Part shown: in pieces, positions 1-64,000 of the stretch
Layout: each line of letters begins with the position of its first letter
Position numbering within the stretch: position 1 is the stretch's first letter
Source: Desulfovibrio sp. ZJ209
GTDB taxonomy: Bacteria > Desulfobacterota > Desulfovibrionia > Desulfovibrionales > Desulfovibrionaceae
Length of the DNA stretch: 64,000 nucleotides
NCBI RefSeq assembly: GCF_011039135.1
Contig: NZ_JAAKEJ010000001.1
Span: 248,001-312,000 of the forward strand
Direction of reading: 5' to 3'
Notes under the pieces: model-generated
Database searches by the model: none
Told to the model about the DNA's origin: nothing
The model's input: only the letters and a program-made list of their open reading frames with translations
Program-made: the position numbers and the translations under genes

Positions 1-305
1 AAAATTACTCTTGCAAAGAAAGCTAGCCGATTGAGAACAACCGTGTAATTCTGACTACCTGAGCCTTATTGAGCAACGATTTAAGATGTCAATTTTCATC
101 CTAATTAAAATCTGGAGGAATGTTACCGGTTTCTCTGCCAATCAAGCGAACCCTTCGAGGGTATATACAAATACGGGGAGACTATCAGCTAAATATACCT
201 TTTATAAAATCATGCTAAATACTGTTTATAAATGTTTGATGACTGTATAAATTCAATCTTGCAAATGATTAATATCTATTTGCTAGAAATTAATGAGGAT
301 AAACC
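1..305. other. AT-rich gene-free left edge
   Basis: No convincing reading frame is visible on either strand in these 305 bases. The stretch is AT-rich like the operon that follows, and it probably holds that operon's promoter. I could not fix a unique -35/-10 pair. The left part could also be the tail of a gene whose body lies outside the window. Confidence 0.4.
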
Positions 306-710
306 ATGGACGATTCATTTGAATGCGCCTCAATAAGACATCTGATAGATGCAGATATTTTATATGAACGACATCGTTATGATAATGCAATCTGCCATTA
401 CGCATTTTCAGTTGAATGTGTGCTCAAAGCATTTAAACCTAAACCACCACGTATCCATGAACTAGATAAGCTACAGGATTTGGTGCGCGCGTACAACGAG
501 TTGCTTGGGCTCATACACCCAAAGTATATACTCCTACGTGGAATTGGCAATGTTCCATCGACTCTAGTTCAAAATCATCCGAAGCGGCGGTATTTTCGAG
601 ATACGGACTACAGTGACGAAGAAGTGGAGCAGGGGAAGGTATTTGCACATTCTTTAGCAGAAAGGCTAACAAATTCCATACTTGATGGACAGATATTTTG
701 GACTAACTAG
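306..710 (+). CDS. HEPN-like small alpha-helical protein, first gene of a candidate defence operon
   Basis: The 134-residue product has near its N-terminus the pattern RYDNAICHYAFSVECVLKAF (residues 24-43). This resembles the helix of HEPN-fold proteins in which a variable 'A..~~Y..E..LKA' pattern follows a short basic stretch. It contains an R-x6-H arrangement (R24, H31), but I cannot tell whether this is the catalytic RNase motif of active HEPN toxins. There is no signal peptide and no membrane segment. The start ATG follows a weak AGGA. The gene lies 14 bases before a ParA-like ATPase gene on the same strand and shares its low GC, so the two are probably cotranscribed. HEPN proteins are commonly RNases or their inactive relatives in toxin and phage-defence loci (family knowledge). 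A role here is inferred from context. Confidence 0.6.
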   Translation: MDDSFECASIRHLIDADILYERHRYDNAICHYAFSVECVLKAFKPKPPRIHELDKLQDLVRAYNELLGLIHPKYILLRGIGNVPSTLVQNHPKRRYFRDTDYSDEEVEQGKVFAHSLAERLTNSILDGQIFWTN

Positions 711-724
711 CGAAAGGCGAGCCT

Positions 725-2095
725 ATGATTAGCTATGATGATGTGTTAAAAATCGCAAAAACTCAAATTAAGAAGTGGTATGACTATCACGCAATGCAAG
801 AAGTAACCCTAATCAGAGATGTATTGGGGCGCATTGCGGTACTAATTTCACATTTTGCTTTATCTTCTGATAATTCATTAGAAATATTAAAAAATGACAT
901 GAAAAATGCTTTAGGACATTACTTCACTGGGATAGTTTATCATAAAGAAAAAATTAACCAAACGGATGTTGAGAAGGAAATTATTAAGAAGATAGAGATT
1001 CTTCGAAACATTGTGGATAGGGATCAAAATTGTACATGGTACATGTTAGAACGGACGATTGCTAAAAAGGCATGGTTGGATCAACCAGGAGACAAACAGC
1101 CTATATGGGATTATGAAGACGCAAACTCATTAAATAAACCTAGGGTTATATCCTACTATTCTTTCAAGGGTGGAATGGGACGAACAACGGCACTGGTAGC
1201 GTCTGCACTTCTGCTTGCCAAAGCCAGGTATAATGTACTAATTATCGATACAGATGTTGAAGCTCCTGGTCTAGCAAATATTTTCTTTGACGATAGCTCT
1301 ATCAATAACGGTACTGTGGACTACTTTGTAGAATATCAAGCAAGTAATTCTTATGCACCTGATATGTTAGCATATATACTGGAAGTTACTGATGAATCAG
1401 TAGTAGAAGAAACCGACGGAAAAATTTTTCTTATTCCAGCTGGTCAAACTAATGATTTCTATTTATCTAAACTAGCACGAATTGACTATCAAGATATTGT
1501 TGAAGATGGAATGCGGAAAGCAGTTGTTAGACTCATAGAACAAGCTGTTGATTTTTTACAAGAAAAAGGAATAAAAATGGATTATATCCTCATGGATGCA
1601 AGAGCTGGATTCCATGACTTGGGAGGGGTTATCACTTTTCAAATACCACATGGGATCGTACTGGTTGGTCGAGATACTCGTCAATCATGGCAAGGTCTCA
1701 ATAAAGCCATTGCACTTGCAGCTACAACACAGAAGGAACCTATTCCTTTCGTCATCGTTGACAATATGTGTGAAGAATATACGGAAAAATCAAAAAAAGG
1801 ACTAGAGTCATTTAAATCGCACTCATATGCATCATGTTGTGATTTTTATTATCTGGAATCTGAAGCTCAACCAGGGCCAGAAGCAAAAAATGTTCCGCAT
1901 AGCCCTGTCTATGTACCGTATTCACCTGTTTTGAAGGAAGAGATATTTCTTTTTAGTGATGGATCGCAAGAGAAAACAGAACAAGTTACAAGCATCAAAA
2001 ATGTTCTATGCAACGAACATTATCAAGAACTCGTTGAACGCATCCATTCTTGGTTCGAGAATAATCAAGTGGAAGGTGGAGAGCAAAATGGATAG
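725..2095 (+). CDS. KGGxGR-motif ParA/MinD-like P-loop ATPase
   Basis: The product has 456 residues. After a helical N-terminal region (about 1-138) comes a deviant Walker A, SFKGGMGRTTALV (residues 146-158), then IDTDVEAPGL (174-183) and a D-containing strand near residue 290. These are the hallmarks of SIMIBI ParA/MinD ATPases, specifically the KGGVGR-variant group in which Arg replaces the usual Lys-Thr pattern and DxEAPGL follows. The family is known for dimerising on ATP and acting as a switch or scaffold. In other bacteria the variant sits in peptide-modification or conflict systems. It overlaps the next gene by 8 bases and follows a HEPN-like gene, which argues for one complex. No partition gene (parB) or plasmid function is nearby, so replicon partition is unlikely. 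Codon use is AT-rich, unlike the chromosome. Confidence 0.75.
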   Translation: MISYDDVLKIAKTQIKKWYDYHAMQEVTLIRDVLGRIAVLISHFALSSDNSLEILKNDMKNALGHYFTGIVYHKEKINQTDVEKEIIKKIEILRNIVDRDQNCTWYMLERTIAKKAWLDQPGDKQPIWDYEDANSLNKPRVISYYSFKGGMGRTTALVASALLLAKARYNVLIIDTDVEAPGLANIFFDDSSINNGTVDYFVEYQASNSYAPDMLAYILEVTDESVVEETDGKIFLIPAGQTNDFYLSKLARIDYQDIVEDGMRKAVVRLIEQAVDFLQEKGIKMDYILMDARAGFHDLGGVITFQIPHGIVLVGRDTRQSWQGLNKAIALAATTQKEPIPFVIVDNMCEEYTEKSKKGLESFKSHSYASCCDFYYLESEAQPGPEAKNVPHSPVYVPYSPVLKEEIFLFSDGSQEKTEQVTSIKNVLCNEHYQELVERIHSWFENNQVEGGEQNG

Positions 2096-3572
2096 TTTAA
2101 ATAAAGAAGCAATTCTTAAAACTATAGCCAGTATTGAAACTTCGGCAGAATATGAACCGAATAGGCTAGAAGATTTTTTGATGATGAAGGAATATTCCTA
2201 TATGCGTGATCCAAAGCGTTTTTTAGTATTAGGAGGTAGGGGCTCGGGTAAAACTAGACTTTTTTACACTTTTACGGAACCAGCAGGTTTTAGTGAGATA
2301 CTGAAGGGAGAGTCCTTATCTGGCTTGGGCTCATCTACTGCCTATTCAATTAAAGGACATGATTTTGCATCCTTTTTTCCCACCCCGGATATTTTAGAAA
2401 ATTATGCTGAAGATAAGAGCGCACGTGCATATTGGGTTGGTAATCTATTATTTGTACTTTTCAATCAATTAAAGAAGATTGAAAAATTTCGGCCTATTGT
2501 AGACTCATTGAACTCAGAGAAGAACCTGCAACTTTTTTTTAATATAGAAAATTTAAAGATGATTGATCATTGGCTTGAATATATTAAGTGTAATCCCGAA
2601 ATATGGGAGAGAGTCTTCCAGCAAATAAATGATTATCTTCGCGGAACAAATGAATGGATATTTGTTTCATACGATTTTTTAGATAGACTTACAGTCGACT
2701 ATAACAGTCTTTTCCCTTTTATTCGTATGCTATTGTCTTTCTGGTTTGCTCACGATAGGCACTGGGATCGCATAAGGTCAAAGGTTTTTTTACGAAATGA
2801 TCTTTTTGAATCAGATTTACTAAACTTTATGGATGCATCGAAGTTGAATAATCATCTAATACGCCTAGAATGGAGGACTCTTTCCCTATATAGATTGTTA
2901 ATTAAACGGCTTGCAAATTCACACGATGAGGATACTTTACAATATCTTCAAATTGTTCCAAATTTAATTAGCAGTACTAAGAAATCTGTGCTTGGATATA
3001 TTCCTACGCTGAATAAAGATACGGTAGAAAGTTTAATTGATAATTTGATAGGGCATTACATGGGTAAATCTCCCAAACAAGGCGTCAGTTATCAGTGGAT
3101 GCCAAACCACCTGCAAGATGCAAAGGGTGCACTATCTCCCAGATCGTTTTTAAAATGCTTTTCTATTGCTGCAAATGGAATGCTAGAACATCCTGCAGAA
3201 CTAGGAAAATTATCACCCATTAGTATAATTTTACCTACAATGATACAGAATGCCCTAGTAAGCGTATCTGAAGACCGCGTCGCTGAATTGGGGGAAGAAT
3301 ATCCTTGGCTGGCAAAGCTAAAGGATATGTTAGATGGTCTTACAATGTTGGTAACAAAAGATGCTTTTCTCGAGAGGATAGATATCAATCAGTGGACTGA
3401 TGAGGAAAAAAAGCAACTGCCTAGTCAAAGCGCACAAGGAATTTTCCAAGTTTTAGTAAAGCTTGGAATTATATTTGTTGCGGAAGACGGGCGTATCAAT
3501 ACTCCAGAAATCTACTTACATGGTTTTAGGATGAAGAGAAAGGGAGGACTACGCAGAATTGTTGATGATTAG
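2088..3572 (+). CDS. P-loop NTPase, third gene of candidate defence operon
   Basis: The product has 494 residues when started at the ATG at 2088, which follows a GGTGGAG ribosome site and overlaps the preceding stop by 8 bases. An upstream ATG at 1956 would lie deep inside the preceding gene. Residues 45-56 read FLVLGGRGSGKT, a clear Walker A. Near 188-200 the hydrophobic strand WIFVSYDFLDRL fits a Walker B of the 'hhhxDxLDR' kind. A later LSPRSFLKCFS segment resembles the arginine-rich helix seen in ATPases of the Sll1717/KAP/STAND kind. There is no signal peptide or obvious membrane segment. The rest of the protein is not recognised. Cotranscription with the HEPN-like and KGGxGR genes suggests an ATP-driven sensing or effector module. 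That function is inferred, not shown. Confidence 0.65.
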   Translation: MDSLNKEAILKTIASIETSAEYEPNRLEDFLMMKEYSYMRDPKRFLVLGGRGSGKTRLFYTFTEPAGFSEILKGESLSGLGSSTAYSIKGHDFASFFPTPDILENYAEDKSARAYWVGNLLFVLFNQLKKIEKFRPIVDSLNSEKNLQLFFNIENLKMIDHWLEYIKCNPEIWERVFQQINDYLRGTNEWIFVSYDFLDRLTVDYNSLFPFIRMLLSFWFAHDRHWDRIRSKVFLRNDLFESDLLNFMDASKLNNHLIRLEWRTLSLYRLLIKRLANSHDEDTLQYLQIVPNLISSTKKSVLGYIPTLNKDTVESLIDNLIGHYMGKSPKQGVSYQWMPNHLQDAKGALSPRSFLKCFSIAANGMLEHPAELGKLSPISIILPTMIQNALVSVSEDRVAELGEEYPWLAKLKDMLDGLTMLVTKDAFLERIDINQWTDEEKKQLPSQSAQGIFQVLVKLGIIFVAEDGRINTPEIYLHGFRMKRKGGLRRIVDD

Positions 3573-3879
3573 TGGGATTTCATATACTTTATTTATTCTA
3601 ATTTATCTAGTAATAACACATATTTTAAATTTTTTTTTGTAGTTAATAAAAACCTTAATATTTTATTACTATATGTTATTTTATTTTCCTGAAATATATA
3701 TTGGTACATTTATTTCTAAAAGGCATTATTCATAATTTTTTTTCATATATTAAGTTGTTAGGAGAATAATACTCAATACATTTTTTTATTATATTAATTT
3801 GTAGTCACTTCTTGATAATATAGGCAACAACGTAATTAATATATTTCCACAACCAATATTGAAAGGAAGAGATTATCTT
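3573..3879. other. AT-rich intergenic spacer before mod
   Basis: These 307 bases are extremely AT-rich with no supported gene. They separate the three-gene operon from the type III modification gene and probably contain the mod promoter. The run of T and A makes single promoter calls arbitrary. The AT-rich composition continues about 40 bases into mod before turning GC-rich near 3925. Confidence 0.4.
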
Positions 3880-5793
3880 ATGAGGTTGTTACATAATATT
3901 AGGGAAAATGTGGAACAGATGACCTTTGACCTCCCGCAGCCAGAACCCATCAAGGGCTTTCCTGAGCTTCGCTGGACGGGCAAGCGGCCCTTCACGTCTA
4001 CGCATTACTACCCGGCGCAGCTCAAGGAACGCTACGGCGACCCGGTGGACGGGTGGATGAACCACATCTACTGGGGCGACAACTTGCAGGTTATGAGTCA
4101 TTTGCTCAAGGAGTTCCGGGGCAAGGTGGACTTGGTATATATTGACCCGCCGTTTGACTCAAAGGCCGATTATAAAAAAATAATTACAATGAAAGGAAAA
4201 AGTGGTGCATCAGATTTATCGTCCTTTGAAGAAAAACAATATACGGATATATGGACAAACGATGAGTATCTACAATTTTTATATGAAAGAGTAATATTGC
4301 TTAGAGAATTACTTTCCGAACAAGGTTCAATTTATCTACACTGCGATAATAAGAGAAATCATTTTATAAAAATGATTCTTGATGAAGTTTTTGGAAATTT
4401 TAGAAGTCAAATTTCTTGGAAAAAAACTTCTGCACATAGCGATTCAAAGGTGTATGGGGACATTTTAGATACAATTTTATTTTATACAAAATCAAATAAT
4501 TATATATTTAATAATTTAACTATTGGCTATGATGAGTGGTATAAAAAACGGTATTTTCGGTATGTTGATTCGGATGGTAGAAATTTTAAATCAGGTGATT
4601 TGTCTGCGAATGGTCTAAAAGGTGGAGGTTATCATTATAATTGGAAAGGCATTGACGGATATTGGAGATGTCCAATGTCCACTATGGAAAAATTGGATAA
4701 AGAGAACAGGATTTTTTACACAAAAAATAATATTCCTAGGCTTAAGCAATATTTAGATGAGAGTGAAGGTATTGCATTACAAAATTTATGGGATGATATT
4801 CAACCTGTAGTATCGTGGTCTGATGAACAAACAAACTATCCCACGCAAAAGCCTGAAATCCTATTAGAAAGAATTATTCTGTCCTCCACTAACCCCGGCT
4901 CTCTGGTTCTCGACTGCTTCATGGGTTCCGGTACCACGCAAGCCGTGGCCATGAAGCTCGCGAGGCGTTTTATCGGGGCGGACATCAACCTCGGAGCCAT
5001 CCAGACCACCACCAAGCGGCTGAACCGCATCATTGACGAATTGAAGGAGCAGGGGCAGCTTTCCCTGCCCGGAACCAACAAAAAACTCTATCTGAATTTT
5101 GAAGTGTACAACGTCAATCACTACGACGTGTTCCGCAACCCCGTACAGGCGCGGGAATTGCTGCTCCAGGCGCTGGAGGTGGAGCCGCTGGAGTCCACGG
5201 ACGTGTTTGACGGCATGAAGGACGGCTACAAGGTCAAGATCATGCCGGTCAACCGCATCGCCACGCGGGCCGACCTCAACCCTATCCTGAGCGGCATCAA
5301 TTACCGGGAAATGGACAAGCGCATGGAAGCCTCGCCGGGCAGCCCGGCCGAGCGCATCATGCTTGTCTGCATGGGGCACGAGCCTGACCTTGCCGCCAGC
5401 CTCAAGATGGACATCGGCGACCAGTATCGGGTGGACGTGCAGGTGGTGGACATCCTGCGCGACCGCAAGGACTTGGCCTTCAAGTACGATTCAGAAGCCG
5501 ACATCGCCGTGGAGAACGGCGAGCTGGTCATCAGGCAATTCTATCCCCGCAATCTGCTGCAAAAGCTCTCCATGCTGGACGAAAACGTGGAGGACTGGCG
5601 GCAGCTCGTGGAGACCGTGGCCATTGACTGGAACTATAACGGCGAGGTGCTCCAGCCTGCGGTCTATGACAATCCCGGCAAGAACGAGCTGGTTCAGGGG
5701 CGCTACAAAGTGCCCGGCGACCAAGGGCGCATCCGGGTGAAAATCACCGACCTGCTCTCCGAAAGCCTGGAGACCACGCTGGAGGCGGACTAA
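3880..5793 (+). CDS. mod: Type III restriction-modification system, modification (DNA adenine methyltransferase) subunit
   Basis: The 637-residue product is an amino-group DNA methyltransferase of the beta class. Motif IV, YIDPPFDS (D near residue 89), precedes motif I, LDCFMGSGTTQA (about residues 342-353), with the target-recognition region between them. In type III systems Mod provides specificity and methylates one strand, and works with Res (next gene, overlapping by one base). I chose the ATG at 3880 because AAGGAAG sits about 10 bases upstream; a TTG at 3859 is the alternative. Composition is mosaic: bases about 3925-4170 and 4880-5793 are GC-rich, while about 4171-4880, covering motifs V-VIII and the recognition domain, is strongly AT-rich. 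Exchange of the specificity segment by recombination is the simplest explanation. The frame is intact throughout, so the enzyme is probably functional. Confidence 0.9.
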   Translation: MRLLHNIRENVEQMTFDLPQPEPIKGFPELRWTGKRPFTSTHYYPAQLKERYGDPVDGWMNHIYWGDNLQVMSHLLKEFRGKVDLVYIDPPFDSKADYKKIITMKGKSGASDLSSFEEKQYTDIWTNDEYLQFLYERVILLRELLSEQGSIYLHCDNKRNHFIKMILDEVFGNFRSQISWKKTSAHSDSKVYGDILDTILFYTKSNNYIFNNLTIGYDEWYKKRYFRYVDSDGRNFKSGDLSANGLKGGGYHYNWKGIDGYWRCPMSTMEKLDKENRIFYTKNNIPRLKQYLDESEGIALQNLWDDIQPVVSWSDEQTNYPTQKPEILLERIILSSTNPGSLVLDCFMGSGTTQAVAMKLARRFIGADINLGAIQTTTKRLNRIIDELKEQGQLSLPGTNKKLYLNFEVYNVNHYDVFRNPVQARELLLQALEVEPLESTDVFDGMKDGYKVKIMPVNRIATRADLNPILSGINYREMDKRMEASPGSPAERIMLVCMGHEPDLAASLKMDIGDQYRVDVQVVDILRDRKDLAFKYDSEADIAVENGELVIRQFYPRNLLQKLSMLDENVEDWRQLVETVAIDWNYNGEVLQPAVYDNPGKNELVQGRYKVPGDQGRIRVKITDLLSESLETTLEAD

Positions 5794-8486
5794 TGGCCGG
5801 AAGAAGGAAGAAGCAGGCCGACCTCCATGTGGACCTCAACGCCACCTTTTACCATGAGCTGTTCCGCTTTTATCGCCACAACAAGGGCAGCATCCGTTCG
5901 CACTATCGCGGCCTGACGCGGGAAATTCTGGACTACAACGACCCGGACAGGCCCCGGCCCGGCCAGTTCCTTCGGCGTCCGCAGTTCGAGGCGCTGGAAA
6001 TCTATGTTTTTCTCAAGGAGTTCCTTGAGCTGCGCCCGGTGCATGACATCTTTGCGGACTGGTACAAGCGGCGCAAGGGCTTTGAAAATCGCGGCGACGT
6101 GCTTGGCATGGGCACACAGGGCACGCTCCATGAATCGCTTGCCTTCAACGACGAAGCCTATGCTGCCGTGTTCAAGCGTATGAAGGCCGCACGGCAGGAC
6201 TACCCGAACTATATCTTCGCGTTGACAATGGGGGTGGGCAAGACCCTGCTCATGGCCACCTGCATTTTCTATGACTTCGTGCTGGCCCGGAAGTTCCCTG
6301 ACGACAAGATTTACTGTCACAACGCCCTGATATTCGCGCCGGACAAGACCGTGCTGCAATCCCTGCGCGAAATCGAGAGCTTCGACTTCGCCAAGGTGCT
6401 GCCCCCGAAGCACGCCAACTGGCTTCAGGCGAACCTCAAGCTGCAATATCTGGACGAGGCCGGGGCCACACTCAACGTCATCAATAATTCCGATTACAAC
6501 CTTGTCGTCTCCAATACGCAAAAAATTCTGCTCAAGCGCAAGAACAAGGTGCCCAGCAGCGCCGAGCGGCTCTACCTGCCCGACGTGGAGCCCCGGAGCG
6601 CTGACGCCAAGTCGGTCTATGATGATATTTCCGACCTCTACGGCTTCGACTCCCCGGAGGACGAGGTTGACCTGACCATCAACCAGCGCTTTCTCAAGCT
6701 GCGCCAGCTCCCGAAACTGGGCGTCTTTGTGGACGAGGCTCACCATGCCTTCGGGGACGCGCTGAAAAAAGACCTGCTGGAGCCGCAGAAGGAAACCTCC
6801 CTGCGCTTCACTATCAATACGCTGGCCAGGGGCATCAAGCGCATGGGCAGCTCGATGGTGGCCTGCTACAACTTCACGGGCACGCCCTATGTGAAGAACG
6901 AGCTGCTGCCCGAAGTGGTGTATTCCTACAGCCTCAAGGACGCCATCAACAACGGCTACCTCAAGAGTCTGCGGCTGCATAAATTCGCCAACACGCGCGA
7001 CAGGGAATTTGTGCGCGCCGTTGTGGGCGACTTCCTTGAGCGCTTTGACGGGCGCACCCTCGAAGGGATGCAGCCCAAGCTGGTGTTCTTTTCGCCCACC
7101 ATCGCGGACGCCACCGGCAACCTGCGCCCCCTTCTGGAGGAGGAACTGGCCCGGCGCGACATCCCGGTCTCGCAGCTCCTTGTCAACGTGGGCGACCCGA
7201 AAGTCACCAGCAATGACGACATCAGGGCTTTCAACGAACTGGACAGCGTGGGCTCGGAAAAGCGCTTCCTCATTCTGGTGAACAAAGGCAAGGAGGGCTG
7301 GAACTGCCGCTCGCTGTGCGGCGTGGCCATGTTCCGTCAGCCCAAGTCGAAGATTTTTGTGCTTCAGGCTTCCATGCGCTGCCTGCGCTCCATCGGGGAC
7401 AGGCAGGAGGAGGGGCAGGTCTATCTCACAGCGGAGAACGCACAGATACTCAACGACGAATTGCAGCAGAACTTCCGCCTGACCACTGACGACCTGCTGC
7501 CACCGAAGAAGGACAGCAAGCGATACGAGGTGCGCGTCCTCAAGAAGAAGCGCATCTCCCTGACGCGCGTGCGCCACCTCTATGACTGCAAGGAAAAGGA
7601 GCCTGCCGCTCCGGTGAGCTTTGGCGTGGAAGACTGGGACGTGGAGCGCTACCGCATCCTCCACACCGAGGAGAAGATGCTCCAGCCGGGCGCGAAAAGG
7701 ACGCAGGAAGAGGCTACCGACATCAGCCATATCAAGGAACAGCGCACCTGGAGCGCCTATACGCTTGTGGCCGAGATTGCCCGCTATCTATGCGCTTCGC
7801 CGCTGAAAATCGAGGCGCTGCTGCGGCAGAGCGAGGAAGGGCTGGACGCCTTGGTTGCCAAGGTCAACGAGTTCAACGAGCTGATTTATGACGAGATAAT
7901 CCCCCGGCTGTTTGACGCGCTCTACGAGGTCACGAATTACGATAAGCAGGAGCATGTGGAGGTGGAACTTGTCCACGACCCGGCGGGCGGCTTCTTTGAG
8001 GTACACGGCGACCCGCAAAAGACGCAGCTTTTCAGGGAGTGGCAGGCCGATGCCAAGAAGGGCGCACTGGCCGGAAAGAGCTTCCACCTGGATACCTACT
8101 GCTTCGACTCCATGCCGGAGCAGGATTTTTTCCTGAACGTCATCCGGCAGGACGACATCAAGGAGGTCTATTTCACGGGTATGCTCACCCACGGCCAGTC
8201 GGACTTCCACCTCAACTACATCGACCCGGAAACCCATACCGTGCGGAACTACTACCCGGATTTCCTCATCCTCACGAAGGACGGCGAGTGGCTGGTGGTG
8301 GAGGTGAAGGCCAAGAACATGATGGACGACCCGGACGTGCGGGCCAAGCAGGAATTTGCGGAGACCATGCTCAAGGCGAGCCGGATAAAATACCACATGA
8401 TTCCGCACACCGAGGCTGCGGGGTGGAAGCAGCCGACTGAAGGCGCGAAGAAGGGAACGCCCATGAGGCTCCCTGGACACGCTTGA
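5793..8486 (+). CDS. res: Type III restriction endonuclease / helicase subunit
   Basis: The product has 897 residues, the usual size of type III Res. The N-terminal half is a superfamily 2 helicase: Walker A TMGVGKTLLM near residue 145, DEAH box FVDEAHHAFG near 312-321, and a NFTGTPY motif III. The C-terminal part carries a PD-(D/E)xK nuclease pattern, DFLILTKDGEWLVVEVKAK (D near 822, E-x-K near 836). Res uses ATP to communicate between two inversely oriented unmethylated sites before cutting (family knowledge). It needs Mod for DNA recognition; its ATG overlaps the mod stop by one base (TAATG), indicating translational coupling. The whole gene is GC-rich and close in composition to the chromosome, unlike the operon to its left. 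No frameshift is seen. Confidence 0.9.
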   Translation: MAGRRKKQADLHVDLNATFYHELFRFYRHNKGSIRSHYRGLTREILDYNDPDRPRPGQFLRRPQFEALEIYVFLKEFLELRPVHDIFADWYKRRKGFENRGDVLGMGTQGTLHESLAFNDEAYAAVFKRMKAARQDYPNYIFALTMGVGKTLLMATCIFYDFVLARKFPDDKIYCHNALIFAPDKTVLQSLREIESFDFAKVLPPKHANWLQANLKLQYLDEAGATLNVINNSDYNLVVSNTQKILLKRKNKVPSSAERLYLPDVEPRSADAKSVYDDISDLYGFDSPEDEVDLTINQRFLKLRQLPKLGVFVDEAHHAFGDALKKDLLEPQKETSLRFTINTLARGIKRMGSSMVACYNFTGTPYVKNELLPEVVYSYSLKDAINNGYLKSLRLHKFANTRDREFVRAVVGDFLERFDGRTLEGMQPKLVFFSPTIADATGNLRPLLEEELARRDIPVSQLLVNVGDPKVTSNDDIRAFNELDSVGSEKRFLILVNKGKEGWNCRSLCGVAMFRQPKSKIFVLQASMRCLRSIGDRQEEGQVYLTAENAQILNDELQQNFRLTTDDLLPPKKDSKRYEVRVLKKKRISLTRVRHLYDCKEKEPAAPVSFGVEDWDVERYRILHTEEKMLQPGAKRTQEEATDISHIKEQRTWSAYTLVAEIARYLCASPLKIEALLRQSEEGLDALVAKVNEFNELIYDEIIPRLFDALYEVTNYDKQEHVEVELVHDPAGGFFEVHGDPQKTQLFREWQADAKKGALAGKSFHLDTYCFDSMPEQDFFLNVIRQDDIKEVYFTGMLTHGQSDFHLNYIDPETHTVRNYYPDFLILTKDGEWLVVEVKAKNMMDDPDVRAKQEFAETMLKASRIKYHMIPHTEAAGWKQPTEGAKKGTPMRLPGHA

Positions 8487-8551
8487 GCGCGAGGGTCGCT
8501 CAGGGACATTGTGGTGAAGCAGGGGCGCAGCATCTCCCTCAGCGATAGACT

Positions 8552-8995
8552 ATGATAGAAAAAAGCCCTTTGACCATTCTCGGGCTGGCCGATGCCAGTG
8601 AGGCGAACAAGGCCACCAACCCGCTCTATCTCTCGCCGGTGAGCGCGGGCTTTCCGTCCGCCGCCGAGGATTACATCGATGGGCAAATCAACCTGCACGA
8701 GCTCATCGTCCGCAACCCGGCGTCAACTTTTTTTCTGAGGACCTCGGGTGACTCGATGTTGGGCGTGGGCATCCATGACGGCGACCTCCTCGTCGTTGAC
8801 CGCTCCCTTGAGGCATCTCACAACCGCGTCGTCATCGCCGCACTCGACGGAGAGCTGCTGGTCAAGAAGTTGTGCAGGAAAGGGGGCCGTGTCCTGCTGA
8901 AATCGGCCAATGAGGGCTATCCCGACTTTGAAGTCACCGAGCTTGAGCATGTCCACATTTGGGGCGTCGTGAGCCATGTCGTCCATAAGCTCTGA
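8552..8995 (+). CDS. umuD: UmuD-like S24 (LexA-family) self-cleaving peptidase, without umuC
   Basis: The 147-residue product has the UmuD layout. A short N-terminal arm contains the cleavage context VSAGFPSAAEDY (Ala32-Gly33). Catalytic Ser68 sits in TSGDSML, and catalytic Lys105 in ELLVKKL. The 37-residue spacing between Ser and Lys equals that of E. coli UmuD (S60/K97). UmuD is cleaved with RecA help and joins UmuC to form polymerase V. No UmuC reading frame follows: 8996-9597 is gene-free and the next gene runs the other way. It may therefore work with a distant UmuC or act as an island regulator. It follows res by 65 bases. There is no good ribosome site before the ATG, and I found no clear LexA box. 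Confidence 0.85.
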   Translation: MIEKSPLTILGLADASEANKATNPLYLSPVSAGFPSAAEDYIDGQINLHELIVRNPASTFFLRTSGDSMLGVGIHDGDLLVVDRSLEASHNRVVIAALDGELLVKKLCRKGGRVLLKSANEGYPDFEVTELEHVHIWGVVSHVVHKL

Positions 8996-9148
8996 CCAAC
9001 GCCGCTGCTGGGCGGCTCATTGCTGAACCACATCCGGGGCCGGCTGGAATTCCCGCATTTGCGGCTCGGTTCTCTTGCCCCCTGCCCATTTTTGACATAG
9101 ATGTCCACGGGCTCGGTGTTGCCGTTTGCAACTTCCCCAGCCAGCGAC

Positions 9149-9175
9149 GCCCCGCCGGAGTGGTTCCGCCGGGGC
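9149..9175 (+). terminator. Possible terminator after umuD
   Basis: Arms 9149-9159 and 9165-9175 form an 11-pair GC-rich stem with one C-C mismatch and a 5-base loop, followed by TTTCT. It lies 150 bases after umuD. Activity is plausible but the U-tract is short. Confidence 0.4.
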
Positions 9176-9542
9176 TTTCTCATGCCAGGGCAGCCGTATG
9201 GAAGCAGCGAAGAGGATGCCAACGGAGAGCAAAGGTCAATCCCCGTATCGGATGTTGAACAAATTGTTTCCTGACGACTGGCTGCGGCTCTCGGGAACAT
9301 AACGTCAGTATCCGGGCGATGTCGTTTGTCGCCCCGATTGCGTACAGAAAATTCCATAGCAGAGATGTAGAAATCAACTAGTTTAAGTTATTGAAATTAT
9401 TTACTTCGATTAAATTAAGTAAGGCATTCTCGGCGACTTCGAGGCGCGGTGAAGGCGAGACCGTGGCGTGAAAATGTGATCTTTCGGGGAGAGGCATGGC
9501 GAAATCGTGCCGAGACCATGGCGAGACCATCGCAAAAAGAAT

Positions 9543-9570
9543 CCCCGGAACACCAAACGGCATTCCGGGG
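9543..9570 (-). terminator. Rho-independent terminator of the repA-like gene
   Basis: Arms CCCCGGAA (9543-9550) and TTCCGGGG (9563-9570) are perfect complements around a 12-base loop. On the minus strand the stem is followed by ATTCTTTTTG, a U-rich tail. It lies 28 bases beyond the repA-like stop codon. Confidence 0.65.
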
Positions 9571-9597
9571 AGCGGCATTCAGAGGAACAGCCTAGTT

Positions 9598-11991
9598 CTA
9601 TTTCACGGTGTTCAAGGCGTAGTAGGTGCTGCTGCTCGCCCCATGCCTCGTGGCTATCTTCATTTCCACGAGTTCGCCTAAGATGCGCTGAGTCTTGCTT
9701 TCACCCAGCTTCAGCTGTTTTTGTATGTCTTCACGTGTCGCAGAGCCGTCCTTGAGGATTTCCACCACGCGGTGATGGTCAGGGGATAGGGTCTTCAGCA
9801 TGTCGTTGAGAGAGGATTCTTCCGTATCGGGTTGCTGGGTTTCTGTGAGGGCGCTACCCTCGTCCGCTCCAGAAATCTCGATTTCTTTGCCGTCAAGTCC
9901 GTAGGCCTCCAGAAACTGCCAGTGTGCAGCGCCAAAGGGTAGATGGGCGTAGAAGGTCTTACCGTCGAGTACCCCTGCGGCCTTACACGTTTTGAACCGT
10001 ATTCCGATGGTCATGCCATCTTGGAGGACGGCGGCTTTAATTGTTTCACTAGCACGGTTGTTCAGGATTTCATCCCTGCCGATGAGTTCTATGACATTCC
10101 TGGCGCGGATATTGAATATCCGGCTTCCACGTCCCTTGTAATGGGTTGATTCCGTATCTGTATCCGTCTTGTGATGAATAAGAACAGCACAAATATTGTC
10201 TATTTGCAGTTGTTCAATCCAATCGATCACTTCTTGAGCCGGAGAACCATAATCCACGTTGTTACCCATGAGTGCAGTCAAGTTGTCGAGAACGATGTAG
10301 CGGCAGTGCTTTTTCAGTAGATGATTTCGTAGCCCCTCCCGAAATTCTGGGTTGATGAGCGAGAAACTGTTGGGTAATCCTTGTGGTCTTTCGCCAAACT
10401 TGCTCAAAGCTAAGAACCCGTCGTCGTTTTTGAGCTGGTACCGCTTGAGGTTTGCTTGAAATTCGTCCAACGGGGTTTCTGCATCGATGTAAGCAACCTT
10501 ACCTGGCACTTTGGACCTGTTGTGGAACAGAGAGCACAGGACACTCTTTTGGCAGAGCGCTTGACATACGGAGAGCGCAAACAGGGTTTTTCCTGCATTT
10601 TTGGCGCCAAGAATCAGCACGTTGGAGCCCGGGCGGATGAAGTGGTGAAGCACCACCTCTTCCAGTTTCAGAGGGGCTGGGGGAATCTCCGAGGGGTCAG
10701 CCGGCGGTAAGCCTGGGCACTCATGAGTTGAGAACAAGGTCACCGATTCTTTTGGTTTCCTGAAGATCTCCAAATCTTGTCCCCACTTAATGAAGCCCTC
10801 AAACGAGATCGCCTTTTCGATAATTTGCCGCACCGCACGCAAAGGCATCTCTATGTCATCGATGAACATCGTGTCGCGCAACAGGGCGGCTTCGTGCGAA
10901 GTCAGGTTCTCTTTTGCCTGTTCCAACGCTGCCCCGGGCGCGCTATGGAGCAAGAAGCCCGGGAAGGCACGGAAGCTGTTGGCACCCCCCCCGGTAATAA
11001 AATCCTTGTATAGCTTGACCCGAGCCATATCACCCTTGCTGGCGGCGGGGATGAAGATCACGTCATGGCCCCAGAAGTAACTCCAAGGGAAGATTTTGAG
11101 GTCGTCTCCCAGATGGGCGGTCACGATAAAGTGAGTGGGGTCATAGCCTTGAATCTGGCCCAGGCGCTTTTCCATGGACAACGCAGAGCGCGCATCTTGG
11201 AAAAAAAGGATGGTGCTTGCGGGGTAGCGCCCAAGGATGTCTTCATTCAGAAAGCAGGCCCGTGGCGGATGATTTCCCACTGATAACACATCATTGCGGA
11301 CGGTTGCAGGCAGGCAGAACTTTTTTCCGTCAACCGTATATTCGAGGAAGGAGCCACACACCTCCCCCGAGTGGTCGTGGATGTCGTGGCGATACACTAA
11401 TTCCACGCTCTTATGCCCAGAGCTAAATTGTGTCAAAGAAAGGAGCTCAGGCACGTCCACCGTCAAGTGCCGAAAGGCGGCGCTACCGTCCCGACTATTT
11501 CCATTTGTCGGGTGTTGTAGATTTTCGATATTCGTCCGCAGCATCTCCGCCAAGGTTGCCAGCGCGTCCATAGCGGGCAGATTGAAGACGTAGCTAATCA
11601 AGTCCACCCAATGGCCGCTCACTTCTTGCTTGCCCCACATGCGCCACCGCAGCGTCCCGGTCCTGTCGAGTTTACAGTAGTAGAAGTCCTCAACCTGAGT
11701 GAACCTTTTGATTGCGTCACGTTCAGTGCCGTAGTGATACAGGGCACACGCCTCGCGATCCATCAGCGCCTCGAACATTCCCACCAAGTGGGGCCCCTCA
11801 AGACCGTGGATATAAGTGGTATTTCCAAGGCCAAGGACTTCTTGGAGTGCCGGTGAAAAGTTGTCATCTGTGGTGAGTGGAATGCCGCCCTTGGATAAAA
11901 CCAACGGTCGGGGATTCTCCCACTTTGTCTTGAAGTGTTGGAATTGGACGAGGTTATAACCCCGCCTTGTTTCAATCGTTGCTGTGTTCAT
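9598..11991 (-). CDS. RepA/primase-helicase-like AAA ATPase of a mobile island
   Basis: The product has 797 residues. The N-terminal half (about 1-420) includes a segment with FFQDARSALSMEK and later VIFIPAASKGD that resembles a Toprim-like primase fold; I consider this tentative. The central part is a RecA-like ATPase with Walker A ILGAKNAGKTLFAL near 457-470, Walker B YIVLDNLTALMG near 565-575, and a following AVLIHHKTDTD strand, as in RepA/DnaB-type hexameric helicases of plasmids and satellites. The C-terminus (about 735-797) looks like a winged helix (ATREDIQKQLKLGESKTQRI). Proteins of this layout drive autonomous or rescue replication of integrative islands. It is transcribed toward umuD, with an AlpA-like gene upstream in the same direction and no relaxase nearby. 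Composition is intermediate, lower in GC than the chromosome. Confidence 0.7.
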   Translation of the reverse strand: MNTATIETRRGYNLVQFQHFKTKWENPRPLVLSKGGIPLTTDDNFSPALQEVLGLGNTTYIHGLEGPHLVGMFEALMDREACALYHYGTERDAIKRFTQVEDFYYCKLDRTGTLRWRMWGKQEVSGHWVDLISYVFNLPAMDALATLAEMLRTNIENLQHPTNGNSRDGSAAFRHLTVDVPELLSLTQFSSGHKSVELVYRHDIHDHSGEVCGSFLEYTVDGKKFCLPATVRNDVLSVGNHPPRACFLNEDILGRYPASTILFFQDARSALSMEKRLGQIQGYDPTHFIVTAHLGDDLKIFPWSYFWGHDVIFIPAASKGDMARVKLYKDFITGGGANSFRAFPGFLLHSAPGAALEQAKENLTSHEAALLRDTMFIDDIEMPLRAVRQIIEKAISFEGFIKWGQDLEIFRKPKESVTLFSTHECPGLPPADPSEIPPAPLKLEEVVLHHFIRPGSNVLILGAKNAGKTLFALSVCQALCQKSVLCSLFHNRSKVPGKVAYIDAETPLDEFQANLKRYQLKNDDGFLALSKFGERPQGLPNSFSLINPEFREGLRNHLLKKHCRYIVLDNLTALMGNNVDYGSPAQEVIDWIEQLQIDNICAVLIHHKTDTDTESTHYKGRGSRIFNIRARNVIELIGRDEILNNRASETIKAAVLQDGMTIGIRFKTCKAAGVLDGKTFYAHLPFGAAHWQFLEAYGLDGKEIEISGADEGSALTETQQPDTEESSLNDMLKTLSPDHHRVVEILKDGSATREDIQKQLKLGESKTQRILGELVEMKIATRHGASSSTYYALNTVK

Positions 11992-12261
11992 GAATCCTCA
12001 CAAATAAATGTATATTCGATTTTTTAGAACTTTAGTTCAGCAGTGATAGCCTCTGAACTTCTGCCTCAGTCTACGACATCCGTGTTGATGGTTGCTTTAC
12101 TGTTTACTGGAGCATTATTCCCCCTTGAATTACTAGCTAGAATTACCAGATTGAAGTTAAATTCCTTGAGGTCCTAGCGGCAAGCCTACAAAAAAGATGG
12201 CGGCCCATATCGACTTGCTGGTTTTGATCCGTTCGGTGCAACCGAACCACCCGCTTTTTCC

Positions 12262-12504
12262 TTACATGTCATTCGTGGTAGCCTGCCTCCCTTCAGACTT
12301 CGAATCTGGGTCCTTACCGGTGGCAATTTTTTCGATTTCCTCACGCAGCCAGAAGGAAAATCGTGTTCCCACCCTCGTGGGCTGAGGAATCAGTCCAGCC
12401 CTGGCCCACGCCCAAACCGTTGAAATGCTGCATCCAAGGATGTGGGCAACTTCCTTGACTCGAATCCTCGGACAAAGGGTTCCGGTAAAAATTTCATGCC
12501 CCAT
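12262..12504 (-). CDS. AlpA-like / excisionase-type helix-turn-helix regulator
   Basis: The 80-residue product contains RVKEVAHILGCSISTVWAWA, a MerR/AlpA-type helix-turn-helix, followed by LIPQPTRVGTRFSFWLREEI. This matches the AlpA pattern in which a short wing 'P.p...g.r...W...ei' follows the helix-turn-helix. AlpA proteins activate or act as excisionases for P4-like and related islands (family knowledge). The ATG at 12504 is chosen because AGGAGG lies 9 bases upstream on the minus strand; an earlier in-frame ATG at 12570 has no ribosome site. It lies 270 bases upstream of the repA-like gene in the same orientation, so it may control that gene. A perfect inverted repeat at 12598-12631 just upstream is a candidate operator. 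Confidence 0.8.
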   Translation of the reverse strand: MGHEIFTGTLCPRIRVKEVAHILGCSISTVWAWARAGLIPQPTRVGTRFSFWLREEIEKIATGKDPDSKSEGRQATTNDM

Positions 12505-12597
12505 GTGGTGAATCCTCCTGCGAGTGGCACCTCGTGGAAGAGATATTAGCGTCGCTGGGGAACCCGTCAATGATTTTCCAAAAAAAACAATAAGTTA

Positions 12598-12631
12598 GTG
12601 TGACACTTTTTTTTGAAATAAAGTGTCACAC
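12598..12631. promoter_or_regulatory. Perfect 12-bp inverted repeat upstream of the AlpA-like gene
   Basis: GTGTGACACTTT (12598-12609) and AAAGTGTCACAC (12620-12631) are exact complements around a 10-base T/A-rich loop. Each arm is itself nearly palindromic around its centre (GTGTGACAC). Its place about 95 bases upstream of the AlpA-like start suggests an operator or a replication-origin element. A terminator is possible but no transcript would need one here. A second smaller repeat, AGATAGAT-GTGT-ATCTATCT, lies at 12757-12776. Confidence 0.5.
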
Positions 12632-12837
12632 GGAGTATAAACGGTAGATTTTGCGTGGAATCGAAAGTTTACACGAGGCTAGAAGGCAGGTAAGTCCAAG
12701 CTAGTTGTGCGGGGGTGATCTTGGCGAAGGGCTGTCCCATCACGAGTGTTGGCGCTAGATAGATGTGTATCTATCTGTGTACCAAATAAGTTTGTAATTT
12801 CTAATTATCCAATTATTTACATGAATTATCTATACAA

Positions 12838-12860
12838 TTCAAATCCCTCTCCCTCCGCCA
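12838..12860 (+). other. tRNA 3'-end fragment, probable attachment site left of the integrase element
   Basis: The sequence TTCAAAT-CCCTC-TCCCTCC-G-CCA has the exact layout of a tRNA T-loop, 3' T-stem, 3' acceptor strand, discriminator G and CCA end. The 5' partner of the T-stem is missing (TACAA instead of GAGGG), so this is not a complete tRNA. Such fragments mark integration at the 3' end of a tRNA gene. A related shorter copy lies at 17324-17337. The integrase gene starts 173 bases to the right, as is usual beside attL. Confidence 0.6.
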
Positions 12861-12880
12861 ATAAAAGTTTCAGAGAGATA

Positions 12881-12921
12881 CAGGAAAGTCCGCTACTCCT
12901 TGAGAGTAGCGGACTTTCCTG
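12881..12921 (+). terminator. 18-bp perfect hairpin behind the tRNA fragment
   Basis: Arms 12881-12898 and 12904-12921 are exact complements (18 pairs, 5-base loop CTTGA), followed by CTTTTCT. The spacer from the CCA end to the hairpin (AATAAAAGTTTCAGAGA) is also nearly repeated behind the right-hand fragment, so tRNA end plus downstream terminator were duplicated together. Confidence 0.65.
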
Positions 12922-12971
12922 CTTTTCTCACCTCATAACATCCATTGGAGTCCGTTGACAGCCAAGAAAAT

Positions 12972-12993
12972 TGGGGGCAACAATGGGGGCAAC
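12972..12993. repeat. Paired TGGGGGCAAC direct repeats, candidate integrase arm sites (left)
   Basis: TGGGGGCAAC occurs at 12972-12981 and 12984-12993, a 12-base period. The same pair occurs at 17243-17264 near the other end of the element. Two sets of phased repeats inside both ends of an integrase element fit arm-type binding sites. They lie 39 bases upstream of the integrase start, so they may also affect its expression. Confidence 0.5.
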
Positions 12994-13032
12994 GCAGAAT
13001 CGTAAGTGTTGGTATTTCAGGAGTTGCCCCCT

Positions 13033-14262
13033 ATGCCCTTCAAGCTCACAGACACCGCCATCCGCGCGGCCAAGCCGAAGGAAAAACGCTACAAGCTGGC
13101 GGACGGCGAGGGCCTGTATATTGAGGTTGCCCCCACAGGGGGCAAGTGGTGGCGAATCAAATATCGTTTCGGGGGCAAGGAGAAACGGCTTTCCCTTGGC
13201 GTTTACCCTGCCGTGGGCCTAAAACAGGCCCGGAGCCGGGCCGGGGAAATCAAAGACCTGTTGCGGCGCGGCATCGACCCCGGCGAAGAAAGGAAGGCCG
13301 CCAAGGCGGAAGCGGCGGCGGTGGAGATTGCCAGGGGCCAGACCTTTGAGGCGGTGGCACGGGAATGGCACAGCAAGAAAAGCCCCGGCTGGACGCCCCG
13401 CTATGCCCGGCAGGTGATGGGAAGGCTTGAGGCTGCCATCTTCCCGGAGCTGGGGTCGCGCCCCATTGACGAACTGGGAGCGCCTGACTTCCTTGCCGTA
13501 CTCCACAAGACAGAGGCGCGGGGATGCCTTGAAATGGCGCACCGGCTGGCGCAACTCTGCGGGCAGGTGACGCGCTATGCCCGCGTTGCCGGTATCGTCC
13601 AGGCCGATGCCGCCAGCGGACTCACAGAAGCGCTTGCCCCGGCCCAAATCCGCCACCATGCCGCCATCACCAGCCCGAAGGAAATCGGTGCGCTCCTGCG
13701 GGCTATCGATGAGTATCCCGGCGAAGTGGTGACGCGCTACGCTCTGAAAATTCTCCCATATGTCTTTGTCCGTAGCGGTGAGCTCCGGGCCGCACCGTGG
13801 GCGGAAATCGACCTTGACGCCGCCACTTGGCTCATTCCTGCCGAGCGGATGAAGAAGCGCCGCCCCCATGTGGTGCCGCTCGCCCCGCAAGTGGTGCGCC
13901 TCTTCCATGAGCTGAGGGAGTTCACCGGCAACGGGCCGCTTGCCTTCCCCTCCACCTTTTCCACCACGCGTTGCCTTACGGATGTGGGCTTGCTCAATGC
14001 GCTACGGCGCATGGGCTATGCCAAGGAAACCATGTCAATTCATGGATTTCGGGCGATGGCGTCCACGTTGCTCAATGAACAAGGCTACCGTCCGGACGTG
14101 ATAGAGGCGCAGCTTGCCCACAGGGAGAAGAACGCGGTGCGGGCCGCGTATAACCATGCCGATTATCTCCCGGAGCGCCGGGCCATGATGGGGGCGTGGG
14201 CCGACTACTTGGACAGCTTGCGGGAATCCGCCGGCCATTCCGCTGAGAAGGGACAGCTATAG
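13033..14262 (+). CDS. int: P4-type tyrosine recombinase (integrase)
   Basis: The 409-residue product starts with the DUF4102-type arm-binding domain (LTDTAIRAAKPKEKRYKLAD, residues 5-24, and YRFGGKEKRLSLGVYP). The catalytic domain carries R247 (VRSGELR), K274 or K275 (RMKKRRPHVVPL), H337-x-x-R340 (HGFRAMAST), H363 (LAHRE) and nucleophile Y373 (YNHADYL), so all active-site residues are present. P4-type integrases insert elements at the 3' ends of tRNA genes, which agrees with the tRNA fragment 173 bases upstream. The ATG at 13033 matches the usual start 'MP-KLTDTAIR'; an earlier frame from 13006 is possible but adds unusual residues. The gene is GC-rich, while the rest of its element is AT-rich. 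A hairpin directly follows the stop. Confidence 0.95.
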   Translation: MPFKLTDTAIRAAKPKEKRYKLADGEGLYIEVAPTGGKWWRIKYRFGGKEKRLSLGVYPAVGLKQARSRAGEIKDLLRRGIDPGEERKAAKAEAAAVEIARGQTFEAVAREWHSKKSPGWTPRYARQVMGRLEAAIFPELGSRPIDELGAPDFLAVLHKTEARGCLEMAHRLAQLCGQVTRYARVAGIVQADAASGLTEALAPAQIRHHAAITSPKEIGALLRAIDEYPGEVVTRYALKILPYVFVRSGELRAAPWAEIDLDAATWLIPAERMKKRRPHVVPLAPQVVRLFHELREFTGNGPLAFPSTFSTTRCLTDVGLLNALRRMGYAKETMSIHGFRAMASTLLNEQGYRPDVIEAQLAHREKNAVRAAYNHADYLPERRAMMGAWADYLDSLRESAGHSAEKGQL

Positions 14263-14294
14263 CCCACTATACTTCACAGGCGTGAAGTAGTGGG
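14262..14294 (+). terminator. Hairpin at the integrase stop codon
   Basis: GCCCACTA-TA-CTTCAC pairs with GTGAAGTAGTGGGC around a 4-base loop: 14 pairs with a two-base bulge. It begins at the integrase stop. It lacks a T-run, so it may be a weak terminator or mRNA-stabilising hairpin. Confidence 0.4.
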
Positions 14295-15161
14295 CAAGCG
14301 TGCCGCTTGAGCGCTTAAATCCAAAGGGTGAGATCGGTATGGTGCCACTCAGGAGAATACAAATGACAATCACACTGGCAAATTAAAGTTAAAAGTATCC
14401 GACAAGAACTAGATAAGCTTGGCATACATCCCGCCCGCCACCGGTATGTCCAAGGCCAAGGACTGAGCGTCTAGCAAAGGATAAGCTCTTGCTACAGCCC
14501 TGGAACTTATGAATAGGAGCGGCTTCGGATGCTGCAGGTTACGACTAACAGGCTGAGGGTGGTACAGACTTAGATCTCCAACGCTCACCGGGTAGCCTGC
14601 CGCCACCCCACAGTGGAAGGACACCGGAATAACAAAAGTCCGTGCGTCGACCCCACATCTCCCTGCGCCAAAGGTTGCTCATTATAATGTGAGGCCCTTT
14701 GGGGGCAGCTTTAGTTGGGGAGTTGAGTATAAGCGATTAAAGATGTCCATAAAACTAAGAGAAGTAGCTAGAAAAATAATAAGTATATTTGATTCATGGA
14801 ATATTTTTTGGGGTATACATATTCAAAATTGGACTTAGTATGCTAAATAAAAGATTTTTTATAAGGATATGTACATTATTATATATAATAAAATGCGCAA
14901 TTGTATGAAAATGTATCAGATCTCCTTAATCGTAGCATGCAGCGAATATAGGAGAAGAGGTGTTATTTTTATTGAGGATCTTAACTTGACAGATGGTAAT
15001 TTATTTTATAAAGAACATATATATTATAATATTATCTTAATTGCTATAAGATTGTAATCTAACTCAAATGGGTACTGAGTGTGACTACATCTAGCAGGAA
15101 ATCTTTTTAGAAACATTCCTTGAAAAGGCTAATTTTAATATTTCAATCAAGGAGTTTTTGT
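14295..15161. other. Gene-free stretch with a hairpin-rich GC-balanced core (about 14400-14700)
   Basis: No gene is supported over about 870 bases. The core near 14400-14700 is not AT-rich like its surroundings. It holds a 10-pair hairpin with one bulge (CTTGGCATAC at 14418-14427 with GTATGTCCAAG at 14444-14454) and a TAGCAA/TTGCTA hairpin just after. It may be a structured RNA or a decayed gene. A forward frame around 14380-14460 reads protein-like before stops interrupt it. From about 14720 to 15160 the sequence is AT-rich and featureless apart from short open frames without ribosome sites. Confidence 0.4.
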
Positions 15162-15569
15162 ATGAACAATAAGTATGATAAAGTAGAATTAAATAGGCAT
15201 CGGTATTATTTATACAAGGAATTCTCAATCGAGTGTCATAATATATTTTCGGAAGAAGAAGAGGCAATTTTGGTTAAATATGGTGAATGGATGCGGGCGT
15301 TAGTAAATGGTGATATTTCTCCTATAACTCCAGCACAAGTCCACTTTGTAGAGGTTTTTAAAAAAATATCTCACCGCAAACTAAATATGAAAAAATATGG
15401 AAAAAATATAATGCAAGAATTACGTGGGAAAGTAAATATGGGGATACTTCGGATCGACCACCTAAAACAATTCCGAGACATTGGGAAGGAATATAAGCTC
15501 CCACCAGCGGAGATGCATTTGATACCTATCAACTATAAATATTCTACTATTATCGCTTTGTCCGTGTGA
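15162..15569 (+). CDS. Small protein resembling DUF413/MaoP
   Basis: The product has 135 residues. The ATG at 15162 follows AAGGAG by 7 bases; the longer frame from 15120 lacks a ribosome site. Residues about 16-60 (KEFSIECHNIFSEEEEAILV, then KYGEWMRALVNG and PITPAQVHFVEV) follow the DUF413/MaoP pattern 'F...sG.Ft..E...L..yG....L..G...P.T..E..Fv.v', where MaoP of E. coli takes part in organising the chromosomal Ter/Ori macrodomains. The match is by eye and covers only this core. The C-terminal half is basic (KLNMKKYGKNIM). The gene is strongly AT-rich and lies alone inside the integrase element, between gene-free hairpin-rich stretches. Its role in the element is unknown. Confidence 0.55.
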   Translation: MNNKYDKVELNRHRYYLYKEFSIECHNIFSEEEEAILVKYGEWMRALVNGDISPITPAQVHFVEVFKKISHRKLNMKKYGKNIMQELRGKVNMGILRIDHLKQFRDIGKEYKLPPAEMHLIPINYKYSTIIALSV

Positions 15570-15806
15570 TAATTGGGAAATCCGCCATTGTTCTTCGAGG
15601 GTTCCTGCGTTTATGGTACAGGCTCAGCAACCCGAGACGTATGAGTCGGGACGTCAACAAAATAAAAGCTTACTCAGGAGATAGCCGATTTATCTTGTTG
15701 GTGCGCCGGCGACCTGCTACCGTTTTAGTCATCCTTGCTCGTCTATTCTGTTCTAAAGCCCCACTACTGGCAGGCATTGAAGGAAAACGACCACTAGGAT
15801 AGAATT

Positions 15807-15838
15807 GTGGCGGCAAGAGGTGCCACTCTTGCCGCCAC
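15807..15838. terminator. Perfect 13-bp hairpin
   Basis: GTGGCGGCAAGAG (15807-15819) and CTCTTGCCGCCAC (15826-15838) pair exactly around GTGCCA. Only two T follow on the plus strand, so termination is uncertain. It lies about 240 bases behind the DUF413-like gene. Confidence 0.4.
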
Positions 15839-15898
15839 TTGGTCCGAGCTGCCGGAAGCGTTAGCAGGGCCCGGCTCTCCCCAAGGGATGAACTTGTT

Positions 15899-15930
15899 AA
15901 TGCTTCCTGCGGGATTCCGCAGGAAGCATT
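15899..15930. terminator. Perfect 14-bp hairpin
   Basis: AATGCTTCCTGCGG (15899-15912) and CCGCAGGAAGCATT (15917-15930) pair exactly around GATT. It lies between the convergent DUF413-like gene and the gene at 16044-16631 and could terminate either, although the T-tract is poor. Confidence 0.45.
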
Positions 15931-16043
15931 AACTCTTAAGGGTTAGGATACCATCAATAAAGAGCATGGCGAGTAGGCATATGTTGGTGAGCTCGTTGTC
16001 GCCAATGCTCAGCGTCAGGTCTAGTACCATGTGGGTACCCTCC

Positions 16044-16631
16044 TTACGGCTTGCTTCCGGAACGCCTGCCAGTTTGAGCTTTCGATTCGCGTTTCCTAAG
16101 TTCCTCTCGGCTCAGGAAACCGTTTCCCTTGATTTCAAGGTCTTTTATTCTTAGCGCTTGGTAGATTTTTTCCCGCCGTTCCTTGTCGTAGGTGATGGCA
16201 GGATCCTTGTGGATTTTCTCTATAATCAGATGGGGGTTGGGTAGGAGAACAAAATTGAACTCGCTCGCTACCTTTTTTGTCATGATGAATCCCCATTTTT
16301 CCAATGCGCGCATTCGTTTTTTCCATGTATCCACTGGGCGCTGCCCACTGAACCCTGACTCCATTGCGAGCAGCGCCTCCTGCTTAATCTCGACGCATGG
16401 CAAATCGAAGGTATTCGCCCAAAGAGCAAGGTAAGTTGGAGAGAGGGCGCCCCCCTTCTCCAAGCAGTCCATATAGACGCACATAAGGGGCATCGTCTTT
16501 GGTAACGTCATGTAGCCGCCGCATTTCAAGCGATCCCAGAAGTCTCCACGGGTAAAATCAGGCCAGAGCTCGCTGAATTTGTCGATAATTTTTTCTTCCG
16601 GCTTTGTGTACTTTTCCGAATAAATGGGCAT
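16044..16631 (-). CDS. Unrecognised protein of the integrase element, possibly winged-helix
   Basis: The product has 195 residues. AGGAGG lies 6 bases before the ATG, so translation is well supported. I do not recognise the family. The middle (residues about 40-120: GGYMTLPKTMPLMCVYMDCL, ALWANTFDLPCVEI, then GQRPVDTWKKRMRALEKWGF) reads like a compact helical domain with a winged-helix-like end. This is the sort of sequence seen in replication or regulatory proteins of plasmids and satellites, but the resemblance is loose. The C-terminus is very basic (RKRESKAQTGRRSGSKP), consistent with nucleic-acid binding. No signal peptide or membrane segment is present. It is convergent with the DUF413-like gene. 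Confidence 0.6.
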   Translation of the reverse strand: MPIYSEKYTKPEEKIIDKFSELWPDFTRGDFWDRLKCGGYMTLPKTMPLMCVYMDCLEKGGALSPTYLALWANTFDLPCVEIKQEALLAMESGFSGQRPVDTWKKRMRALEKWGFIMTKKVASEFNFVLLPNPHLIIEKIHKDPAITYDKERREKIYQALRIKDLEIKGNGFLSREELRKRESKAQTGRRSGSKP

Positions 16632-17240
16632 GTCTAACCTCCTGCAGCTTTTTTATTTCAAAAAAGTTTGTTATTACAAGATATTATTCATTTCATCTCC
16701 GGTTTGCGAAAATCTTACGTGAGGAAGTAAGTATATCTGAGTTCGGCATTTTGCAACAACTTATTAGTCTGAGTTGTTTGGGGGAGATATTTTTAATACT
16801 GGAATATCGTAGCATTGAGTGCAAAATTTCATACTCATATTGCTTTTTGTGTTTTAGTTCTCTTTGTGCTGTTGGTACTCCGGCGCGAAAATCAAGGTGT
16901 ATAAATATAATATGATGAAATTATTATATATTTTAATGTGTTCAGCCAAGTGCTTGTGCGGGCTCGCTGATGGGCGCTCCCGAGTGGAGAATTGGCCGAG
17001 TGGCTAGCGGGAGTACCAACTACTATACTTGATCGCAACGCATACAGACCATGCGCTCAACAGGGTCTTGTCTCGGCGAGGCTTCTCTCCCCCCGTATGC
17101 ATGGTCTAGGTAATGGGAGACATGCAGGGAAGGTACACCTGCGATTCTCAGCCGCAGCTCAGGCAAGCCCAAGTTTTACTCCTTGGCGCTAGTGAGGTGA
17201 GGCGGACTGGGCAGATGTGGGAATTTGAGCTGTAAAATAA
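16632..17240. other. Gene-free stretch ending in a candidate structured RNA
   Basis: The first 340 bases are AT-rich and hold the promoter region of the gene at 16044-16631 and nothing else I can support. From about 16970 the composition becomes GC-balanced and nested inverted repeats appear; these are listed as a separate candidate RNA. Confidence 0.4.
16986..17150. ncRNA. Candidate structured RNA with three nested helices
   Basis: Three complementary pairs nest in order. GAGAATTG (16987-16994) pairs with CGATTCTC (17142-17149, one T-G pair). GTACC (17013-17017) pairs with GGTAC (17132-17136). AGACCATGC (17046-17054) pairs with GCATGGTCT (17099-17107). Proper nesting over 165 bases with a 9-pair perfect inner stem is suggestive. 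The 5' end (GGAGAATTGGCCGAGTGGC) also looks like the first quarter of a tRNA-Ser or tRNA-Leu, but the rest does not fold as a tRNA. The strand is undetermined and no family is recognised. Confidence 0.3.
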
Positions 17241-17242
17241 TT

Positions 17243-17264
17243 GGGGGGCAACTTTGGGGGCAAC
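17243..17264. repeat. Paired GGGGGCAAC direct repeats, candidate integrase arm sites (right)
   Basis: GGGGGCAAC occurs at 17244-17252 and 17256-17264 with the same 12-base period as the pair at 12972-12993. The pair lies about 60 bases inside the right-hand tRNA fragment, mirroring the left end. Confidence 0.5.
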
Positions 17265-17323
17265 CGGGAAAAGGCTATTTTCGTAAATTCATTGAATGCA
17301 ATAATTTGCAGTGATAGCTCGGC

Positions 17324-17337
17324 TTCCTCTCCCGCCA
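17324..17337 (+). other. Second tRNA 3'-end fragment, probable right attachment site
   Basis: TTCCTCTCCCGCCA resembles the fragment at 12838-12860, and AATAAGAGTCTCAGAGA follows it almost as in the left copy. Chromosomal genes resume to its right, so it probably marks the right border of the accessory DNA. It carries too little of a tRNA to function. Confidence 0.55.
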
Positions 17338-17357
17338 ATAAGAGTCTCAGAGAAAAA

Positions 17358-17400
17358 CAGCGAAAGTCCGCACCACTCAAGGCGTTGCGGACTTTCGCTG
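17358..17400 (+). terminator. 15-bp hairpin behind the right tRNA fragment
   Basis: CAGCGAAAGTCCGCA (17358-17372) and TGCGGACTTTCGCTG (17386-17400) pair exactly, followed by TTTCTTC. It corresponds to the hairpin at 12881-12921 with compensating differences in the arms. It is probably the original terminator of the target tRNA gene. Confidence 0.65.
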
Positions 17401-17640
17401 TTTCTTCAGGGGAGAAGCTCCCCACGCGGCGCATGAAGGAAGACGGGTGTCATTAAATCCGTTCATAGCCTAAAAAGGTGGATGACGCGAGGGCAGGGGC
17501 AAGAGCCTCCGCAATACTGGCGTAGCACGGCGATGCGCGCTATGCTGCGCCTTGCCGGCAGGTGACCTCCGGGGCGTTCCCGGGCTAATGTCGGCGGCGA
17601 AGAAATTTTCAGGCGATTTGCAGGACAGCAGGGAGTGAAG

Positions 17641-18195
17641 ATGAAAACCGGCTTTAAGGTGTGCTGTGTGGCAGGGATGTTGATGGCGGCGCTTGTGCTT
17701 TCTGGTGCTGCGTCCGCCAAGGTGGGGGCGCCGCGCCACCTCCAGAACCATCAGGAGCAAGGCCAGGCCCCGGGCACGCAACAGCAGCAGCCCAAGGTCA
17801 TCAAGACGGCCTATTTCACCCTTGACCTCCCGGGCGGCTGGCGGCTGCTCAAGCCTGTGCAGTCGCAGAACGGCGCGGTGAGCGTGCTCCTCGGGGCGCC
17901 GGGCAACAAGGGCGCCATCGCCATCAATGTGATGAAAGCCAACCTCGGCGCGGCCGACATCGCCAAGAACATGCGCACCAACATGCAGAAGGACAAGGCC
18001 ACGGTGGAGGAGCCGGTGGAAAAGGACGGCCTGCAGGAATTCGGTTTTTCCCGCGGCAAGGCCACGGGCCGAGCGTGGATTGGCGCCAACGGCAAGGAAG
18101 CGGCCGCCGTGACCATCTTTGGCGACCTCGAGGCCGGCAAGGAAGTGATGAAGCAGCTCAAGGCCAGGGACCCGAAGATTTTTCCCAAGTTTTAG
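17641..18195 (+). CDS. Secreted hypothetical protein
   Basis: The product has 184 residues with a signal peptide: a basic start (MKTGFK), a hydrophobic core (about residues 8-24) and a likely cleavage after ASA near residue 26. A Gln-rich linker (about 40-55) precedes a compact domain that starts TAYFTLDLPGGWRLLKPVQS. This 'f.l.lP.gW.v' opening is typical of small periplasmic lipid- or stress-related domains, but I cannot name the family. The ATG at 17641 follows AGGGAG by 5 bases; a GTG six bases earlier is the alternative. It is the first chromosomal gene right of the element. It is followed by a long spacer with a terminator at 18431 and stands alone. Confidence 0.7.
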   Translation: MKTGFKVCCVAGMLMAALVLSGAASAKVGAPRHLQNHQEQGQAPGTQQQQPKVIKTAYFTLDLPGGWRLLKPVQSQNGAVSVLLGAPGNKGAIAINVMKANLGAADIAKNMRTNMQKDKATVEEPVEKDGLQEFGFSRGKATGRAWIGANGKEAAAVTIFGDLEAGKEVMKQLKARDPKIFPKF

Positions 18196-18430
18196 CGCGA
18201 AGCTGCCCTGAAAGGGGGCGCGGCCGCACAAGTCGAGCTTGGGGAGGGGCCTCCCCGAAGGGAATGAGCCGCAAAGCAGAGCTCCCTCCGCCTTGGAGGG
18301 CCGGGGATAACGTGGCTCCCGCGCTTGGGGCGTCGGGCCGCGGCGGGGCTGCCCCTCAGCACCCGCATCGCTGTGCGCCGCGTCGGGGCGACAGGTTTTT
18401 TCCAACGATTGCCCTGGGGCAAAGACCAAA

Positions 18431-18451
18431 GCCCCCGCCACAAGCGGGGGC
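18431..18451. terminator. Terminator hairpin
   Basis: GCCCCCGC (18431-18438) pairs exactly with GCGGGGGC (18444-18451), followed by TTTCC on the plus strand and preceded by AAA. It can act for the secreted protein gene on the plus strand. The surrounding 18196-18644 region holds no supported gene. Confidence 0.55.
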
Positions 18452-18644
18452 TTTCCCTCATTTCGCCAGTCCGCAAGTCTCTCGCTTGGCAGCCCAACAT
18501 GCGCGCCCCCACTACGGGTAGAAGCCGGGACAGTGGGGCCTGGCGGCAACGGGCACGCGCCGCCGAGGCTGGCGCCCATAGCATGCCTCAACGATTTTTG
18601 GCCCCGCCCTTCCGGGCCTTGCGCCCGGCCGCAGAAACAGAAAA

Positions 18645-18663
18645 CCCCCGGCATGACCGGGGG
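18645..18663 (-). terminator. Terminator of the dsrC pair
   Basis: CCCCCGG (18645-18651) and CCGGGGG (18657-18663) form a perfect stem. On the minus strand the stem is followed by TTTTCTG. It lies 44 bases past the downstream dsrC copy, as expected for a highly expressed transcript. Confidence 0.7.
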
Positions 18664-18706
18664 CTTTCTGCATTAATGCATTAAGTGGGAGAAACAGCGG
18701 CGGGGA

Positions 18707-19024
18707 CTACACACAGCCCGTGGGCTTGGGCAGGCCGGCCATCTTGCAGGCGCCCTTGCCGGGGCCGGAGGGGAAGAGCTCGTAGATTTCCTTGAGCTTG
18801 TACCCCGTGTTCTTGGAAAGGATGCGCACCATGGGCGCAATGCCGTTCTTGCGGTAGTAGTCCTGGAGGAAGTCGAGCAGCTTCTGGTGATCAGGCGTGA
18901 TTTCCGGAATGCCCTCGGACTCTTTCACATACTCCAGCCATTCCGGGCACCAGTCATCGAAGTGCAGCAGGAAGCCGTCTTCATCCACTTCAAACGTCTT
19001 GCCCTTGAAGGTGATCTCAGCCAT
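18707..19024 (-). CDS. dsrC: DsrC sulfur carrier protein, downstream tandem copy
   Basis: The 105-residue product is full-length DsrC, the cytoplasmic partner of dissimilatory sulfite reductase DsrAB. It carries sulfur as a trisulfide between two C-terminal cysteines to the DsrMKJOP membrane complex. Both cysteines are present: Cys93 in GPGKGACKMAG and penultimate Cys104 in PTGCV. The family core DWCPEWLEYVKESEG (residues 24-38) is intact. A strong ribosome site (AGGAGG) precedes the ATG. A nearly identical copy lies 33 bases upstream in the same direction. Differences between copies are conservative (for example Ile80 versus Val80, His21 versus Arg21). The gene is separate from any dsrAB locus, as is usual in sulfate reducers. 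Confidence 0.97.
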   Translation of the reverse strand: MAEITFKGKTFEVDEDGFLLHFDDWCPEWLEYVKESEGIPEITPDHQKLLDFLQDYYRKNGIAPMVRILSKNTGYKLKEIYELFPSGPGKGACKMAGLPKPTGCV

Positions 19025-19057
19025 GCGCGTGTCCTCCTTTTAAGGGAAAAGTGTTGA

Positions 19058-19375
19058 CTACACGCAGCCGGTGGGCTTGGGCAGGCCGGCCATCTTGCAG
19101 GCGCCCTTGCCGGGGCCGGAGGGGAAGAGTTCGTACACTTCCTTCAGCTTGTAGCCGGTGTTCTTGGAAAGGATGCGCACCATGGGCGCAATCCCGTTCT
19201 TGCGGTAGTAGTCCTGGAGGAAATCGAGGATCTTCTGATGATCGGGGGTGATATCGCTGATGCCCTCGGACTCCTTCACATATTCGAGCCATTCGGGGCA
19301 CCAGTCATCGAAGCGGAGCAGGAAGCCGTCTTCGTCAACTTCAAAGCTTTTGCCTTTAAAGGTGATCTCAGCCAT
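19058..19375 (-). CDS. dsrC: DsrC sulfur carrier protein, upstream tandem copy
   Basis: This 105-residue protein has all DsrC features, including Cys93 and Cys104 and the KNTGYKLKEVYELFPSGPGK stretch (residues 71-90). It is the promoter-proximal copy; AAGGAGG lies 8 bases before the ATG at 19375. Longer in-frame starts up to 19534 lack ribosome sites and read through non-coding sequence. The pair differs at only a handful of residues, and the DNA is also highly similar, so the duplication is recent or kept alike by gene conversion. DsrC is among the most abundant proteins in sulfate reducers, so extra dosage is a simple explanation. Confidence 0.97.
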   Translation of the reverse strand: MAEITFKGKSFEVDEDGFLLRFDDWCPEWLEYVKESEGISDITPDHQKILDFLQDYYRKNGIAPMVRILSKNTGYKLKEVYELFPSGPGKGACKMAGLPKPTGCV

Positions 19376-19570
19376 GCGTGTCCTCCTTGGACAGATAATC
19401 TCACTCGACGGGACGGGATTGCCCTGACGTCGGCCAGCCGGAACCCATTCCGGCCGAGTTTCCCACTTGGTCGCGCGGCAGGCTGCCGCAGGTACAGGAG
19501 CTTTATGGCATAAAAAGTTCCTGCTGGCAAGCACGTTCCAGAATCAAGGCGAGTCCCCGTCCCGGGCGCC

Positions 19571-22500
19571 TCACGCGGAGCGGGCCGCCCCCGGCGCCTC
19601 CGCAAGGCCCGCGCGCATCATGAGCTTGATGCGGTTGATCTGGTTGACCTCGCTCGCGCCGGGGTCATAGTCCAGCGCGGTGATGGTGGCCTTGGGGTAG
19701 CGGCGCTTGAGCTCGCGGATGAGGCCCTTGCCCACGATGTGGTTCGGCAGGCAGCCGAAGGGCTGCATGCAGAGAATGCCGCTCACGCCGCTTTCGAGCA
19801 TGCGCACCATTTCCGCGCCCAAAAGCCAGCCCTCGCCGGTCTGGTGCCCGAGGGAGATGAGGTTGCGCGTGCGGCGGCGCAGCTCGTGGAAGCGCGCGGG
19901 CGCGCTGAAGCGGCGGCTGTGGCGGAAGCCGTAGCGCATGGAGAGCCGCGTGAACTCCAGGAAGGCGATGCCGGCCATGGCCACGCGCGCGTCGCGCCGC
20001 GAACCGGCGAGGTGCCGGTAATTGAACACGTGGTCGTAAAAATTGTAGAGCAAGAAGTCGATGAGGTCGGTCACCACGGCCTCGCCGCCCTCCTCCTCGA
20101 TAATGCGCGCGGCGTTGTTGTTGGCGTCGGGGTGGTATTTGAGCAGGATCTCGCCCACGAGGCCCACACGCGGGCGGCGCTCCTCCGTGACGAGGGGCAG
20201 GCGGTCGAATTCGCGGATCATGGCGAGCATGTTGCGCTGGAAGCGCAGGACGCCGGCCGAGGCGATGTTCCGGCGGGCCTTTTCCGCCCATTCGGCCGCC
20301 AGCGCCTCCACCATGCCGGGCTCGCGCTCGTAGGGGCGCAGCCGGTGCACCATGCGCATGAGCGCGTCGCCATAGTGGCCGGTCATGATCAGGCGCTTGA
20401 AGATGCGCGGCGTGAGCTTGATGCCCGGCGAGCTGATGCTGGTGGAAAAGGACGCGATGGGGATGTGCGAAAGGCCGGCGTCGTGCAGGGCCTTGCGCAA
20501 AAAGCCCACATAGTTGGTGGCCCGGCAGCCTCCGCCCGTCTGCGAGATGACGAGCGCGATCTTGCTGGTGTCGTACTCGCCGCTGAGCACGGCCTCCAGC
20601 AGCTGGCCGATGACCACGATGGCCGGGTAGCAGGCGTCGTTGTTCACATGCCTGAGGCCCAGCTCGATGGCCTTGCGGCTCACGCTCGGCAAAAGCACCG
20701 AGTCATAGCCCTCGGCGGCGAAGATCTCGGGCGCGAACTGGAAGTGCATGGGCGACATCTGCGGCACAAGCAGGGTGTGCGTATGGCGCATGTCGTGGGT
20801 GAAGACCGGGGCGTCGTCGTGTTCCGCAGCGGCCGGCCCGGCTTTCCGGCAGGCGGCCCGGCATGGGGGGGAGCCCGCGCCCGCGGGGGGGATTTTCCGC
20901 GCAGGGGCCGCGGCCACGCGCCGTTCGCGCTGGTCGCGCATGGCCGCGAGCAGGGAGCGGATGCGGATGCGCGCGGGCCCCAAGTTGGCGCCTTCGTCCA
21001 CCTTGATCTGCGCATAGAGGCGCCCGCCGCGGCGGACGATCTCCTCCAGCTGGTCGGAGGTCACGGCGTCGAGGCCGCAGCCGAAGGAGAGCAGCTGGAG
21101 CACTGCCAGGTTGTCGGCCGCGGCGGCCAGGGCGCCCGCGCGGTAGAGCCTGGAGTGGTATGCCCACTGGTCCACCACGCGCAGGGGCCCCGGGTCGGGC
21201 ATGAGGTGCGCCACCGAATCCTCGGTGAGCACGGCGAGCCCGCAGGAGGTCACGAGCTCGGCCACGCCGTGGTGGATCTCGGGGTCGGTGTGGTAGGGGT
21301 GCCCGGCGAGGATGAGGCCCATTTCGCCGCTGTCGGCCAGCTCCTTGAGGGCCGCTTCGCCGGCGGCGCGGATGTCGCGGCGGTAGGCGTCCATCTCGTC
21401 AAAGGCCGCGGCCACGGCGGCTTCCATCTCCGCCTGGGGGATGCCGGCAAAGAAGGGGATCTCGCGCAGGCGCCGGCCCAGAAGTTCGCGCTCCAGCGGC
21501 AAAAAGGCGTGGATGAGGGTGACGCCCTGCTCCTCCAGGATGCCCATGTTGCGCGCCAGGAGCTCGGGATAGCCGATGACCACCGGGCAATTGTAACCCG
21601 CGCCGCCATAGCCCGCGCCCTTTTGCTCCCGCTGGACGCAGGGGAAGAAGACGGTCGTGACGCCCTTGTCCACGAGGTCGCGCACATGGCCGTGCGAGAG
21701 CTTGGCCGGGTAGCACACGGTCTGCGAGGGGATGGTGTCGTGCCCGCGGTAGAAGATCTCCTTGGAGGACGGCGCCGAGAGCTCCACGCGATAGCCGAGG
21801 CGCGTGAAGAGGGTGAACCAGAGCGGATAGTTCTCAAAAATATTCAGGGCGCGCGGGATGCCGATGCGGCCGCGGGGGGCGTCTTCCGGCGCGAGCGGCG
21901 CATAGGGCCCGAACAGGCGCTCCTGCTTGTAGGCGTAAAGATTGGGGCGGCGCTGGGGCTCGTGCTCGGCGCCGCGCTCGCAGCGGTTGCCGGAGATGAA
22001 GCGCCGGCCGTCGCCGAAGCTCGTCACCGTGAGCAGGCAGGCGTTGGGGCAGCGCCGGCAGCGCGTGGTCGCCGTGCGCGCGCTGAAGGTGGCCACGGCC
22101 TCGGGCCCGATGAGTGCTGTCGCCGTTCCGTTTGCTGGCCCGCGCTTTCTGGCGATGAGCGCGGCGCCGAAGGCGCCCATGATGCCGGCGATGCCCGGCC
22201 GCGTCACCTTGGCGCCCAGCTCCAGCTCGAGCGCGCGCAAGAGGGCGTCGTTGCGGAAGGCGCCGCCCTGGGCCACCACGCAGTCGCCAAGCTCGGCCGT
22301 GTGGCTGATCTTCATCACCTTGAAGATGGCGTTGCGCACCACGGCCCAGGAGAGGCCGGCCGCGATGTCGCCCACGGAAACGCCTTCCTTCTGCGCCTGC
22401 TTGACCTTGGAATTCATGAACACCGTGCAGCGCGTGCCAAGGTCCACCGGGGAGGGCGCGGCGAGGGCCGCGGCCACGAAGTCGGCAAGGGGCATGGCGA

Positions 22501-23962
22501 GCGACTCGGCGAAATTCTCGATGAAGGAGCCGCAGCCGGCGGAGCAGGCCTCGTTGAGGCTGATGCGGTCGATGGCGCCGTCGCGCACACGCATGCACTT
22601 GATGTCCTGGCCGCCGATGTCGAGGATGAAGGAGACCTTGGGCTCGAAAAAGGACGCGGCCGTGAAATGGGCCACGGTCTCCACCTCGTCGATGTCGAGG
22701 CGCAGGGCCGCGCTGAGCAGGGCGCTCCCGTAGCCCGTGGCCGCGGCCGCGCGGATGGCGAGGCCGGGCCTCTTGCGCCGGTAGATCTCGGCAAGCACGC
22801 CGAGCGCCGCCGTGAGCGGGTCGCCCTTGTTGGCCTCGTAGAAGGAATAGAGCAGGCGCCCCCCGGCGTCGATGAGCGCCGCCTTGATGGTGGTGGAGCC
22901 GCAGTCGAAGCCGAGCCACGCGTCGCCCTCGGCCTCCTCGAGGGGCAGCTCGGCCACGGTGCGGCCGGCATGGCGGGCGGCGAAGGCGCGCCGCTCCTCC
23001 TCGCTTGCGAAGAGCGCGGGCAGGCGCCCGCAGGCGTCCGGCGGGGTGCCGTGTTCCAGAAGTTCCAGCGCCTGCGCGAAAGAAAAGCTCGGCGGCGCCA
23101 TGTGCCGCGCGTGCCAGGCCGCCCCCAGGGCCACGAAGAAGTGGCCGTCTTCGGGAAAGACGGCCTCGGTCATCTCCGCAAGCTGCGCCGTGAAGCGCTC
23201 GCGCAGGGAGGCGAGGAAGAAAAGCGGCCCCCCGAGAAAGACCACCTTGCCCTTGATGGGGCGCCCGCGCGCGAGGCCGCCGATGGTCTGGCCCACCACG
23301 GCCTGCATGATGGAGGCCGCGATGTCCTCGCGGGCGCAGCCCTCGTTGAGCAGGGGCAGGATGTCGCTTTTGGCGAACACGCCGCAGCGCGAGGCGATGG
23401 GATAAATGGTCTTGTGCCTGAGGGCGAGCCGGTCGAGGCCGCCGGCGTCCGTGCCGATGAAGGCCGCCATCTGGTCGATGAAGGCCCCGGTGCCCCCGGC
23501 GCAGGTCTCGTTCATGCGCTGCTCGGCGCCGCCGGTGAGGAAGATGAGCTTGGCGTCCTCCCCGCCCAGCTCGATGACCGCGTCCGCATCCGGGATCTTG
23601 CGGCCGATGGCGAGGCTCGAGGCGAGCACTTCCTGGATGAAGGGGAGGCCGAGCTCCCCGGCGAGCGAGATGCCGCCCGATCCGGAAATGGCCGCGCGGC
23701 AGGGCCGCCCGGCCCCAAGGGGGGCCATCTCGCGCAGAAGCGCCGCCGTGCAGCCGCGCACATCCGAAAAATGGCGGCGGTACTTGCTGAAGATTATGCG
23801 GTCGTCCGCGTCGAGCAGCACGGCCTTGACCGTGGTGGAACCGATGTCAAGCCCGAGGTGCAGGGACGTGTCGGCCGGGGCGTGGCTTTGCCCGGCGGGG
23901 AAGGGGACGGAGGCCGCGGCCTCCTGTGCGGCGCCTGTCGACGCCGGAGCGTCAAGTTCCAT
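19571..23962 (-). CDS. Giant acyl-CoA dehydratase activase-related protein (double BadF/HgdC ATPase plus HgdB-like part)
   Basis: The product has 1463 residues. Two ASKHA ATPase domains of the BadF/BadG/BcrA/HgdC family occur in tandem, starting LGLDIGSTTVKAVLLDA (about 36-52) and WLGFDCGSTTIKAALIDAGG (about 348-367). Each carries the cluster-binding helix motif: NETCAGGTGAF and NEACSAGCGSF. A cysteine-rich RCRRCPNACLL stretch (about 640) follows, then a DUF2229 region. The C-terminal third contains NNDACYPAIV, TGGGCRATNY and MQPFGCLPNHI, resembling 2-hydroxyacyl-CoA dehydratase subunits. Archerases of this kind use ATP to send one electron to a dehydratase. The substrate of the large fused form is unknown. 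It is cytoplasmic and probably oxygen-sensitive. It lies upstream of the dsrC pair on the same strand, with a 195-base gap. Confidence 0.85.
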   Translation of the reverse strand: MELDAPASTGAAQEAAASVPFPAGQSHAPADTSLHLGLDIGSTTVKAVLLDADDRIIFSKYRRHFSDVRGCTAALLREMAPLGAGRPCRAAISGSGGISLAGELGLPFIQEVLASSLAIGRKIPDADAVIELGGEDAKLIFLTGGAEQRMNETCAGGTGAFIDQMAAFIGTDAGGLDRLALRHKTIYPIASRCGVFAKSDILPLLNEGCAREDIAASIMQAVVGQTIGGLARGRPIKGKVVFLGGPLFFLASLRERFTAQLAEMTEAVFPEDGHFFVALGAAWHARHMAPPSFSFAQALELLEHGTPPDACGRLPALFASEEERRAFAARHAGRTVAELPLEEAEGDAWLGFDCGSTTIKAALIDAGGRLLYSFYEANKGDPLTAALGVLAEIYRRKRPGLAIRAAAATGYGSALLSAALRLDIDEVETVAHFTAASFFEPKVSFILDIGGQDIKCMRVRDGAIDRISLNEACSAGCGSFIENFAESLAMPLADFVAAALAAPSPVDLGTRCTVFMNSKVKQAQKEGVSVGDIAAGLSWAVVRNAIFKVMKISHTAELGDCVVAQGGAFRNDALLRALELELGAKVTRPGIAGIMGAFGAALIARKRGPANGTATALIGPEAVATFSARTATTRCRRCPNACLLTVTSFGDGRRFISGNRCERGAEHEPQRRPNLYAYKQERLFGPYAPLAPEDAPRGRIGIPRALNIFENYPLWFTLFTRLGYRVELSAPSSKEIFYRGHDTIPSQTVCYPAKLSHGHVRDLVDKGVTTVFFPCVQREQKGAGYGGAGYNCPVVIGYPELLARNMGILEEQGVTLIHAFLPLERELLGRRLREIPFFAGIPQAEMEAAVAAAFDEMDAYRRDIRAAGEAALKELADSGEMGLILAGHPYHTDPEIHHGVAELVTSCGLAVLTEDSVAHLMPDPGPLRVVDQWAYHSRLYRAGALAAAADNLAVLQLLSFGCGLDAVTSDQLEEIVRRGGRLYAQIKVDEGANLGPARIRIRSLLAAMRDQRERRVAAAPARKIPPAGAGSPPCRAACRKAGPAAAEHDDAPVFTHDMRHTHTLLVPQMSPMHFQFAPEIFAAEGYDSVLLPSVSRKAIELGLRHVNNDACYPAIVVIGQLLEAVLSGEYDTSKIALVISQTGGGCRATNYVGFLRKALHDAGLSHIPIASFSTSISSPGIKLTPRIFKRLIMTGHYGDALMRMVHRLRPYEREPGMVEALAAEWAEKARRNIASAGVLRFQRNMLAMIREFDRLPLVTEERRPRVGLVGEILLKYHPDANNNAARIIEEEGGEAVVTDLIDFLLYNFYDHVFNYRHLAGSRRDARVAMAGIAFLEFTRLSMRYGFRHSRRFSAPARFHELRRRTRNLISLGHQTGEGWLLGAEMVRMLESGVSGILCMQPFGCLPNHIVGKGLIRELKRRYPKATITALDYDPGASEVNQINRIKLMMRAGLAEAPGAARSA

Positions 23963-24006
23963 CGCTGAACTGGTCTGCGGCGCCTGTTCCGCCGCCTGCT
24001 GCCTGG

Positions 24007-24792
24007 TTAAGGACGCCCGAGGATCCAGTAGGTTTCAAAGCCGTCGTCGAGGATGCCGTCGTCGATGCCGCCGAAACCGGCCTGGGCGAAGAGCCGGCGG
24101 TACTCGGCGCGCGTGCGCCGCCAGCCCCAGAACTGCTGCCGGCGGATGCCGAGCAGGTGCAGGACGGCCCGGATGAGGATCTTGATGGCGTTCACAAAGC
24201 TGCCGATGAACGAATCCTCCTCCAAAAGCGACGCGGAAAGGCAGATGAGCTCGCCGCCGGGCGCGAGCTGGCTGCGCAGCTCCCCGAGCACATGCACGAG
24301 CTCGCGCGTGGGGATGCCGTAATCCACGGCCGAAAGGTAGATGACATCGTACTGCACGTCCGGGGGCAGGCAGGCCGGCGGAAGGCCGATATAGATGCGC
24401 TCGGCCGGGATGAGGCGCCGGAGCCAGCGCATGCCCACGGTGCTCGGCTCGTTGACGTGGAGCTCCACCCCGGGGAGCTCCTCGAGGAGGAGCTTTTCCA
24501 TATAGCCCACGCCGCTCCCGATGGAGAGCACGCGCGCGGGCCCGTCGTTGTCGCGCAGGCCGTCCTCGCACTGGCCGGCGACCACCTCGCGGATGCGGTC
24601 GGCGAGCCAGCGGGCGTCCTTGGCCTTGTTGGCGCGCCAGCGGGAGGGCAGGTCGTTCCAGCCCTGGTAGCGGCGGAAGAGTTCTTCATAAAAGGTGGCG
24701 TAGAACTTGGGGTCCGCCAGGCGGAAGAACGAAATATGCGAGAATGCCGTGAACGGTATCCCCTGCCAGCTTTCCTGATAAAAACGCCGCAC
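24007..24792 (-). CDS. SAM-dependent methyltransferase-like protein
   Basis: The product has 261 residues. The fold is Rossmann-like, with the glycine-rich loop VLSIGSGVGYMEKLL near residues 72-86, an acidic strand LHVNEPS, and YDVIYLSAVDYGIP at the motif IV position. The catalytic substrate cannot be named. I chose the GTG at 24792 because AAGGAGG sits 9 bases upstream; the GTG at 24843 has no ribosome site. A hydrophobic helix near 195-215 (IKILIRAVLHLLGI) could touch the membrane. It lies 44 bases upstream of the giant activase gene on the same strand and may be cotranscribed. Head-to-head to its right is an HD-domain gene. Confidence 0.65.
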   Translation of the reverse strand: MRRFYQESWQGIPFTAFSHISFFRLADPKFYATFYEELFRRYQGWNDLPSRWRANKAKDARWLADRIREVVAGQCEDGLRDNDGPARVLSIGSGVGYMEKLLLEELPGVELHVNEPSTVGMRWLRRLIPAERIYIGLPPACLPPDVQYDVIYLSAVDYGIPTRELVHVLGELRSQLAPGGELICLSASLLEEDSFIGSFVNAIKILIRAVLHLLGIRRQQFWGWRRTRAEYRRLFAQAGFGGIDDGILDDGFETYWILGRP

Positions 24793-24970
24793 TCTCTTGC
24801 GCCTCCTTGCGGGCGAACCGGCAGCGCCGGGCCGCTTCCGCACACCGCATCAATATAACGCATGGCGCCCCGGGGCGCAATGCCCGCACGCCCGCGCCAC
24901 GGCAAGTTGCCACGGCGCCGCTTTCCGTTTAGAGCAGGGGGACGGCATCATGAAAGGCACAGGAGGAACA

Positions 24971-25612
24971 ATGGCCTCACCCAAGGAAAGCGGCCGCGAG
25001 GCGCCGCTCACCCTCACGCCGGAAACGCTGGAACGCCTGGCGGACTTGTGCAACGAGGCGGGCATGCTCCGCCACACCCCGCGCAGCGGCTACGCCTTTC
25101 TCGGCAGCGGCAAGGAAAGCGTGGCCGAGCACTCCTACAGGACGACCGTGCTCGGCTACATGCTCGCGCGCATGGCCGGGCTTGAGCCCTCGCGCGTGGT
25201 CATGCTCTGCCTCTTCCATGACCTGCACGAGGCGCGCACCGGCGACTTCAACTATGTGAACCACCGCTACGACACCTGCCGCGCCCGGGCGGCCCTCGAG
25301 GACGCCACCGCTGGCACGGGCCTTGCCGACGACATCCTGGGCGCCTGGGACGAACTGGAAGACGCGCGGACCGATGCCGCGCGCCTCGCCCATGACGCCG
25401 ACCAGCTCGACCTCATCTGCAATCTCCAGGCGGAGCTCTCGCGCGGCAACGAATTCGCCCGCGAATGGCTGGACAGCGCCCTCAAGCGCCTGCGCACCAC
25501 GGAAGGCCGCGAGCTCGCCGAGGCCATCCTGCGCACCGACCCGAACCGCTGGTGGTATGGCCGCGTGGACAAGGACTGGTGGGTGCGCCACGGCCTCCCG
25601 GAAACGCATTGA
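24971..25612 (+). CDS. HD-domain phosphohydrolase (YfbR/HDDC2-like 5'-nucleotidase)
   Basis: The 213-residue product has the HD-domain metal ligands in order: VAEHSYRTT (first H), CLFHDLHEARTGD (HD pair) and LAHDADQLDL (final D). The 'EHS..t' and 'HD.hEa.tGD' pattern is typical of YfbR/HDDC2-type deoxynucleoside 5'-monophosphatases rather than of (p)ppGpp or cyclic-di-GMP enzymes. The end WWYGRVDKDWWVRHG is characteristic of the deltaproteobacterial form by appearance only. ATG at 24971 follows AGGAGG by 4 bases; an ATG at 24950 with AGGGGG 8 bases upstream is also possible. The gene is divergent from the methyltransferase-like gene and convergent with argB. Confidence 0.8.
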   Translation: MASPKESGREAPLTLTPETLERLADLCNEAGMLRHTPRSGYAFLGSGKESVAEHSYRTTVLGYMLARMAGLEPSRVVMLCLFHDLHEARTGDFNYVNHRYDTCRARAALEDATAGTGLADDILGAWDELEDARTDAARLAHDADQLDLICNLQAELSRGNEFAREWLDSALKRLRTTEGRELAEAILRTDPNRWWYGRVDKDWWVRHGLPETH

Positions 25613-25630
25613 CCCGCTCGGGAGCCCGGC

Positions 25631-26413
25631 CTAGGCCGTCACCACCGTCCCGAGGGGCGCGTCTTCGAGGAGGAAGCGCCGAAGGCTCGAGGGCGCGCGG
25701 CCGTCGAGGATAAGGGCGCGGCCGCAGCCGGCGGCGAGCGCCCCGAGGCAGGCTTCCGTCTTGGGGATCATGCCGCCGCTGATGACGCCGGCCTCGCGCA
25801 GGGCCGCGATGCGGGCCGCATCGAGCGCGGGCAGCAGGGTGCCGTCCCCGTCCAGCACGCCGGGCACGTCGGAAATGAGCACGAAATACTCGGCGCCGAG
25901 CGCCCCGGCGATCGCGCCCGCGGCCGTGTCCGCGTTGATGTTCAGGGCTTCGCCCCCGGGGCCGGAGGCCACCGGCGCGACCACGGGGACGAAGCCCCCC
26001 TCGAGCAGGCAGCGCGTAAGCGCCGGGTCCACCTTCACTATCTCGCCCACGAGGCCGAGGGCCGGGTTTTTCGGCCGCGCCAGCAAAAGGCCACCGTCGC
26101 GCCCGGAGATGCCCGCCGCCCTGACGCCGCGCGCCGCGAGCTCGCTGACCACGGCCTTGTTCACCTGCCCGCAGAGCACCATTTCCACGGCTTCCATGGT
26201 GGCCTCGTCCGTCACGCGCAGGCCGTCCACGAAGCGGCTTTCGATGGCGAGGCGCCGGAGCAGCCCGCTTATTTGCGGCCCCCCGCCGTGGACGATGACA
26301 AAGCGCATGCCCTGCCCGGCCAGCAGGGCCAGGTCTTCCGCGAAGGCGCGGGAGAGCTCGGGCTTGTCCATGGCGTGGCCGCCGTACTTGATGACAACGG
26401 TGGAGTGGGACAT
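25631..26413 (-). CDS. argB: Acetylglutamate kinase
   Basis: The 260-residue product is ArgB, which phosphorylates N-acetyl-L-glutamate in the second step of arginine synthesis. It shows the amino-acid-kinase signatures VIKYGGHAMDKP (residues 7-18), VIVHGGGPQISGLL (about 40-53), NINADTAAGAIAGAL and the end motif GVISGGMIPKTEACL. The start ATG at 26413 follows AGGAGG; the frame is open further upstream but without a ribosome site. No other arg gene is adjacent. queA lies 22 bases upstream on the same strand, so the two probably share a transcript. Length is slightly shorter than the common 290-300 residues because the N-terminal arginine-feedback helix is absent, which suggests an arginine-insensitive form. 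Confidence 0.95.
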   Translation of the reverse strand: MSHSTVVIKYGGHAMDKPELSRAFAEDLALLAGQGMRFVIVHGGGPQISGLLRRLAIESRFVDGLRVTDEATMEAVEMVLCGQVNKAVVSELAARGVRAAGISGRDGGLLLARPKNPALGLVGEIVKVDPALTRCLLEGGFVPVVAPVASGPGGEALNINADTAAGAIAGALGAEYFVLISDVPGVLDGDGTLLPALDAARIAALREAGVISGGMIPKTEACLGALAAGCGRALILDGRAPSSLRRFLLEDAPLGTVVTA

Positions 26414-26435
26414 TTGGCCTCCTGGGTGCTGGGGT

Positions 26436-27626
26436 TCAGCGGATGAGCATGGCGTCGCCATAGGAAAAGAAACGGTAGCCCCGCGCGACGGCCTCGGCAT
26501 AGGCCGCGAGCACGCGCTCGCGCCCCGCAAAGCCGGAAACGAGCATGAGCAGGGACGACTCCGGCAGGTGGAAATTGGTCACGAGGCCGTCGATGACGCG
26601 AAAGGGGCGTCCGGGATAGAGAAAAATATCCGTCCAGCCCGCAAAGGGGCGCACTTCGCCCGACTGCGCGGCGCAGCCCTCCAGGGCGCGCGCGCTCGTG
26701 GTGCCCACGGCCACGACGGGGCGCCCCTCCGCTTTGGCTTCGCGCACGGCGCGGGCGGTGTCTTCGGGGATCTCCATGTATTCCGAGTGGATCTGGTGCT
26801 CGCGGATGTCTTCGCAGCGCACCGGGCTGAAGGTGCCGTAGCCCACATAGAGCGTGACCTCCCGCCAGGGAAAGCCTTGCGCCGCAAGCTCCGCGCGCAG
26901 CCCGGGCGTGAAATGCAGCCCGGCCGTGGGCGCCGCGGCGGAGCCGGTCTTGTCGGGCCTGGCATAGACGGTCTGGTAGCGCTCGGCGTCCTTGGGGCCT
27001 GCGGGCCTGCGGATATAGGGCGGCAGGGGCATCTCGCCCGCGCTGATGAAGGCGCAGGCGAGGTCGCCCCGCCACTCGAGGCGTACCTGATGCCGCCCGA
27101 AGGGGCCTTTTTCCAGCAGTGTCGCCGTGATGCCGCCGGCGAGCGTGAGGCGCTCGCCCTCGCGCAGCCTGCCGCCCGAGCGCACGAGGCCCTCGGCCAC
27201 GGCGCTCCTTGGGCTGTCGGCCGCGTCTTCACCGGCGCCCGGCTGCGCCAGCAGGAGGGGCAGCGGCGTGAGCAGGAGAAATTCCACCCTGCCGCCGGTG
27301 GCTTCGCGCAGGCCGGCAAGCCGCGCCGGCAGGACGCGCGAATTGTTGGCCACGAGGAGCGCGCCCTCGGGCAGCCAGCTGGCGAGCTCGGCGAACATGG
27401 CGTGCTCGGGCGCGCCCCCGGCGCGCCCGAGCACCATGAGGCGCGAGGCGCCGCGCACCTCGGGCGGGAATTGGGCGATCTGGGCCTCTGGCAGGGGAAA
27501 GCGGTAACTTTCCAGCAGAAAGTCCGCGTGCCCGGGAGCGCGCGCGGGCGAGGCTTGCCAGTCCCTCGCGGAGAGGCTAGGATTTTTTGATATGTCCGGG
27601 CGCGCCGCGCCCGCGCTGGCAGCCAT
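26436..27626 (-). CDS. queA: S-adenosylmethionine:tRNA ribosyltransferase-isomerase
   Basis: The 396-residue product is QueA, which transfers the ribosyl part of SAM to preQ1-modified tRNA to give epoxyqueuosine. Family marks include LPEAQIAQFPPEVRGASRLM, LVANNSRVLPARLAG, AAPTAGLHFTP, YVGYGTFSPVR, HSEYMEIPE, AVGTTSARALE, FLYPGRPFRVIDGLVTNFH and FSYGDAMLI. The N-terminus has about 35 extra residues (MAASAGAARPDISK...), so a start further inside is possible. The ATG at 27626 has AAAGGAG 7 bases upstream. It is followed by argB on the same strand. No other queuosine gene is in the window. Confidence 0.95.
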   Translation of the reverse strand: MAASAGAARPDISKNPSLSARDWQASPARAPGHADFLLESYRFPLPEAQIAQFPPEVRGASRLMVLGRAGGAPEHAMFAELASWLPEGALLVANNSRVLPARLAGLREATGGRVEFLLLTPLPLLLAQPGAGEDAADSPRSAVAEGLVRSGGRLREGERLTLAGGITATLLEKGPFGRHQVRLEWRGDLACAFISAGEMPLPPYIRRPAGPKDAERYQTVYARPDKTGSAAAPTAGLHFTPGLRAELAAQGFPWREVTLYVGYGTFSPVRCEDIREHQIHSEYMEIPEDTARAVREAKAEGRPVVAVGTTSARALEGCAAQSGEVRPFAGWTDIFLYPGRPFRVIDGLVTNFHLPESSLLMLVSGFAGRERVLAAYAEAVARGYRFFSYGDAMLIR

Positions 27627-27716
27627 CGGGGGCTCCTTTCCCTGTCCGCGTGAAGCGGCGCAAGGCGCCCCGGGGGCCGCTCCCACGCCGCACAGAACAA
27701 AAAAACGAGTATAGCC

Positions 27717-28337
27717 ATGCGCCGGCAGCTTGTCACCAGCATTCTTGCCCTCGCCCTGGGCGCGCTCTGCCTGCTTTCGGGCTGTGCCTCCATGGGCCTC
27801 GAAAATCCCTTTGCCAACGATCCCTTGACCGGCGGGGTGGACACCTCCACGAGCTCCCTGCTCAATGTGCCGCTCCCGGCCGGGCTTCAGCGCTATTCCT
27901 CGCACGGCTACACCGCGACCAGCGCGAGCGGCGCCCGCGAGGGGCTGGAGATCCTGCGCGGGCACGTGAACGCCGGCGCCACGGCCATGGAGCTCTTTTC
28001 GGCGCTCAAGAGCCACGGCTGGCAGTTGCGCCTCGCCCTGCACAAGGAAGACCATATGCTTGAAGTGTATGAGAAGGGCGCGGAGATGGCGGTGCTCACC
28101 TTCCGCAGCCAGGCCATGCTCACCATCCTCGAGATCTGGGTGGGCCAGCGGCTGCCGGACGGCGCGGCGCTCGAGATGCCCGTGCAGACGGAAGATACGG
28201 GCGAGAGCGGCGTGGAGCTCGCCGGCGAGGAATACGGCCCGCTGGACGATGCCGAGAGTCCGGGCGCCAGCTCGGGCGCAAGCGCCCCGGCGCCGGGCAC
28301 CGTGGAACAGTGGGGCGTTGAGGAGCGTGCCCTGTGA
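27717..28337 (+). CDS. Lipoprotein, hypothetical
   Basis: The 206-residue product begins with a lipoprotein signal: MRRQLV, a hydrophobic core, then the lipobox LLSGC with Cys23. Residue 24 is Ala, not Asp, so outer-membrane sorting is expected by the usual rule. The body has a mixed domain (YSSHGYTATSASGAREGLEI, then LKSHGWQLRLALHKEDHMLE) and an Ala/Ser/Pro-rich tail, and I do not recognise it. Its last four bases overlap the GTG start of coaBC (GTGA), so it is translationally coupled to that gene. A functional link with coenzyme A synthesis is not obvious. The cotranscription may simply reflect gene packing. Confidence 0.75.
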   Translation: MRRQLVTSILALALGALCLLSGCASMGLENPFANDPLTGGVDTSTSSLLNVPLPAGLQRYSSHGYTATSASGAREGLEILRGHVNAGATAMELFSALKSHGWQLRLALHKEDHMLEVYEKGAEMAVLTFRSQAMLTILEIWVGQRLPDGAALEMPVQTEDTGESGVELAGEEYGPLDDAESPGASSGASAPAPGTVEQWGVEERAL

Positions 28338-29590
28338 ACGCGCTGTGGGACGACACCCCGTTCACGGAAAGCGGCAAGTTCTCCGGGCGCCGGCTGCACC
28401 TCGGCGTCAGCGGTTCTGTGGCCTGCTACAAGGCGGCGGAACTTTTGCGCGCCTGGCGGCGGCTCGACATGCAGGTCTCGGCCACGCTCACCGCGGGCGC
28501 GCGCGAATTCGTGACGCCCCTGCTCTTCGCCTCGCTCGGCGCGGCGCCGGTCTACGGGGACATGTTTGCCGAAGGCCAGGACGTGTTCGCGCACCTTGAG
28601 CCGGGCCAGAACGCCGAGGCCATGGTCATCGCCCCGGCCACGGCCGATGTGCTCTCGCGGCTGGCGGCGGGCGCCGCGTCCGACATGCTCTCGGCGCAGG
28701 CGCTGGCCTTTGCCGGGCCGCTCATCGTGGCCCCGGCCATGAACCCGCGCATGTGGGCCCATGCGGCCACGCAGGAGAATGTGGAGCGCCTGCGCGCCCG
28801 GGGCGTTGCCGTGGTGGTGCCGGATACCGGCGCCGCGGCCTGCGGTGACGAGGGCAAAGGGCGCCTCGCGGGGCTTCCGGCCATCTTTTTCGCGGCCCTG
28901 CGCGCGCTCGCCCCGCAGGACATGGCCGGCTTGCGCGTGCTCGTGACCCTCGGCCCCACGCGCGAGCCCTGGGACGGCGTGCGCTACTGGTCCAATCCCT
29001 CCAGCGGCCGCATGGGGGCCGCGCTCGCCACCTGCGCATGGCTGCGCGGGGCCAGGGTGACGGCCGTGTGCGGGCCCGGCGTGCGCAGCGTGCTGCCCGA
29101 GGGCGTGACCCGCGAGGATGTCGCCACCGCGCGGGAAATGTTCCGCGTGGCGAGCGACGCCTGGCCAGAGATGGACATGGGCTTTTTCAGCGCGGCCGTG
29201 GCCGATTTTTCGCCGGAGCGCCCGGCGGACGCCGGTGAGGCCAAGTTCAAGAAGACCGGCGCGGAAGAAGGCTTGAGCATCGCCTTCTCGCCCAACCCGG
29301 ACATCTTGCGGACACTGGCGGCAAGCCGCCGCCCCGGGCAGCGGGTGCTCGGCTTCGCGGCCGAGATCGTGCCGGATATGGAGAGCCTGCTTCAGCTCGC
29401 GCGCCTCAAGCTCACCCGCAAGGGCGCGGACGTGGTGGCGGCCAATCCCGTCAATGCCGGGCGGGGCGCCTTCGGCGCCGCCGAAGCCTCCATGGCCGTG
29501 GCGGACAGGAACGGCCAGGGGGAGATCTGGAACGCCCGCAACAAGGCCGACATCGCCTGGGATCTGTGCTCATGGCTTTTGCGGATCTGA
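28334..29590 (+). CDS. coaBC: Bifunctional phosphopantothenoylcysteine decarboxylase / phosphopantothenate-cysteine ligase
   Basis: The 418-residue product has both CoaC and CoaB parts. The N-terminal FMN-dependent decarboxylase shows GVSGSVACYKAAELLR, VIAPATADVLSRLA, APAMNPRMW and the substrate-clamp cysteine in GAAACGDEGKGRLA. The C-terminal CTP-dependent ligase shows LVTLGPTREPWDGVRYWSNP, SSGRMGAAL, FFSAAVADFSP and the basic AKFKKTG. Together they convert 4'-phosphopantothenate and cysteine to 4'-phosphopantetheine. Start is GTG at 28334, with AGGAG 8 bases upstream, overlapping the preceding stop. It overlaps the next gene by about 19 bases. Confidence 0.95.
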   Translation: MNALWDDTPFTESGKFSGRRLHLGVSGSVACYKAAELLRAWRRLDMQVSATLTAGAREFVTPLLFASLGAAPVYGDMFAEGQDVFAHLEPGQNAEAMVIAPATADVLSRLAAGAASDMLSAQALAFAGPLIVAPAMNPRMWAHAATQENVERLRARGVAVVVPDTGAAACGDEGKGRLAGLPAIFFAALRALAPQDMAGLRVLVTLGPTREPWDGVRYWSNPSSGRMGAALATCAWLRGARVTAVCGPGVRSVLPEGVTREDVATAREMFRVASDAWPEMDMGFFSAAVADFSPERPADAGEAKFKKTGAEEGLSIAFSPNPDILRTLAASRRPGQRVLGFAAEIVPDMESLLQLARLKLTRKGADVVAANPVNAGRGAFGAAEASMAVADRNGQGEIWNARNKADIAWDLCSWLLRI

Positions 29591-30393
29591 ACTTCACCGC
29601 CGCGCTCTGGCAGGGCCGGGGCCTGCGCTGGCTGGCCGCATCGGCCGACCTCGCGCCGGAGATTTCTCTGACGGCCGCGCCGCCCGCGCCCGCGGCGCCT
29701 CCGCAGCGGCCGGACCAGCCCGCGCAGCGTCCGGGGCGCCCGGCGCCGCGATCCCCGGAGGCTGCTTCGGGCCCGCGCCCCCGCCAGGAAAGCAGGGCGC
29801 GACCGGCCCCACGGCAAGAGGCTCCGGGCGCCGCAGGAAGCTCCACCCGCTGGCGCCCGCTCGCGCCCACGGCCATGCCGGAACCTTGGGGGAGCCGCCT
29901 TGTGGCCACGCGGCCCGGGCGGGTGGCATGGACTTACTGGGCCTTGGGGCAGGATTTGGCGGCCGGTGCGGCCAAAGGCGCGCCCGGCGGGGAGGAGGCG
30001 CAGGCCCGCGCGGCGCGCCGGGCCTTCCTGGCGCGCCTGTTGCGCGACCTCGCCCATCCGGCGGGCACGCACACCTTCTGGCCCGCCTGCCTCCCGCAAG
30101 TTCCGGCGGGCGCCCCCCAAAGCGGCGGGGAGGCGCCCTTCGCCGCGCATGCCGACGCCTTCTGGTCAGGCGCGGCGCATCTTGGCTGCCGCGCGGTCAT
30201 CGTCATGGGCAGCGCCGCCGTGCGCGCCCTGGGGCTCCCGGCCACGTCACGGCCGCTCGCCCAGTTGCGCTGGCTCGGCCAGCTCGTGCTGGTGCTGTGG
30301 GACGTGGACGCCCTCGCCGGGGACGAGGCACGCTACGCCCCGACCCTCGCCTTTCTCCGCCAGGGGCTGGCCCCGGCGGTGCGGGTAGGCTGA
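29572..30393 (+). CDS. Hypothetical protein with uracil-DNA-glycosylase-like tail (tentative)
   Basis: The product has 273 residues with a Pro/Ala/Arg-rich low-complexity stretch (about 35-95) between a short N-terminal part and a folded C-terminal domain. In the latter, RVAWTYWALGQDL, then HTFWPACLP and CRAVIVMGSAAVRALGLP, recall the strand-loop order of family 4 uracil-DNA glycosylases ('.i.alG..Aa..Llg'). The catalytic and iron-sulfur cysteine motifs are not evident, so I would not call it a glycosylase. It starts inside the end of coaBC (ATG at 29572, 19 bases before the coaBC stop), indicating coupling. High GC matches the neighbours. Confidence 0.55.
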   Translation: MAFADLNFTAALWQGRGLRWLAASADLAPEISLTAAPPAPAAPPQRPDQPAQRPGRPAPRSPEAASGPRPRQESRARPAPRQEAPGAAGSSTRWRPLAPTAMPEPWGSRLVATRPGRVAWTYWALGQDLAAGAAKGAPGGEEAQARAARRAFLARLLRDLAHPAGTHTFWPACLPQVPAGAPQSGGEAPFAAHADAFWSGAAHLGCRAVIVMGSAAVRALGLPATSRPLAQLRWLGQLVLVLWDVDALAGDEARYAPTLAFLRQGLAPAVRVG

Positions 30394-30442
30394 GGCACGG
30401 CCCGGCGCAAGCAAGGAAAAATCAACTCCCGGAGTCTCTGGA

Positions 30443-30754
30443 ATGTATACGGCCCTGGGCATCATGCTCTGCGGGATGCTCGCCGGGCGCCTCCTGCGCG
30501 GGCGCCTCAGGGAGGAGGCGTTGCGGCGCTGGATCTTCCTCGCCATCATGCTCCTGCTCTTCCTGCTCGGCGTGGCCGTGGGCGGCAATGAGCGGCTTGT
30601 GCGCGACCTGCCGCATCTCGGCGGCGCGGCCCTCACCCTGGCCTTGGGCGCTCTCGGGGGCACCCTCGCCTTCGCGGCCCTGCTGCGCCCGCTGTTCAGG
30701 GACGCGCCGGCCCCCAAGACCCGCGCGCAGGATAGCCAAGGCCCCGGGGCATGA
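30443..30754 (+). CDS. lysO: LysO-family exporter, N-terminal half encoded separately
   Basis: The 103-residue membrane protein has three hydrophobic segments (about 2-20, 27-46 and 58-80). It matches the N-terminal part of LysO/YbjE (DUF340), the lysine and thialysine exporter: YTALGIMLCGMLAGRLLRGR and FLLGVAVGGNERLV. In E. coli the protein is one chain of 299 residues; here the two halves are two genes overlapping by four bases (ATGA), the layout of a coupled heterodimer. The tail after residue 85 is polar and variable. GGAG precedes the ATG. No lysine riboswitch is recognisable upstream, where only 49 bases separate it from the previous gene. Confidence 0.8.
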   Translation: MYTALGIMLCGMLAGRLLRGRLREEALRRWIFLAIMLLLFLLGVAVGGNERLVRDLPHLGGAALTLALGALGGTLAFAALLRPLFRDAPAPKTRAQDSQGPGA

Positions 30755-31350
30755 GCGCGAGCCTGCCCATTCTGGGCTGTTTTCTTCTCGGGCTCATGCT
30801 GGCGCGCTTCGGCCTTGTGCCGGATCTGCTGCTCGAGCACGATCCCACCCTGCCGGCTCTCTGGCTGCTCATGGCCTTGGTGGGCCTCTCCCTCGGGGCC
30901 GACCGCCGCCTCATGGAGATCCTGCGTTCGCTCAAGCCGCGCGTGCTGCTGCTGCCGCTCGGCACCACCGTCGGCACCTTCGCGGGCTGCGCGCTGGTGA
31001 GCCTCTTTCTCGTTTACAGCCTTGCCGACTGCCTCGCCGTGGGCGCGGGCTTCGCCTATTATTCGCTTTCGTCGGTGTTCATCACCCAGTACCGCGGGGA
31101 GGAGCTGGGCACGGTGGCCCTGCTCGCCAATATCTTCCGCGAGCTCTTTACCCTGGTGTTCACGCCGGCGCTGGTGCGGCTCATGGGCGCGCCCGCCCCC
31201 ATCATGTGCGGCGGCGCCTCCACCATGGACACGACCTTGCCGGGCATCACCCGCGCCGCAGGGACGCTCTGGACCTTCCCCTCCATCGTGTCCGCCATGG
31301 TGCTCGATTTCAGCGTGCCCTTCTGGGTGACGCTTTTTTGCAGTCTGTGA
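30751..31350 (+). CDS. lysO: LysO-family exporter, C-terminal half encoded separately
   Basis: The 199-residue integral membrane protein has about six hydrophobic segments and the DUF340 core: LLMALVGLSLGADRRLM, VGAGFAYYSLSSVFI, LANIFRELFTLVFTP, and CGGASTMDTTLPGI. The Thr/Ser-rich 'GGASTMDTTLP' loop is a hallmark of the family. With the preceding gene it gives about the total length of one-piece LysO. Its 3' end overlaps the convergent flavoprotein gene by 41 bases, an antisense overlap that could make expression of the two interfere. Confidence 0.85.
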   Translation: MSASLPILGCFLLGLMLARFGLVPDLLLEHDPTLPALWLLMALVGLSLGADRRLMEILRSLKPRVLLLPLGTTVGTFAGCALVSLFLVYSLADCLAVGAGFAYYSLSSVFITQYRGEELGTVALLANIFRELFTLVFTPALVRLMGAPAPIMCGGASTMDTTLPGITRAAGTLWTFPSIVSAMVLDFSVPFWVTLFCSL

Positions 31351-32707
31351 GGGGCTGCGTCCCTCCAGCCACCGCGCGCCCGGCGGCCATGCCGCTGGCC
31401 CAGGCCCAGTGGAGATTGTAGCCGCCGAGGCGCCCGGTCACGTCGAGCAGTTCGCCGATGAGGAAAAGCCCGGGCACCAGCCGGCTCCCCATGGTGTGGG
31501 GGTCCACTTCCGCGGTATCCACGCCGCCGGCGCAGGCTTCGGCCTTGTGGAGGCCCTCGGTGCCCGCGGGCGTGACGCGCAGGGCGTGGATGGCGGAGGC
31601 GATCTCGCGGCGCGCCGCCCGGGAGAGCTCGGCGGCCTTGCGCCGGCCAAGCCCGGCCGGCAGCACGGCGTCGAGCAGGCGCTGGGGGAGAAGTTCGCGC
31701 AGGATGCCGCGGGCCGTGCGGCTGCCGCCGGCGTCCAGCAGGGCCTCGGTGTCGTGCCCTGGCAGAAGGTCGAGCCCAAGCGCCTCCCCCTCGCGCCAGA
31801 AGAGGGAGGCCGTGAGCGCCAGCGGGCCGCTCAGGCCTGTATGGGTGAAGAGCAGGTCGTCCTCGAAGGTGCGCGCGGGGCCGACCACAGTATCCGCCAC
31901 GGTCACGCGGCAGGGGAGGCTGATGCCGGAAAGCCCGCGCAGGCCCGAATCCTCAGGCAGGCGCAACGGCACAAGCGCCGGCCGCGCGGGCGCGACCCTG
32001 TGCCCCAGCGAGGAGGCGATACGCCAGCCCGCATGGCTTGCGCCGATCTGGGGCCATGCCGGGCTCCCGAGAGCGAGCGCGAGAGCCCGACCGCGCCAGA
32101 TTTGCCCGGCCCCGGTAGCGCTGTCCACGGCTTCCACGGCGAAGCCGCCCGCTTCCCGGCGCACGGCGCGCACCTCCGCCCCGCAGGCGAGGCGGCACGA
32201 TGCGGCGGCGCAGTCTTCCTCCAGCGCGGCTACGAGGCTCCGGGCCGGCACGGTGAGGAAGAGGCGCCCGTGGTCGCGCTCCTCCACCGGCAGGCCCCAC
32301 GCCCGTACGCGCCGCACTACGGCCTCCGAGGGCAGAGCCTCCAGCGCGGGCCGGCAGAACCCGGCATCGGGGCGGCAAAGATAGTCGCCCGGCGTGACGG
32401 AGCGGTTGCTGAAATTGGCCTTTCCGCCGCCGCTCACCGCGAGCTTGCGGCCCGGGCGCGGGCCGCGCTCGAGTAGAAGGACGCTGAGGCCGCGGCGGCC
32501 TGCCTCGGCCGCGCAGGTGAGGCCCGAAGCCCCGGCCCCGAGGACGAGCACATCGAAAAGCGGGGGCTGCTCCAAACTTCTCCCGTCGGCTTCCGGTGCC
32601 GGGATGAGGGGCGCCCGCGCCACGCCGCCATTTGACACGCGCAAAGCCGGCGGCGTAGAAGAGGCCCGCGGCCTTGCGCCGCGCTCTTTCCCGGGGTTTT
32701 TGGGCAT
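31310..32707 (-). CDS. HI0933/BaiN-family flavoprotein (NAD(P)/FAD-dependent oxidoreductase)
   Basis: The 465-residue product begins with about 50 residues of low-complexity sequence and then the FAD-binding [20 protein letters not shown] (about 50-69). It continues with [24 protein letters not shown], the HI0933 signature. The end carries [20 protein letters not shown] and [19 protein letters not shown], which close the FAD site. The physiological substrate of most members is unknown; BaiN acts in bile-acid reduction in clostridia. The start at 32707 has AAGGAAGG upstream; its ATG and the ATG of the opposite-strand YheT gene share the tetramer CATG at 32705-32708. A later start near residue 45 cannot be excluded. 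Confidence 0.85.
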
Positions 32708-33680
32708 GCCGAACCTTCCTTCTTCCTACCGGGCGCCGTGGTGGCTCGCCAACGGCCACGCGGCGACCGTCTGGCCGGTGCTGTTCCGCCCGTGGCCCGA
32801 GCCCGCGCCCGGCATGGCCGAACCCGAGCGCATCCGCATCGCCACGGACGACGGGGACTTTCTCGATCTCGACCTGCACCGCCACAAGGACCGGCGCGCC
32901 CGGGGGCTCGTCATCATCTCCCACGGGCTGGAGGGCAACAGCCGCCGCAAGTATATCCTCGGCATGGTGCGGGCGCTGGCCCTGCACGGCTTCGACGCGC
33001 TCGCCTGGAACATGCGCTCCTGCTCGGGCGAGAGCAACCGCACAGCAAGGCTCTACCACATGGGCGAGACCGGCGACCTCGCACGGGTCATCCGCTACGC
33101 CGAGTCGCTGGACATGCCGCTTGCGCTCGCGGGCTTCAGCCTCGGCGGCAACCAGGTGTGCCGCCATCTCGCGCGCGGGCCGGTGTCGCCGCTGGTGCGC
33201 GCGGCCGTGGCCGTGTCCGTGCCGTGCGACCTCACCACGGCGGCCCTGAAGATGGACGGCCCTTCCTGCCGCCTGTACATGGCCTATTTCCTGCGCACCC
33301 TGCGCCGCAAGGTGCGCGAAAAGGCCGGCCGCTTTCCCGGCTATCCTTCGGCGGAAGGCGTGGAGGCGATCCGTACTTTCGGCGTCTTTGACGAGCGCTT
33401 CACCGCGCCGGTCTTCGGCTTCGCCTCGGCGGCGGACTACTGGGCGCAAAACAGCGTGTTGCCCGACCTTCCCTCCATCCGCACGCCGCTCTACCTGCTG
33501 CTTGCCGCCGACGACCCCTTCTGCACGCCTTCGTGCTATCCGCGCGAGGCGGCGGGGCAAAATCCGGCCCTCTCTCTCGAGGTGGCGCCGCACGGCGGCC
33601 ACGTGGGCTTCGCGCAGGCTGGCGGCGTCTATTACAGCGAGGCCCGGGCCGCGGCCTTTCTTGACCGGCTCTTCGGCTGA
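32706..33680 (+). CDS. YheT-family alpha/beta hydrolase
   Basis: The 324-residue product opens with the family signature [20 protein letters not shown] (residues 5-24). It has the oxyanion-hole stretch [14 protein letters not shown], the nucleophile elbow GFSLGGNQ (Ser), an acid region LLAADDPFC (Asp) and the catalytic His in HGGHVGF. YheT-type hydrolases are cytoplasmic esterases of unclear substrate. No Shine-Dalgarno sequence is visible before the ATG at 32706, but the family's conserved opening fixes the start. The start codon overlaps the start codon of the divergent flavoprotein gene. Confidence 0.88.
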
Positions 33681-33844
33681 ACCGCCCCCGACCGTCCTCT
33701 TTGTGCGCGCGCCCCCGGAGAAAACGCGGAAAAGCGCGGCTTTTTGCTGGCAATTCGGCCCATGTCAGTGTATTGACACCTGAAGAGCAGTCAAACGCCC
33801 GCGCGGAAAGGCCAGCCTCCGCCCGGGCCGCGAGCAGGAAAGCC

Positions 33845-34945
33845 ATGGATCTGAACACCAGCGGCATCATCGGCCAGAGCACCACGCTCGCCGAGGTTTT
33901 CAAGGTTCTCGGCAAGGTGGCCCCCACGGACAGCACCGTCCTTGTAACCGGGGAATCCGGCACCGGCAAGGAACTTCTCGTGCGCGCCCTGCACGCCAAC
34001 AGCAAGCGCGCGGACAAGCCCTTCGTGCCCATCAACTGCGGCGCCATCCCCAAGGAATTGCTGGAAAGCGAGCTCTTCGGCCACGAAAAGGGCGCCTTCA
34101 CCCACGCCATCCGCTCGCGGCCGGGGCGCTTCGAGCTCGCCGACGGCGGCACCATCTTCCTCGACGAAATCGGCGAGATGGACCTGAGCCTCCAGGTCAA
34201 GATCCTGCGCGTGCTCCAGGAAAAGGAAATCGAGCGCGTTGGCGGCACCGGCAGCAAGAAGGTGGACGTGCGCGTGGTGGCCGCCACCAACCGCGACCTC
34301 GAGCGCGAGGTGGCGGAAGGGCGCTTCCGCGAGGACCTGTACTACCGGCTCAACGTTATCCCCCTGCACCTGCCGCCCCTGCGCGAGCGCGGCGGCGACG
34401 TGCTGCTTCTGGCCGAGCATTTTCTGGAGGCCGACTGCAAGAAGAAGGATCGCCCCCCGCTCGCGCTTTCGCCGGATACGCGCCGCATCCTCTCCGCCTA
34501 TTCCTGGCCCGGCAATGTGCGTGAGCTCGAGAACTTCATGGAGCGCCTGAGCATCCTCGTGGACGGTGACACGGTGATGCCTTCCGACCTGCCCGCCAAG
34601 ATCCTCGACGAAGTGGGTGACCTCGCGGCGCTGCCCGAGCCGGAGCCGCCGCTGCGGGTGCCTCTCGTCGCGTCGGCGCCTGCCGATGGCGCGCACGCCG
34701 CCGTGCCCCCAGCCGGGGAAGCGGCGGCCGCGCCGGTGGCTGTCGTGACGGGGGAATTCGTCTGGCCCACCCTGTCCGTGCTTGAGGCGCGGGGCATGAA
34801 CCTCAAGGATTTTCTGGACACGGTGGAAGGGCGCCTCATCGACGAGGCGCTCGCCCGGGCCGACGGGGTCAAGAACCAGGCCGCCGAATACCTCGGCATC
34901 AAGCGCACGACCCTCATCGAAAAGCTCAAGAAGCGGGGCGCCTGA
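33845..34945 (+). CDS. Sigma54-dependent transcriptional activator without sensor domain (GAFTHA variant)
   Basis: The 366-residue product consists of an AAA+ sigma54-interaction domain and a Fis-type helix-turn-helix. Walker A is GESGTGKE (36-43), Walker B GTIFLDE (102-108), and an arginine-finger region [12 protein letters not shown] follows. The C-terminal helix-turn-helix [18 protein letters not shown] lies near 342-360. There is no receiver, GAF or PAS domain, so it is of the PspF type and must be controlled by another protein or by its level. The loop that contacts sigma54, normally GAFTGA, reads GAFTHA (83-88). ATG at 33845 follows AGGAAA. A near-consensus -24/-12 promoter lies 39 bases past its stop codon, before the TPR gene, which is the obvious target. 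Confidence 0.92.
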
Positions 34946-34983
34946 ACCCGCAGGAGCCCCGGGCGCTTCAGGTGCCGGGGCCG

Positions 34984-34999
34984 TGGTATTTTTTTTGCA
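34984..34999 (+). promoter_or_regulatory. Sigma54 (-24/-12) promoter of the TPR protein gene
   Basis: TGGTATTTTTTTTGCA keeps the invariant GG (34985-34986) and GC (34997-34998) with the required 10-base spacing; the consensus is TGGCAC-N5-TTGCA. The predicted start of transcription is near 35010. It lies between the sigma54 activator gene and the TPR gene on the same strand. Transcription from here would leave a very short leader before the ATG at 35023. Confidence 0.7.
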
Positions 35000-35022
35000 C
35001 ATTTTTGTGCAGGGTATTGCCG

Positions 35023-37962
35023 ATGGCCGCTTTTTTCCGCCTCATACGCATCATGCGCTCCGGGTTGCCCGCTGTGCTGGCGCTCGCCTGCCTTCTTGGG
35101 AGCGTTCCGGCCCGGGCTGCCGGGGAACTCAACGGCCGGCAGACCATCCCCTATTCGCAGTTGAATTCCCTTGCGGGCGGCGGGGAAGTGGCGTGGCCAG
35201 AGGCCGCCCCCGCCCCTGAAAGGCCCGGCGTTGTGGCCCGCGCCCTGGGCGCGGCCTCCGCACAGGCCGCCACCTCCGAAGCCGGGGCGGCAACGCAGGC
35301 CCAGGGCGCCCCCGGGCAGGCCCTCGGCGGCCGGGGCATCATGGATTCACGCCAGTCCCTGCGGGGCAAGGTCAATGCCGGCGGCCCGGAAGACTGGCCC
35401 GAAGACAGCGGCCTCTCCACCACCACCGCCGACGTGCCCCAAGGTGGAGCGCCGGCCCAGGCGCCCGCGCCGCAAGCGGTGCCGCAGGCCCCGGCGGCAG
35501 CCACTGGCGCCCCGGCGCAGGCCGCCCCGGTGCCTTCCACGCCTGCGAGTGCGCCCCAGACGCCGGCCCCGCAGCCAACGGCTCCCCACCCTTCGGCCGG
35601 GCAAAACACCGCCCCGGCGCCTGCACAGATCCCGGCTGCCGCTCCTGCCTCGGCGCCGGCAGCGGCCCCGACTGCGCAGGAAGCCCAGCCCCCGGAAGCC
35701 GCTGTGCCCGCCGCGCCAGCCCAGCAGCCTGAAGCGCCCGCCGTGCGCCATGAGGGCCGCAGCGCGTCCGGCGCGGCCGTGCCCGGCACCGTGGGCCTGC
35801 CGCTGGGCGAAAAGGCGGCGCCCCCGCCCGAGCCGGAAAAGCCCCGCGAAGTCATCTATGTGGACGAGCAGGGCAATCCCGTGCCCAAGCCGCCTGAGCC
35901 GGACAAGATGTTCGCCGAGGCCGAGGCGCTCATGGACGAGGGCAAGTACGACGAGGCCCTGCCCGCCTTCGAGGCTATCCGGCAATTGCCGAACCTTTCG
36001 CCCGAGCTGCTCGAGAAGGTCCTCTACCGCATCAGCGATTGCATGTGGGCCCGCTACGCGGACAATCCGCTGGCCGGCTTCGACCCCATCGTGTCCTCCA
36101 CCAGCGAGGCCATGAACGCCAACCTGCGTTCGCCGCGCGTGCCCGACGCCCTGCTGCGCCTCGGGCTCGCCAATGCCAACGTGGGCAATCTCGGCGAGGC
36201 TGGCGGCTATATCATCGCTCTCTTGCGGCGCTATCCCGATTATCCGGGCGTGGCCCAGGGGCTCACGGCTCTCGGCGAGGCCCAGCTCAAGAACGGCCTC
36301 AACGCCGAGGCCGAGCAATCCTTCGGGATCGTGCTCGACAAGTACCCGGAATCGTCGCAGCTCCAGGCCGCGTCCGTGGGCCTCGCGCGCGCCCTCGTCA
36401 ACCAGGACAAGCACGAGCGCGCGCAGGTCATCCTCGACTTTATCAGCAAGCGCTGGCCGCGCTACTACATTGAGGACCCGGAATTCCTGCTCCTCCAGGC
36501 GGCCAATGAGGAAAAGATGGGCCGCGACGACGCGGCCATGGATCTTGACTGGCTCTACATCAACCTTGACCCCAGGCGCCAGGGCAACGACAGCCTTTTG
36601 CTCAAGATGGCCGACACCTATCTGCGCAAGGGGAACGCCCAGGCCGCCAACTTCATCTATAACGACATCGTGCGCGACTTCCCGGACTCGCCGGCGGCCA
36701 TCACCGCGCGCCTGCGCCTGGCGGAAAAGGGCATCTACGAGGCCCCCATCACCTATGAGGAAATGAGCAAGGTCTTCGCGCGGGGCTCCGAGCCGCCGCT
36801 CTGGCAGGTGTATTCCGACCTCGCGGCGTCGTCGGACACCACGCCCGAGGCGGTGCTGGCCAGGCTCAAGCAGGCCATGTGGCTCTACTGGGACCGCCAG
36901 TATCCCGAGGCCATGGGCAAGGCGGCGGACTTCATCGACGCCTATCCCGAGCACCAGAACGTGCCCGAGGCGCGCGAACTGCTCTGGCAGGCCTTCAGCA
37001 AGGAGCTCGCCAATTCGCTGGCCGAGCAGAATTACGGGCGCATCCTCCTGCTCTGGAACGGCTTTCCGCTGGTGCGCGAGCGCTACGGCGAGCCGGATGC
37101 GCGCCTGCGCTATGCCCTGGCGCAGGGCTTGCTCGAGCGCGGCGACGAGGACAAGGCCTTCGAGCTCATGGCCGATTTCCTCAAGGGGCCCATGGACCCG
37201 GACTACGGCGAAGCCGCTTTCTCGCAGTTTTTCAACCACTACCTGAAAAACGGCGCGTGGGACAAGATCCTCGACCTCGCCAAGCTGGTGGAGTCGTGGA
37301 ACCTCCAGCCGCAATTGCGCAACCAGCTCGACTACGCGCAGGCGCTCTCCGCGCAAAACCTCAACCTGGGGGCGCCGGCGCTCGCCATGTGGCGCAAGCT
37401 CGCCGAAAGGACGGACATCCCGCTCTACCAGCAGGCCTACGCCACCTATTTCCTCGCGAGGGACGCCGAGGCCCGCAAGGACATCCGCGCAGCCTACGAA
37501 ACCAACCGCCGCGTCATCGAGCTCTTCACCCGCCTGCAGGACGAGCGCTCGGACAAGGCTGACCCGCAGCGCATCAAGGAGGCCACCGCCGCCCTGATGG
37601 ACATCTGCGAGGTGGGCAACCGCATCCCCGAGGCCCTGCAATGGGTGGAGCGCTATAATGCCTATGTGCCGCAGGATTCGGAGGAATATCCGGGCCTGCG
37701 CTTCCGCGAGGCGCGGCTGTACCGCAAGCTCGGGGACGCCTCGCGCGCCGAGGCCCTGCTGGAGGACATCGTGCGCCGCTTCCCCGATTCGCCCTTCGCC
37801 CAGGCGGCCGCGGCGGAACTGCGCACCTTCGAGGTCTCGCGCGATTTGCAGCGTTTCATGCCGAACCAGCCCAAGGAGCAGAAGCAGGCCAGCGAGGGCA
37901 CGACCGACGGCACATGGAGCAGTTCCGGGCCGGCGCGCCAGCAGGAGGGGGAGGGGCGCTAG
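35023..37962 (+). CDS. Exported tetratricopeptide-repeat protein with Pro/Ala-rich linker
   Basis: The product has about 979 residues. The N-terminal signal peptide (hydrophobic LPAVLALACLLGSV, cleavage after ARA near residue 32) directs it to the periplasm or beyond. Residues about 60-270 are rich in Pro, Ala and Gln (low complexity). From about 290 to the end the sequence is helical and repetitive (FAEAEALMDEGKYDEALPAF, then ARALVNQDKHERAQVILDFI and LKMADTYLRKGNAQAANFIY), a run of TPR units like those of cell-envelope scaffold proteins. ATG at 35023 is used; ATG at 35053 gives an equally good signal peptide. A sigma54 promoter lies just upstream, beside its likely activator gene. A strong terminator follows. 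The function is unknown; the context resembles motility or envelope-stress control. Confidence 0.8.
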   Translation: MAAFFRLIRIMRSGLPAVLALACLLGSVPARAAGELNGRQTIPYSQLNSLAGGGEVAWPEAAPAPERPGVVARALGAASAQAATSEAGAATQAQGAPGQALGGRGIMDSRQSLRGKVNAGGPEDWPEDSGLSTTTADVPQGGAPAQAPAPQAVPQAPAAATGAPAQAAPVPSTPASAPQTPAPQPTAPHPSAGQNTAPAPAQIPAAAPASAPAAAPTAQEAQPPEAAVPAAPAQQPEAPAVRHEGRSASGAAVPGTVGLPLGEKAAPPPEPEKPREVIYVDEQGNPVPKPPEPDKMFAEAEALMDEGKYDEALPAFEAIRQLPNLSPELLEKVLYRISDCMWARYADNPLAGFDPIVSSTSEAMNANLRSPRVPDALLRLGLANANVGNLGEAGGYIIALLRRYPDYPGVAQGLTALGEAQLKNGLNAEAEQSFGIVLDKYPESSQLQAASVGLARALVNQDKHERAQVILDFISKRWPRYYIEDPEFLLLQAANEEKMGRDDAAMDLDWLYINLDPRRQGNDSLLLKMADTYLRKGNAQAANFIYNDIVRDFPDSPAAITARLRLAEKGIYEAPITYEEMSKVFARGSEPPLWQVYSDLAASSDTTPEAVLARLKQAMWLYWDRQYPEAMGKAADFIDAYPEHQNVPEARELLWQAFSKELANSLAEQNYGRILLLWNGFPLVRERYGEPDARLRYALAQGLLERGDEDKAFELMADFLKGPMDPDYGEAAFSQFFNHYLKNGAWDKILDLAKLVESWNLQPQLRNQLDYAQALSAQNLNLGAPALAMWRKLAERTDIPLYQQAYATYFLARDAEARKDIRAAYETNRRVIELFTRLQDERSDKADPQRIKEATAALMDICEVGNRIPEALQWVERYNAYVPQDSEEYPGLRFREARLYRKLGDASRAEALLEDIVRRFPDSPFAQAAAAELRTFEVSRDLQRFMPNQPKEQKQASEGTTDGTWSSSGPARQQEGEGR

Positions 37963-38006
37963 GCTGGCGCCAGCCGGCGTGGGCCAGGCCCTTCCCGCAA
38001 CGTACC

Positions 38007-38053
38007 AAAACCCTTGGGCGCCACCGCCGTGAAGGCGACAGGCCAAGGGTTTT
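38007..38053 (+). terminator. Terminator of the TPR gene
   Basis: AAAACCCTTGG (38007-38017) pairs with CCAAGGGTTTT (38043-38053), and T continues to 38056. The loop itself contains a small GC hairpin. It lies 45 bases after the stop codon. Confidence 0.7.
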
Positions 38054-38115
38054 TTTGCGGCGCAGTACCGGGCGGGGTGTGAGCCCGGCCTTCGCAAAAG
38101 CCCGATGAACGCCGG

Positions 38116-38874
38116 TCAGAGACTGACTTCGAGGATGCGCACGCAGAAATCGTGCGTCCTCGTGCCCGCGCCGTCGGCGAGGAGTTGCGCGGGCGAGCCG
38201 CGCTCGATGATGCGGCCGCGCTCCATGAACAGGATCTCCGTTGCGAGCGCGCGGGCAAAATCCATCTGGTGCGTGGCCATGACCATGGTCATGCCGCCGG
38301 CCGCCAGGTCGCGGATGACGGCCAGCACCTCGCCCACCAGCTCGGGGTCCAGCGCGGAAGTGGGCTCGTCCAGCAGCATCACCTTCGGGTCCATGGCGAG
38401 CGCGCGGGCGATGGCCACGCGCTGCTTCTGGCCGCCGGAGAGCTGCGCCGGATAGAGCAGGGCGCGCCGCGCGAGGCCCACGCGCGCCAGTTCGTCCAGT
38501 GCCCGTTCGCGGGCCTCCTTGCGCGACATGCCGCGCACCTTGCGCAGGGCGATGGCGACGTTCTCTTCGGCCGTGAGGTGGTCGAAGAGGTTGAAATCCT
38601 GAAAGATCATACCCACCTGGGCGCGAAAGGCGCAGAGCTTGCGCTTGTCGCCGCGCTCAAGGCGCTCACCCTCCAGCCATATCTCGCCCGTGTCCGGCGG
38701 GATGAGGCAGTCGATACACTGGAGCAGGGTGCTCTTGCCCGCGCCCGACGGCCCGATGAGCACCATGAGCTCGCCCCGGCGTACGTCGAGGGAGCAGTCA
38801 TCCAGAATGAGCTTGCCGCCCAGCCGCTTGGAGACATGCTCCACCCTGAGCACCCTGTCCTGTTCCGCGCTCAT
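38116..38874 (-). CDS. Polar amino-acid ABC transporter, ATP-binding protein
   Basis: The 252-residue product is an ABC ATPase of the GlnQ/HisP type. It has Walker A LIGPSGAGKSTLLQ, Q-loop FQDFNLFDHLTA, signature LSGGQKQRVAIARAL, Walker B VMLLDEPTSALDPE and H-loop MVMATHQMDFA. The start ATG at 38874 has GGAGGG upstream; longer in-frame starts have none. It forms an operon with a permease (overlap zone of 25 bases between genes) and a periplasmic binding protein gene upstream, giving a complete importer. The exact amino acid cannot be read from sequence. Confidence 0.93.
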   Translation of the reverse strand: MSAEQDRVLRVEHVSKRLGGKLILDDCSLDVRRGELMVLIGPSGAGKSTLLQCIDCLIPPDTGEIWLEGERLERGDKRKLCAFRAQVGMIFQDFNLFDHLTAEENVAIALRKVRGMSRKEARERALDELARVGLARRALLYPAQLSGGQKQRVAIARALAMDPKVMLLDEPTSALDPELVGEVLAVIRDLAAGGMTMVMATHQMDFARALATEILFMERGRIIERGSPAQLLADGAGTRTHDFCVRILEVSL

Positions 38875-38899
38875 CGGCCCTCCGCATCCCTCGCGGCGT

Positions 38900-39595
38900 T
38901 CACGCCGGTTCTCCCATGTCGAAGCCGGCCCCGCCGGTGGAGTAACCGGGCACATGGACCTTGTCTTCCAGGCGGCGCAAAAGGCGGAGCACCACCCAGG
39001 TCAGGAAAAAGTAGATGGCGCCGGCGGCGGCATAGAGCGCCAGGTGCTCATGCGTGCGCGCCGCGACGAAGGAGGTGCGGGCCATGATGTCCTGCGTGCC
39101 GAGCACGAAGCAGATGGCCGAATCCTTGAGCAGTATGGAAAACTCGTTGGCCCAGCCCGGGATGGAGAGCCTAAGGGCCTGCGGCAGGATGATGCAGGCG
39201 ATGCCCGTGGCATCGCTCATGCCGAGCGCCCGCGCCGCCTGCAACTGCCCGCGCGGCAGGCTCTCGATGGCGCCACGGAAGATCTGCGACTGGTAGGCCG
39301 TGCTCGTGCAGCCGAGCACCAGGCAGGCAATGATGAAAGGCTCCGCGGGCAGGCCCAGGCTGATGAAGAAGCCGTAAAACAGGAAGAGCAGCACGAGGAT
39401 GGGCACGCCGCGGAAGAACCAGACATAGAGGCGCACGAGGCGCCGGCTCCACTTGGGACCGTAGACCTGCGCCACGGCGAAGGGCACGCCCAGGGCGAGG
39501 CCCATGGCGAGCGATGCGGCCACATTGCCCACGGTGACGAGGATGCCCGGCAGGATGGCGGGCAGCGCCTGAATGACGACGAGCAACGAATCCAT
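38900..39595 (-). CDS. Polar amino-acid ABC transporter, permease
   Basis: The 231-residue membrane protein has about five hydrophobic segments. It carries the HisM/GlnP-type EAA loop, EAARALGMS-like, here QAARALGMSDATGIACIILP (about 120-139), which contacts the ATPase. The N-terminal TVGNVAASLAMGLALGVPFA is typical of the His/Glu/Gln/Arg permease family. Only one permease gene is present, so it probably acts as a homodimer. The C-terminus is longer than average (YSTGGAGFDMGEPA). There is no clear ribosome site before the ATG at 39595, and 194 bases separate it from the binding-protein gene. Confidence 0.9.
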   Translation of the reverse strand: MDSLLVVIQALPAILPGILVTVGNVAASLAMGLALGVPFAVAQVYGPKWSRRLVRLYVWFFRGVPILVLLFLFYGFFISLGLPAEPFIIACLVLGCTSTAYQSQIFRGAIESLPRGQLQAARALGMSDATGIACIILPQALRLSIPGWANEFSILLKDSAICFVLGTQDIMARTSFVAARTHEHLALYAAAGAIYFFLTWVVLRLLRRLEDKVHVPGYSTGGAGFDMGEPA

Positions 39596-39789
39596 GGGCG
39601 TGGCGGTTCAGGGTTGGGGCCATTGGCGGCCATCTGGGCCGCTGCCGGCGCGCACGGGGCTCTTGATGATGCAGGGGAGCCGGACTGGCCCCCCGACCAC
39701 GCATGTCCCCGGGCTTCCGGCCACGGGAGCGGCCGGGGCCCGGGGCAAGTGCCGTTCACGCCGCGCAGGGCACGGCCGGCGCGAGATCC

Positions 39790-40548
39790 TTACTTGTGCA
39801 GATACTTCTTCTGCAATTCCTGCCAGTAGGGGTCGGCCATGAGCTTGCGGTAGCCTTCGTCCACCAGGGCGCGCAGGTCCTTGTCGTCCTTGCGGATGGC
39901 CACGCCAAAGCCGTCGGGCTCGCCATGCGTGCCGGCCTTCTTCACGGCGCGGCCCTTGGAGATGGCGTCGTCGGCGGGCAGCTCGTCCATGAGCGCCGCC
40001 TGGATGCGGCCGTTGAGCAGGTCTTCCACGGCGAGCGGCGCCGAGTCATAGAAGCGCAGTTCCATGGGATAGCCCTTGGCCTGCTGCTCCTGCTTCAGGG
40101 CGTTGGCCTCGGAAGTGCCGCGCTGCACGCCCACCTTGACGGGCTTGCTCAGGATCTCCTCCACAGTGAGGGTGGAGTCGGCCGGCACCACGAAGACGCG
40201 CGAGACCGTCCAGTACGGGTCGGAGAACTGCACCATCTTGGCTCGCTCGGGGGTGATGCTCATGCCGGAGCACACCATGTCGATCTGGTTGGCCAGAAGG
40301 GCCGGAATGATGCCGTCCCAAGCCATGGGCTTGTGCTCGATCTTCACGCCCATGTTCTTGGCGATCCAGTTCATGGAGTCCACGTCGAAGCCGGCGGGCT
40401 GCCCGGTTTTTTCGTCCACATAGGCGAAGGGCGGATAGTTGGGGTCGATGCCGTTGACATAGGTCTTGGCATCAGCGGCCAGGGCGCCCTGCGCGAGGAA
40501 CAGGGTGAGAAGGCCGGCCAGGAACGCGCCGCAGAAACTCTTTTTCAT
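39790..40548 (-). CDS. Periplasmic amino-acid-binding protein of the ABC importer
   Basis: The 252-residue product has a classic signal peptide (MKKSFCGAFLAGLLTLFLAQ, cleavage after ALA near residue 24) and the SBP_bac_3 fold. The opening is TYVNGIDPNYPPFAYVDEKT, followed by GFDVDSMNWIAKNMG, ANQIDMVCSGMSITPERAKM and VGVQRGTSEANAL. The 'SGMSITPERA' segment includes ligand-binding positions of the lysine/arginine/glutamine group. It is the first gene of the importer operon. GC-rich hairpins occupy the upstream region 40600-40910, which may be the terminators of neighbouring units. Confidence 0.93.
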   Translation of the reverse strand: MKKSFCGAFLAGLLTLFLAQGALAADAKTYVNGIDPNYPPFAYVDEKTGQPAGFDVDSMNWIAKNMGVKIEHKPMAWDGIIPALLANQIDMVCSGMSITPERAKMVQFSDPYWTVSRVFVVPADSTLTVEEILSKPVKVGVQRGTSEANALKQEQQAKGYPMELRFYDSAPLAVEDLLNGRIQAALMDELPADDAISKGRAVKKAGTHGEPDGFGVAIRKDDKDLRALVDEGYRKLMADPYWQELQKKYLHK

Positions 40549-40753
40549 GCTGGTTTCCCCCGGGGAAAATGCGTGTGCGGGCGGAAGCGGCGGGCGCCTC
40601 CGCAGAAAGGCGCAACTTACCAGATGCAGTGCTGCAACGCAAGGCGCGGAAAGAAGGCCCGGGCACCACGCAGGGCGTCAGGGGCGATCTGCACGGGGGT
40701 GCCACCCGTGGGGGCCACAAAAGGAGGGCCTTTCGGCCGGCCACGCGAAGGAC

Positions 40754-40773
40754 AACCCCGCACAGGCGGGGTT
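40754..40773 (+). terminator. Terminator-like hairpin
   Basis: AACCCCGC (40754-40761) and GCGGGGTT (40766-40773) pair exactly and are followed by TTTTCG on the plus strand. No plus-strand gene lies directly upstream, so it may mark an unannotated short transcript or act as a boundary. Confidence 0.45.
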
Positions 40774-40860
40774 TTTTCGTCAGGGCCGCTGCGCGGCCCG
40801 AAAGCACGAAAACCGCTCAAATAACGGCGCGGCAAGGCCGCAGCCTCTTCGCGTTTTTCG

Positions 40861-40909
40861 TTGCTGCCGGCAGAGCCGGCAGCAAAAGGAGGGGCCTTGC
40901 GGCCCCTCC
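40861..40909 (-). terminator. Double hairpin ending the XRE unit
   Basis: TTGCTGCCGGC/GCCGGCAGCAA (40861-40885, 3-base loop) stands next to GGAGGGGCC/GGCCCCTCC (40888-40909, TTGC loop). Read on the minus strand, the second stem is followed by TTTTGC. It lies about 110 bases past the last gene of the XRE unit. Confidence 0.55.
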
Positions 40910-41022
40910 TTTCTCTCAATCGTCTGTTGAGTGGATGCGGTGAGCTGGTCGGCGCCAGCCTTCATGTCGGAAAGGCGATGCCAATGATGTGCATCTTTGA
41001 AGGGCTGGCTTGCGAGGCGCTC

Positions 41023-41304
41023 CTACTGGGTGGGCATTTCCTCGCCGGGCTGCACAAGGGCCAGCGCGAGCCGCGCTGCCGAAAGCGCGGGGCCTGGTCG
41101 TCCGCCGCCCACGCGGCGGCGCACGAAGCCGGCCATGTCCAGCGCCACGGCGGCGTCATTGGGCACAAAGCGGCTGGCGTTTTTATTGTCTTCCAGAATT
41201 TCGAGGTATCTGTCGATTTTTGAGAGTTCCTGATGGCTTCCCGGGGGTTCGTCGGGCCGCTGAGAAAGCGGCTCAAAGGATGTGTGATTCAGAATCAGCG
41301 ACAT
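41023..41304 (-). CDS. Small hypothetical protein coupled to the XRE regulator
   Basis: The 93-residue product starts at the ATG at 41304, which has AAGGAGG 7 bases upstream; the ATG at 41310 lies only one base from that site and is too close. The first half is polar and helical (ELSKIDRYLEILEDNKNASR); the rest is basic and Gly-rich. No known family is recognised. The gene overlaps the end of the XRE regulator by about ten bases on the same strand, which points to translational coupling and perhaps a joint role, such as an antitoxin-like pair or a regulator with a partner. This is inference only. Confidence 0.55.
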   Translation of the reverse strand: MSLILNHTSFEPLSQRPDEPPGSHQELSKIDRYLEILEDNKNASRFVPNDAAVALDMAGFVRRRVGGGRPGPALSAARLALALVQPGEEMPTQ

Positions 41305-41753
41305 GTCCATTCCTCCTTGAATGGTTCACTGCTTCCCTGCAGACGGATGGCGCCGTTTCCCGCGCGCAAGGCGCACGGGTACCACTGCTTCCACTCAACA
41401 CCGGCCTTATCGGCACGGGGACAAGTGTGCTTTAGGGGGGATTTCGATTTTTCCAGAAAAATTTGAAAATTTTTCCCAACAGGATGGAATCCTTCAGGGT
41501 TTTTGCGAAATCTTCGCCGCCCCAGTTTGAGAACGACCCGGCGCACCAGTTCTTCCGGCGGGAGGCCCAGGCTCCATGCGAGCAGGATGGCGGAAGTAAG
41601 CGAGGGCTGGCGCTTGCCGTTCTCAAGCAGGCTGATGAAGACATTGCTGGCCCCGATGGCCGCCGCCACCTGCTCCTGTGAAAGTCCGGCGCTTGCGCGC
41701 GCCTCGGCAATGATTTCTCCAAAAATGGCAGGGAGCTCCGGGAGCTGATTCAT
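41295..41753 (-). CDS. XRE-family transcriptional regulator
   Basis: The 152-residue product has a Cro/C1-type helix-turn-helix in its first 70 residues: ASAGLSQEQVAAAIGASNVF and ISLLENGKRQPSLTSAILLA. The C-terminal half (FRKNPEGFHPVGKNFQIFLE and beyond) is basic and does not match a known sensor domain. The helix-turn-helix core is complete, so DNA binding is likely. It starts 90 bases from the glycosyltransferase-like gene, with which it shares orientation, and overlaps a small coupled gene at its 3' end. Target genes are unknown. Confidence 0.8.
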   Translation of the reverse strand: MNQLPELPAIFGEIIAEARASAGLSQEQVAAAIGASNVFISLLENGKRQPSLTSAILLAWSLGLPPEELVRRVVLKLGRRRFRKNPEGFHPVGKNFQIFLEKSKSPLKHTCPRADKAGVEWKQWYPCALRAGNGAIRLQGSSEPFKEEWTCR

Positions 41754-41842
41754 GGTCGGGTACGGTTTGGGGGCACGCCTTAACAGAGATGCCTGTTGGC
41801 GCTTTCAGGCACGGTGGGGGCAGATCTCTGCGGGTTCACTTG

Positions 41843-42916
41843 TCAGCTCTCGCTTATCTCCAGCTTCCCCGTCCTGATGAACGTGTCCACAAGGCCGAAG
41901 ACCAGCTTGTTGCCGCAAAAATTCCCCTGCGCGATGGCTGCCTTATACGCGTCCAGCCGCGCCTCGAAGTCGCTAAGCGCGTCCGGCGTGAGGCTCGGGA
42001 GGTCGGCCTGCATGCCGTAGCCCAGGCGTTCGAGGTAGAGGGCGTTGAAGCGCTGCTCCACCATGGCGCGGATGGGCAGGGAGAGGACGGGCTTGCCGAG
42101 GTAGAGCGCCTCGCTCATGAGCGTGTGGCCGCCGCCCTGCACCACATAGGCGCAGGAGGCCAGGAGCTCGAGAAATTCCTCCTCGCTCTTGCGCTTGAAG
42201 ATAACATTGCCCTCCCGTCCTTCCTCGCGCACGTAGCCGTAAACATAGCAGGTGCGCGAGGTGCCGGCGCGCAAAATGTCGATGAGCTTCCTGTGCGTGG
42301 AATTGCTCTGGTAGACGAGCACATGCCCCTCGTCGCGCGGCGTGAGGCCGAGCACGCGCCCGCGCAGGATGGGCGGCGCGATGCGCGTGGTCGCCGCATA
42401 CCGCGGCAAAAGCGGCGGCGCATAAAAGGAAATGATGAGGTTGGCGCTCGTTGGCCGGAAGAGCCAGCGCGGCGTCAGGCCCTGCACAAAGGCGTCCCAG
42501 CGCATGTTCAGCGGCAGATCGTGGCGGCAGGAGGTGATGATGTGCTGATGGTCCAGGGTGAGGCAGGGGAGATTCGCGCGCTCGGCCGCCCGGGGCACGA
42601 AATATTCGAGGTCCGTCATGCAGACATGCGGTTGGAAGTCGTCGATGAGCCGCAGGGTCTCGTCGATGTAGCGCTCGCGGTGCAGGAGCAGGGGGACGGC
42701 GCGGGCAATGGTGGCGCCCATGTCCACCTTGTAGTTTTTGAACACCGTGCCCAGGTTGGGCAGCCGGTAGACGCGGAACTCCGGCTCGAGCACACGGGCC
42801 GCGTCGTCGTTGGCGACGAAGAGGAACTCGTGCTCCGGCAGGCGCCGCGCCAGGGTCAGGCCGCGCATGGCGTGGCCGTGGCCAGTGCCGTGGATGCCGT
42901 AGAGGACGCGCGCCAT
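41843..42916 (-). CDS. MurG/MJ1255-like glycosyltransferase
   Basis: The 357-residue product opens with ARVLYGIHGTGHGHAMRGLT, the N-terminal nucleotide-sugar GT-B pattern 'G.G.GH..R' of MurG-like and MJ1255-like (TIGR00661) enzymes. The C-terminal half holds VVQGGGHTLMSEALYLGKPV and LPIRAMVEQRFNALYLERLG, equivalent to the donor-binding 'GG..t..Eal..gkP...iP...EQ..Na..l' of the family. It probably glycosylates a lipid or envelope component at the inner membrane face; the substrate is not predictable. The gene starts at 42916 just left of the first copy of the 300-bp intergenic repeat. Confidence 0.82.
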   Translation of the reverse strand: MARVLYGIHGTGHGHAMRGLTLARRLPEHEFLFVANDDAARVLEPEFRVYRLPNLGTVFKNYKVDMGATIARAVPLLLHRERYIDETLRLIDDFQPHVCMTDLEYFVPRAAERANLPCLTLDHQHIITSCRHDLPLNMRWDAFVQGLTPRWLFRPTSANLIISFYAPPLLPRYAATTRIAPPILRGRVLGLTPRDEGHVLVYQSNSTHRKLIDILRAGTSRTCYVYGYVREEGREGNVIFKRKSEEEFLELLASCAYVVQGGGHTLMSEALYLGKPVLSLPIRAMVEQRFNALYLERLGYGMQADLPSLTPDALSDFEARLDAYKAAIAQGNFCGNKLVFGLVDTFIRTGKLEISES

Positions 42917-42978
42917 GCTGTACTCGTGAGATTTTAGTTTTCTCTGAGGTGGTGGTGTGTCTGTGGTGCATGCATAAT

Positions 42979-43280
42979 GCCGAAATTATCCGTCAAAAAC
43001 AGCCTTGCTTCAGCCGTTGCGACGAAGGAAGCTACGGATGAAGACAGCAGTTAGTTACCGCGCTGGTCAGACAACGATGCCGCTGTCGCTATCCGTAAGG
43101 CTCGCAGACTTGCCAACGGCTAGCGCTTTGGTGCTTGCTGCGTCAGAAAAAAATTTCCTCGGTCGAGTACTCAAGTACACTCCCTTCGGAAATTGTTTTT
43201 CTTCCTTGCAAGCACCAAAAAATCTTATTTTTTAGGATTCTTCCGGCACGAGCACCCGTCTTCCGCTTCGCTCCAGACGG
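42979..43280 (+). repeat. 300-bp nested intergenic repeat, copy 1
   Basis: Layout: a 28-base head starting GCCGAAATTATCCGTC (42979-43006), the 120-bp unit B (43007-43126), then the hairpin unit. Hairpin arms TTTGGTGCTTGC (43127-43138) and GCAAGCACCAAA (43208-43219) are exact complements, with an inner AGAAAAAAATTTCC/GGAAATT-TTTTTCT stem. The tail ends at CCGTCT...AGACGG (43280). Copies 2 (51605-51904, reverse) and 3 (54823-55123) have the same parts and length. It lies between the glycosyltransferase and ssb genes. B sits before the hairpin in this copy. Confidence 0.9.
43007..43126 (+). repeat. 120-bp palindromic unit B in repeat copy 1
   Basis: The unit runs from GCTTCAGCCGTTGCG to CAACGGCTAGCGC. 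Terminal AGCCGTTG (6-13) pairs with CAACGGCT (108-115). Inner TACGGAT/ATCCGTA and GACAGC/GCTGTC pairs make one long imperfect hairpin. It contains AAGGAAG followed 7 bases later by ATG and 29 further codons without a stop. Related copies of exactly 120 bases are at 51693-51812 and 54931-55050. Confidence 0.88.
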
Positions 43281-43429
43281 ACTGAAGGAATATTTATCTG
43301 CTGCATGGCAGAATATACCCTTTCACGCTGGAAATTTGAAAGCCGCAGCTAAACTTTCGACAACGGGCACGCGGGCACGCCCTGAAAGGTGCCGGGCGCC
43401 AAGGCGCCCGGCTTCTATCTTTCATCTCC

Positions 43430-43963
43430 CTAGAACGGCACCTCGTCCATGCCCGAGGCCTCGGAGGGGAAGGCCGGCCCCAAGTCATCGTCGTGCCGGT
43501 TCTGCCGGCCTTGCGGCGCATGCGGGGCGTTCCTGCCGCCCTGCTGGCCCCCCTGGCGGTTGCCCTGCGGGCGCTGCCGCTGGCCGCCGCCGTCGCCCCA
43601 GTCATTGGGGGCGCCGTCAGGCGCCTGGCCGCGCTCGCCCTTGCGGTCAAGGAACTGGACGCGCTGGGCCTTGATCTCGGTGGTGTAGCGGTCCTGCCCG
43701 GACTGGTCCTGCCATTTACGCGTCTGGAGACTGCCCTCCACGTAGACGAGGCTGCCCTTGGCGAGATAGTTGGCGCAATTTTCCGCCTGGCGCTGGAAAA
43801 CGGAAACGCGGTGCCACTCGGTGCGTTCCACCTTGTTGCCGTCCCTGTCCGTATAGGATTCGTCGGTCGCCACGTTGAGCGTGGCCACCGGGGAACCGCT
43901 CTGGGTGTAGCGGAGTTCGGGGTCGCGGCCGAGACGGCCGATGAGCATGACCTTGTTCAGCAT
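43430..43963 (-). CDS. ssb: Single-stranded DNA-binding protein
   Basis: The 177-residue product has the SSB OB-fold from residue 1 to about 108: MLNKVMLIGRLGRDPELRYT, then WHRVSVFQRQAENCANYLAK and LVYVEGSLQTRKWQDQSGQD. It is followed by a Gln/Gly/Arg-rich linker and the acidic tip MDEVPF that recruits partner proteins. It coats single-stranded DNA during replication, repair and recombination. It stands alone; the next gene on the same strand is 66 bases upstream. An inverted repeat GCCGGGCGCC/GGCGCCCGGC at 43391-43412 just past its stop may help termination, though its T-tract is poor. Confidence 0.97.
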   Translation of the reverse strand: MLNKVMLIGRLGRDPELRYTQSGSPVATLNVATDESYTDRDGNKVERTEWHRVSVFQRQAENCANYLAKGSLVYVEGSLQTRKWQDQSGQDRYTTEIKAQRVQFLDRKGERGQAPDGAPNDWGDGGGQRQRPQGNRQGGQQGGRNAPHAPQGRQNRHDDDLGPAFPSEASGMDEVPF

Positions 43964-44028
43964 GTAAGGCTCCTGCGCGCGGGCTGCCCCGCGCCAAGCT
44001 GGCTAGGGTGAGGCGGAAGTGGGCGCCC

Positions 44029-44367
44029 CTACTCGGTGTAGGCGCGCTCCAGCGCGTCCAGCGCGTCTTCCAGATCGTCACTCAGGGCATTGGCCTTGCG
44101 GGCGTCCCAGTCGGCGAGCGCGGCTTCAAGATCGGCCTTGAGGCGCGCGGCCTCGCGGATGCCCGGGCCCATGGCCTGCTTGCGCGCCTCGGACCATTTC
44201 ATGAAGCGCAGGCCCTCGTCCAGGCGGCGCACGAGCTCGAGCACGCCGCGCCCCTCGCTCTTCACCGGCACGGTGCCGGCCAGCCTGACGAGCCTGGGCC
44301 AGTATTCCTCCACGAGGTCGTCGTTCCACGTGACCGCCGTGACCCTGATTTGCAGCACTTTGCCCAT
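44029..44367 (-). CDS. Small hypothetical protein at the end of the acyl-CoA carboxylase operon
   Basis: The 112-residue product starts at the ATG at 44367, with GGGAGG upstream. It is helical and acidic towards the end (ADWDARKANALSDDLEDALD). No family is recognised. It begins 11 bases after the lipoyl-like protein gene and is the last gene of the accC-accAD unit, so it may be a subunit or assembly factor of the carboxylase. That is inference from position alone. Confidence 0.65.
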   Translation of the reverse strand: MGKVLQIRVTAVTWNDDLVEEYWPRLVRLAGTVPVKSEGRGVLELVRRLDEGLRFMKWSEARKQAMGPGIREAARLKADLEAALADWDARKANALSDDLEDALDALERAYTE

Positions 44368-44378
44368 GGTGGCCTCCC

Positions 44379-45029
44379 TTAGTCGGTTTCCTTCCATTCG
44401 GTCTGGACGCGCATGATGACATCCTGAATGGCCGGGAGCTGGTCGCGCGGGCACACGCCGATGAGCGGCGCGCCGGCGTCCATGTTTTCGTTATAGGTGA
44501 AATACACCGAGTAAATGACGCCCTCGGGGCCGGAATAGCGCAGAGGCGCCTCGCGCTTCATGCGCGACATGATGAGCAGCTCCATGCCGTCGCGCACGGC
44601 CACGGAATGCGCGTCCGAGGCGCGGATCTTCTTGTCCACCTCGGGGGTGAAATAATACTTGGCCCGCTCCGGCGCGCGAAAGAGGTGCAGCGCCTTGCGC
44701 AGGATGATGGCCTGCACTTCCTCGCGGGTGAGCTTGTGGCGCAGCACCGCGAGCGCGGTGCCGGCCTCCACGAAGGCGCCTTCCAGCTCGTCGCGCACCG
44801 CCGAGATCTCGCCCTTTTCCGGCACGCAGATGGGCTTGGGGTTGCGCTCGCGCTCCAGCGTGGCCACGAGGGTGCCGGGCTTTTCCTTCCATTGGCCTTG
44901 CGGGCCGTGCACCTTGTCGCCGGGCTTGAGGCCGGCGAAAGTCACCTTGCCGGTATGCGGGGCCGCGATGACGATCTCCCGGTAAGGGGAGTCCTTGATG
45001 CCGTCGAGCAGCGCGGAAATGTCGATCAT
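44379..45029 (-). CDS. Biotin/lipoyl-domain-like protein of the acyl-CoA carboxylase operon
   Basis: The 216-residue product has a half-barrel-like N-terminal part: IVIAAPHTGKVTFAGLKPGD, then ICVPEKGEISAVRDELEGAF and VEAGTALAVL. These resemble the two halves of a biotinyl/lipoyl domain ('G.v......Gd.V..G..l..le'). The position of the modified lysine, normally (A/V)MKM, shows no lysine; the turn reads PEKGEISAV. It may be a carrier that lost or moved its lysine, or a structural subunit. It follows the fused carboxyltransferase gene by 33 bases in the same direction, so a role in the carboxylase complex is likely. The C-terminal half is not recognised. Confidence 0.55.
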   Translation of the reverse strand: MIDISALLDGIKDSPYREIVIAAPHTGKVTFAGLKPGDKVHGPQGQWKEKPGTLVATLERERNPKPICVPEKGEISAVRDELEGAFVEAGTALAVLRHKLTREEVQAIILRKALHLFRAPERAKYYFTPEVDKKIRASDAHSVAVRDGMELLIMSRMKREAPLRYSGPEGVIYSVYFTYNENMDAGAPLIGVCPRDQLPAIQDVIMRVQTEWKETD

Positions 45030-45062
45030 GCTTTTCCTGTGCGGGGCCGCGTCCTGCGCCCG

Positions 45063-47309
45063 CTAGCGGTAATAGAGGTTCCTGCCGCCGATGGTCATCA
45101 GGGCCTGCTTCAGGTTGGTGCGGATCTGCCGCCTGTCCCAGATGCCCTGGATGTGGCCGCGTGACAGGGCGCGGTAGGAGCGGTGGTACTTGGGCGGGAT
45201 GTCCATGCCCGTGGTCTCCTTGATGACGCCGGGCCCGGCGAAGCCGATATTGGAGGAGCGCACGGCGAACTGGTAGGGCGAGCAGCCGAGGAAGCTCGCC
45301 ACCGGGCCGGCGAAGGAATTGGTGTCGTACAGCACCATGTAGAGCCCGCCGGACTCGATATAGCGGCGCACGGCCACGGTGCAGCGCGGCATCTGGATGA
45401 CGCCGTGCGTGCCCTCCTGGATGCGGATGCCGGCCGTGCCGTGCACATAGGCGAGGAAGGGTTGGCGCTTCTTGGCGGCGCGCTCGGCCGCCTCCACGAA
45501 CTTGAAGCCCTCGGCCGCGCCCACGGAGCCGCCGCGGAAGGTGCCCATGAGCATGGCCACCACCATCTTGATATTGTCGATGCGCGCCTCGAAGGTCATG
45601 CAGCCGCTCTTGGCGCCGGTCTTTTTCTGCGCCGCGGCGATGCGCTCGGCAAAGCCCGGGAAGTCCAGCGGGTTGCCGGCCTCGATCTCGCTGTTGAACT
45701 CAAAAACCGAGCCCTCGTCGAACACGTTTTTCACATACCATTCCGGCTCCATGGGGAAGTGGTAGCCGCAATGGCTGCAAACGCCGGCGAATTCGGCGAA
45801 AAGGTCGGGCCCCCAGAGGTCGAGGCAGCCGTAAGAGGCGCTGTTGGGGCAGGTGACGGCGCGGTCGATCTTGTAGCGCGGCGAGATGTAGTTCCACTTG
45901 CGGCGCCGGCCGTCGCCCGACCACGCGGAAAGCGCGGTGAGCTCGCTCGCGGCGTCCTCCTTCTTGGCGCGCGGTCCGGCGATCTTGTGCAGCGGCGAGA
46001 AAAGGCGCCCCTTGAAGGTCTCCCACTCGTTGCCCACTTCTTCCATGAAGCCGCTGAGCTTGCGGCGGTGCTTGCGGTAAAAATCGTACTTGAAGGCCAC
46101 CCAGGGCTTGCTCGCCCAGTCCCAGAAGGCCGTGGCCGTCTTGGTGAGGAAGGGGCGGCGGTCACGCGCGGCGTTGCGCGAGAGCCTGAGGAACTTCTGC
46201 TGGCGGCGTTCGCGCAGCCGCAGCTTTGCCGCCGGGGTGAGGCCCCAGCGCATGTGCATCTCGTCGAGGTTGGCCTCGGGATTGCGACGCCGCGACAGCG
46301 CGAGCCCCCGGAACATGGGGAGCCTGCGCGTGGAGATGACCACCTCGTCCGTGGCGCGCAGCACCTCCTGCCGCAAATTGCGGAAAAACTCGAAGTGCCA
46401 GGGCCGGGCGCCCAAGGGGGGCTCCTGCACGATGCGGTCGATATACCCGAAGCGCAAATTGTCTTCGGCCGTGATGTGCAGGTTTTCGGCGCAATGCTCG
46501 ATGAGCTCGGGCGTGGCGCGCTCGCCGGCCTTGAGGCGCCCCTCGATGGCCGCCGCGCCCTCGGGCGAGATGACGGAATAATAGCCGTGCGAGAGCATGA
46601 GCCGCTTGTCGGCGAGGCCGATGGCCTCGGCGCCGCCGGAGCCGCCCTCGGAGATGACGGCCACCACGGGCACGCGCAGGCCGGCCATGCCGTAGATGTT
46701 GCGGGCGATCTGCTGGGCCGCGCCGGGATAGTCCTCGATGGGGTAGGAGCCGGGCGTGAAGATGTAGGCATGGATGGGGATGCCCTCGGTCTCGGCGACG
46801 CGCATGTATTGCAGGGCCTTGGCGTTGCCCCAGGGCTTCACCGAGCCGCCGTTGCGGAACTCGGCGCCGTGGCCCTTTTCCTGCCCGATGACGAGCACGG
46901 ACTGCTGGTAGGTCTTCTTGCCGCGGCGGCGGATGATGACCGCCCGCGCGATGAGCATGCTCGGGTCGAGGCTGTGCTCGTCCTGGCCGCCCACCTCGGT
47001 GAAGTTGTCGTAGACGTTTTCAAGGATGTCGCGCAGGCAGATGCGCTGTGGGTGGCGCACGATGCGCACCTTGTCCATGGGCGTGATCTCGTTGTCGAGG
47101 CGCCGCTCCACATACGAGAACAGATCCTCCACAGTGGCCAGCTCGGCGTAAGGGTCCTCGAGGGAGCCGTCGGCCGCGCGCCTGGCGAAGCCGTCCAGCC
47201 GCTCGCGCAAAAGGTCGGCGTTGTCCGCGTGCTTGCCCGCGAAAATATCCTGCAGGTAGGCGAGCCTGTCGCGCAGGCTCTGGATGCGTTTTGCGATATT
47301 GTTGTCCAT
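45063..47309 (-). CDS. Fused acetyl/acyl-CoA carboxylase carboxyltransferase (AccA-AccD)
   Basis: The 748-residue product joins both carboxyltransferase subunits. The first part (about 1-310) is AccA-like: PMDKVRIVRHPQR, VLVIGQEKGH, FRNGGSVKPWGNAKALQYMR, SEGGSGGAEAIGLADKRLML. The second part (about 480-748) is AccD-like, with a four-cysteine zinc ribbon (TCPNSASYGC and GVCSHCGYHF) and FEARIDNIKMVVAMLMGTF, then HGTAGIRIQEGTHGVIQMP. A linker of about 150 charged residues lies between. The enzyme moves the carboxyl group from carboxybiotin to acetyl-CoA (or another acyl-CoA) to start fatty-acid synthesis. accC lies 20 bases upstream. The order alpha-then-beta is notable, since most bacteria keep two genes. 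Confidence 0.9.
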   Translation of the reverse strand: MDNNIAKRIQSLRDRLAYLQDIFAGKHADNADLLRERLDGFARRAADGSLEDPYAELATVEDLFSYVERRLDNEITPMDKVRIVRHPQRICLRDILENVYDNFTEVGGQDEHSLDPSMLIARAVIIRRRGKKTYQQSVLVIGQEKGHGAEFRNGGSVKPWGNAKALQYMRVAETEGIPIHAYIFTPGSYPIEDYPGAAQQIARNIYGMAGLRVPVVAVISEGGSGGAEAIGLADKRLMLSHGYYSVISPEGAAAIEGRLKAGERATPELIEHCAENLHITAEDNLRFGYIDRIVQEPPLGARPWHFEFFRNLRQEVLRATDEVVISTRRLPMFRGLALSRRRNPEANLDEMHMRWGLTPAAKLRLRERRQQKFLRLSRNAARDRRPFLTKTATAFWDWASKPWVAFKYDFYRKHRRKLSGFMEEVGNEWETFKGRLFSPLHKIAGPRAKKEDAASELTALSAWSGDGRRRKWNYISPRYKIDRAVTCPNSASYGCLDLWGPDLFAEFAGVCSHCGYHFPMEPEWYVKNVFDEGSVFEFNSEIEAGNPLDFPGFAERIAAAQKKTGAKSGCMTFEARIDNIKMVVAMLMGTFRGGSVGAAEGFKFVEAAERAAKKRQPFLAYVHGTAGIRIQEGTHGVIQMPRCTVAVRRYIESGGLYMVLYDTNSFAGPVASFLGCSPYQFAVRSSNIGFAGPGVIKETTGMDIPPKYHRSYRALSRGHIQGIWDRRQIRTNLKQALMTIGGRNLYYR

Positions 47310-47329
47310 TTCGCCCTTTGCTCGCGCCC

Positions 47330-48802
47330 TCAGAAGCGGAGGATGCGCCCGGTATTGGCCTTGAGGAAATTCACGTTGGACCTGAGCGGCTCGCCCGCGC
47401 CGTTGACGCCCTCGAGCTTGAGGGAATCGAGAAAGGCAAGGCCCCGCTCCTTGGCTTCGTCGATGTCCTTGCCCCAGATGATGGCGAGCGCCAGATTGGG
47501 GTCAAATTCCGTAGGAATTTCGTAAGGATGGTCCAGCGGCACATGGGTGAGCACGGTGAGCCAGGGCGCCGGCGTCCACGAGAAATGCTCGATGCGACCA
47601 ACCCAGGGGGTGAAATTGTTGTCCGGGTCTTCGGCGATGAGGCGGTATTCCACGCCGACGCCCTCGGTGGCGATCTCCGCCTGGGTGTAGCCCAGGGGCT
47701 CCCCGAGGCCCGTGCGGATCTGCTCGGCGATGAGGTCAACGCCCTCCTCGCCGCGCACGCGCGCGATGCAGGCCGAAACGCCGTTCTCCACCTGGATGCG
47801 CGTGTTCACCTCCATGAGGAAGGGCTCGCCCTTGCGGGTGACGATCCACTCCCATGTGCCCACATTGTCGTAGCCCACCTTTTTCGCCATGGCGAGGGAA
47901 TAATCCACGATGTCGGTGAGCACGCGGTTGGCGTCAAAGGTGTAGTGCAGGGTCTCCGGGGCGAAGCCCGGGGCCACCTCGATGCGCTTCTGGAGGCCCG
48001 TGGACTGGATGGAGCAGTTGCGCGTGCCGAAATGCACGGGGTTGCGGCCCGAACGGTCGGAAACGATCTGCACTTCCAGATGGTTGAAATCCGTGATGCG
48101 CTGCTCGATGAGCACGCCCTCGTCCTTGAACTGGCGCAACGCGTAGTTGCGGATGCGGCGATAGACGGAGCGGAACTGGTCCGGGTCGTAGACCTCCTCG
48201 ATGCCCATGCCGCCGCCGCCCGCCGAGGCCTTGACGAGCACGAGCGGCCGCTGGATGCCCTGCGCCTCCTGGAACTCGAAGACGGACTTGGCGATGCGCT
48301 CGGCCTCCAGCTCGTCATAGATGGGCCGGTCGGAGCCGGGCACCGTGGGCACGTTGAGGCTGCGCGCGAGGCGCTTGGTGTTGATCTTGTCGCCGAGCTC
48401 GCGGATGATCTTCCACGAGGGGCCGATGAAGATCATGGCGCGGTCGCGCTTGGTCACGCGGCGGGCGAAGCGGAAGTCCTCGGCAAAGAAGCCGTAGCCG
48501 GGGTGCACGGCGGTTGCGCCCGCCTCGTCGGCCACGGCCATGAGCTCGTTGGCGTCATGGTAGGAGGAGACGCGGAACAGGCTTTTTTCGCCGCCGATGC
48601 GGCGCGCCAGCTCCACATGGCCCGAGGCTTCGTCCTCCCCGGTATAGATGGCGGCAAAGCCCACGCCGAGCTTGCGGCAGGCCTGCATGATGCGCATGGC
48701 GATCTCGCCCCGGTTGGCCACGAGCACCTTGTGGCCCGAGAGGTCCGGGGCCGGGGCGGCCTCCGGTGCCGCTTTCTTCTTGCTGTCCTGGGCCTTGCTC
48801 AC
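47330..48802 (-). CDS. accC: Biotin carboxylase subunit of acyl-CoA carboxylase
   Basis: The 490-residue product is a biotin carboxylase with the opening HKVLVANRGEIAMRIMQACR (24-43), the ATP-grasp glycine loop KASAGGGGMGIEEV (about 190-203), RNCSIQSTGLQKRIEVAP and the active-site strand EVNTRIQVENGVSA, where the common form has VEHPVTE. The catalytic Glu, Asn and Arg are kept, but His is replaced by Asn. It carboxylates biotin on a carrier with ATP and bicarbonate. The start is GTG at 48802 with GGGGAG 6 bases upstream. It is the first gene of the carboxylase operon. No obvious biotin carrier with an MKM motif is encoded beside it. Confidence 0.92.
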   Translation of the reverse strand: MSKAQDSKKKAAPEAAPAPDLSGHKVLVANRGEIAMRIMQACRKLGVGFAAIYTGEDEASGHVELARRIGGEKSLFRVSSYHDANELMAVADEAGATAVHPGYGFFAEDFRFARRVTKRDRAMIFIGPSWKIIRELGDKINTKRLARSLNVPTVPGSDRPIYDELEAERIAKSVFEFQEAQGIQRPLVLVKASAGGGGMGIEEVYDPDQFRSVYRRIRNYALRQFKDEGVLIEQRITDFNHLEVQIVSDRSGRNPVHFGTRNCSIQSTGLQKRIEVAPGFAPETLHYTFDANRVLTDIVDYSLAMAKKVGYDNVGTWEWIVTRKGEPFLMEVNTRIQVENGVSACIARVRGEEGVDLIAEQIRTGLGEPLGYTQAEIATEGVGVEYRLIAEDPDNNFTPWVGRIEHFSWTPAPWLTVLTHVPLDHPYEIPTEFDPNLALAIIWGKDIDEAKERGLAFLDSLKLEGVNGAGEPLRSNVNFLKANTGRILRF

Positions 48803-48948
48803 GCGATTCTCCCCAAAAGGCTCTGCGGTACGCGCCTTGCGGCGCGGGCTTGTGGGAAACGGCCTTCCGGCATATCCTGCGGCCGCCAGCTTTCGCGGGG
48901 CTTGCGCGCAACGGCGCGGCGCCGTTTTCACCATCAAGGGATGATTCT

Positions 48949-49842
48949 ATGCAAAATCCGCAAGAAGTCCAGCATGCCGTGGCCGGCTTGCGCTCGGCGC
49001 TCGAGCGCGGCGGCGCCGACCTTTCGCGGGCTCCCGTGGCGCTCGTGCTCGGCACGGGCCTTTCCGGCCTTGGCGAAACGCTCGTGTCCGGGGCGGGCAG
49101 CGTGCGCGTGCCTTTCTCCGAGGTGCCGGGCATGCCGCGCCCGGGCGTGGATTCGCATGCCGGGGCCTTCGTGTGGGGGCGGCTTGCCGGCGTGCCCGTG
49201 CTGGCGCAACTGGGCCGCTGCCACCTCTATGAGGGGCGCACGCCGGCCGAAGTCTGCATGGGGGTGCGCGTCATGGCGGCCCTCGGCGCCCGCGCGCTCG
49301 TCATCACCAACGCGGCCGGCGCGCTCGACCCCTTCTTCGAGGCCGGCTCCCTCATGTGCATCGCGGACATGATCAACCACACCGGCGTTTCGCCGCTCAC
49401 CGGCCCCAACTGCGACGACTTCGGCGAGCGCTTCCCGGACATGAGCGCGCCCTATGACCGTGAGTTCCGCAAGCTCGCGCGGGCCGCGGCGCTCAGGCTC
49501 GGGATACGGCTGGAAGAGGGCGTCTATATCGGCGTCCACGGCCCGGAAATGGAGACCCCGGCGGAAACGCGCATGTACCGCCAGTGGGGGGCCGACGCCG
49601 TGGGCATGAGCACCGTGCTCGAGGTCATCGCCGCGCGCCACATGGGCCTGCGCGTGCTCGGCATCTCCTGCCTGACCAACAAGAACCTGCCGGACTGCAT
49701 GGCGCCCGCGCCGCTTGCCGAGGTCATAGCCGTGGCCGGGCGCGCCGGGGAGGCGCTGGGCCGGCTGCTGGTGGAGCTGCTGCCGGGCCTCGCGGAAGCC
49801 ACGGCCCGGGGGCTCGCGGACCAGGGGCAGCGGCGCCGGTGA
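48949..49842 (+). CDS. Purine nucleoside phosphorylase
   Basis: The 297-residue product is a trimeric-type purine nucleoside phosphorylase. It shows APVALVLGTGLSGLGE, RCHLYEGRTPAEVCMGVRVM, ITNAAGALDPFFEAGSLMCI, GVHGPEMETPAETRMYRQWG and DAVGMSTVLEVIAARHMGLR. These include the phosphate site, the base-contacting Glu in the E-T-P region and the AGMST ribose site. It splits inosine and guanosine for purine salvage. It starts at an ATG with AAGGGA upstream, divergently from accC, and ends 82 bases before the CNNM/CBS gene. Confidence 0.93.
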   Translation: MQNPQEVQHAVAGLRSALERGGADLSRAPVALVLGTGLSGLGETLVSGAGSVRVPFSEVPGMPRPGVDSHAGAFVWGRLAGVPVLAQLGRCHLYEGRTPAEVCMGVRVMAALGARALVITNAAGALDPFFEAGSLMCIADMINHTGVSPLTGPNCDDFGERFPDMSAPYDREFRKLARAAALRLGIRLEEGVYIGVHGPEMETPAETRMYRQWGADAVGMSTVLEVIAARHMGLRVLGISCLTNKNLPDCMAPAPLAEVIAVAGRAGEALGRLLVELLPGLAEATARGLADQGQRRR

Positions 49843-49923
49843 TTGCCAAAGCCCCGGCCCCGGGCTAGGATGGAAACGACCGCGCCCACCAAGGGGCGGC
49901 GAACCACTTGCCGGGATGCCTGC

Positions 49924-50973
49924 ATGTTGACGCTGTTTCTGGCCGTTGGCGTGGCCGTGTTCGTGTCCTTTTTCTGTTCCCTCGCCGAGGCCGCGCTCTA
50001 CGCGGTGCCGTGGTCGGCCATCGAGCGCCTGCGCAGCGAGGGCAAGACCGTGGGCAAGCTCCTCTACAGGATGCGCAGCGACGTGGACCGCCCCATCGCG
50101 GCCATCCTCACCCTCAACACCGTGGCCAACACCGCGGGCTCGGCCATTGCGGGCGCCGCCTTCCTCGCCGTGTTCGGCGCCTCGCACATGGCGCTCTTCG
50201 CCACCGGCTTCACCGTGGTCATCCTGGCCTTCGGCGAGATCGTGCCCAAGACGCTGGGCGTGGCCTATGCCACCCCCGTGGCCGCCATGCTGGCGCGGCC
50301 GCTCACGCTCATCATCCGGGTGCTCTCGCCGCTGCTCTGGCTCACCGGGCTCCTGACGCGGCTGCTCTCGCCGAAATCCGGCAAGCCCGAGGTCTCGGAA
50401 GACGACATCCGCGCCATGACCAGCCTCTCGCGCAAGGCCGGCCGCATCCAGGCCTATGAGGAGCACTTCGTCCGCAATGTGCTCTCGCTGGACCAGAAGC
50501 GCGTCCACGAGATCATGACCCCGCGCACGGTGGTCTTTTCCCTGCCGGACGACCTCACCGTGGCTGAGGCCTACAAGGACCCGCGCATCTGGCACTTCAG
50601 CCGCATCCCGGTCTACGGCGAGGACAACGAAGACCTCGTGGGCCTCGTGGAGCGGCGCACGCTCGGCCGCTGCTACGCCGAGGACAAGCTCGACCTTCCG
50701 CTCTCGGCCATCATGCGGCCGCTGCATTTCGTGCAGGAAAGCCAGACCCTTGACGTGCTCTTGCGCGAGCTTTTGGGCGAGCGCGTGCACCTTTTCGCCG
50801 TGCTCGACGAATACGGCGGCCTTGCCGGCGTGGTCTCGCTGGAGGATGTGCTGGAAGAGATCCTCGGCAGCGAGATCATGGACGAAAGCGACAATGTGGC
50901 CGACCTGCGGGCTCTCGCGCGCGAGCGGCGCAAGGCCCTCACGCGCAAGGCGGCGTCGCAGGCCCGCGAATGA
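49924..50973 (+). CDS. CNNM/CBS-domain membrane protein (CorC/HlyC-like)
   Basis: The 349-residue product begins with three or four membrane segments of the DUF21/CNNM domain (LTLFLAVGVAVFVSFFCSLA, LTLNTVANTAGSAIAGAAFL, VVILAFGEIVPKTLGVAYAT). The latter two strings are family signatures ('N...Nt..s', 'f.EiiPK..g'). A CBS pair follows: VHEIMTPRTVVFSLPDDLTV and LFAVLDEYGGLAGVVSLEDV. There is no CorC_HlyC transporter-associated domain at the end. Such proteins are thought to take part in magnesium export or related ion balance. ATG at 49924 places the first residue at the membrane segment; an upstream frame from 49843 is less likely. Confidence 0.88.
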   Translation: MLTLFLAVGVAVFVSFFCSLAEAALYAVPWSAIERLRSEGKTVGKLLYRMRSDVDRPIAAILTLNTVANTAGSAIAGAAFLAVFGASHMALFATGFTVVILAFGEIVPKTLGVAYATPVAAMLARPLTLIIRVLSPLLWLTGLLTRLLSPKSGKPEVSEDDIRAMTSLSRKAGRIQAYEEHFVRNVLSLDQKRVHEIMTPRTVVFSLPDDLTVAEAYKDPRIWHFSRIPVYGEDNEDLVGLVERRTLGRCYAEDKLDLPLSAIMRPLHFVQESQTLDVLLRELLGERVHLFAVLDEYGGLAGVVSLEDVLEEILGSEIMDESDNVADLRALARERRKALTRKAASQARE

Positions 50974-51013
50974 GCGCATGCGCCTTGACAACCTCCAAGG
51001 AATGATTCCTGTA

Positions 51014-51042
51014 TTGTCAGCAGGCGCAAAACCGGCTATACT
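51014..51042 (+). promoter_or_regulatory. Sigma70-type promoter of ccmE
   Basis: TTGTCA (51014-51019) and TATACT (51037-51042) are 17 bases apart, close to the consensus. Transcription would begin near 51049, giving a 65-base leader before the ccmE ATG at 51114. Confidence 0.6.
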
Positions 51043-51113
51043 TTTCCCACTCTATCGGCAGCCAAACAGCGGCGCCGCCCCGGCATGGGGCGCTGCGCCG
51101 GGACGGAGCACGC

Positions 51114-51527
51114 ATGGCGCGCAAGAAAACCACACGCCTCTATGTCGCCGCCTTCCTCCTCTTTTTGGGCGGCGTGGGCTTTCTCGCCTACACCGGCTTT
51201 GCGGAGAACAGCGTCTACTTCCTCAATGTGGCCGAGGCCCGCGCGGCCACGCAGGAACGGCTCACGGCCGCGCGCATCTTCGGCACCGTGGCGCGGGAGG
51301 GCATCGAAAAGCCGGCGGACGCCATGGGCGTCAGCTTCCGCCTTGAGGACAAGGACGACGCGGCGGTCATCCTGCCTGTGGATTACCGCGGCGTGGTGCC
51401 GGATGCCTTCAAGCCCGGCGCGGAGGTCATCGTCGAGGGCGGCATGGGCAAGGGCGGCCGCTTCTCCGCCAAGGTGCTCATGACCAAGTGCCCCTCCAAG
51501 TACCAAAAGGAAAACCGCACGAGCTAG
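51114..51527 (+). CDS. ccmE: Cytochrome c maturation heme chaperone CcmE, Cys-type
   Basis: The 137-residue product has one N-terminal membrane anchor (about residues 9-27) and a periplasmic OB-fold. It carries heme covalently to apocytochromes c. The heme-binding motif is C-x-x-x-Y (Cys126, Tyr130 in TKCPSKY) instead of the usual H-x-x-x-Y. This cysteine form is known from Desulfovibrio CcmE and from archaea, and agrees with the taxonomic call. VDYRGVVPDAFKPGAEVIVE matches the family's 'Y.GilPdlF..G..vv..G'. No other ccm gene follows: the gene is followed by the second copy of the 300-bp repeat. Confidence 0.92.
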   Translation: MARKKTTRLYVAAFLLFLGGVGFLAYTGFAENSVYFLNVAEARAATQERLTAARIFGTVAREGIEKPADAMGVSFRLEDKDDAAVILPVDYRGVVPDAFKPGAEVIVEGGMGKGGRFSAKVLMTKCPSKYQKENRTS

Positions 51528-51604
51528 GGGCCTTTCCTGACACAATTCAAGGGGCTGCTTCTAAGAGTTCAGTCATTCAGCATCGTCGCCGAACCTTCCA
51601 CCGT

Positions 51605-51904
51605 CCGTCTGGAGCGAAGCGGAAGACGGTGCTGGTGCCGGAAGAATCCTAAAAAATAAGATTTTTTGCTGCTGGCAAGGAAGACAAAAATTGCGCTAGC
51701 CGTTGGCGAGTCCACGAGCCTTACGGATAGCGACAGTGGCAGCGTTGGCTGTCCTGCGCGGTAACTAACTGCTGTCTTCATCCGTAGCTTCCTGCGTCGC
51801 AACGGCTGAAGCTCCGAAGGGAGTGTACTCAAGTACTCGACCGAGGAAATTTTTTTCTGACGCAGTCAGCAGCAAAAAGGCTGTTTTTGACGGATAATTT
51901 CGGC
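51605..51904 (-). repeat. 300-bp nested intergenic repeat, copy 2 (reverse)
   Basis: Read on the minus strand it begins GCCGAAATTATCCGTC (at 51904) and ends with AGACGG (at 51605). The hairpin arms are TTTTTGCTGCTG and CAGCAGCAAAAA, again 12 exact pairs although their sequence differs from copy 1. Unit B (51693-51812) is inserted inside the right part of the hairpin, between CTTCGGA and AATTTTT. The empty site is seen uninterrupted in copy 1 as CTTCGGAAATTG. It lies between the convergent ccmE and spermidine-synthase-like genes. Confidence 0.9.
51693..51812 (-). repeat. 120-bp palindromic unit B in repeat copy 2
   Basis: The unit is exactly 120 bases with the same ends and the same terminal AGCCGTTG/CAACGGCT and inner pairs as the unit at 43007-43126. 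The open frame after the internal ATG is kept, with several amino-acid changes. Here it interrupts the hairpin unit. Confidence 0.88.
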
Positions 51905-52009
51905 GTCCCTGAGCAGCATAGGCGCATCACCATCGCAAGAACGCGCCCAAACCTTCCCTAAAAAAGCTCCCCCGGCAGAACCAACGGCTCCAAAAGCCGC
52001 TTCCCGGCT

Positions 52010-53500
52010 CTACTGCCGCGCCAGCATGAGCGTGAAGCGCTCCACCGGGGCGTAATCGTCGCGCAGGGGCTCGCCCGGCTCGATGGCGCTTGTGTAGCGG
52101 TGGGCCTCCATGGTGTCGGCCGCCAGCAGCGGCAGCGCGGCATCCTCCCGCGCTTCGGGGAGCGCCACGAGCATGAGGTTCTGCACGCGCTCCGGGTGGC
52201 CCGGGTCGCCCACGCAATAGACGCGCACTTCGGGGAAGGCCTGTGCGAGCGCATGCCAGATGCCGCGGAAGAGGCGGCCGTCCGGCCCCTCCACCGCCGA
52301 GATGACGTTCATGACGAGCGCGCCGCCCGGCGCCACGGCCCGGCGCAGGGCCTGCGCCGCCTCGACCGTGCCCATCTGGAAGGGCACGGAATAGTGGGAG
52401 TTGAACACGTCCACGAACACGAGGTCAAAGGCGTCCTCTTGGCGATTGAGGAAGGCGCGGGCGTCCTCGTGGCGGACGGTGAGGCGCGGGTCGTCCTTCA
52501 AGCCGAACCAGCGGCGTGCGCTTTCGGTCATGGCCGGGTCGAGCTCCACCACGGTGAGGTCGAGGTCGTCGCCAAGGCCGCTCTTGCCCGAGAGCAGCCA
52601 CTTGGGCACGGAATAGCCGCCTCCCCCGAGCATGAGCAGGCGTTTTGCCCCGGGCGCGAGCCGGGGTCCCAGGGCATAATAGCGCGTATAGTCGAAATAG
52701 AGCTCGTCCGGCGCCTCCAGCAGCATGCCGGACTGGCTGTAGCCCGGGTCCGTGGCCATGAGGCGCACGGGCTTGCCGCCGCGGGCGTAGTCCACGCCCT
52801 CCATGATGCGGATGCTGTTGTACGGGCTCTCCACAAGGCGCGTGCCCTTTTTCTCGGCCAGCCATTCGCCGTAGAGGCTGTCCTGCCACGCGAGGAAGAG
52901 GCAGAGCAGGATGAGGATCAGGCGGCCCCAGGGGCGCTTATGGCTGTTGGCGAGCGAGAGCAGGAGCATGGCCACGGCGAGAGCCCAGAGGATGAGTGTG
53001 CTCCCGAACCAGGAAATGAGCACGAAGCCCCCCAAGAAGGTGCCGAGGATGCTGCCGGCCGTGGAGAGCGCATAGAGCCGGCCCACGGTGGCGCCCGCCG
53101 TGTCCACGCTGGCGATGCGCAGGCGGATGACATAGGGCGTGATCATGCCGAAGAAAAAGGCGGGCAGGGCGAAGGTGGCGACGGCCGCGGCCACGGCGGC
53201 GGCATAGAGGTTGCCGACGGCGCCGGTGATGCCGCTCCCGATGGCCGTGTGGCAAAAGGCCGTGATGCCGCAGCCGATGCCGGCGCCGGCCAGCGCCTGC
53301 CCGAGGCCTCGCCGGGAGAGCGACCTGTCCGCAAAGCGGCCCCCGGCCCACGCGCCCAGCGCGAGGCAGGCAAGGATCACGCCGATGAGGCTCGTCCACA
53401 CGATGGCCGAGGTGCCCACATGCGGGGCGAGCACGCGGCCGCCCACCATTTCCAGCACCATGACGAGGGCGCCGCTCAAGAAGACCGTCAGTTCCAGCAT
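52010..53500 (-). CDS. Membrane-fused spermidine synthase-like protein
   Basis: The 496-residue product combines a membrane half with a spermidine-synthase fold. The first 215 residues hold about seven hydrophobic segments (LELTVFLSGALVMVLEMVGG, IVWTSLIGVILACLALGAWA and others), a pattern shared by spermidine-synthase-like membrane proteins. The second half (about 220-496) has LLMLGGGGYSVPKWLL (SAM/dcSAM-binding loop), LDLTVVELDPAMTESARRWF, and FDLVFVDVFNSHYSVPFQM. The aminopropyltransferase activity is uncertain in these fused forms. No speD or speA gene is near. ATG at 53500 is preceded only by a weak GGAAA ribosome site. Confidence 0.85.
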   Translation of the reverse strand: MLELTVFLSGALVMVLEMVGGRVLAPHVGTSAIVWTSLIGVILACLALGAWAGGRFADRSLSRRGLGQALAGAGIGCGITAFCHTAIGSGITGAVGNLYAAAVAAAVATFALPAFFFGMITPYVIRLRIASVDTAGATVGRLYALSTAGSILGTFLGGFVLISWFGSTLILWALAVAMLLLSLANSHKRPWGRLILILLCLFLAWQDSLYGEWLAEKKGTRLVESPYNSIRIMEGVDYARGGKPVRLMATDPGYSQSGMLLEAPDELYFDYTRYYALGPRLAPGAKRLLMLGGGGYSVPKWLLSGKSGLGDDLDLTVVELDPAMTESARRWFGLKDDPRLTVRHEDARAFLNRQEDAFDLVFVDVFNSHYSVPFQMGTVEAAQALRRAVAPGGALVMNVISAVEGPDGRLFRGIWHALAQAFPEVRVYCVGDPGHPERVQNLMLVALPEAREDAALPLLAADTMEAHRYTSAIEPGEPLRDDYAPVERFTLMLARQ

Positions 53501-53517
53501 AGGTTTCCGTTTTCCCG

Positions 53518-54039
53518 CTACCGCCGGGCGGCGAAACAGTCCCGCAGGAGCGCCGCGCATTCTTCCGCGCGCACGCCGCCCATGTGCCAGACAGGAGTCG
53601 GGCACGCCGGGCCGTCCAGATATTCCGCGCGCGAAGTGACGGCGCCGGCGGCCTCGTCCGCCGCGCCATAGACCACGCCCGCCAGCCGCGCGTGCGCGAT
53701 GGCCGCGGCGCACATGGCGCAGGGCTCCAGCGTCACCACGAGCACGCAGCCGGAAAGCCGCCAGTTGCCGAGCCTCGCGCAGGCCTCGCGGATGGCGAGC
53801 ACTTCGGCATGCGCCGTGGGGTCGTGCCCGCGCTCCACGGCATTGCCGGCCCGGGCGAGAAGGCTCCCGTCCGCGCCCGCGATGACCGCGCCCACCGGCA
53901 CGTCGCCCTCGGCCCCGGCCTTGCGGGCCTCCGCAAGGGCCAGCACCATGAGCGCATCCCATGTGCGCCCCGGGGGCGGCGAGGGCACGGGGCCGGCCTG
54001 CGCGAAGGCGCGCGGGCGGGGCGCATCGTCCTCCCGCAT
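53518..54039 (-). CDS. tadA: tRNA-specific adenosine deaminase
   Basis: The 173-residue product has the zinc deaminase motif HAEVLAIREA (His77, catalytic Glu79) and LEPCAMCAAAI (Cys107, Cys110), with YGAADEAAGAVTS after it, typical of TadA. It converts adenosine 34 to inosine in tRNA-Arg(ACG). The N-terminus has about 25 extra residues. The ATG at 54039 lies one base after the stop of the upstream LOG gene, so the two are translationally coupled, which also explains the lack of a ribosome site. Confidence 0.93.
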   Translation of the reverse strand: MREDDAPRPRAFAQAGPVPSPPPGRTWDALMVLALAEARKAGAEGDVPVGAVIAGADGSLLARAGNAVERGHDPTAHAEVLAIREACARLGNWRLSGCVLVVTLEPCAMCAAAIAHARLAGVVYGAADEAAGAVTSRAEYLDGPACPTPVWHMGGVRAEECAALLRDCFAARR

Positions 54040-54040
54040 A

Positions 54041-54709
54041 TTACAGGATGACGATCTTGCGCAGGTGGTTGACCACTTCCTCCGGCGTGTCGCAAATCGT
54101 GATGAGCTTGTCGATCTCGTCCTCGCTGATGAAGCCGCCGGCCACCATGCTCTTGCGCAGCCATTCGGAAAAGCCGCTCCAGAAGCGCGAATTGTAGAGG
54201 ATGATGGGGAAGGGGCGGCTGCGGCCGGTCTGCGCCAGCACAAAGGCCTCGGAAAGCTCGTCGATGGTGCCCATGCCGCCGGGCATGACCACATAGGCGC
54301 GGGCATACTTCACGAACATGAACTTGCGGATGAAGAAATAGCGGAAGTTGCAGCGCGTGGTCACATAGCGGTTGCAGCCCTGCTCGTGCGGCAGCTTGAT
54401 ATGCAGCCCCACGGAGACGCCCCCGGCCTCCGTGGCGCCCTTGTTGGCCGCCTCCATGACGCCGGGGCCGCCCCCGGTGATGACGCCGTAGCCCGCGTGC
54501 GCGAGCAGCCCGGCGAGCTTTTCCGCATCCTGGTATTCCTGGCTCTCGGGCTTGCTGCGCGCCGAGCCGAAGATGGAGATGCAGTTGACCTTGAGAGAAT
54601 TGAGCTCGTCGAGGGCGTTGACCATTTCCGCCATGATGCGGAAGGTGCGCCAGGATTCGGTGCCGGAGGCGGCGAGGTCGTCCACGATGTTCTGTCGAAA
54701 TTCGGGCAT
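54041..54709 (-). CDS. LOG-family protein (cytokinin riboside 5'-monophosphate phosphoribohydrolase-like)
   Basis: The 222-residue product has the LOG signatures VITGGGPGVMEAANKGATEA and VVMPGGMGTIDELSEAFVLA, together with SIFGSARSKPESQEY near the start. LOG-type enzymes hydrolyse nucleoside 5'-monophosphates to a base plus ribose 5-phosphate. The conserved Arg and Glu of the PGGxGTxxE motif are present (MPGGMGTIDE). It is the longer bacterial type, often annotated as lysine-decarboxylase-like. It overlaps tadA's start zone and lies next to the third 300-bp repeat. The ATG at 54709 follows AAGGAACAGGA. Confidence 0.88.
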   Translation of the reverse strand: MPEFRQNIVDDLAASGTESWRTFRIMAEMVNALDELNSLKVNCISIFGSARSKPESQEYQDAEKLAGLLAHAGYGVITGGGPGVMEAANKGATEAGGVSVGLHIKLPHEQGCNRYVTTRCNFRYFFIRKFMFVKYARAYVVMPGGMGTIDELSEAFVLAQTGRSRPFPIILYNSRFWSGFSEWLRKSMVAGGFISEDEIDKLITICDTPEEVVNHLRKIVIL

Positions 54710-54822
54710 TCCTGTTCCTTGGTCCGGCCTTTGCGCCGGACACCCGCGGGGGCATCCGGCGCAGGGGCCGTTGGCTTTGTCGTCTTTGTGAGTTTGTGTC
54801 GTGCTTGTGCAGCACAGATAAC

Positions 54823-55123
54823 GCCGAAATTATCCGTCAAAAACAGCCTGTTCGGTGCTGGCTGCGTCAGAGAAAAATTTTCTTGGTCGTGTACTTAAGT
54901 ACACTCCCCGCGAAAATTTTTATCTTCCTTGCTTCAGCCGTTGCGACGAAGGAAGCTACGGATGAAGACAGCATTTAGTTACCACGTCCGTCAGCCAACG
55001 ATGCCACTGTCGCTATCCGTAAGGCTCGCAGGCTCGCCAACGGCTAGCGCGCCAGCACCGAAAAATCTTATTTTTTAGGATTCTTCCGGCACTAGCACCC
55101 GTCTTCCGCTCCGCTCCAGACGG
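54823..55123 (+). repeat. 300-bp nested intergenic repeat, copy 3
   Basis: The head GCCGAAATTATCCGTC begins at 54823. The hairpin arms TTCGGTGCTGGC (54851-54862) and GCCAGCACCGAA (55051-55062) are 12 exact pairs, a third sequence version of the same stem. Unit B (54931-55050) is inserted immediately before the right arm, after ATCTTCCTT. The tail CCGTCT...AGACGG ends at 55123. It lies between the LOG gene and the DUF362 gene. Confidence 0.9.
54931..55050 (+). repeat. 120-bp palindromic unit B in repeat copy 3
   Basis: The unit is 120 bases long with the same ends and inner pairs as the other two B units. Here B is placed at the base of the right hairpin arm. The internal open frame is again unbroken. 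Confidence 0.88.
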
Positions 55124-55189
55124 AAAGTGGAATTTTTATTCCTCGCGTATGCTACTTGCACATTCCCGTAACTGGTGCAAAAGCGGTTT

Positions 55190-56269
55190 CTAGTTGACGG
55201 TGATGAGCTCGTACTGCGGGTTGCCCATCTTGTGCTCGGCCATGGCCGAGAGCTGGCGCAGGCCGTGCCGGCTCTGGATGCGCTCGCGCAGGTCCGCCCC
55301 GTCGGCGCTGGCGAAGACGAGGTCGCACGCGGCCTGGTCGATGGCCAGAAGGTCGCTGGAGGCGAGGATGCCGATGTCCCTGATGGTCGGGTCATGGGCC
55401 CGGGTGCCCGCGCAGTCGCAGTCCACGCTCATGTTGCGGAGCACATTGATATAAACGATGTGCTTGCCGAAGTGGTCGGCCACGGCCTTGGCGGAATCGG
55501 CCATGAGCTCCATGAGCTTTTCCTTGGCGGGCCACTGGCTCCAGTCCGCCGGCGGGGTGCCCTCCACGCCGTGCACCTGGCGCTTGCCCACCTGCCCCGA
55601 GGCGCAGCCGATGGCGATATTCTTCATGGAGCCGCCGAAGCCGCCCATGGCGTGGCCCTTGAAGTGGGTGAGCACGATCATGGAGTCATAGTCGGTGATG
55701 CCCTTGCCCATGGCCACTTCCTTGAGGTGGAAGCCGTCCTCGACGGGCAGGTTCACGTCGCCGTGCTCGTCCATGATGTCCACGGGGCAGAAGGTCCAGC
55801 CGTTGACCTTGAGGGTTTCGCGGTGCTTTTCGGTGGTGTGGCGACCGCCCTCGTAGAGGGTGTTGGTCTCCACGATGGCGCTTTCCGGCACCTCGGCCTG
55901 AAAGGCCTTGACCATGTCGCGCGGCAGGATGTTGGGGCCGTTGGGCTCGCCCGTGTGGAGCTTGATGGCCACCTTGCCGTAGATGTTTTCGTTGACAAGG
56001 TTGTAGAGCTTGATGAGGCTCGCCGCGTCGATGACCGGCGAGAAATAGACCTTGGCCGCCGAGCCCTTGTGCGGCTGGCCGGTGACGTTGCGCGAGCCGA
56101 TGACGGGAGCTTGGGCGGGAGCCTGGGCCGGTGCCTTGCCGGGAGCCTTGGCGCCCCCGATTTTGGCCTCCCCGGCGGCGAGGGCGGCGCCCGGCGCGAG
56201 GATGGTGGCCGCGGCCAGAAGGGCCGAGCCCTGGAGCATTTTGCGTCTGGAAACAGGCACATCGTTCAT
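55190..56269 (-). CDS. DUF362 protein with Tat-type signal
   Basis: The 359-residue product has an N-terminal signal with twin arginines (SRRKMLQGSALLAAATILAP), typical of Tat export of a folded cofactor protein, then an Ala/Pro/Gln linker. The DUF362 domain begins near residue 70 (KVYFSPVIDAASLIKLYNLV) and includes VAIKLHTGEPNGPNILPRDM, TNTLYEGGRHTTEKH, ILGASS-type ILASSDLLAIDQAACDLV and NVLRNMSVDCDCAG. No ferredoxin four-cysteine repeat is present. DUF362 proteins are often linked to iron-sulfur chemistry, but the function is unknown. The start has AGGAGG 7 bases upstream. Confidence 0.82.
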   Translation of the reverse strand: MNDVPVSRRKMLQGSALLAAATILAPGAALAAGEAKIGGAKAPGKAPAQAPAQAPVIGSRNVTGQPHKGSAAKVYFSPVIDAASLIKLYNLVNENIYGKVAIKLHTGEPNGPNILPRDMVKAFQAEVPESAIVETNTLYEGGRHTTEKHRETLKVNGWTFCPVDIMDEHGDVNLPVEDGFHLKEVAMGKGITDYDSMIVLTHFKGHAMGGFGGSMKNIAIGCASGQVGKRQVHGVEGTPPADWSQWPAKEKLMELMADSAKAVADHFGKHIVYINVLRNMSVDCDCAGTRAHDPTIRDIGILASSDLLAIDQAACDLVFASADGADLRERIQSRHGLRQLSAMAEHKMGNPQYELITVN

Positions 56270-56366
56270 GGCTAACCTCCTGCCTGCGTCCCTTGCGGGG
56301 CGGTTTTCACCAAGTTTAGCGCGCCTGGCCGCGCTTTGTCCATGCTCGCACAAGCCCCGGGCGCCT

Positions 56367-57158
56367 CTAGGCCTCGATCCACACAAGGCTCGCCTGCCGG
56401 CCGCTAGCCGCATCATGGCGGTGCGAGAAATAGCGCGCCGCATTGAGGCTCGTGCAGATGTCGAGCCCGAAGACCTGCCGCCGCGGCACGCCGGCGCTCT
56501 CAAGCTGGCTTGCCGTGAGGCCCCAGAGGTCCATGCAACGGCTCGCCGCATCGAACCAGGGGCGGAAGTCCTCGCCCCATTCCCTGTCGAAATTGACGAA
56601 TTCCGCGCGCGAGGGGCCGAGGCTCGGCCCGCGCACGGCGAAAATGTCCGCCGGGTCGAGGCCATAGGCGGCGCAGAAGCGGGCAACGCCGCTCCACGGG
56701 AAGTCGCGGCGGTTGCCGCGCCAGCCCACGTGCAGGGCGGCGATGTGGCGGCCGCTGCGGTGCGCGAGCAGCAGGGGCTGGCAGTCGGCGGTCTTGATGA
56801 GCAGCCCCTTGCCCGGTGTTGCGCTGAGCATGCCGTCGGCCTCGGGCGAATCCTGCATGCGGTAGGCAGGAAGGGCGGATGCTTCGGGCGCGAAGGGCTC
56901 CTCCACGAGGGCGTCCCCATGCACCTGCCGCACTTCGGCCCATGTGGAAAGGCCCCGGGGCCTGAGCATGCCGAGCAGGGCAGCGCGCGCGGCCACCGTG
57001 GCGGCGGGGTCGTCGCCGGCATTGAAGGAGATGTTGCCGCCCGACCACGGAGCAGGCGGGATGGCGCCCGCCCCGGAAGGGGCGGCCGCGCGGCCCTGAA
57101 AGGCGCACCACACGCGTGGCACCCCGGGAAAGCGGAACCAGCTCAGCGAGATATCCAG
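56367..57158 (-). CDS. pgeF: Laccase-domain purine nucleoside phosphorylase-like protein (PgeF/YfiH family)
   Basis: The 263-residue product has the family metal-ligand motifs: EVRQVHGD, KTADCQPLLLAHR, ALHVGWRGNRRD and GPSLGPSRAEF. PgeF/YfiH enzymes act on purine nucleosides or peptidoglycan precursors. The start is not clear: no ATG, GTG or TTG lies in the right place. A CTG at 57158 has AAGGAG 7 bases upstream and would give LDISLSWFRFPG as N-terminus. It overlaps the end of the 5-FCL gene by 16 bases, which supports coupling. A later in-frame start would cut into the conserved fold. Confidence 0.85.
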   Translation of the reverse strand: MDISLSWFRFPGVPRVWCAFQGRAAAPSGAGAIPPAPWSGGNISFNAGDDPAATVAARAALLGMLRPRGLSTWAEVRQVHGDALVEEPFAPEASALPAYRMQDSPEADGMLSATPGKGLLIKTADCQPLLLAHRSGRHIAALHVGWRGNRRDFPWSGVARFCAAYGLDPADIFAVRGPSLGPSRAEFVNFDREWGEDFRPWFDAASRCMDLWGLTASQLESAGVPRRQVFGLDICTSLNAARYFSHRHDAASGRQASLVWIEA

Positions 57159-57790
57159 AAAAGTTCTCCTTCCGTGCAGATGCCGTCCACAGGCCTGTCC
57201 CAGGCGGCGCAGGGCAGGGCCTCCACCACCTGAAAGCCGAAGCAGAAGCCGAGCGCCGGGCACCTCGCGCCCGCGCGCGCGGCCAGGGCCGCGAGAAAGC
57301 GGTCATAAAAACCGCCGCCATAGCCCATGCGGCCGCCCTTGCGGTCAAAGGCCACGCCCGGCACAAGCATGAGATGAGGCCGGAAGGCCGCGTCCCCGGG
57401 CCCTGCGCCGGGGAGCTCCGGGCGCGGCTCCAGAAGGCCGAAGGCGCCGGGGCAAAGGTCTCCGGGGCCAGCGCAGCGCACAAACTCCATGCGGCCCCGG
57501 GCGCCCGGAAGCACCCGTGGCAGCCACACTTCGCGGCCCCCGGCCCAGGCCGCGCGCAGCAAAAGGCCGGTCGCCATTTCGTCGCGTACGCCCGCATACA
57601 GGGCGACGCTTCCGGCCTCCCGCCAGCAGGGCGCGGCCAGCAGGCGCTCCTGCGCGCCGCGGGAACGGCGTGCCGCGAGCTCCGGCTTCTGGGCGCGCCG
57701 GCGTTCGAGCAGGCTGCGGCGCAGTTCCTCCCGGTTGGGGGCGCAGCCGCCGCGAGGTGCGCCGGCCGGCGCACAGCGGGGCCGGGGCAT
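57143..57790 (-). CDS. 5-formyltetrahydrofolate cyclo-ligase
   Basis: The 215-residue product belongs to the 5-FCL family that makes 5,10-methenyltetrahydrofolate from 5-formyltetrahydrofolate with ATP. It shows ELRRSLLERRRAQ near the start, LMLVPGVAFDRKGGRMGYGG (the ATP and folate loop, with 'G.R.GyGgGyYDR') and GGFYDRFLAALAARA. GFCFGFQVVEALPCAAWDRP, then VDGICTEGELF, matches the usual end 'D...D.vvte'. The ATG at 57790 follows AAGGAAAGG. Its last 16 bases overlap pgeF. Confidence 0.9.
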   Translation of the reverse strand: MPRPRCAPAGAPRGGCAPNREELRRSLLERRRAQKPELAARRSRGAQERLLAAPCWREAGSVALYAGVRDEMATGLLLRAAWAGGREVWLPRVLPGARGRMEFVRCAGPGDLCPGAFGLLEPRPELPGAGPGDAAFRPHLMLVPGVAFDRKGGRMGYGGGFYDRFLAALAARAGARCPALGFCFGFQVVEALPCAAWDRPVDGICTEGELFWISR

Positions 57791-57905
57791 GGCCTTTCCT
57801 TCCGTCAGGAGTTGTGGCACAGTGGAAAAAGCGCGGCAACAGCCCGGCGCGCGGTGATGCGCCGGCGCCGCGTCATCCTTATCAGCATAGCAAAGGACAG
57901 CATCC

Positions 57906-58649
57906 ATGCCAAGCACGGAAGGCTCCAACAGTCCGCAGGCGCAGGGCACCGCCCCTTCCCGGGAGGAAGGGCACAAGGACTATCTCTGGGTTGTCGTGGG
58001 CGACATCCATGACGCGCCCGAGAATTTCGCCGAAATCCCCGAACTCGCGCAGGCCGACGGCGTCATCGTCACCGGCGACCTCACCGTCACCGGCGGCGTG
58101 CGCCAGGCCGAGGCCGTCATGAAGGCCCTTTCCGCGCCGGGGCTGCCCGTCCTCGCGCAAATTGGCAACATGGACCGGCCAGAGGTGGACGCGTGGCTCA
58201 GCGAACAGGGCTGCAACCTGCATACGCGGGTGCGCGAGCTCGCGCCGGGCATCGCCGTCTTCGGGGTGGGGGCCTCCACCTTCACGCCCTTCGGCACGCC
58301 CAGCGAATTTCCCGAATCGGCTTTCGCCGCGTGGCTCGAGGCCGCGTGGCGCACGGCCCGCGCCTTCCCGCACACCGTGCTCATCTCGCACAATCCGCCC
58401 AAGGACACGGCCTGTGATGTCATCCCCGGTGATGTGCACGTGGGCTCCACGGCGGTGCGCGAATTTGTGGAGGAAGCCCAGCCGGACATGTGCCTCTGCG
58501 GGCATATCCACGAGGCCCGCGCCGTGGACCGCATCGGGCGCACCGTCATCGCCAACCCCGGGGCGCTGGCGCAGGGCGGCTACCTCGTGCTGCGCTCCAA
58601 CGGCGGGCGCCTTTCGGTGGAGCTGCGCGTGCTGGAGGGCAAGGCATGA
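57906..58649 (+). CDS. Calcineurin-like metallophosphoesterase
   Basis: The 247-residue product carries the metallophosphoesterase motifs in order: GDIHD (about 33-37), GVIVTGDLTV (about 52-61), QIGNMDRPE, LISHNPPK and CGHIHEARA. These are the five binuclear-metal blocks. An N-terminal tail of about 20 residues is low in conservation. The substrate is unknown. Its last four bases overlap the next gene (ATGA), so the two phosphatase genes are coupled, perhaps in one pathway. Confidence 0.88.
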   Translation: MPSTEGSNSPQAQGTAPSREEGHKDYLWVVVGDIHDAPENFAEIPELAQADGVIVTGDLTVTGGVRQAEAVMKALSAPGLPVLAQIGNMDRPEVDAWLSEQGCNLHTRVRELAPGIAVFGVGASTFTPFGTPSEFPESAFAAWLEAAWRTARAFPHTVLISHNPPKDTACDVIPGDVHVGSTAVREFVEEAQPDMCLCGHIHEARAVDRIGRTVIANPGALAQGGYLVLRSNGGRLSVELRVLEGKA

Positions 58650-59425
58650 TCGACTGGTCGCGCAAGCGCTGCGTGGTGCTGGACATGGACGGCACCGTCT
58701 ACCTCGGGCACATCCCCATCCCCGGCGCCGTGGACTTCATCCGCCGCCACTGGGACGACCTCGACTTTTACTTTTTGAGCAACAATACCTCCAAGTCGCC
58801 GCAGACCTATGTGGACAAGCTCAACGGCATGGGCATCCCGGCGCGGCTCGAGCTCTTGCTCTCGCCAGTGACGCCGCTGGTGGACTTCTTGCGGAAAAAC
58901 GGCATCAGCCGCGCCTATGCGGTGGGCAACCGGGATTTTAAGCGCGACCTCCTGGGCCGCATGCCCGAGCTCACCCTGGGGGAGGAGGGCGCAGAGGCCG
59001 TCATCCTCGCCTACGATACCGAGCTCACCTATGAAAAGCTCGCGCGCTCGGCGCTCTTGCTGCAAAAGCCGGAAGTGCTGTTTCTCGCGACACATCCCGA
59101 CCTCGTCTGCCCCTCGCCCGATGGGCCGCTGCCCGACGTGGGAAGCATGATCGAGCTCTACGCCACGGCCACCGGGCGCCGCCCGCAGCACATCTTCGGC
59201 AAGCCGGACCCGGCCGTGCTGGCGCCGCTGCTCGCGCGCTATGCCAAAAAAGACATGATCATGGTGGGCGACCGCCTCTCCACGGACAAGAAGCTCGCCG
59301 AAAACGCGGGCATCGACTTCGCGCTCGTGCTCAGCGGCGAAGCCACGCGCGAGGACCTCGCGCGTGAGAAACGCCAGCCCACCGTGGTTTTGGAAGACCT
59401 GGGCCACGCGCAGTGGGGGGCCTGA
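58646..59425 (+). CDS. HAD-IIA family phosphatase (NagD-like)
   Basis: The 259-residue product has HAD motif I VVLDMDGTVYLG (DxDGT), motif II FLSNNTSKSP, and motifs III/IV KPDPAVLAPLLARY and VGDRLSTDKKLAENAG. The cap insertion after motif II marks the type IIA group (NagD, phosphoglycolate-type sugar phosphatases). The substrate cannot be named. The ATG overlaps the stop of the metallophosphoesterase gene (ATGA). A gap of 161 bases without visible signals separates it from dgkA. Confidence 0.9.
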   Translation: MIDWSRKRCVVLDMDGTVYLGHIPIPGAVDFIRRHWDDLDFYFLSNNTSKSPQTYVDKLNGMGIPARLELLLSPVTPLVDFLRKNGISRAYAVGNRDFKRDLLGRMPELTLGEEGAEAVILAYDTELTYEKLARSALLLQKPEVLFLATHPDLVCPSPDGPLPDVGSMIELYATATGRRPQHIFGKPDPAVLAPLLARYAKKDMIMVGDRLSTDKKLAENAGIDFALVLSGEATREDLAREKRQPTVVLEDLGHAQWGA

Positions 59426-59586
59426 ACGGCCGCACGGGAAAGCCTGCATCCGGGCGCTTTTCGCGGATATACGGCGGCTGCGCCCGGAACCTCGCGCGCC
59501 GCGTGGTTGCGGGCAGCCCTGCGAGCGGCCGGAAGCGCCCCCTTCTGCCTTTCGCTGCGCGGCGCTGACGGGCTCAAGGCATACGC

Positions 59587-59967
59587 ATGGGAAAATTGTT
59601 CACTTCCTTGCGCCACCACCTGCGCCACATGCGGGCGGCCACCGGCTTTTCCATGGCCGGCCTCGCCGCCGCCTTCCGCACTGAACTCGCCTTCAGGCAG
59701 ATAGTTTACCTCTCCGCCATCGGCATCCCGCTGGCCGTGGTGCTTGCGGAGAGTTGGGCGGAAGCAATGCTGCTCATCCTGCCCCTCTTTCTTTCGCTCA
59801 TCGTTGAACTGCTCAACACCGCCATTGAGAAGACCGTTGACCGCATCTCGCCCGAGCGGCATCCGCTCGCCAAGTTCGCCAAGGATGCCGGCAGCGCCGC
59901 GCAATTCATGGCGCAACTGTTCATTCTCGTCACATGGGGAAGCCATCTCCTGTCCAAATGGTTTTAA
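59587..59967 (+). CDS. dgkA: Diacylglycerol/undecaprenol kinase
   Basis: The 126-residue integral membrane protein shows the DgkA pattern: an amphipathic start (RHHLRHMRAATGFSMAGLAA), then TELAFRQIVYLSAIGIPLAV, three transmembrane helices, and the family signature VELLNTAIEKTVDRISPERH (catalytic Glu in 'E.lNTAIE..vD'). It phosphorylates diacylglycerol released when phosphoglycerol is transferred from phosphatidylglycerol. This links it to the LTA-synthase-like phosphoglycerol transferase gene that follows 57 bases downstream. Confidence 0.95.
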   Translation: MGKLFTSLRHHLRHMRAATGFSMAGLAAAFRTELAFRQIVYLSAIGIPLAVVLAESWAEAMLLILPLFLSLIVELLNTAIEKTVDRISPERHPLAKFAKDAGSAAQFMAQLFILVTWGSHLLSKWF

Positions 59968-60023
59968 CAGGCTTTCCCCGAATGGCAGAAATACAATGAA
60001 AACAAAGGCCACAAGAGGAAGTC

Positions 60024-61607
<1,584 letters not shown>

Positions 61608-61764
61608 GGAAATTTTGCACTTCAAAAAGTTTGGCAGAAAACGAATGGAACCTGCCGGGCGCGTCCGCAGCCCGGCGACGCTGTGAAATCAGGGGCCCAT
61701 TCCGGAGGCTGCAGGCACCAACCCCACTGGCCACTTTTGGGGCATTGCGGCATATTTCACGCAA

Positions 61765-61790
61765 AAAGGGGAGCCTTGCGGCTCCCCTTT
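61765..61790 (-). terminator. Terminator of the porin gene
   Basis: AAAGGGGAGCC (61765-61775) and GGCTCCCCTTT (61780-61790) pair exactly around TTGC. On the minus strand the stem runs into TTTTTGC. It lies 34 bases beyond the porin stop codon and may also serve the transferase gene from the other side. Confidence 0.75.
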
Positions 61791-61823
61791 CGGATGCGTT
61801 TCGGATTCGTTCAGGCTTGAGGC

Positions 61824-63419
61824 CTAGAAGGAATACACGAAGCTCGCGTTGATGTTCCAGGCGTCCTTGGTCTGCGGGATGGCTTCGCTCTTCTTGTGGC
61901 GGGCGCCCCACGCGGACGTGCTGGTGTCGAGCCAGAGGGCGATGTAGTCGGCTTCAAGAGAGATCGTGAAGTTGTCGTACATCTTGTAGTAGTTGGAGAG
62001 GCCGATTTCCAGCGCGCTGTCGCCGGTGGTCAGGTACAGGGCGTCCATGCCCATGACGTTGTCAACGCCGCCCGAGTTGGCCCACAGGCCGGCGTTGGAC
62101 ATTTTCTTGGCCATGGTGGTGCTGTTGGTGCCGCCGATGTAGTTGATGCGGAAGGTGTGCTTCAGATCGTCGATGAAGCTCATGTCCTTCAAGCGGCCGC
62201 CGATGCCCCAGGTGCCGGCCATGCTGTGGCCGACCACGGCGTCGCGGGCGATGTACGGGTCGCCGTCGAACGCGAAGTTGGAGTACTTGTTGGTGTTGTT
62301 GCCGTCGAGGCTGGGCAGGCGCTCGGAGCCGTTGGCCGGGTTGCTGTCGTCACCGGAGGCATACCAGCCGTAGATGCCGGGGATGGCCCAGTCGAGCTTG
62401 TACTCGGCGAGCAGGGTGGCGAACCAGCCCTGACGGTTCAGGCGGCCGTCGTCTTCCCAGGTCACGGAGCCGTACTCGAAATCAAAGGCCACGCGGAAGG
62501 GATCCCACATGGTGATTTCGCTGGAGATGCCACCCCACCAGGCGTTGCCGTAGGTGGAGAGCTTGCGCTCGTTGTTGGCGGGCTTGAAGTCGCGGTGCAT
62601 GGCGCCGTTCACCGGGAAGAGGCCGGCGTTGGCGAACTTCCAGCCGGCGCCCATGTTCTTGAGGTTGCCGGACCAGTTGTTGACCATCTTGTCAGGCCAC
62701 TGGCCGAGCGCGTCCTTCTCGGTGGTGGCGTTGCGGAAGGTGTTGGGGCCGATGGCGCCATACATGCCCCAGGGGGTCACTTTCGCGCCGTCGAGGGCCA
62801 GCGGAACGAGCAGGCCGCCAAAGTCCATGTTGTCCATGTAGTTCTGGCGCCACTTGTTGTGACCATACTTGTCGGTGTAGCCGGCGAAGTTGTCATTGTA
62901 GGGGCGCGCCCAGAAGGCGGTGATGCCCACCATCTCGTTGACCTGGTAGTTGGCCACGACGCCGGCCACGTCGTCATTGAGGATGGAGTTGCCGGAGGCA
63001 TAGGCGGGCGTGGTGATGTTCTGGATACCCATGCGGACCTTGAGGTCGGTCTCGGGGGCCATCCAGTCGATGTAGGCCTGCTTCAGCTCCACGATTTTCT
63101 GGTCAGCGCCGAGCGCGCCGCCGGAGGAGTTCTGGCCCCACATGGTGTCACCGATTTCGAAGTACACCGTGCCGGACAGGGACTCGGAAGCCACGGCGTC
63201 CAACTGCAGGCGGACGCGCTGGCGGGCCTCGAAGTCATCCTCGCCGTTGCCGAAGCCGGCCTTGCGGTGGCCGTCGTTCTTGCCCATGAAGGTGCCGTTC
63301 TGGCCGTAGTCGAACGACATGATCCACTGACCCTTGGCCTTGAAGTCGATGGCGCTCGCGCCGGTAGCGGCACCGAACACCAGACCGGCCGCCAACAGAA
63401 GCGTCGCGATCTTTTTCAT
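61824..63419 (-). CDS. Outer-membrane homotrimeric porin (Desulfovibrio type)
   Basis: The 531-residue product has a signal peptide (MKKIATLLLAAGLVFGAATG, cleavage after ASA at 23). A long beta-strand-rich mature part follows: alternating aromatic strands such as AIDFKAKGQWIMSFDYGQNG and GKWRQ-like KYGHNKWRQNYMDNMDFGGL, ending in NINASFVYSF with the C-terminal Phe recognised by the BAM complex. It forms the main diffusion channel. A strong ribosome site AAGGAAGG precedes the ATG at 63419; longer in-frame starts have none. The strand pattern and the terminator suggest high expression. Confidence 0.9.
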   Translation of the reverse strand: MKKIATLLLAAGLVFGAATGASAIDFKAKGQWIMSFDYGQNGTFMGKNDGHRKAGFGNGEDDFEARQRVRLQLDAVASESLSGTVYFEIGDTMWGQNSSGGALGADQKIVELKQAYIDWMAPETDLKVRMGIQNITTPAYASGNSILNDDVAGVVANYQVNEMVGITAFWARPYNDNFAGYTDKYGHNKWRQNYMDNMDFGGLLVPLALDGAKVTPWGMYGAIGPNTFRNATTEKDALGQWPDKMVNNWSGNLKNMGAGWKFANAGLFPVNGAMHRDFKPANNERKLSTYGNAWWGGISSEITMWDPFRVAFDFEYGSVTWEDDGRLNRQGWFATLLAEYKLDWAIPGIYGWYASGDDSNPANGSERLPSLDGNNTNKYSNFAFDGDPYIARDAVVGHSMAGTWGIGGRLKDMSFIDDLKHTFRINYIGGTNSTTMAKKMSNAGLWANSGGVDNVMGMDALYLTTGDSALEIGLSNYYKMYDNFTISLEADYIALWLDTSTSAWGARHKKSEAIPQTKDAWNINASFVYSF

Positions 63420-63637
63420 TGTTGAACCTTCCTTTTTTTGCCGCCCCGTGATGGGGAGGCCGATTACAGAACCCCCGGGGATTCCCATTTCCCCGTGAGC
63501 GCAAAATAAGCAATCCCCCCGAAGGATGCAAGCGTTTTCGTGCAAAAATTTTTACTTTTTTAAATTCAGGCGGCAGGGAATCAAAAAATTCCCTGCCATT
63601 TCAGTGTGTTATGATTTTTTGCGCCTGAAAAAAATTT
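63420..63637. other. Porin promoter region
   Basis: About 220 bases between the porin gene and trpB, both on the minus strand. AT-rich stretches near 63540-63640 are the likely site of the porin promoter and a long leader. I could not fix one promoter with confidence. Confidence 0.35.
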
Positions 63638-64000
63638 TTATCGGGCCTTGGGGCCGGCCTTGCCCTGGCGCACGAGCTCGGCCACCTGCTCCACGTCCTT
63701 GTCGCCACGCCCGGAGAGGTTGACGAGCAGCACCTTGTCCTTGCCCATGCCGGGCGCCATCTTCACGGCCTGGGCCAGCGCGTGGGAGGACTCCAGCGCG
63801 GGCAGGATGCCCTCGTGCCGCGAGAGCAGGAAGAACGCGTCCAGCGCCTCCTCGTCGGTGACGCTCACATATTCGGCGCGGCCCGTATCCTTGAGCAGGG
63901 CGTGCTCCGGCCCCACCGAGGGGTAGTCGAGCCCGGCGGAGATGGAATAGACCTCGCCGGCCTCGCCTTCGTGGTTCTTGACCATGTAGGAGTTGAAGCC
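63638..64000 (-). CDS. trpB: Tryptophan synthase beta chain, C-terminal part (cut by window edge)
   Basis: The visible 120 residues are the end of TrpB. They include [76 protein letters not shown], and [13 protein letters not shown], the usual pyridoxal-phosphate enzyme end. The last step of tryptophan synthesis, joining indole and serine, is its role. The gene continues beyond position 64000, so the start is not visible. The [14 protein letters not shown] segment is of the common TrpB1 or TrpB2 type; I did not decide between them. Confidence 0.93.

What the first reader, a model, noticed from the sequence alone, without database searches (positions are those of the whole stretch)
42979..55123. 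Three 300-bp intergenic repeats carry the same 120-bp palindromic unit inserted at three different places
Seen directly: copies at 42979-43280 (+), 51605-51904 (-) and 54823-55123 (+). Removing the 120-bp unit B leaves alignable 180-bp units in all three. In copy 1, B lies before the hairpin. In copy 2 it lies within the right half of the hairpin, between CTTCGGA and AATTTTT. In copy 3 it lies directly before the right arm. Unit B has complementary ends (AGCCGTTG/CAACGGCT) and inner complementary pairs. This looks like a mobile or shuffling palindromic element nested inside another. No transposase is in the window and no target duplication is evident.
Basis: seen in the sequence. Interest (0 to 1): 0.85.

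Follow-up and report, generated by a model that had tools for sequence, protein, structure and literature searches.

The report
Hairpin element nested inside mobile repeat
Three repeats in the genome of a Desulfovibrio-like bacterium are copies of a small jumping DNA element that carries a second, 120-letter hairpin element at different internal positions; relatives of that second element also sit in frame inside virus genes, so two kinds of DNA parasite appear stacked in one another.

Summary
The genome holds at least 64 loci of the host unit A (37 with B) and 49 uninterrupted 120-bp B units. A is the core of a 271-bp MITE with terminal inverted repeats and 8-bp target duplications. B is a separate, REPIN-like pair of covarying hairpins, inserted without target duplication at three positions in A, always in A's orientation, and also inside B itself. 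Against a sister species (14 comparable loci), 8 A copies are absent there and, of 5 A copies at the same place, 4 differ in B. Copies with the same B and hairpin (window copy 2 and a locus on another contig: 2 mismatches in 301) have unrelated MITE arms, which points to ectopic gene conversion as the main way B spreads among A copies. B also occurs outside A: in a different palindromic repeat in Desulfovibrio sp. ZJ369, and in frame in Mu-like prophage genes, like Rickettsia palindromic elements. No IS200-type or ISL3-type transposase was found in this genome. New variant of known kinds; what first inserts B is unknown.

The parts
42979..43006 (+). copy 1: left end of A core
43007..43126 (+). 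copy 1: B at site 1 (120 bp, no target duplication)
   Evidence: sister species G204 has an A without B at the same place
43127..43282 (+). copy 1: rest of A core (covarying hairpin, right end, terminal stem-loop)
51603..51692 (-). copy 2: right part of A core
51693..51812 (-). copy 2: B at site 2, inside the 3' arm of the inner helix
   Evidence: the whole inner unit differs by 2 mismatches in 301 (and 2 gaps) from G000:C6:115962-116263
51813..51904 (-). copy 2: left part of A core
54773..54822 (+). copy 3: left MITE arm, begins GGCTTTG (terminal inverted repeat)
   Evidence: the same arm in L344, no A in L361, L342, L341
54823..54930 (+). copy 3: A core up to site 3
54931..55050 (+). copy 3: B at site 3, before the 3' arm of the main hairpin
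   Evidence: L344 has the same A insertion with B at sites 1 and 3
55051..55124 (+). copy 3: right end of A core and terminal stem-loop

Best explanation
A is a non-autonomous transposon (MITE): arms with inverted repeats around a core of about 184 bp that folds into a long covarying hairpin plus a terminal stem-loop; it moved with 8-bp target duplications (shown by TIR, TSD and empty sites; the enzyme is inferred and was not found). B is an independent 120-bp REPIN-like element made of two inverted REP-like hairpins. It entered A without target duplication at three points, entered itself, and entered phage genes in frame (positions shown; enzyme unknown). Once inside A, B was spread and lost mainly by homologous exchange between A copies: gene conversion copies a tract holding B and the neighbouring hairpin into an old A copy elsewhere, and recombination between two B units in one A deletes what lies between (inferred from tract patterns). 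So B 'moves' because its host is a dispersed family of near-identical recombination partners.
For: MITE: of 95 A copies with sequence (64 own, 31 G204), 20 have both TIRs clear; their flanking 8-mers match 5.25 of 8 on average against 2.42 for cross-pairs, 10 of 20 match in 6 or more against 1.05% of cross-pairs, and the peak is only at length 8, shift 0. A is absent from G204 at 8 of 14 comparable loci and from L361, L342, L341 at copy 3. B state differs in 4 of 5 A copies at the same place in G204. Covariation: B, 11 of 28 pairs with changes on both sides, 0 of 500 shuffles reach it; A, 10 of 42, 0 of 500. Conversion: copy 2 vs C6:115962, 2 mismatches in 301 (2 gaps) inside but 13 of 45 in left and 10 of 35 in right arms; copy 1 vs C6:78808, B 0 of 120 and hairpin segment 2 of 95, although C6:78808's left arm is 1 of 52 from its G204 ortholog and 14 of 49 from copy 1's, and its hairpin segment is 8 of 94 from that ortholog. 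Arms of different copies sit near the shuffled level (left 0.73 vs 0.69, right 0.71 vs 0.68) while cores are 0.93. Deletion forms A[1-28] B A[98/110-end] as expected from B x B recombination. B lineages do not follow sites: 16 label changes against a minimum of 4, 43 shuffled (120 columns for 93 rows, so weakly resolved).
Against: In copy 3 versus L344, B at site 1 differs while the neighbouring hairpin hardly does (3 of 108), which fits a B-only gain or loss as well as a short conversion. Core identity within genomes equals that between genomes (0.928 and 0.928), so selection on the core could explain part of its uniformity; the two G204 solo copies opposite copy 1 and C6:78808 are also alike (6 of 182). 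Shared descent of the A at copy 1 rests on position: its left arm differs from the G204 one in 13 of 50, and the arms at C1:178488 are 73% and 79% alike, both near the level of unrelated copies; of the five, only C6:78808 was checked and confirmed by a count on its arm. One covariation measure for A (further pair types) was reached by 30 of 500 shuffles. Presence of A is not tree-like: L361, with the highest protein identity (94%, best segment), lacks A at all three sites, which hints at loss of A or at gaps in MAGs. The own-genome counts are lower bounds: the DNA searches scored 40 of 43 to 83 candidates.
Confidence: 0.7

Rival explanations
1. B is an actively transposing REPIN: a REP-associated tyrosine transposase (RAYT, IS200/IS605-like), supplied in trans or recently lost, inserts it strand-specifically into single-stranded hairpin regions, so A is simply a favoured target.
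For: B is an inverted REP-like doublet without target duplication; the 46 own B units in A (4 of them inside another B) all have A's orientation; B also lies in a different palindromic repeat in G087 at two positions (16 of 21 copies read) and in itself at 34, 84 and 90; B at site 1 differs between own copy 3 and L344 with little else changed.
Against: No Y1_Tnp (PF01797) match in the own genome, 99.96% complete; none of the 30 Y1 loci held from relatives (out of 73 genomes with such genes) gave a blastn match to B within the stretch held; neighbouring hairpins change together with B in the clearest pairs.
Confidence: 0.25
2. A is a transcribed structured RNA (or DNA-binding site) kept by selection, and B and C are optional helical domains inserted at helix junctions without harm; mobility is incidental.
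For: Covariation in A and B; conserved core with decayed arms; intergenic placement by a crude ORF scan.
Against: No Rfam match over the repeats; 8-bp duplications and sites without A show mobility; whole hairpins are missing in deletion forms.
Confidence: 0.15
3. The different positions are assembly errors in collapsed repeats.
For: Several G204 contigs end in A/B repeats, and several relatives are MAGs.
Against: The same sites and doubles recur in own, G204, G201 and L344; copy 3 flanks agree between own and L344; B in phage genes is a clean in-frame insertion.
Confidence: 0.03

Closest known systems
REPIN (REP doublet forming hairpin; Bertels and Rainey 2011, PMC3116915, passages read)
   Same: two inverted REP-like hairpins with a spacer, compensatory changes, single halves also dispersed
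   Different: no RAYT found here; in this genome nearly always inside a MITE; some copies in frame in phage genes
Rickettsia palindromic elements (RPE; as described in PMC10969869 and PMC2229807, passages read; original papers not read)
   Same: palindromes of about 100-150 bp, found between genes and in frame inside ORFs
   Different: sequence kinship not tested; nesting in MITEs and in itself; the three confirmed in-frame hosts here are phage genes
GTAG- and CGTC-tagged REPs (PMC3733652, passages read)
   Same: dispersed short palindromes, dimers common, intragenic copies; CGTC type lacks a dedicated transposase
   Different: no clear GTAG or CGTC tag was recognised by eye in B; not tested against their families
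MITEs (ERIC, Correia, RUP; PMC10969869, PMC2229807, passages read)
   Same: A: TIRs, TSD, non-autonomous, intergenic
   Different: the core is more conserved than the TIR arms and carries B or C inserts
BOX elements of pneumococcus (modular structure recalled, from no call)
   Same: modular repeats with a variable number of inner units
   Different: here the inner unit also lives elsewhere and takes several positions

Membership tests
MITE (A) | terminal inverted repeats | tested here: met
   GGCTTTGTTATACTTTTGAGTTGG with CAACTGCTCAGTATAACATAACC; both clear in 20 of 95 copies
MITE (A) | target site duplication of fixed length | tested here: met
   8 bp; 10 of 20 with 6 or more of 8 matches against 1.05% in cross-pairs
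MITE (A) | no transposase of its own, many copies | tested here: met
   about 271 bp without B, no room for one; at least 64 loci
MITE of the ISL3 family (A) | parent ISL3 transposase in the genome | tested here: not met
   PF01610: 0 of 3 genomes, own, G204, G201; the likeness of the TIR to ISL3 is recalled, from no call
REPIN (B) | two inverted REPs with spacer, hairpin-forming | tested here: met
   two local hairpins covary, 0 of 500 shuffles; halves found apart in relatives
REPIN (B) | associated RAYT | tested here: not met
   PF01797 absent in own genome; B-like sequence at 0 of 30 Y1 loci of relatives held
REPIN (B) | extragenic location | tested here: inconclusive
   most copies read are extragenic, but some lie in frame in genes
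RPE-like protein-coding palindrome (B) | in-frame insertion in conserved genes | tested here: met
   Mu-like protease I: profile 1-329 spread over 369 residues; tape measure: relatives L399 and L401 lack 40 residues there; GemA N-terminus
RPE proper (B) | sequence kinship with RPE families | not tested
   no RPE set at hand
Rfam RNA families | match at gathering score | tested here: not met
   0 in the window; none over A or B in 8 loci

The most novel reading that the evidence does not exclude
B belongs to a family of protein-coding REPINs of Desulfovibrionaceae that joins REPINs and Rickettsia palindromic elements into one kind of selfish DNA: it is shuttled by Mu-like phages, in whose genes it rides in frame, and in cells it settles inside MITEs and in itself, seeking hairpins and spreading without a resident RAYT.
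Probability: 0.3. Interest if true: 0.75.

Novelty: new variant of a known kind. Interest (0 to 1): 0.55.

Why it matters
How short palindromic repeats without a known transposase spread is an open question (PMC3733652, passages read, states it for CGTC repeats, which include two RPE families). Here one such element is caught at the same host repeat with and without it in sister species, inside two unrelated host repeats, inside itself, and in frame inside phage proteins. The natural before/after pairs make two routes, recombination between host copies and true insertion, directly testable. It also shows that a REP-like family can multiply as a passenger of a MITE.

Tried and rejected
Rfam: nothing over the repeats. 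RAYT hypothesis: PF01797 absent from the own genome; 73 of 199 family genomes have it, and blastn of A and B against the 30 Y1 loci held found nothing; the other Y1 genes were not looked at. ISL3 parent for A: 0 of 3 genomes. TIR elsewhere: 15 matches in 3 of 61 genus genomes; all 15 have A sequence beside them (one only 26 bp, at a contig end), so no longer autonomous element was seen. B in the phage collection and copy 1 (A+B) in the plasmid collection: no match; a 37-base B pattern hit 2 viral contigs. GemA relatives in viral contigs: none; annotated phage GemA relatives exist but the listed ones align from residue 27 or later, so they do not show an empty allele. Copy 2 and the A in the same intergenic region of G204 were first taken as orthologs and then rejected: they sit at different places (by eye), so they are not among the 5. 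Simple transposition of A+B composites was considered: composites with target duplications exist (C1:41389 8/8, C8:77844 7/8, C7:19979 and C4:199596 6/8), but the most similar composites have unrelated arms. Target motif of B: a C at -4 in many of 18 sites, seen by eye and not tested. An in-frame length test (120 nt in genes against 116-121 elsewhere) was dropped because it is circular. Papers: searches; none listed describes such repeats in Desulfovibrio, to judge from titles, abstract starts and the passages read; this says nothing about papers not held.
Full report
What is there. The three copies are as described. In the whole genome (2.70 Mb, 12 contigs; the window is G000:C1:248001-312000) blastn on the stretches fetched gave at least 64 loci of the host unit A (69 clusters less 3 without A and 2 fragments; recounted), 37 with B and 27 without, and 49 uninterrupted full-length B units: 26 at site 1 (after CAGCCTT), 5 at site 2 (after CTTCGGA), 11 at site 3 (after CTTCCTT), 4 inside another B at position 90, and 3 without A. 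The 46 units in A all have A's orientation. Some A copies carry two B units (sites 1+3 or 1+2), some lack the piece of A between two sites, and seven loci carry a third, REP-like insert C near A position 151 (six by blastn, one truncated by eye). The searches scored 40 candidates per query out of 43-83, so these are lower bounds.

What A is. The 184-bp core is flanked by arms that in the youngest copies begin GGCTTTGTTATAC and end GTATAACATAACC. Of 95 copies with sequence (64 own, 31 G204), 20 have both ends clear. Their flanking 8-mers agree in 5.25 of 8 places against 2.42 in cross-pairs; the signal exists only for length 8 and shift 0. Copies without B measure about 271 bp. A is a MITE. Its TIR at up to 3 mismatches occurs in 3 of 61 genus genomes searched, own included. 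No ISL3-type transposase was found in the own genome, G204 or G201. The core folds into nested helices with 10 of 42 pairs changed on both sides, reached by 0 of 500 shuffles; one of five measures, further pair types, was reached by 30 of 500 (31 copies without B). By a crude ORF scan 63 of 64 loci could be placed: 41 between tandem genes, 14 convergent, 8 divergent.

What B is. B is two REP-like hairpins in inverted order with a spacer; basal pairs covary (UA to CG, CG to UA, GC to CG); 11 of 28 pairs changed on both sides, 0 of 500 shuffles (38 copies of 120 nt picked from those at hand, 37 distinct). B matches at E up to 0.001 in 44 of 199 family genomes, own included; in many only one half is found. 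In Desulfovibrio sp. ZJ369 (G087, identified by an equal contig length) 16 of 21 copies read sit in a different palindromic repeat, TAGAGC...GCTCTA, at two positions, 4 inside another B, and 1 in a phage gene. In G042 B lies inside B at position 34 and in G146 at 84.

B in genes. In the own genome B interrupts, in frame, a Mu-like prophage protease I: the Pfam profile PF10123 (E 3.6e-93) is matched from 1 to 329 over 369 residues, 40 more than the profile, and relatives L395 and L396 lack most of the segment. A second copy is in frame near the start of a Mu GemA protein (PF06252 matches downstream; no relative without B was found). In a phage contig (L393) and in G087 B is in frame in a tape measure protein; relatives L399 and L401 lack 40 residues there. 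Further open frames in G042, G196 and G146 look alike but were not confirmed by homologs. Of 54 distinct copies in those loci, flank rules put 15 in the G087 repeat, 4 in B, 3 at contig edges and 32 in none of these; of the 32 a few lie in or next to other B pieces by eye, and in-frame cases are a minority.

How it moves. Fourteen own A loci could be compared with G204 on both flanks. Eight have no A there. One (window copy 2) has an A elsewhere in the same intergenic region, judged independent. Five have an A at the same place; of these, three have B only in the own genome (window copy 1, C6:78808, C1:312940), one has B only in G204 (C4:48530), one has none in either (C1:178488). Shared descent is certain by the arm at C6:78808 (1 of 52), but at copy 1 (13 of 50) and C1:178488 (73% and 79%) the arms are hardly closer than between unrelated copies, so there it rests on position. 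Window copy 3 is absent in L361, L342 and L341, while L344 has the same insertion with B at sites 1 and 3. Copy 1 has no A in L361 and L344, so presence is not tree-like. Both A and B turned over between these species.

Copying or hopping? Window copy 1 and C6:78808 have the same B (0 of 120) and nearly the same hairpin segment (2 of 95), but their left arms differ in 14 of 49; C6:78808's left arm differs from its G204 ortholog in 1 of 52 while its hairpin segment differs from that ortholog in 8 of 94; towards the 3' end copy 1 is closer to G204 (1 of 59) than to C6:78808 (3 of 59). Window copy 2 and C6:115962 differ in 2 of 301 (and 2 gaps) inside and 13 of 45 in the left arm. C3:16403 and C7:19979, each with three B units, are 99.3% alike inside and 77% in the left arm, where shuffled sequence gives 69%. 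A composite that had just transposed would bring its arms along. The simplest reading is gene conversion between dispersed A copies. The deletion forms fit recombination between two B units. Against exclusivity: B at site 1 in L344 against own copy 3 came or went with little other change (3 of 108); cores are no more alike within than between genomes (0.928 each), which also allows selection; and B had to be inserted at least once per site and in phage genes. The B tree needs 16 site changes against a minimum of 4 and 43 for shuffled labels, on few columns, so lineages have crossed sites, by either route.

Placement. B meets the structural definition of a REPIN but not the RAYT association. 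It behaves like Rickettsia palindromic elements in lying in frame in genes; kinship was not tested. The nesting of a REPIN-like unit in two unrelated host repeats, in itself and in phage proteins was not met in the listings and passages of the searches made.

Noticed in passing
L095 1452-1516 (-), G000:C6:26451-26515: Type II hammerhead ribozyme (RF02276, 61.3 bits, cut-off 37) about 240 bp from a solo B in a Mu-like prophage region.
   Followed up: no
G000 A position about 151; e.g. C1:41389-41685, C6:81164-81420: A third insert, unit C, with a REP-like hairpin resembling B 73-113, sits at one fixed place in seven own A copies (one truncated) and two in G204.
   Followed up: partly
G063, many contigs: The 44-bp left half of B alone occurs in dozens of copies, many 100% identical to the query half.
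   Followed up: no
L321-L340 (G087): A palindromic repeat TAGAGC...GCTCTA carries B at two positions; its ends and possible target duplications were only glanced at.
   Followed up: partly
L361, window sites of copies 1-3: The relative with the highest protein identity (94% in the best segment) lacks A at all three sites, while others share A at one or another: not tree-like.
   Followed up: partly
window about 51540-52000 against L342 and L344: Two relatives have an extra open frame of roughly 140 codons in the intergenic region of copy 2 that the window lacks (by eye).
   Followed up: no
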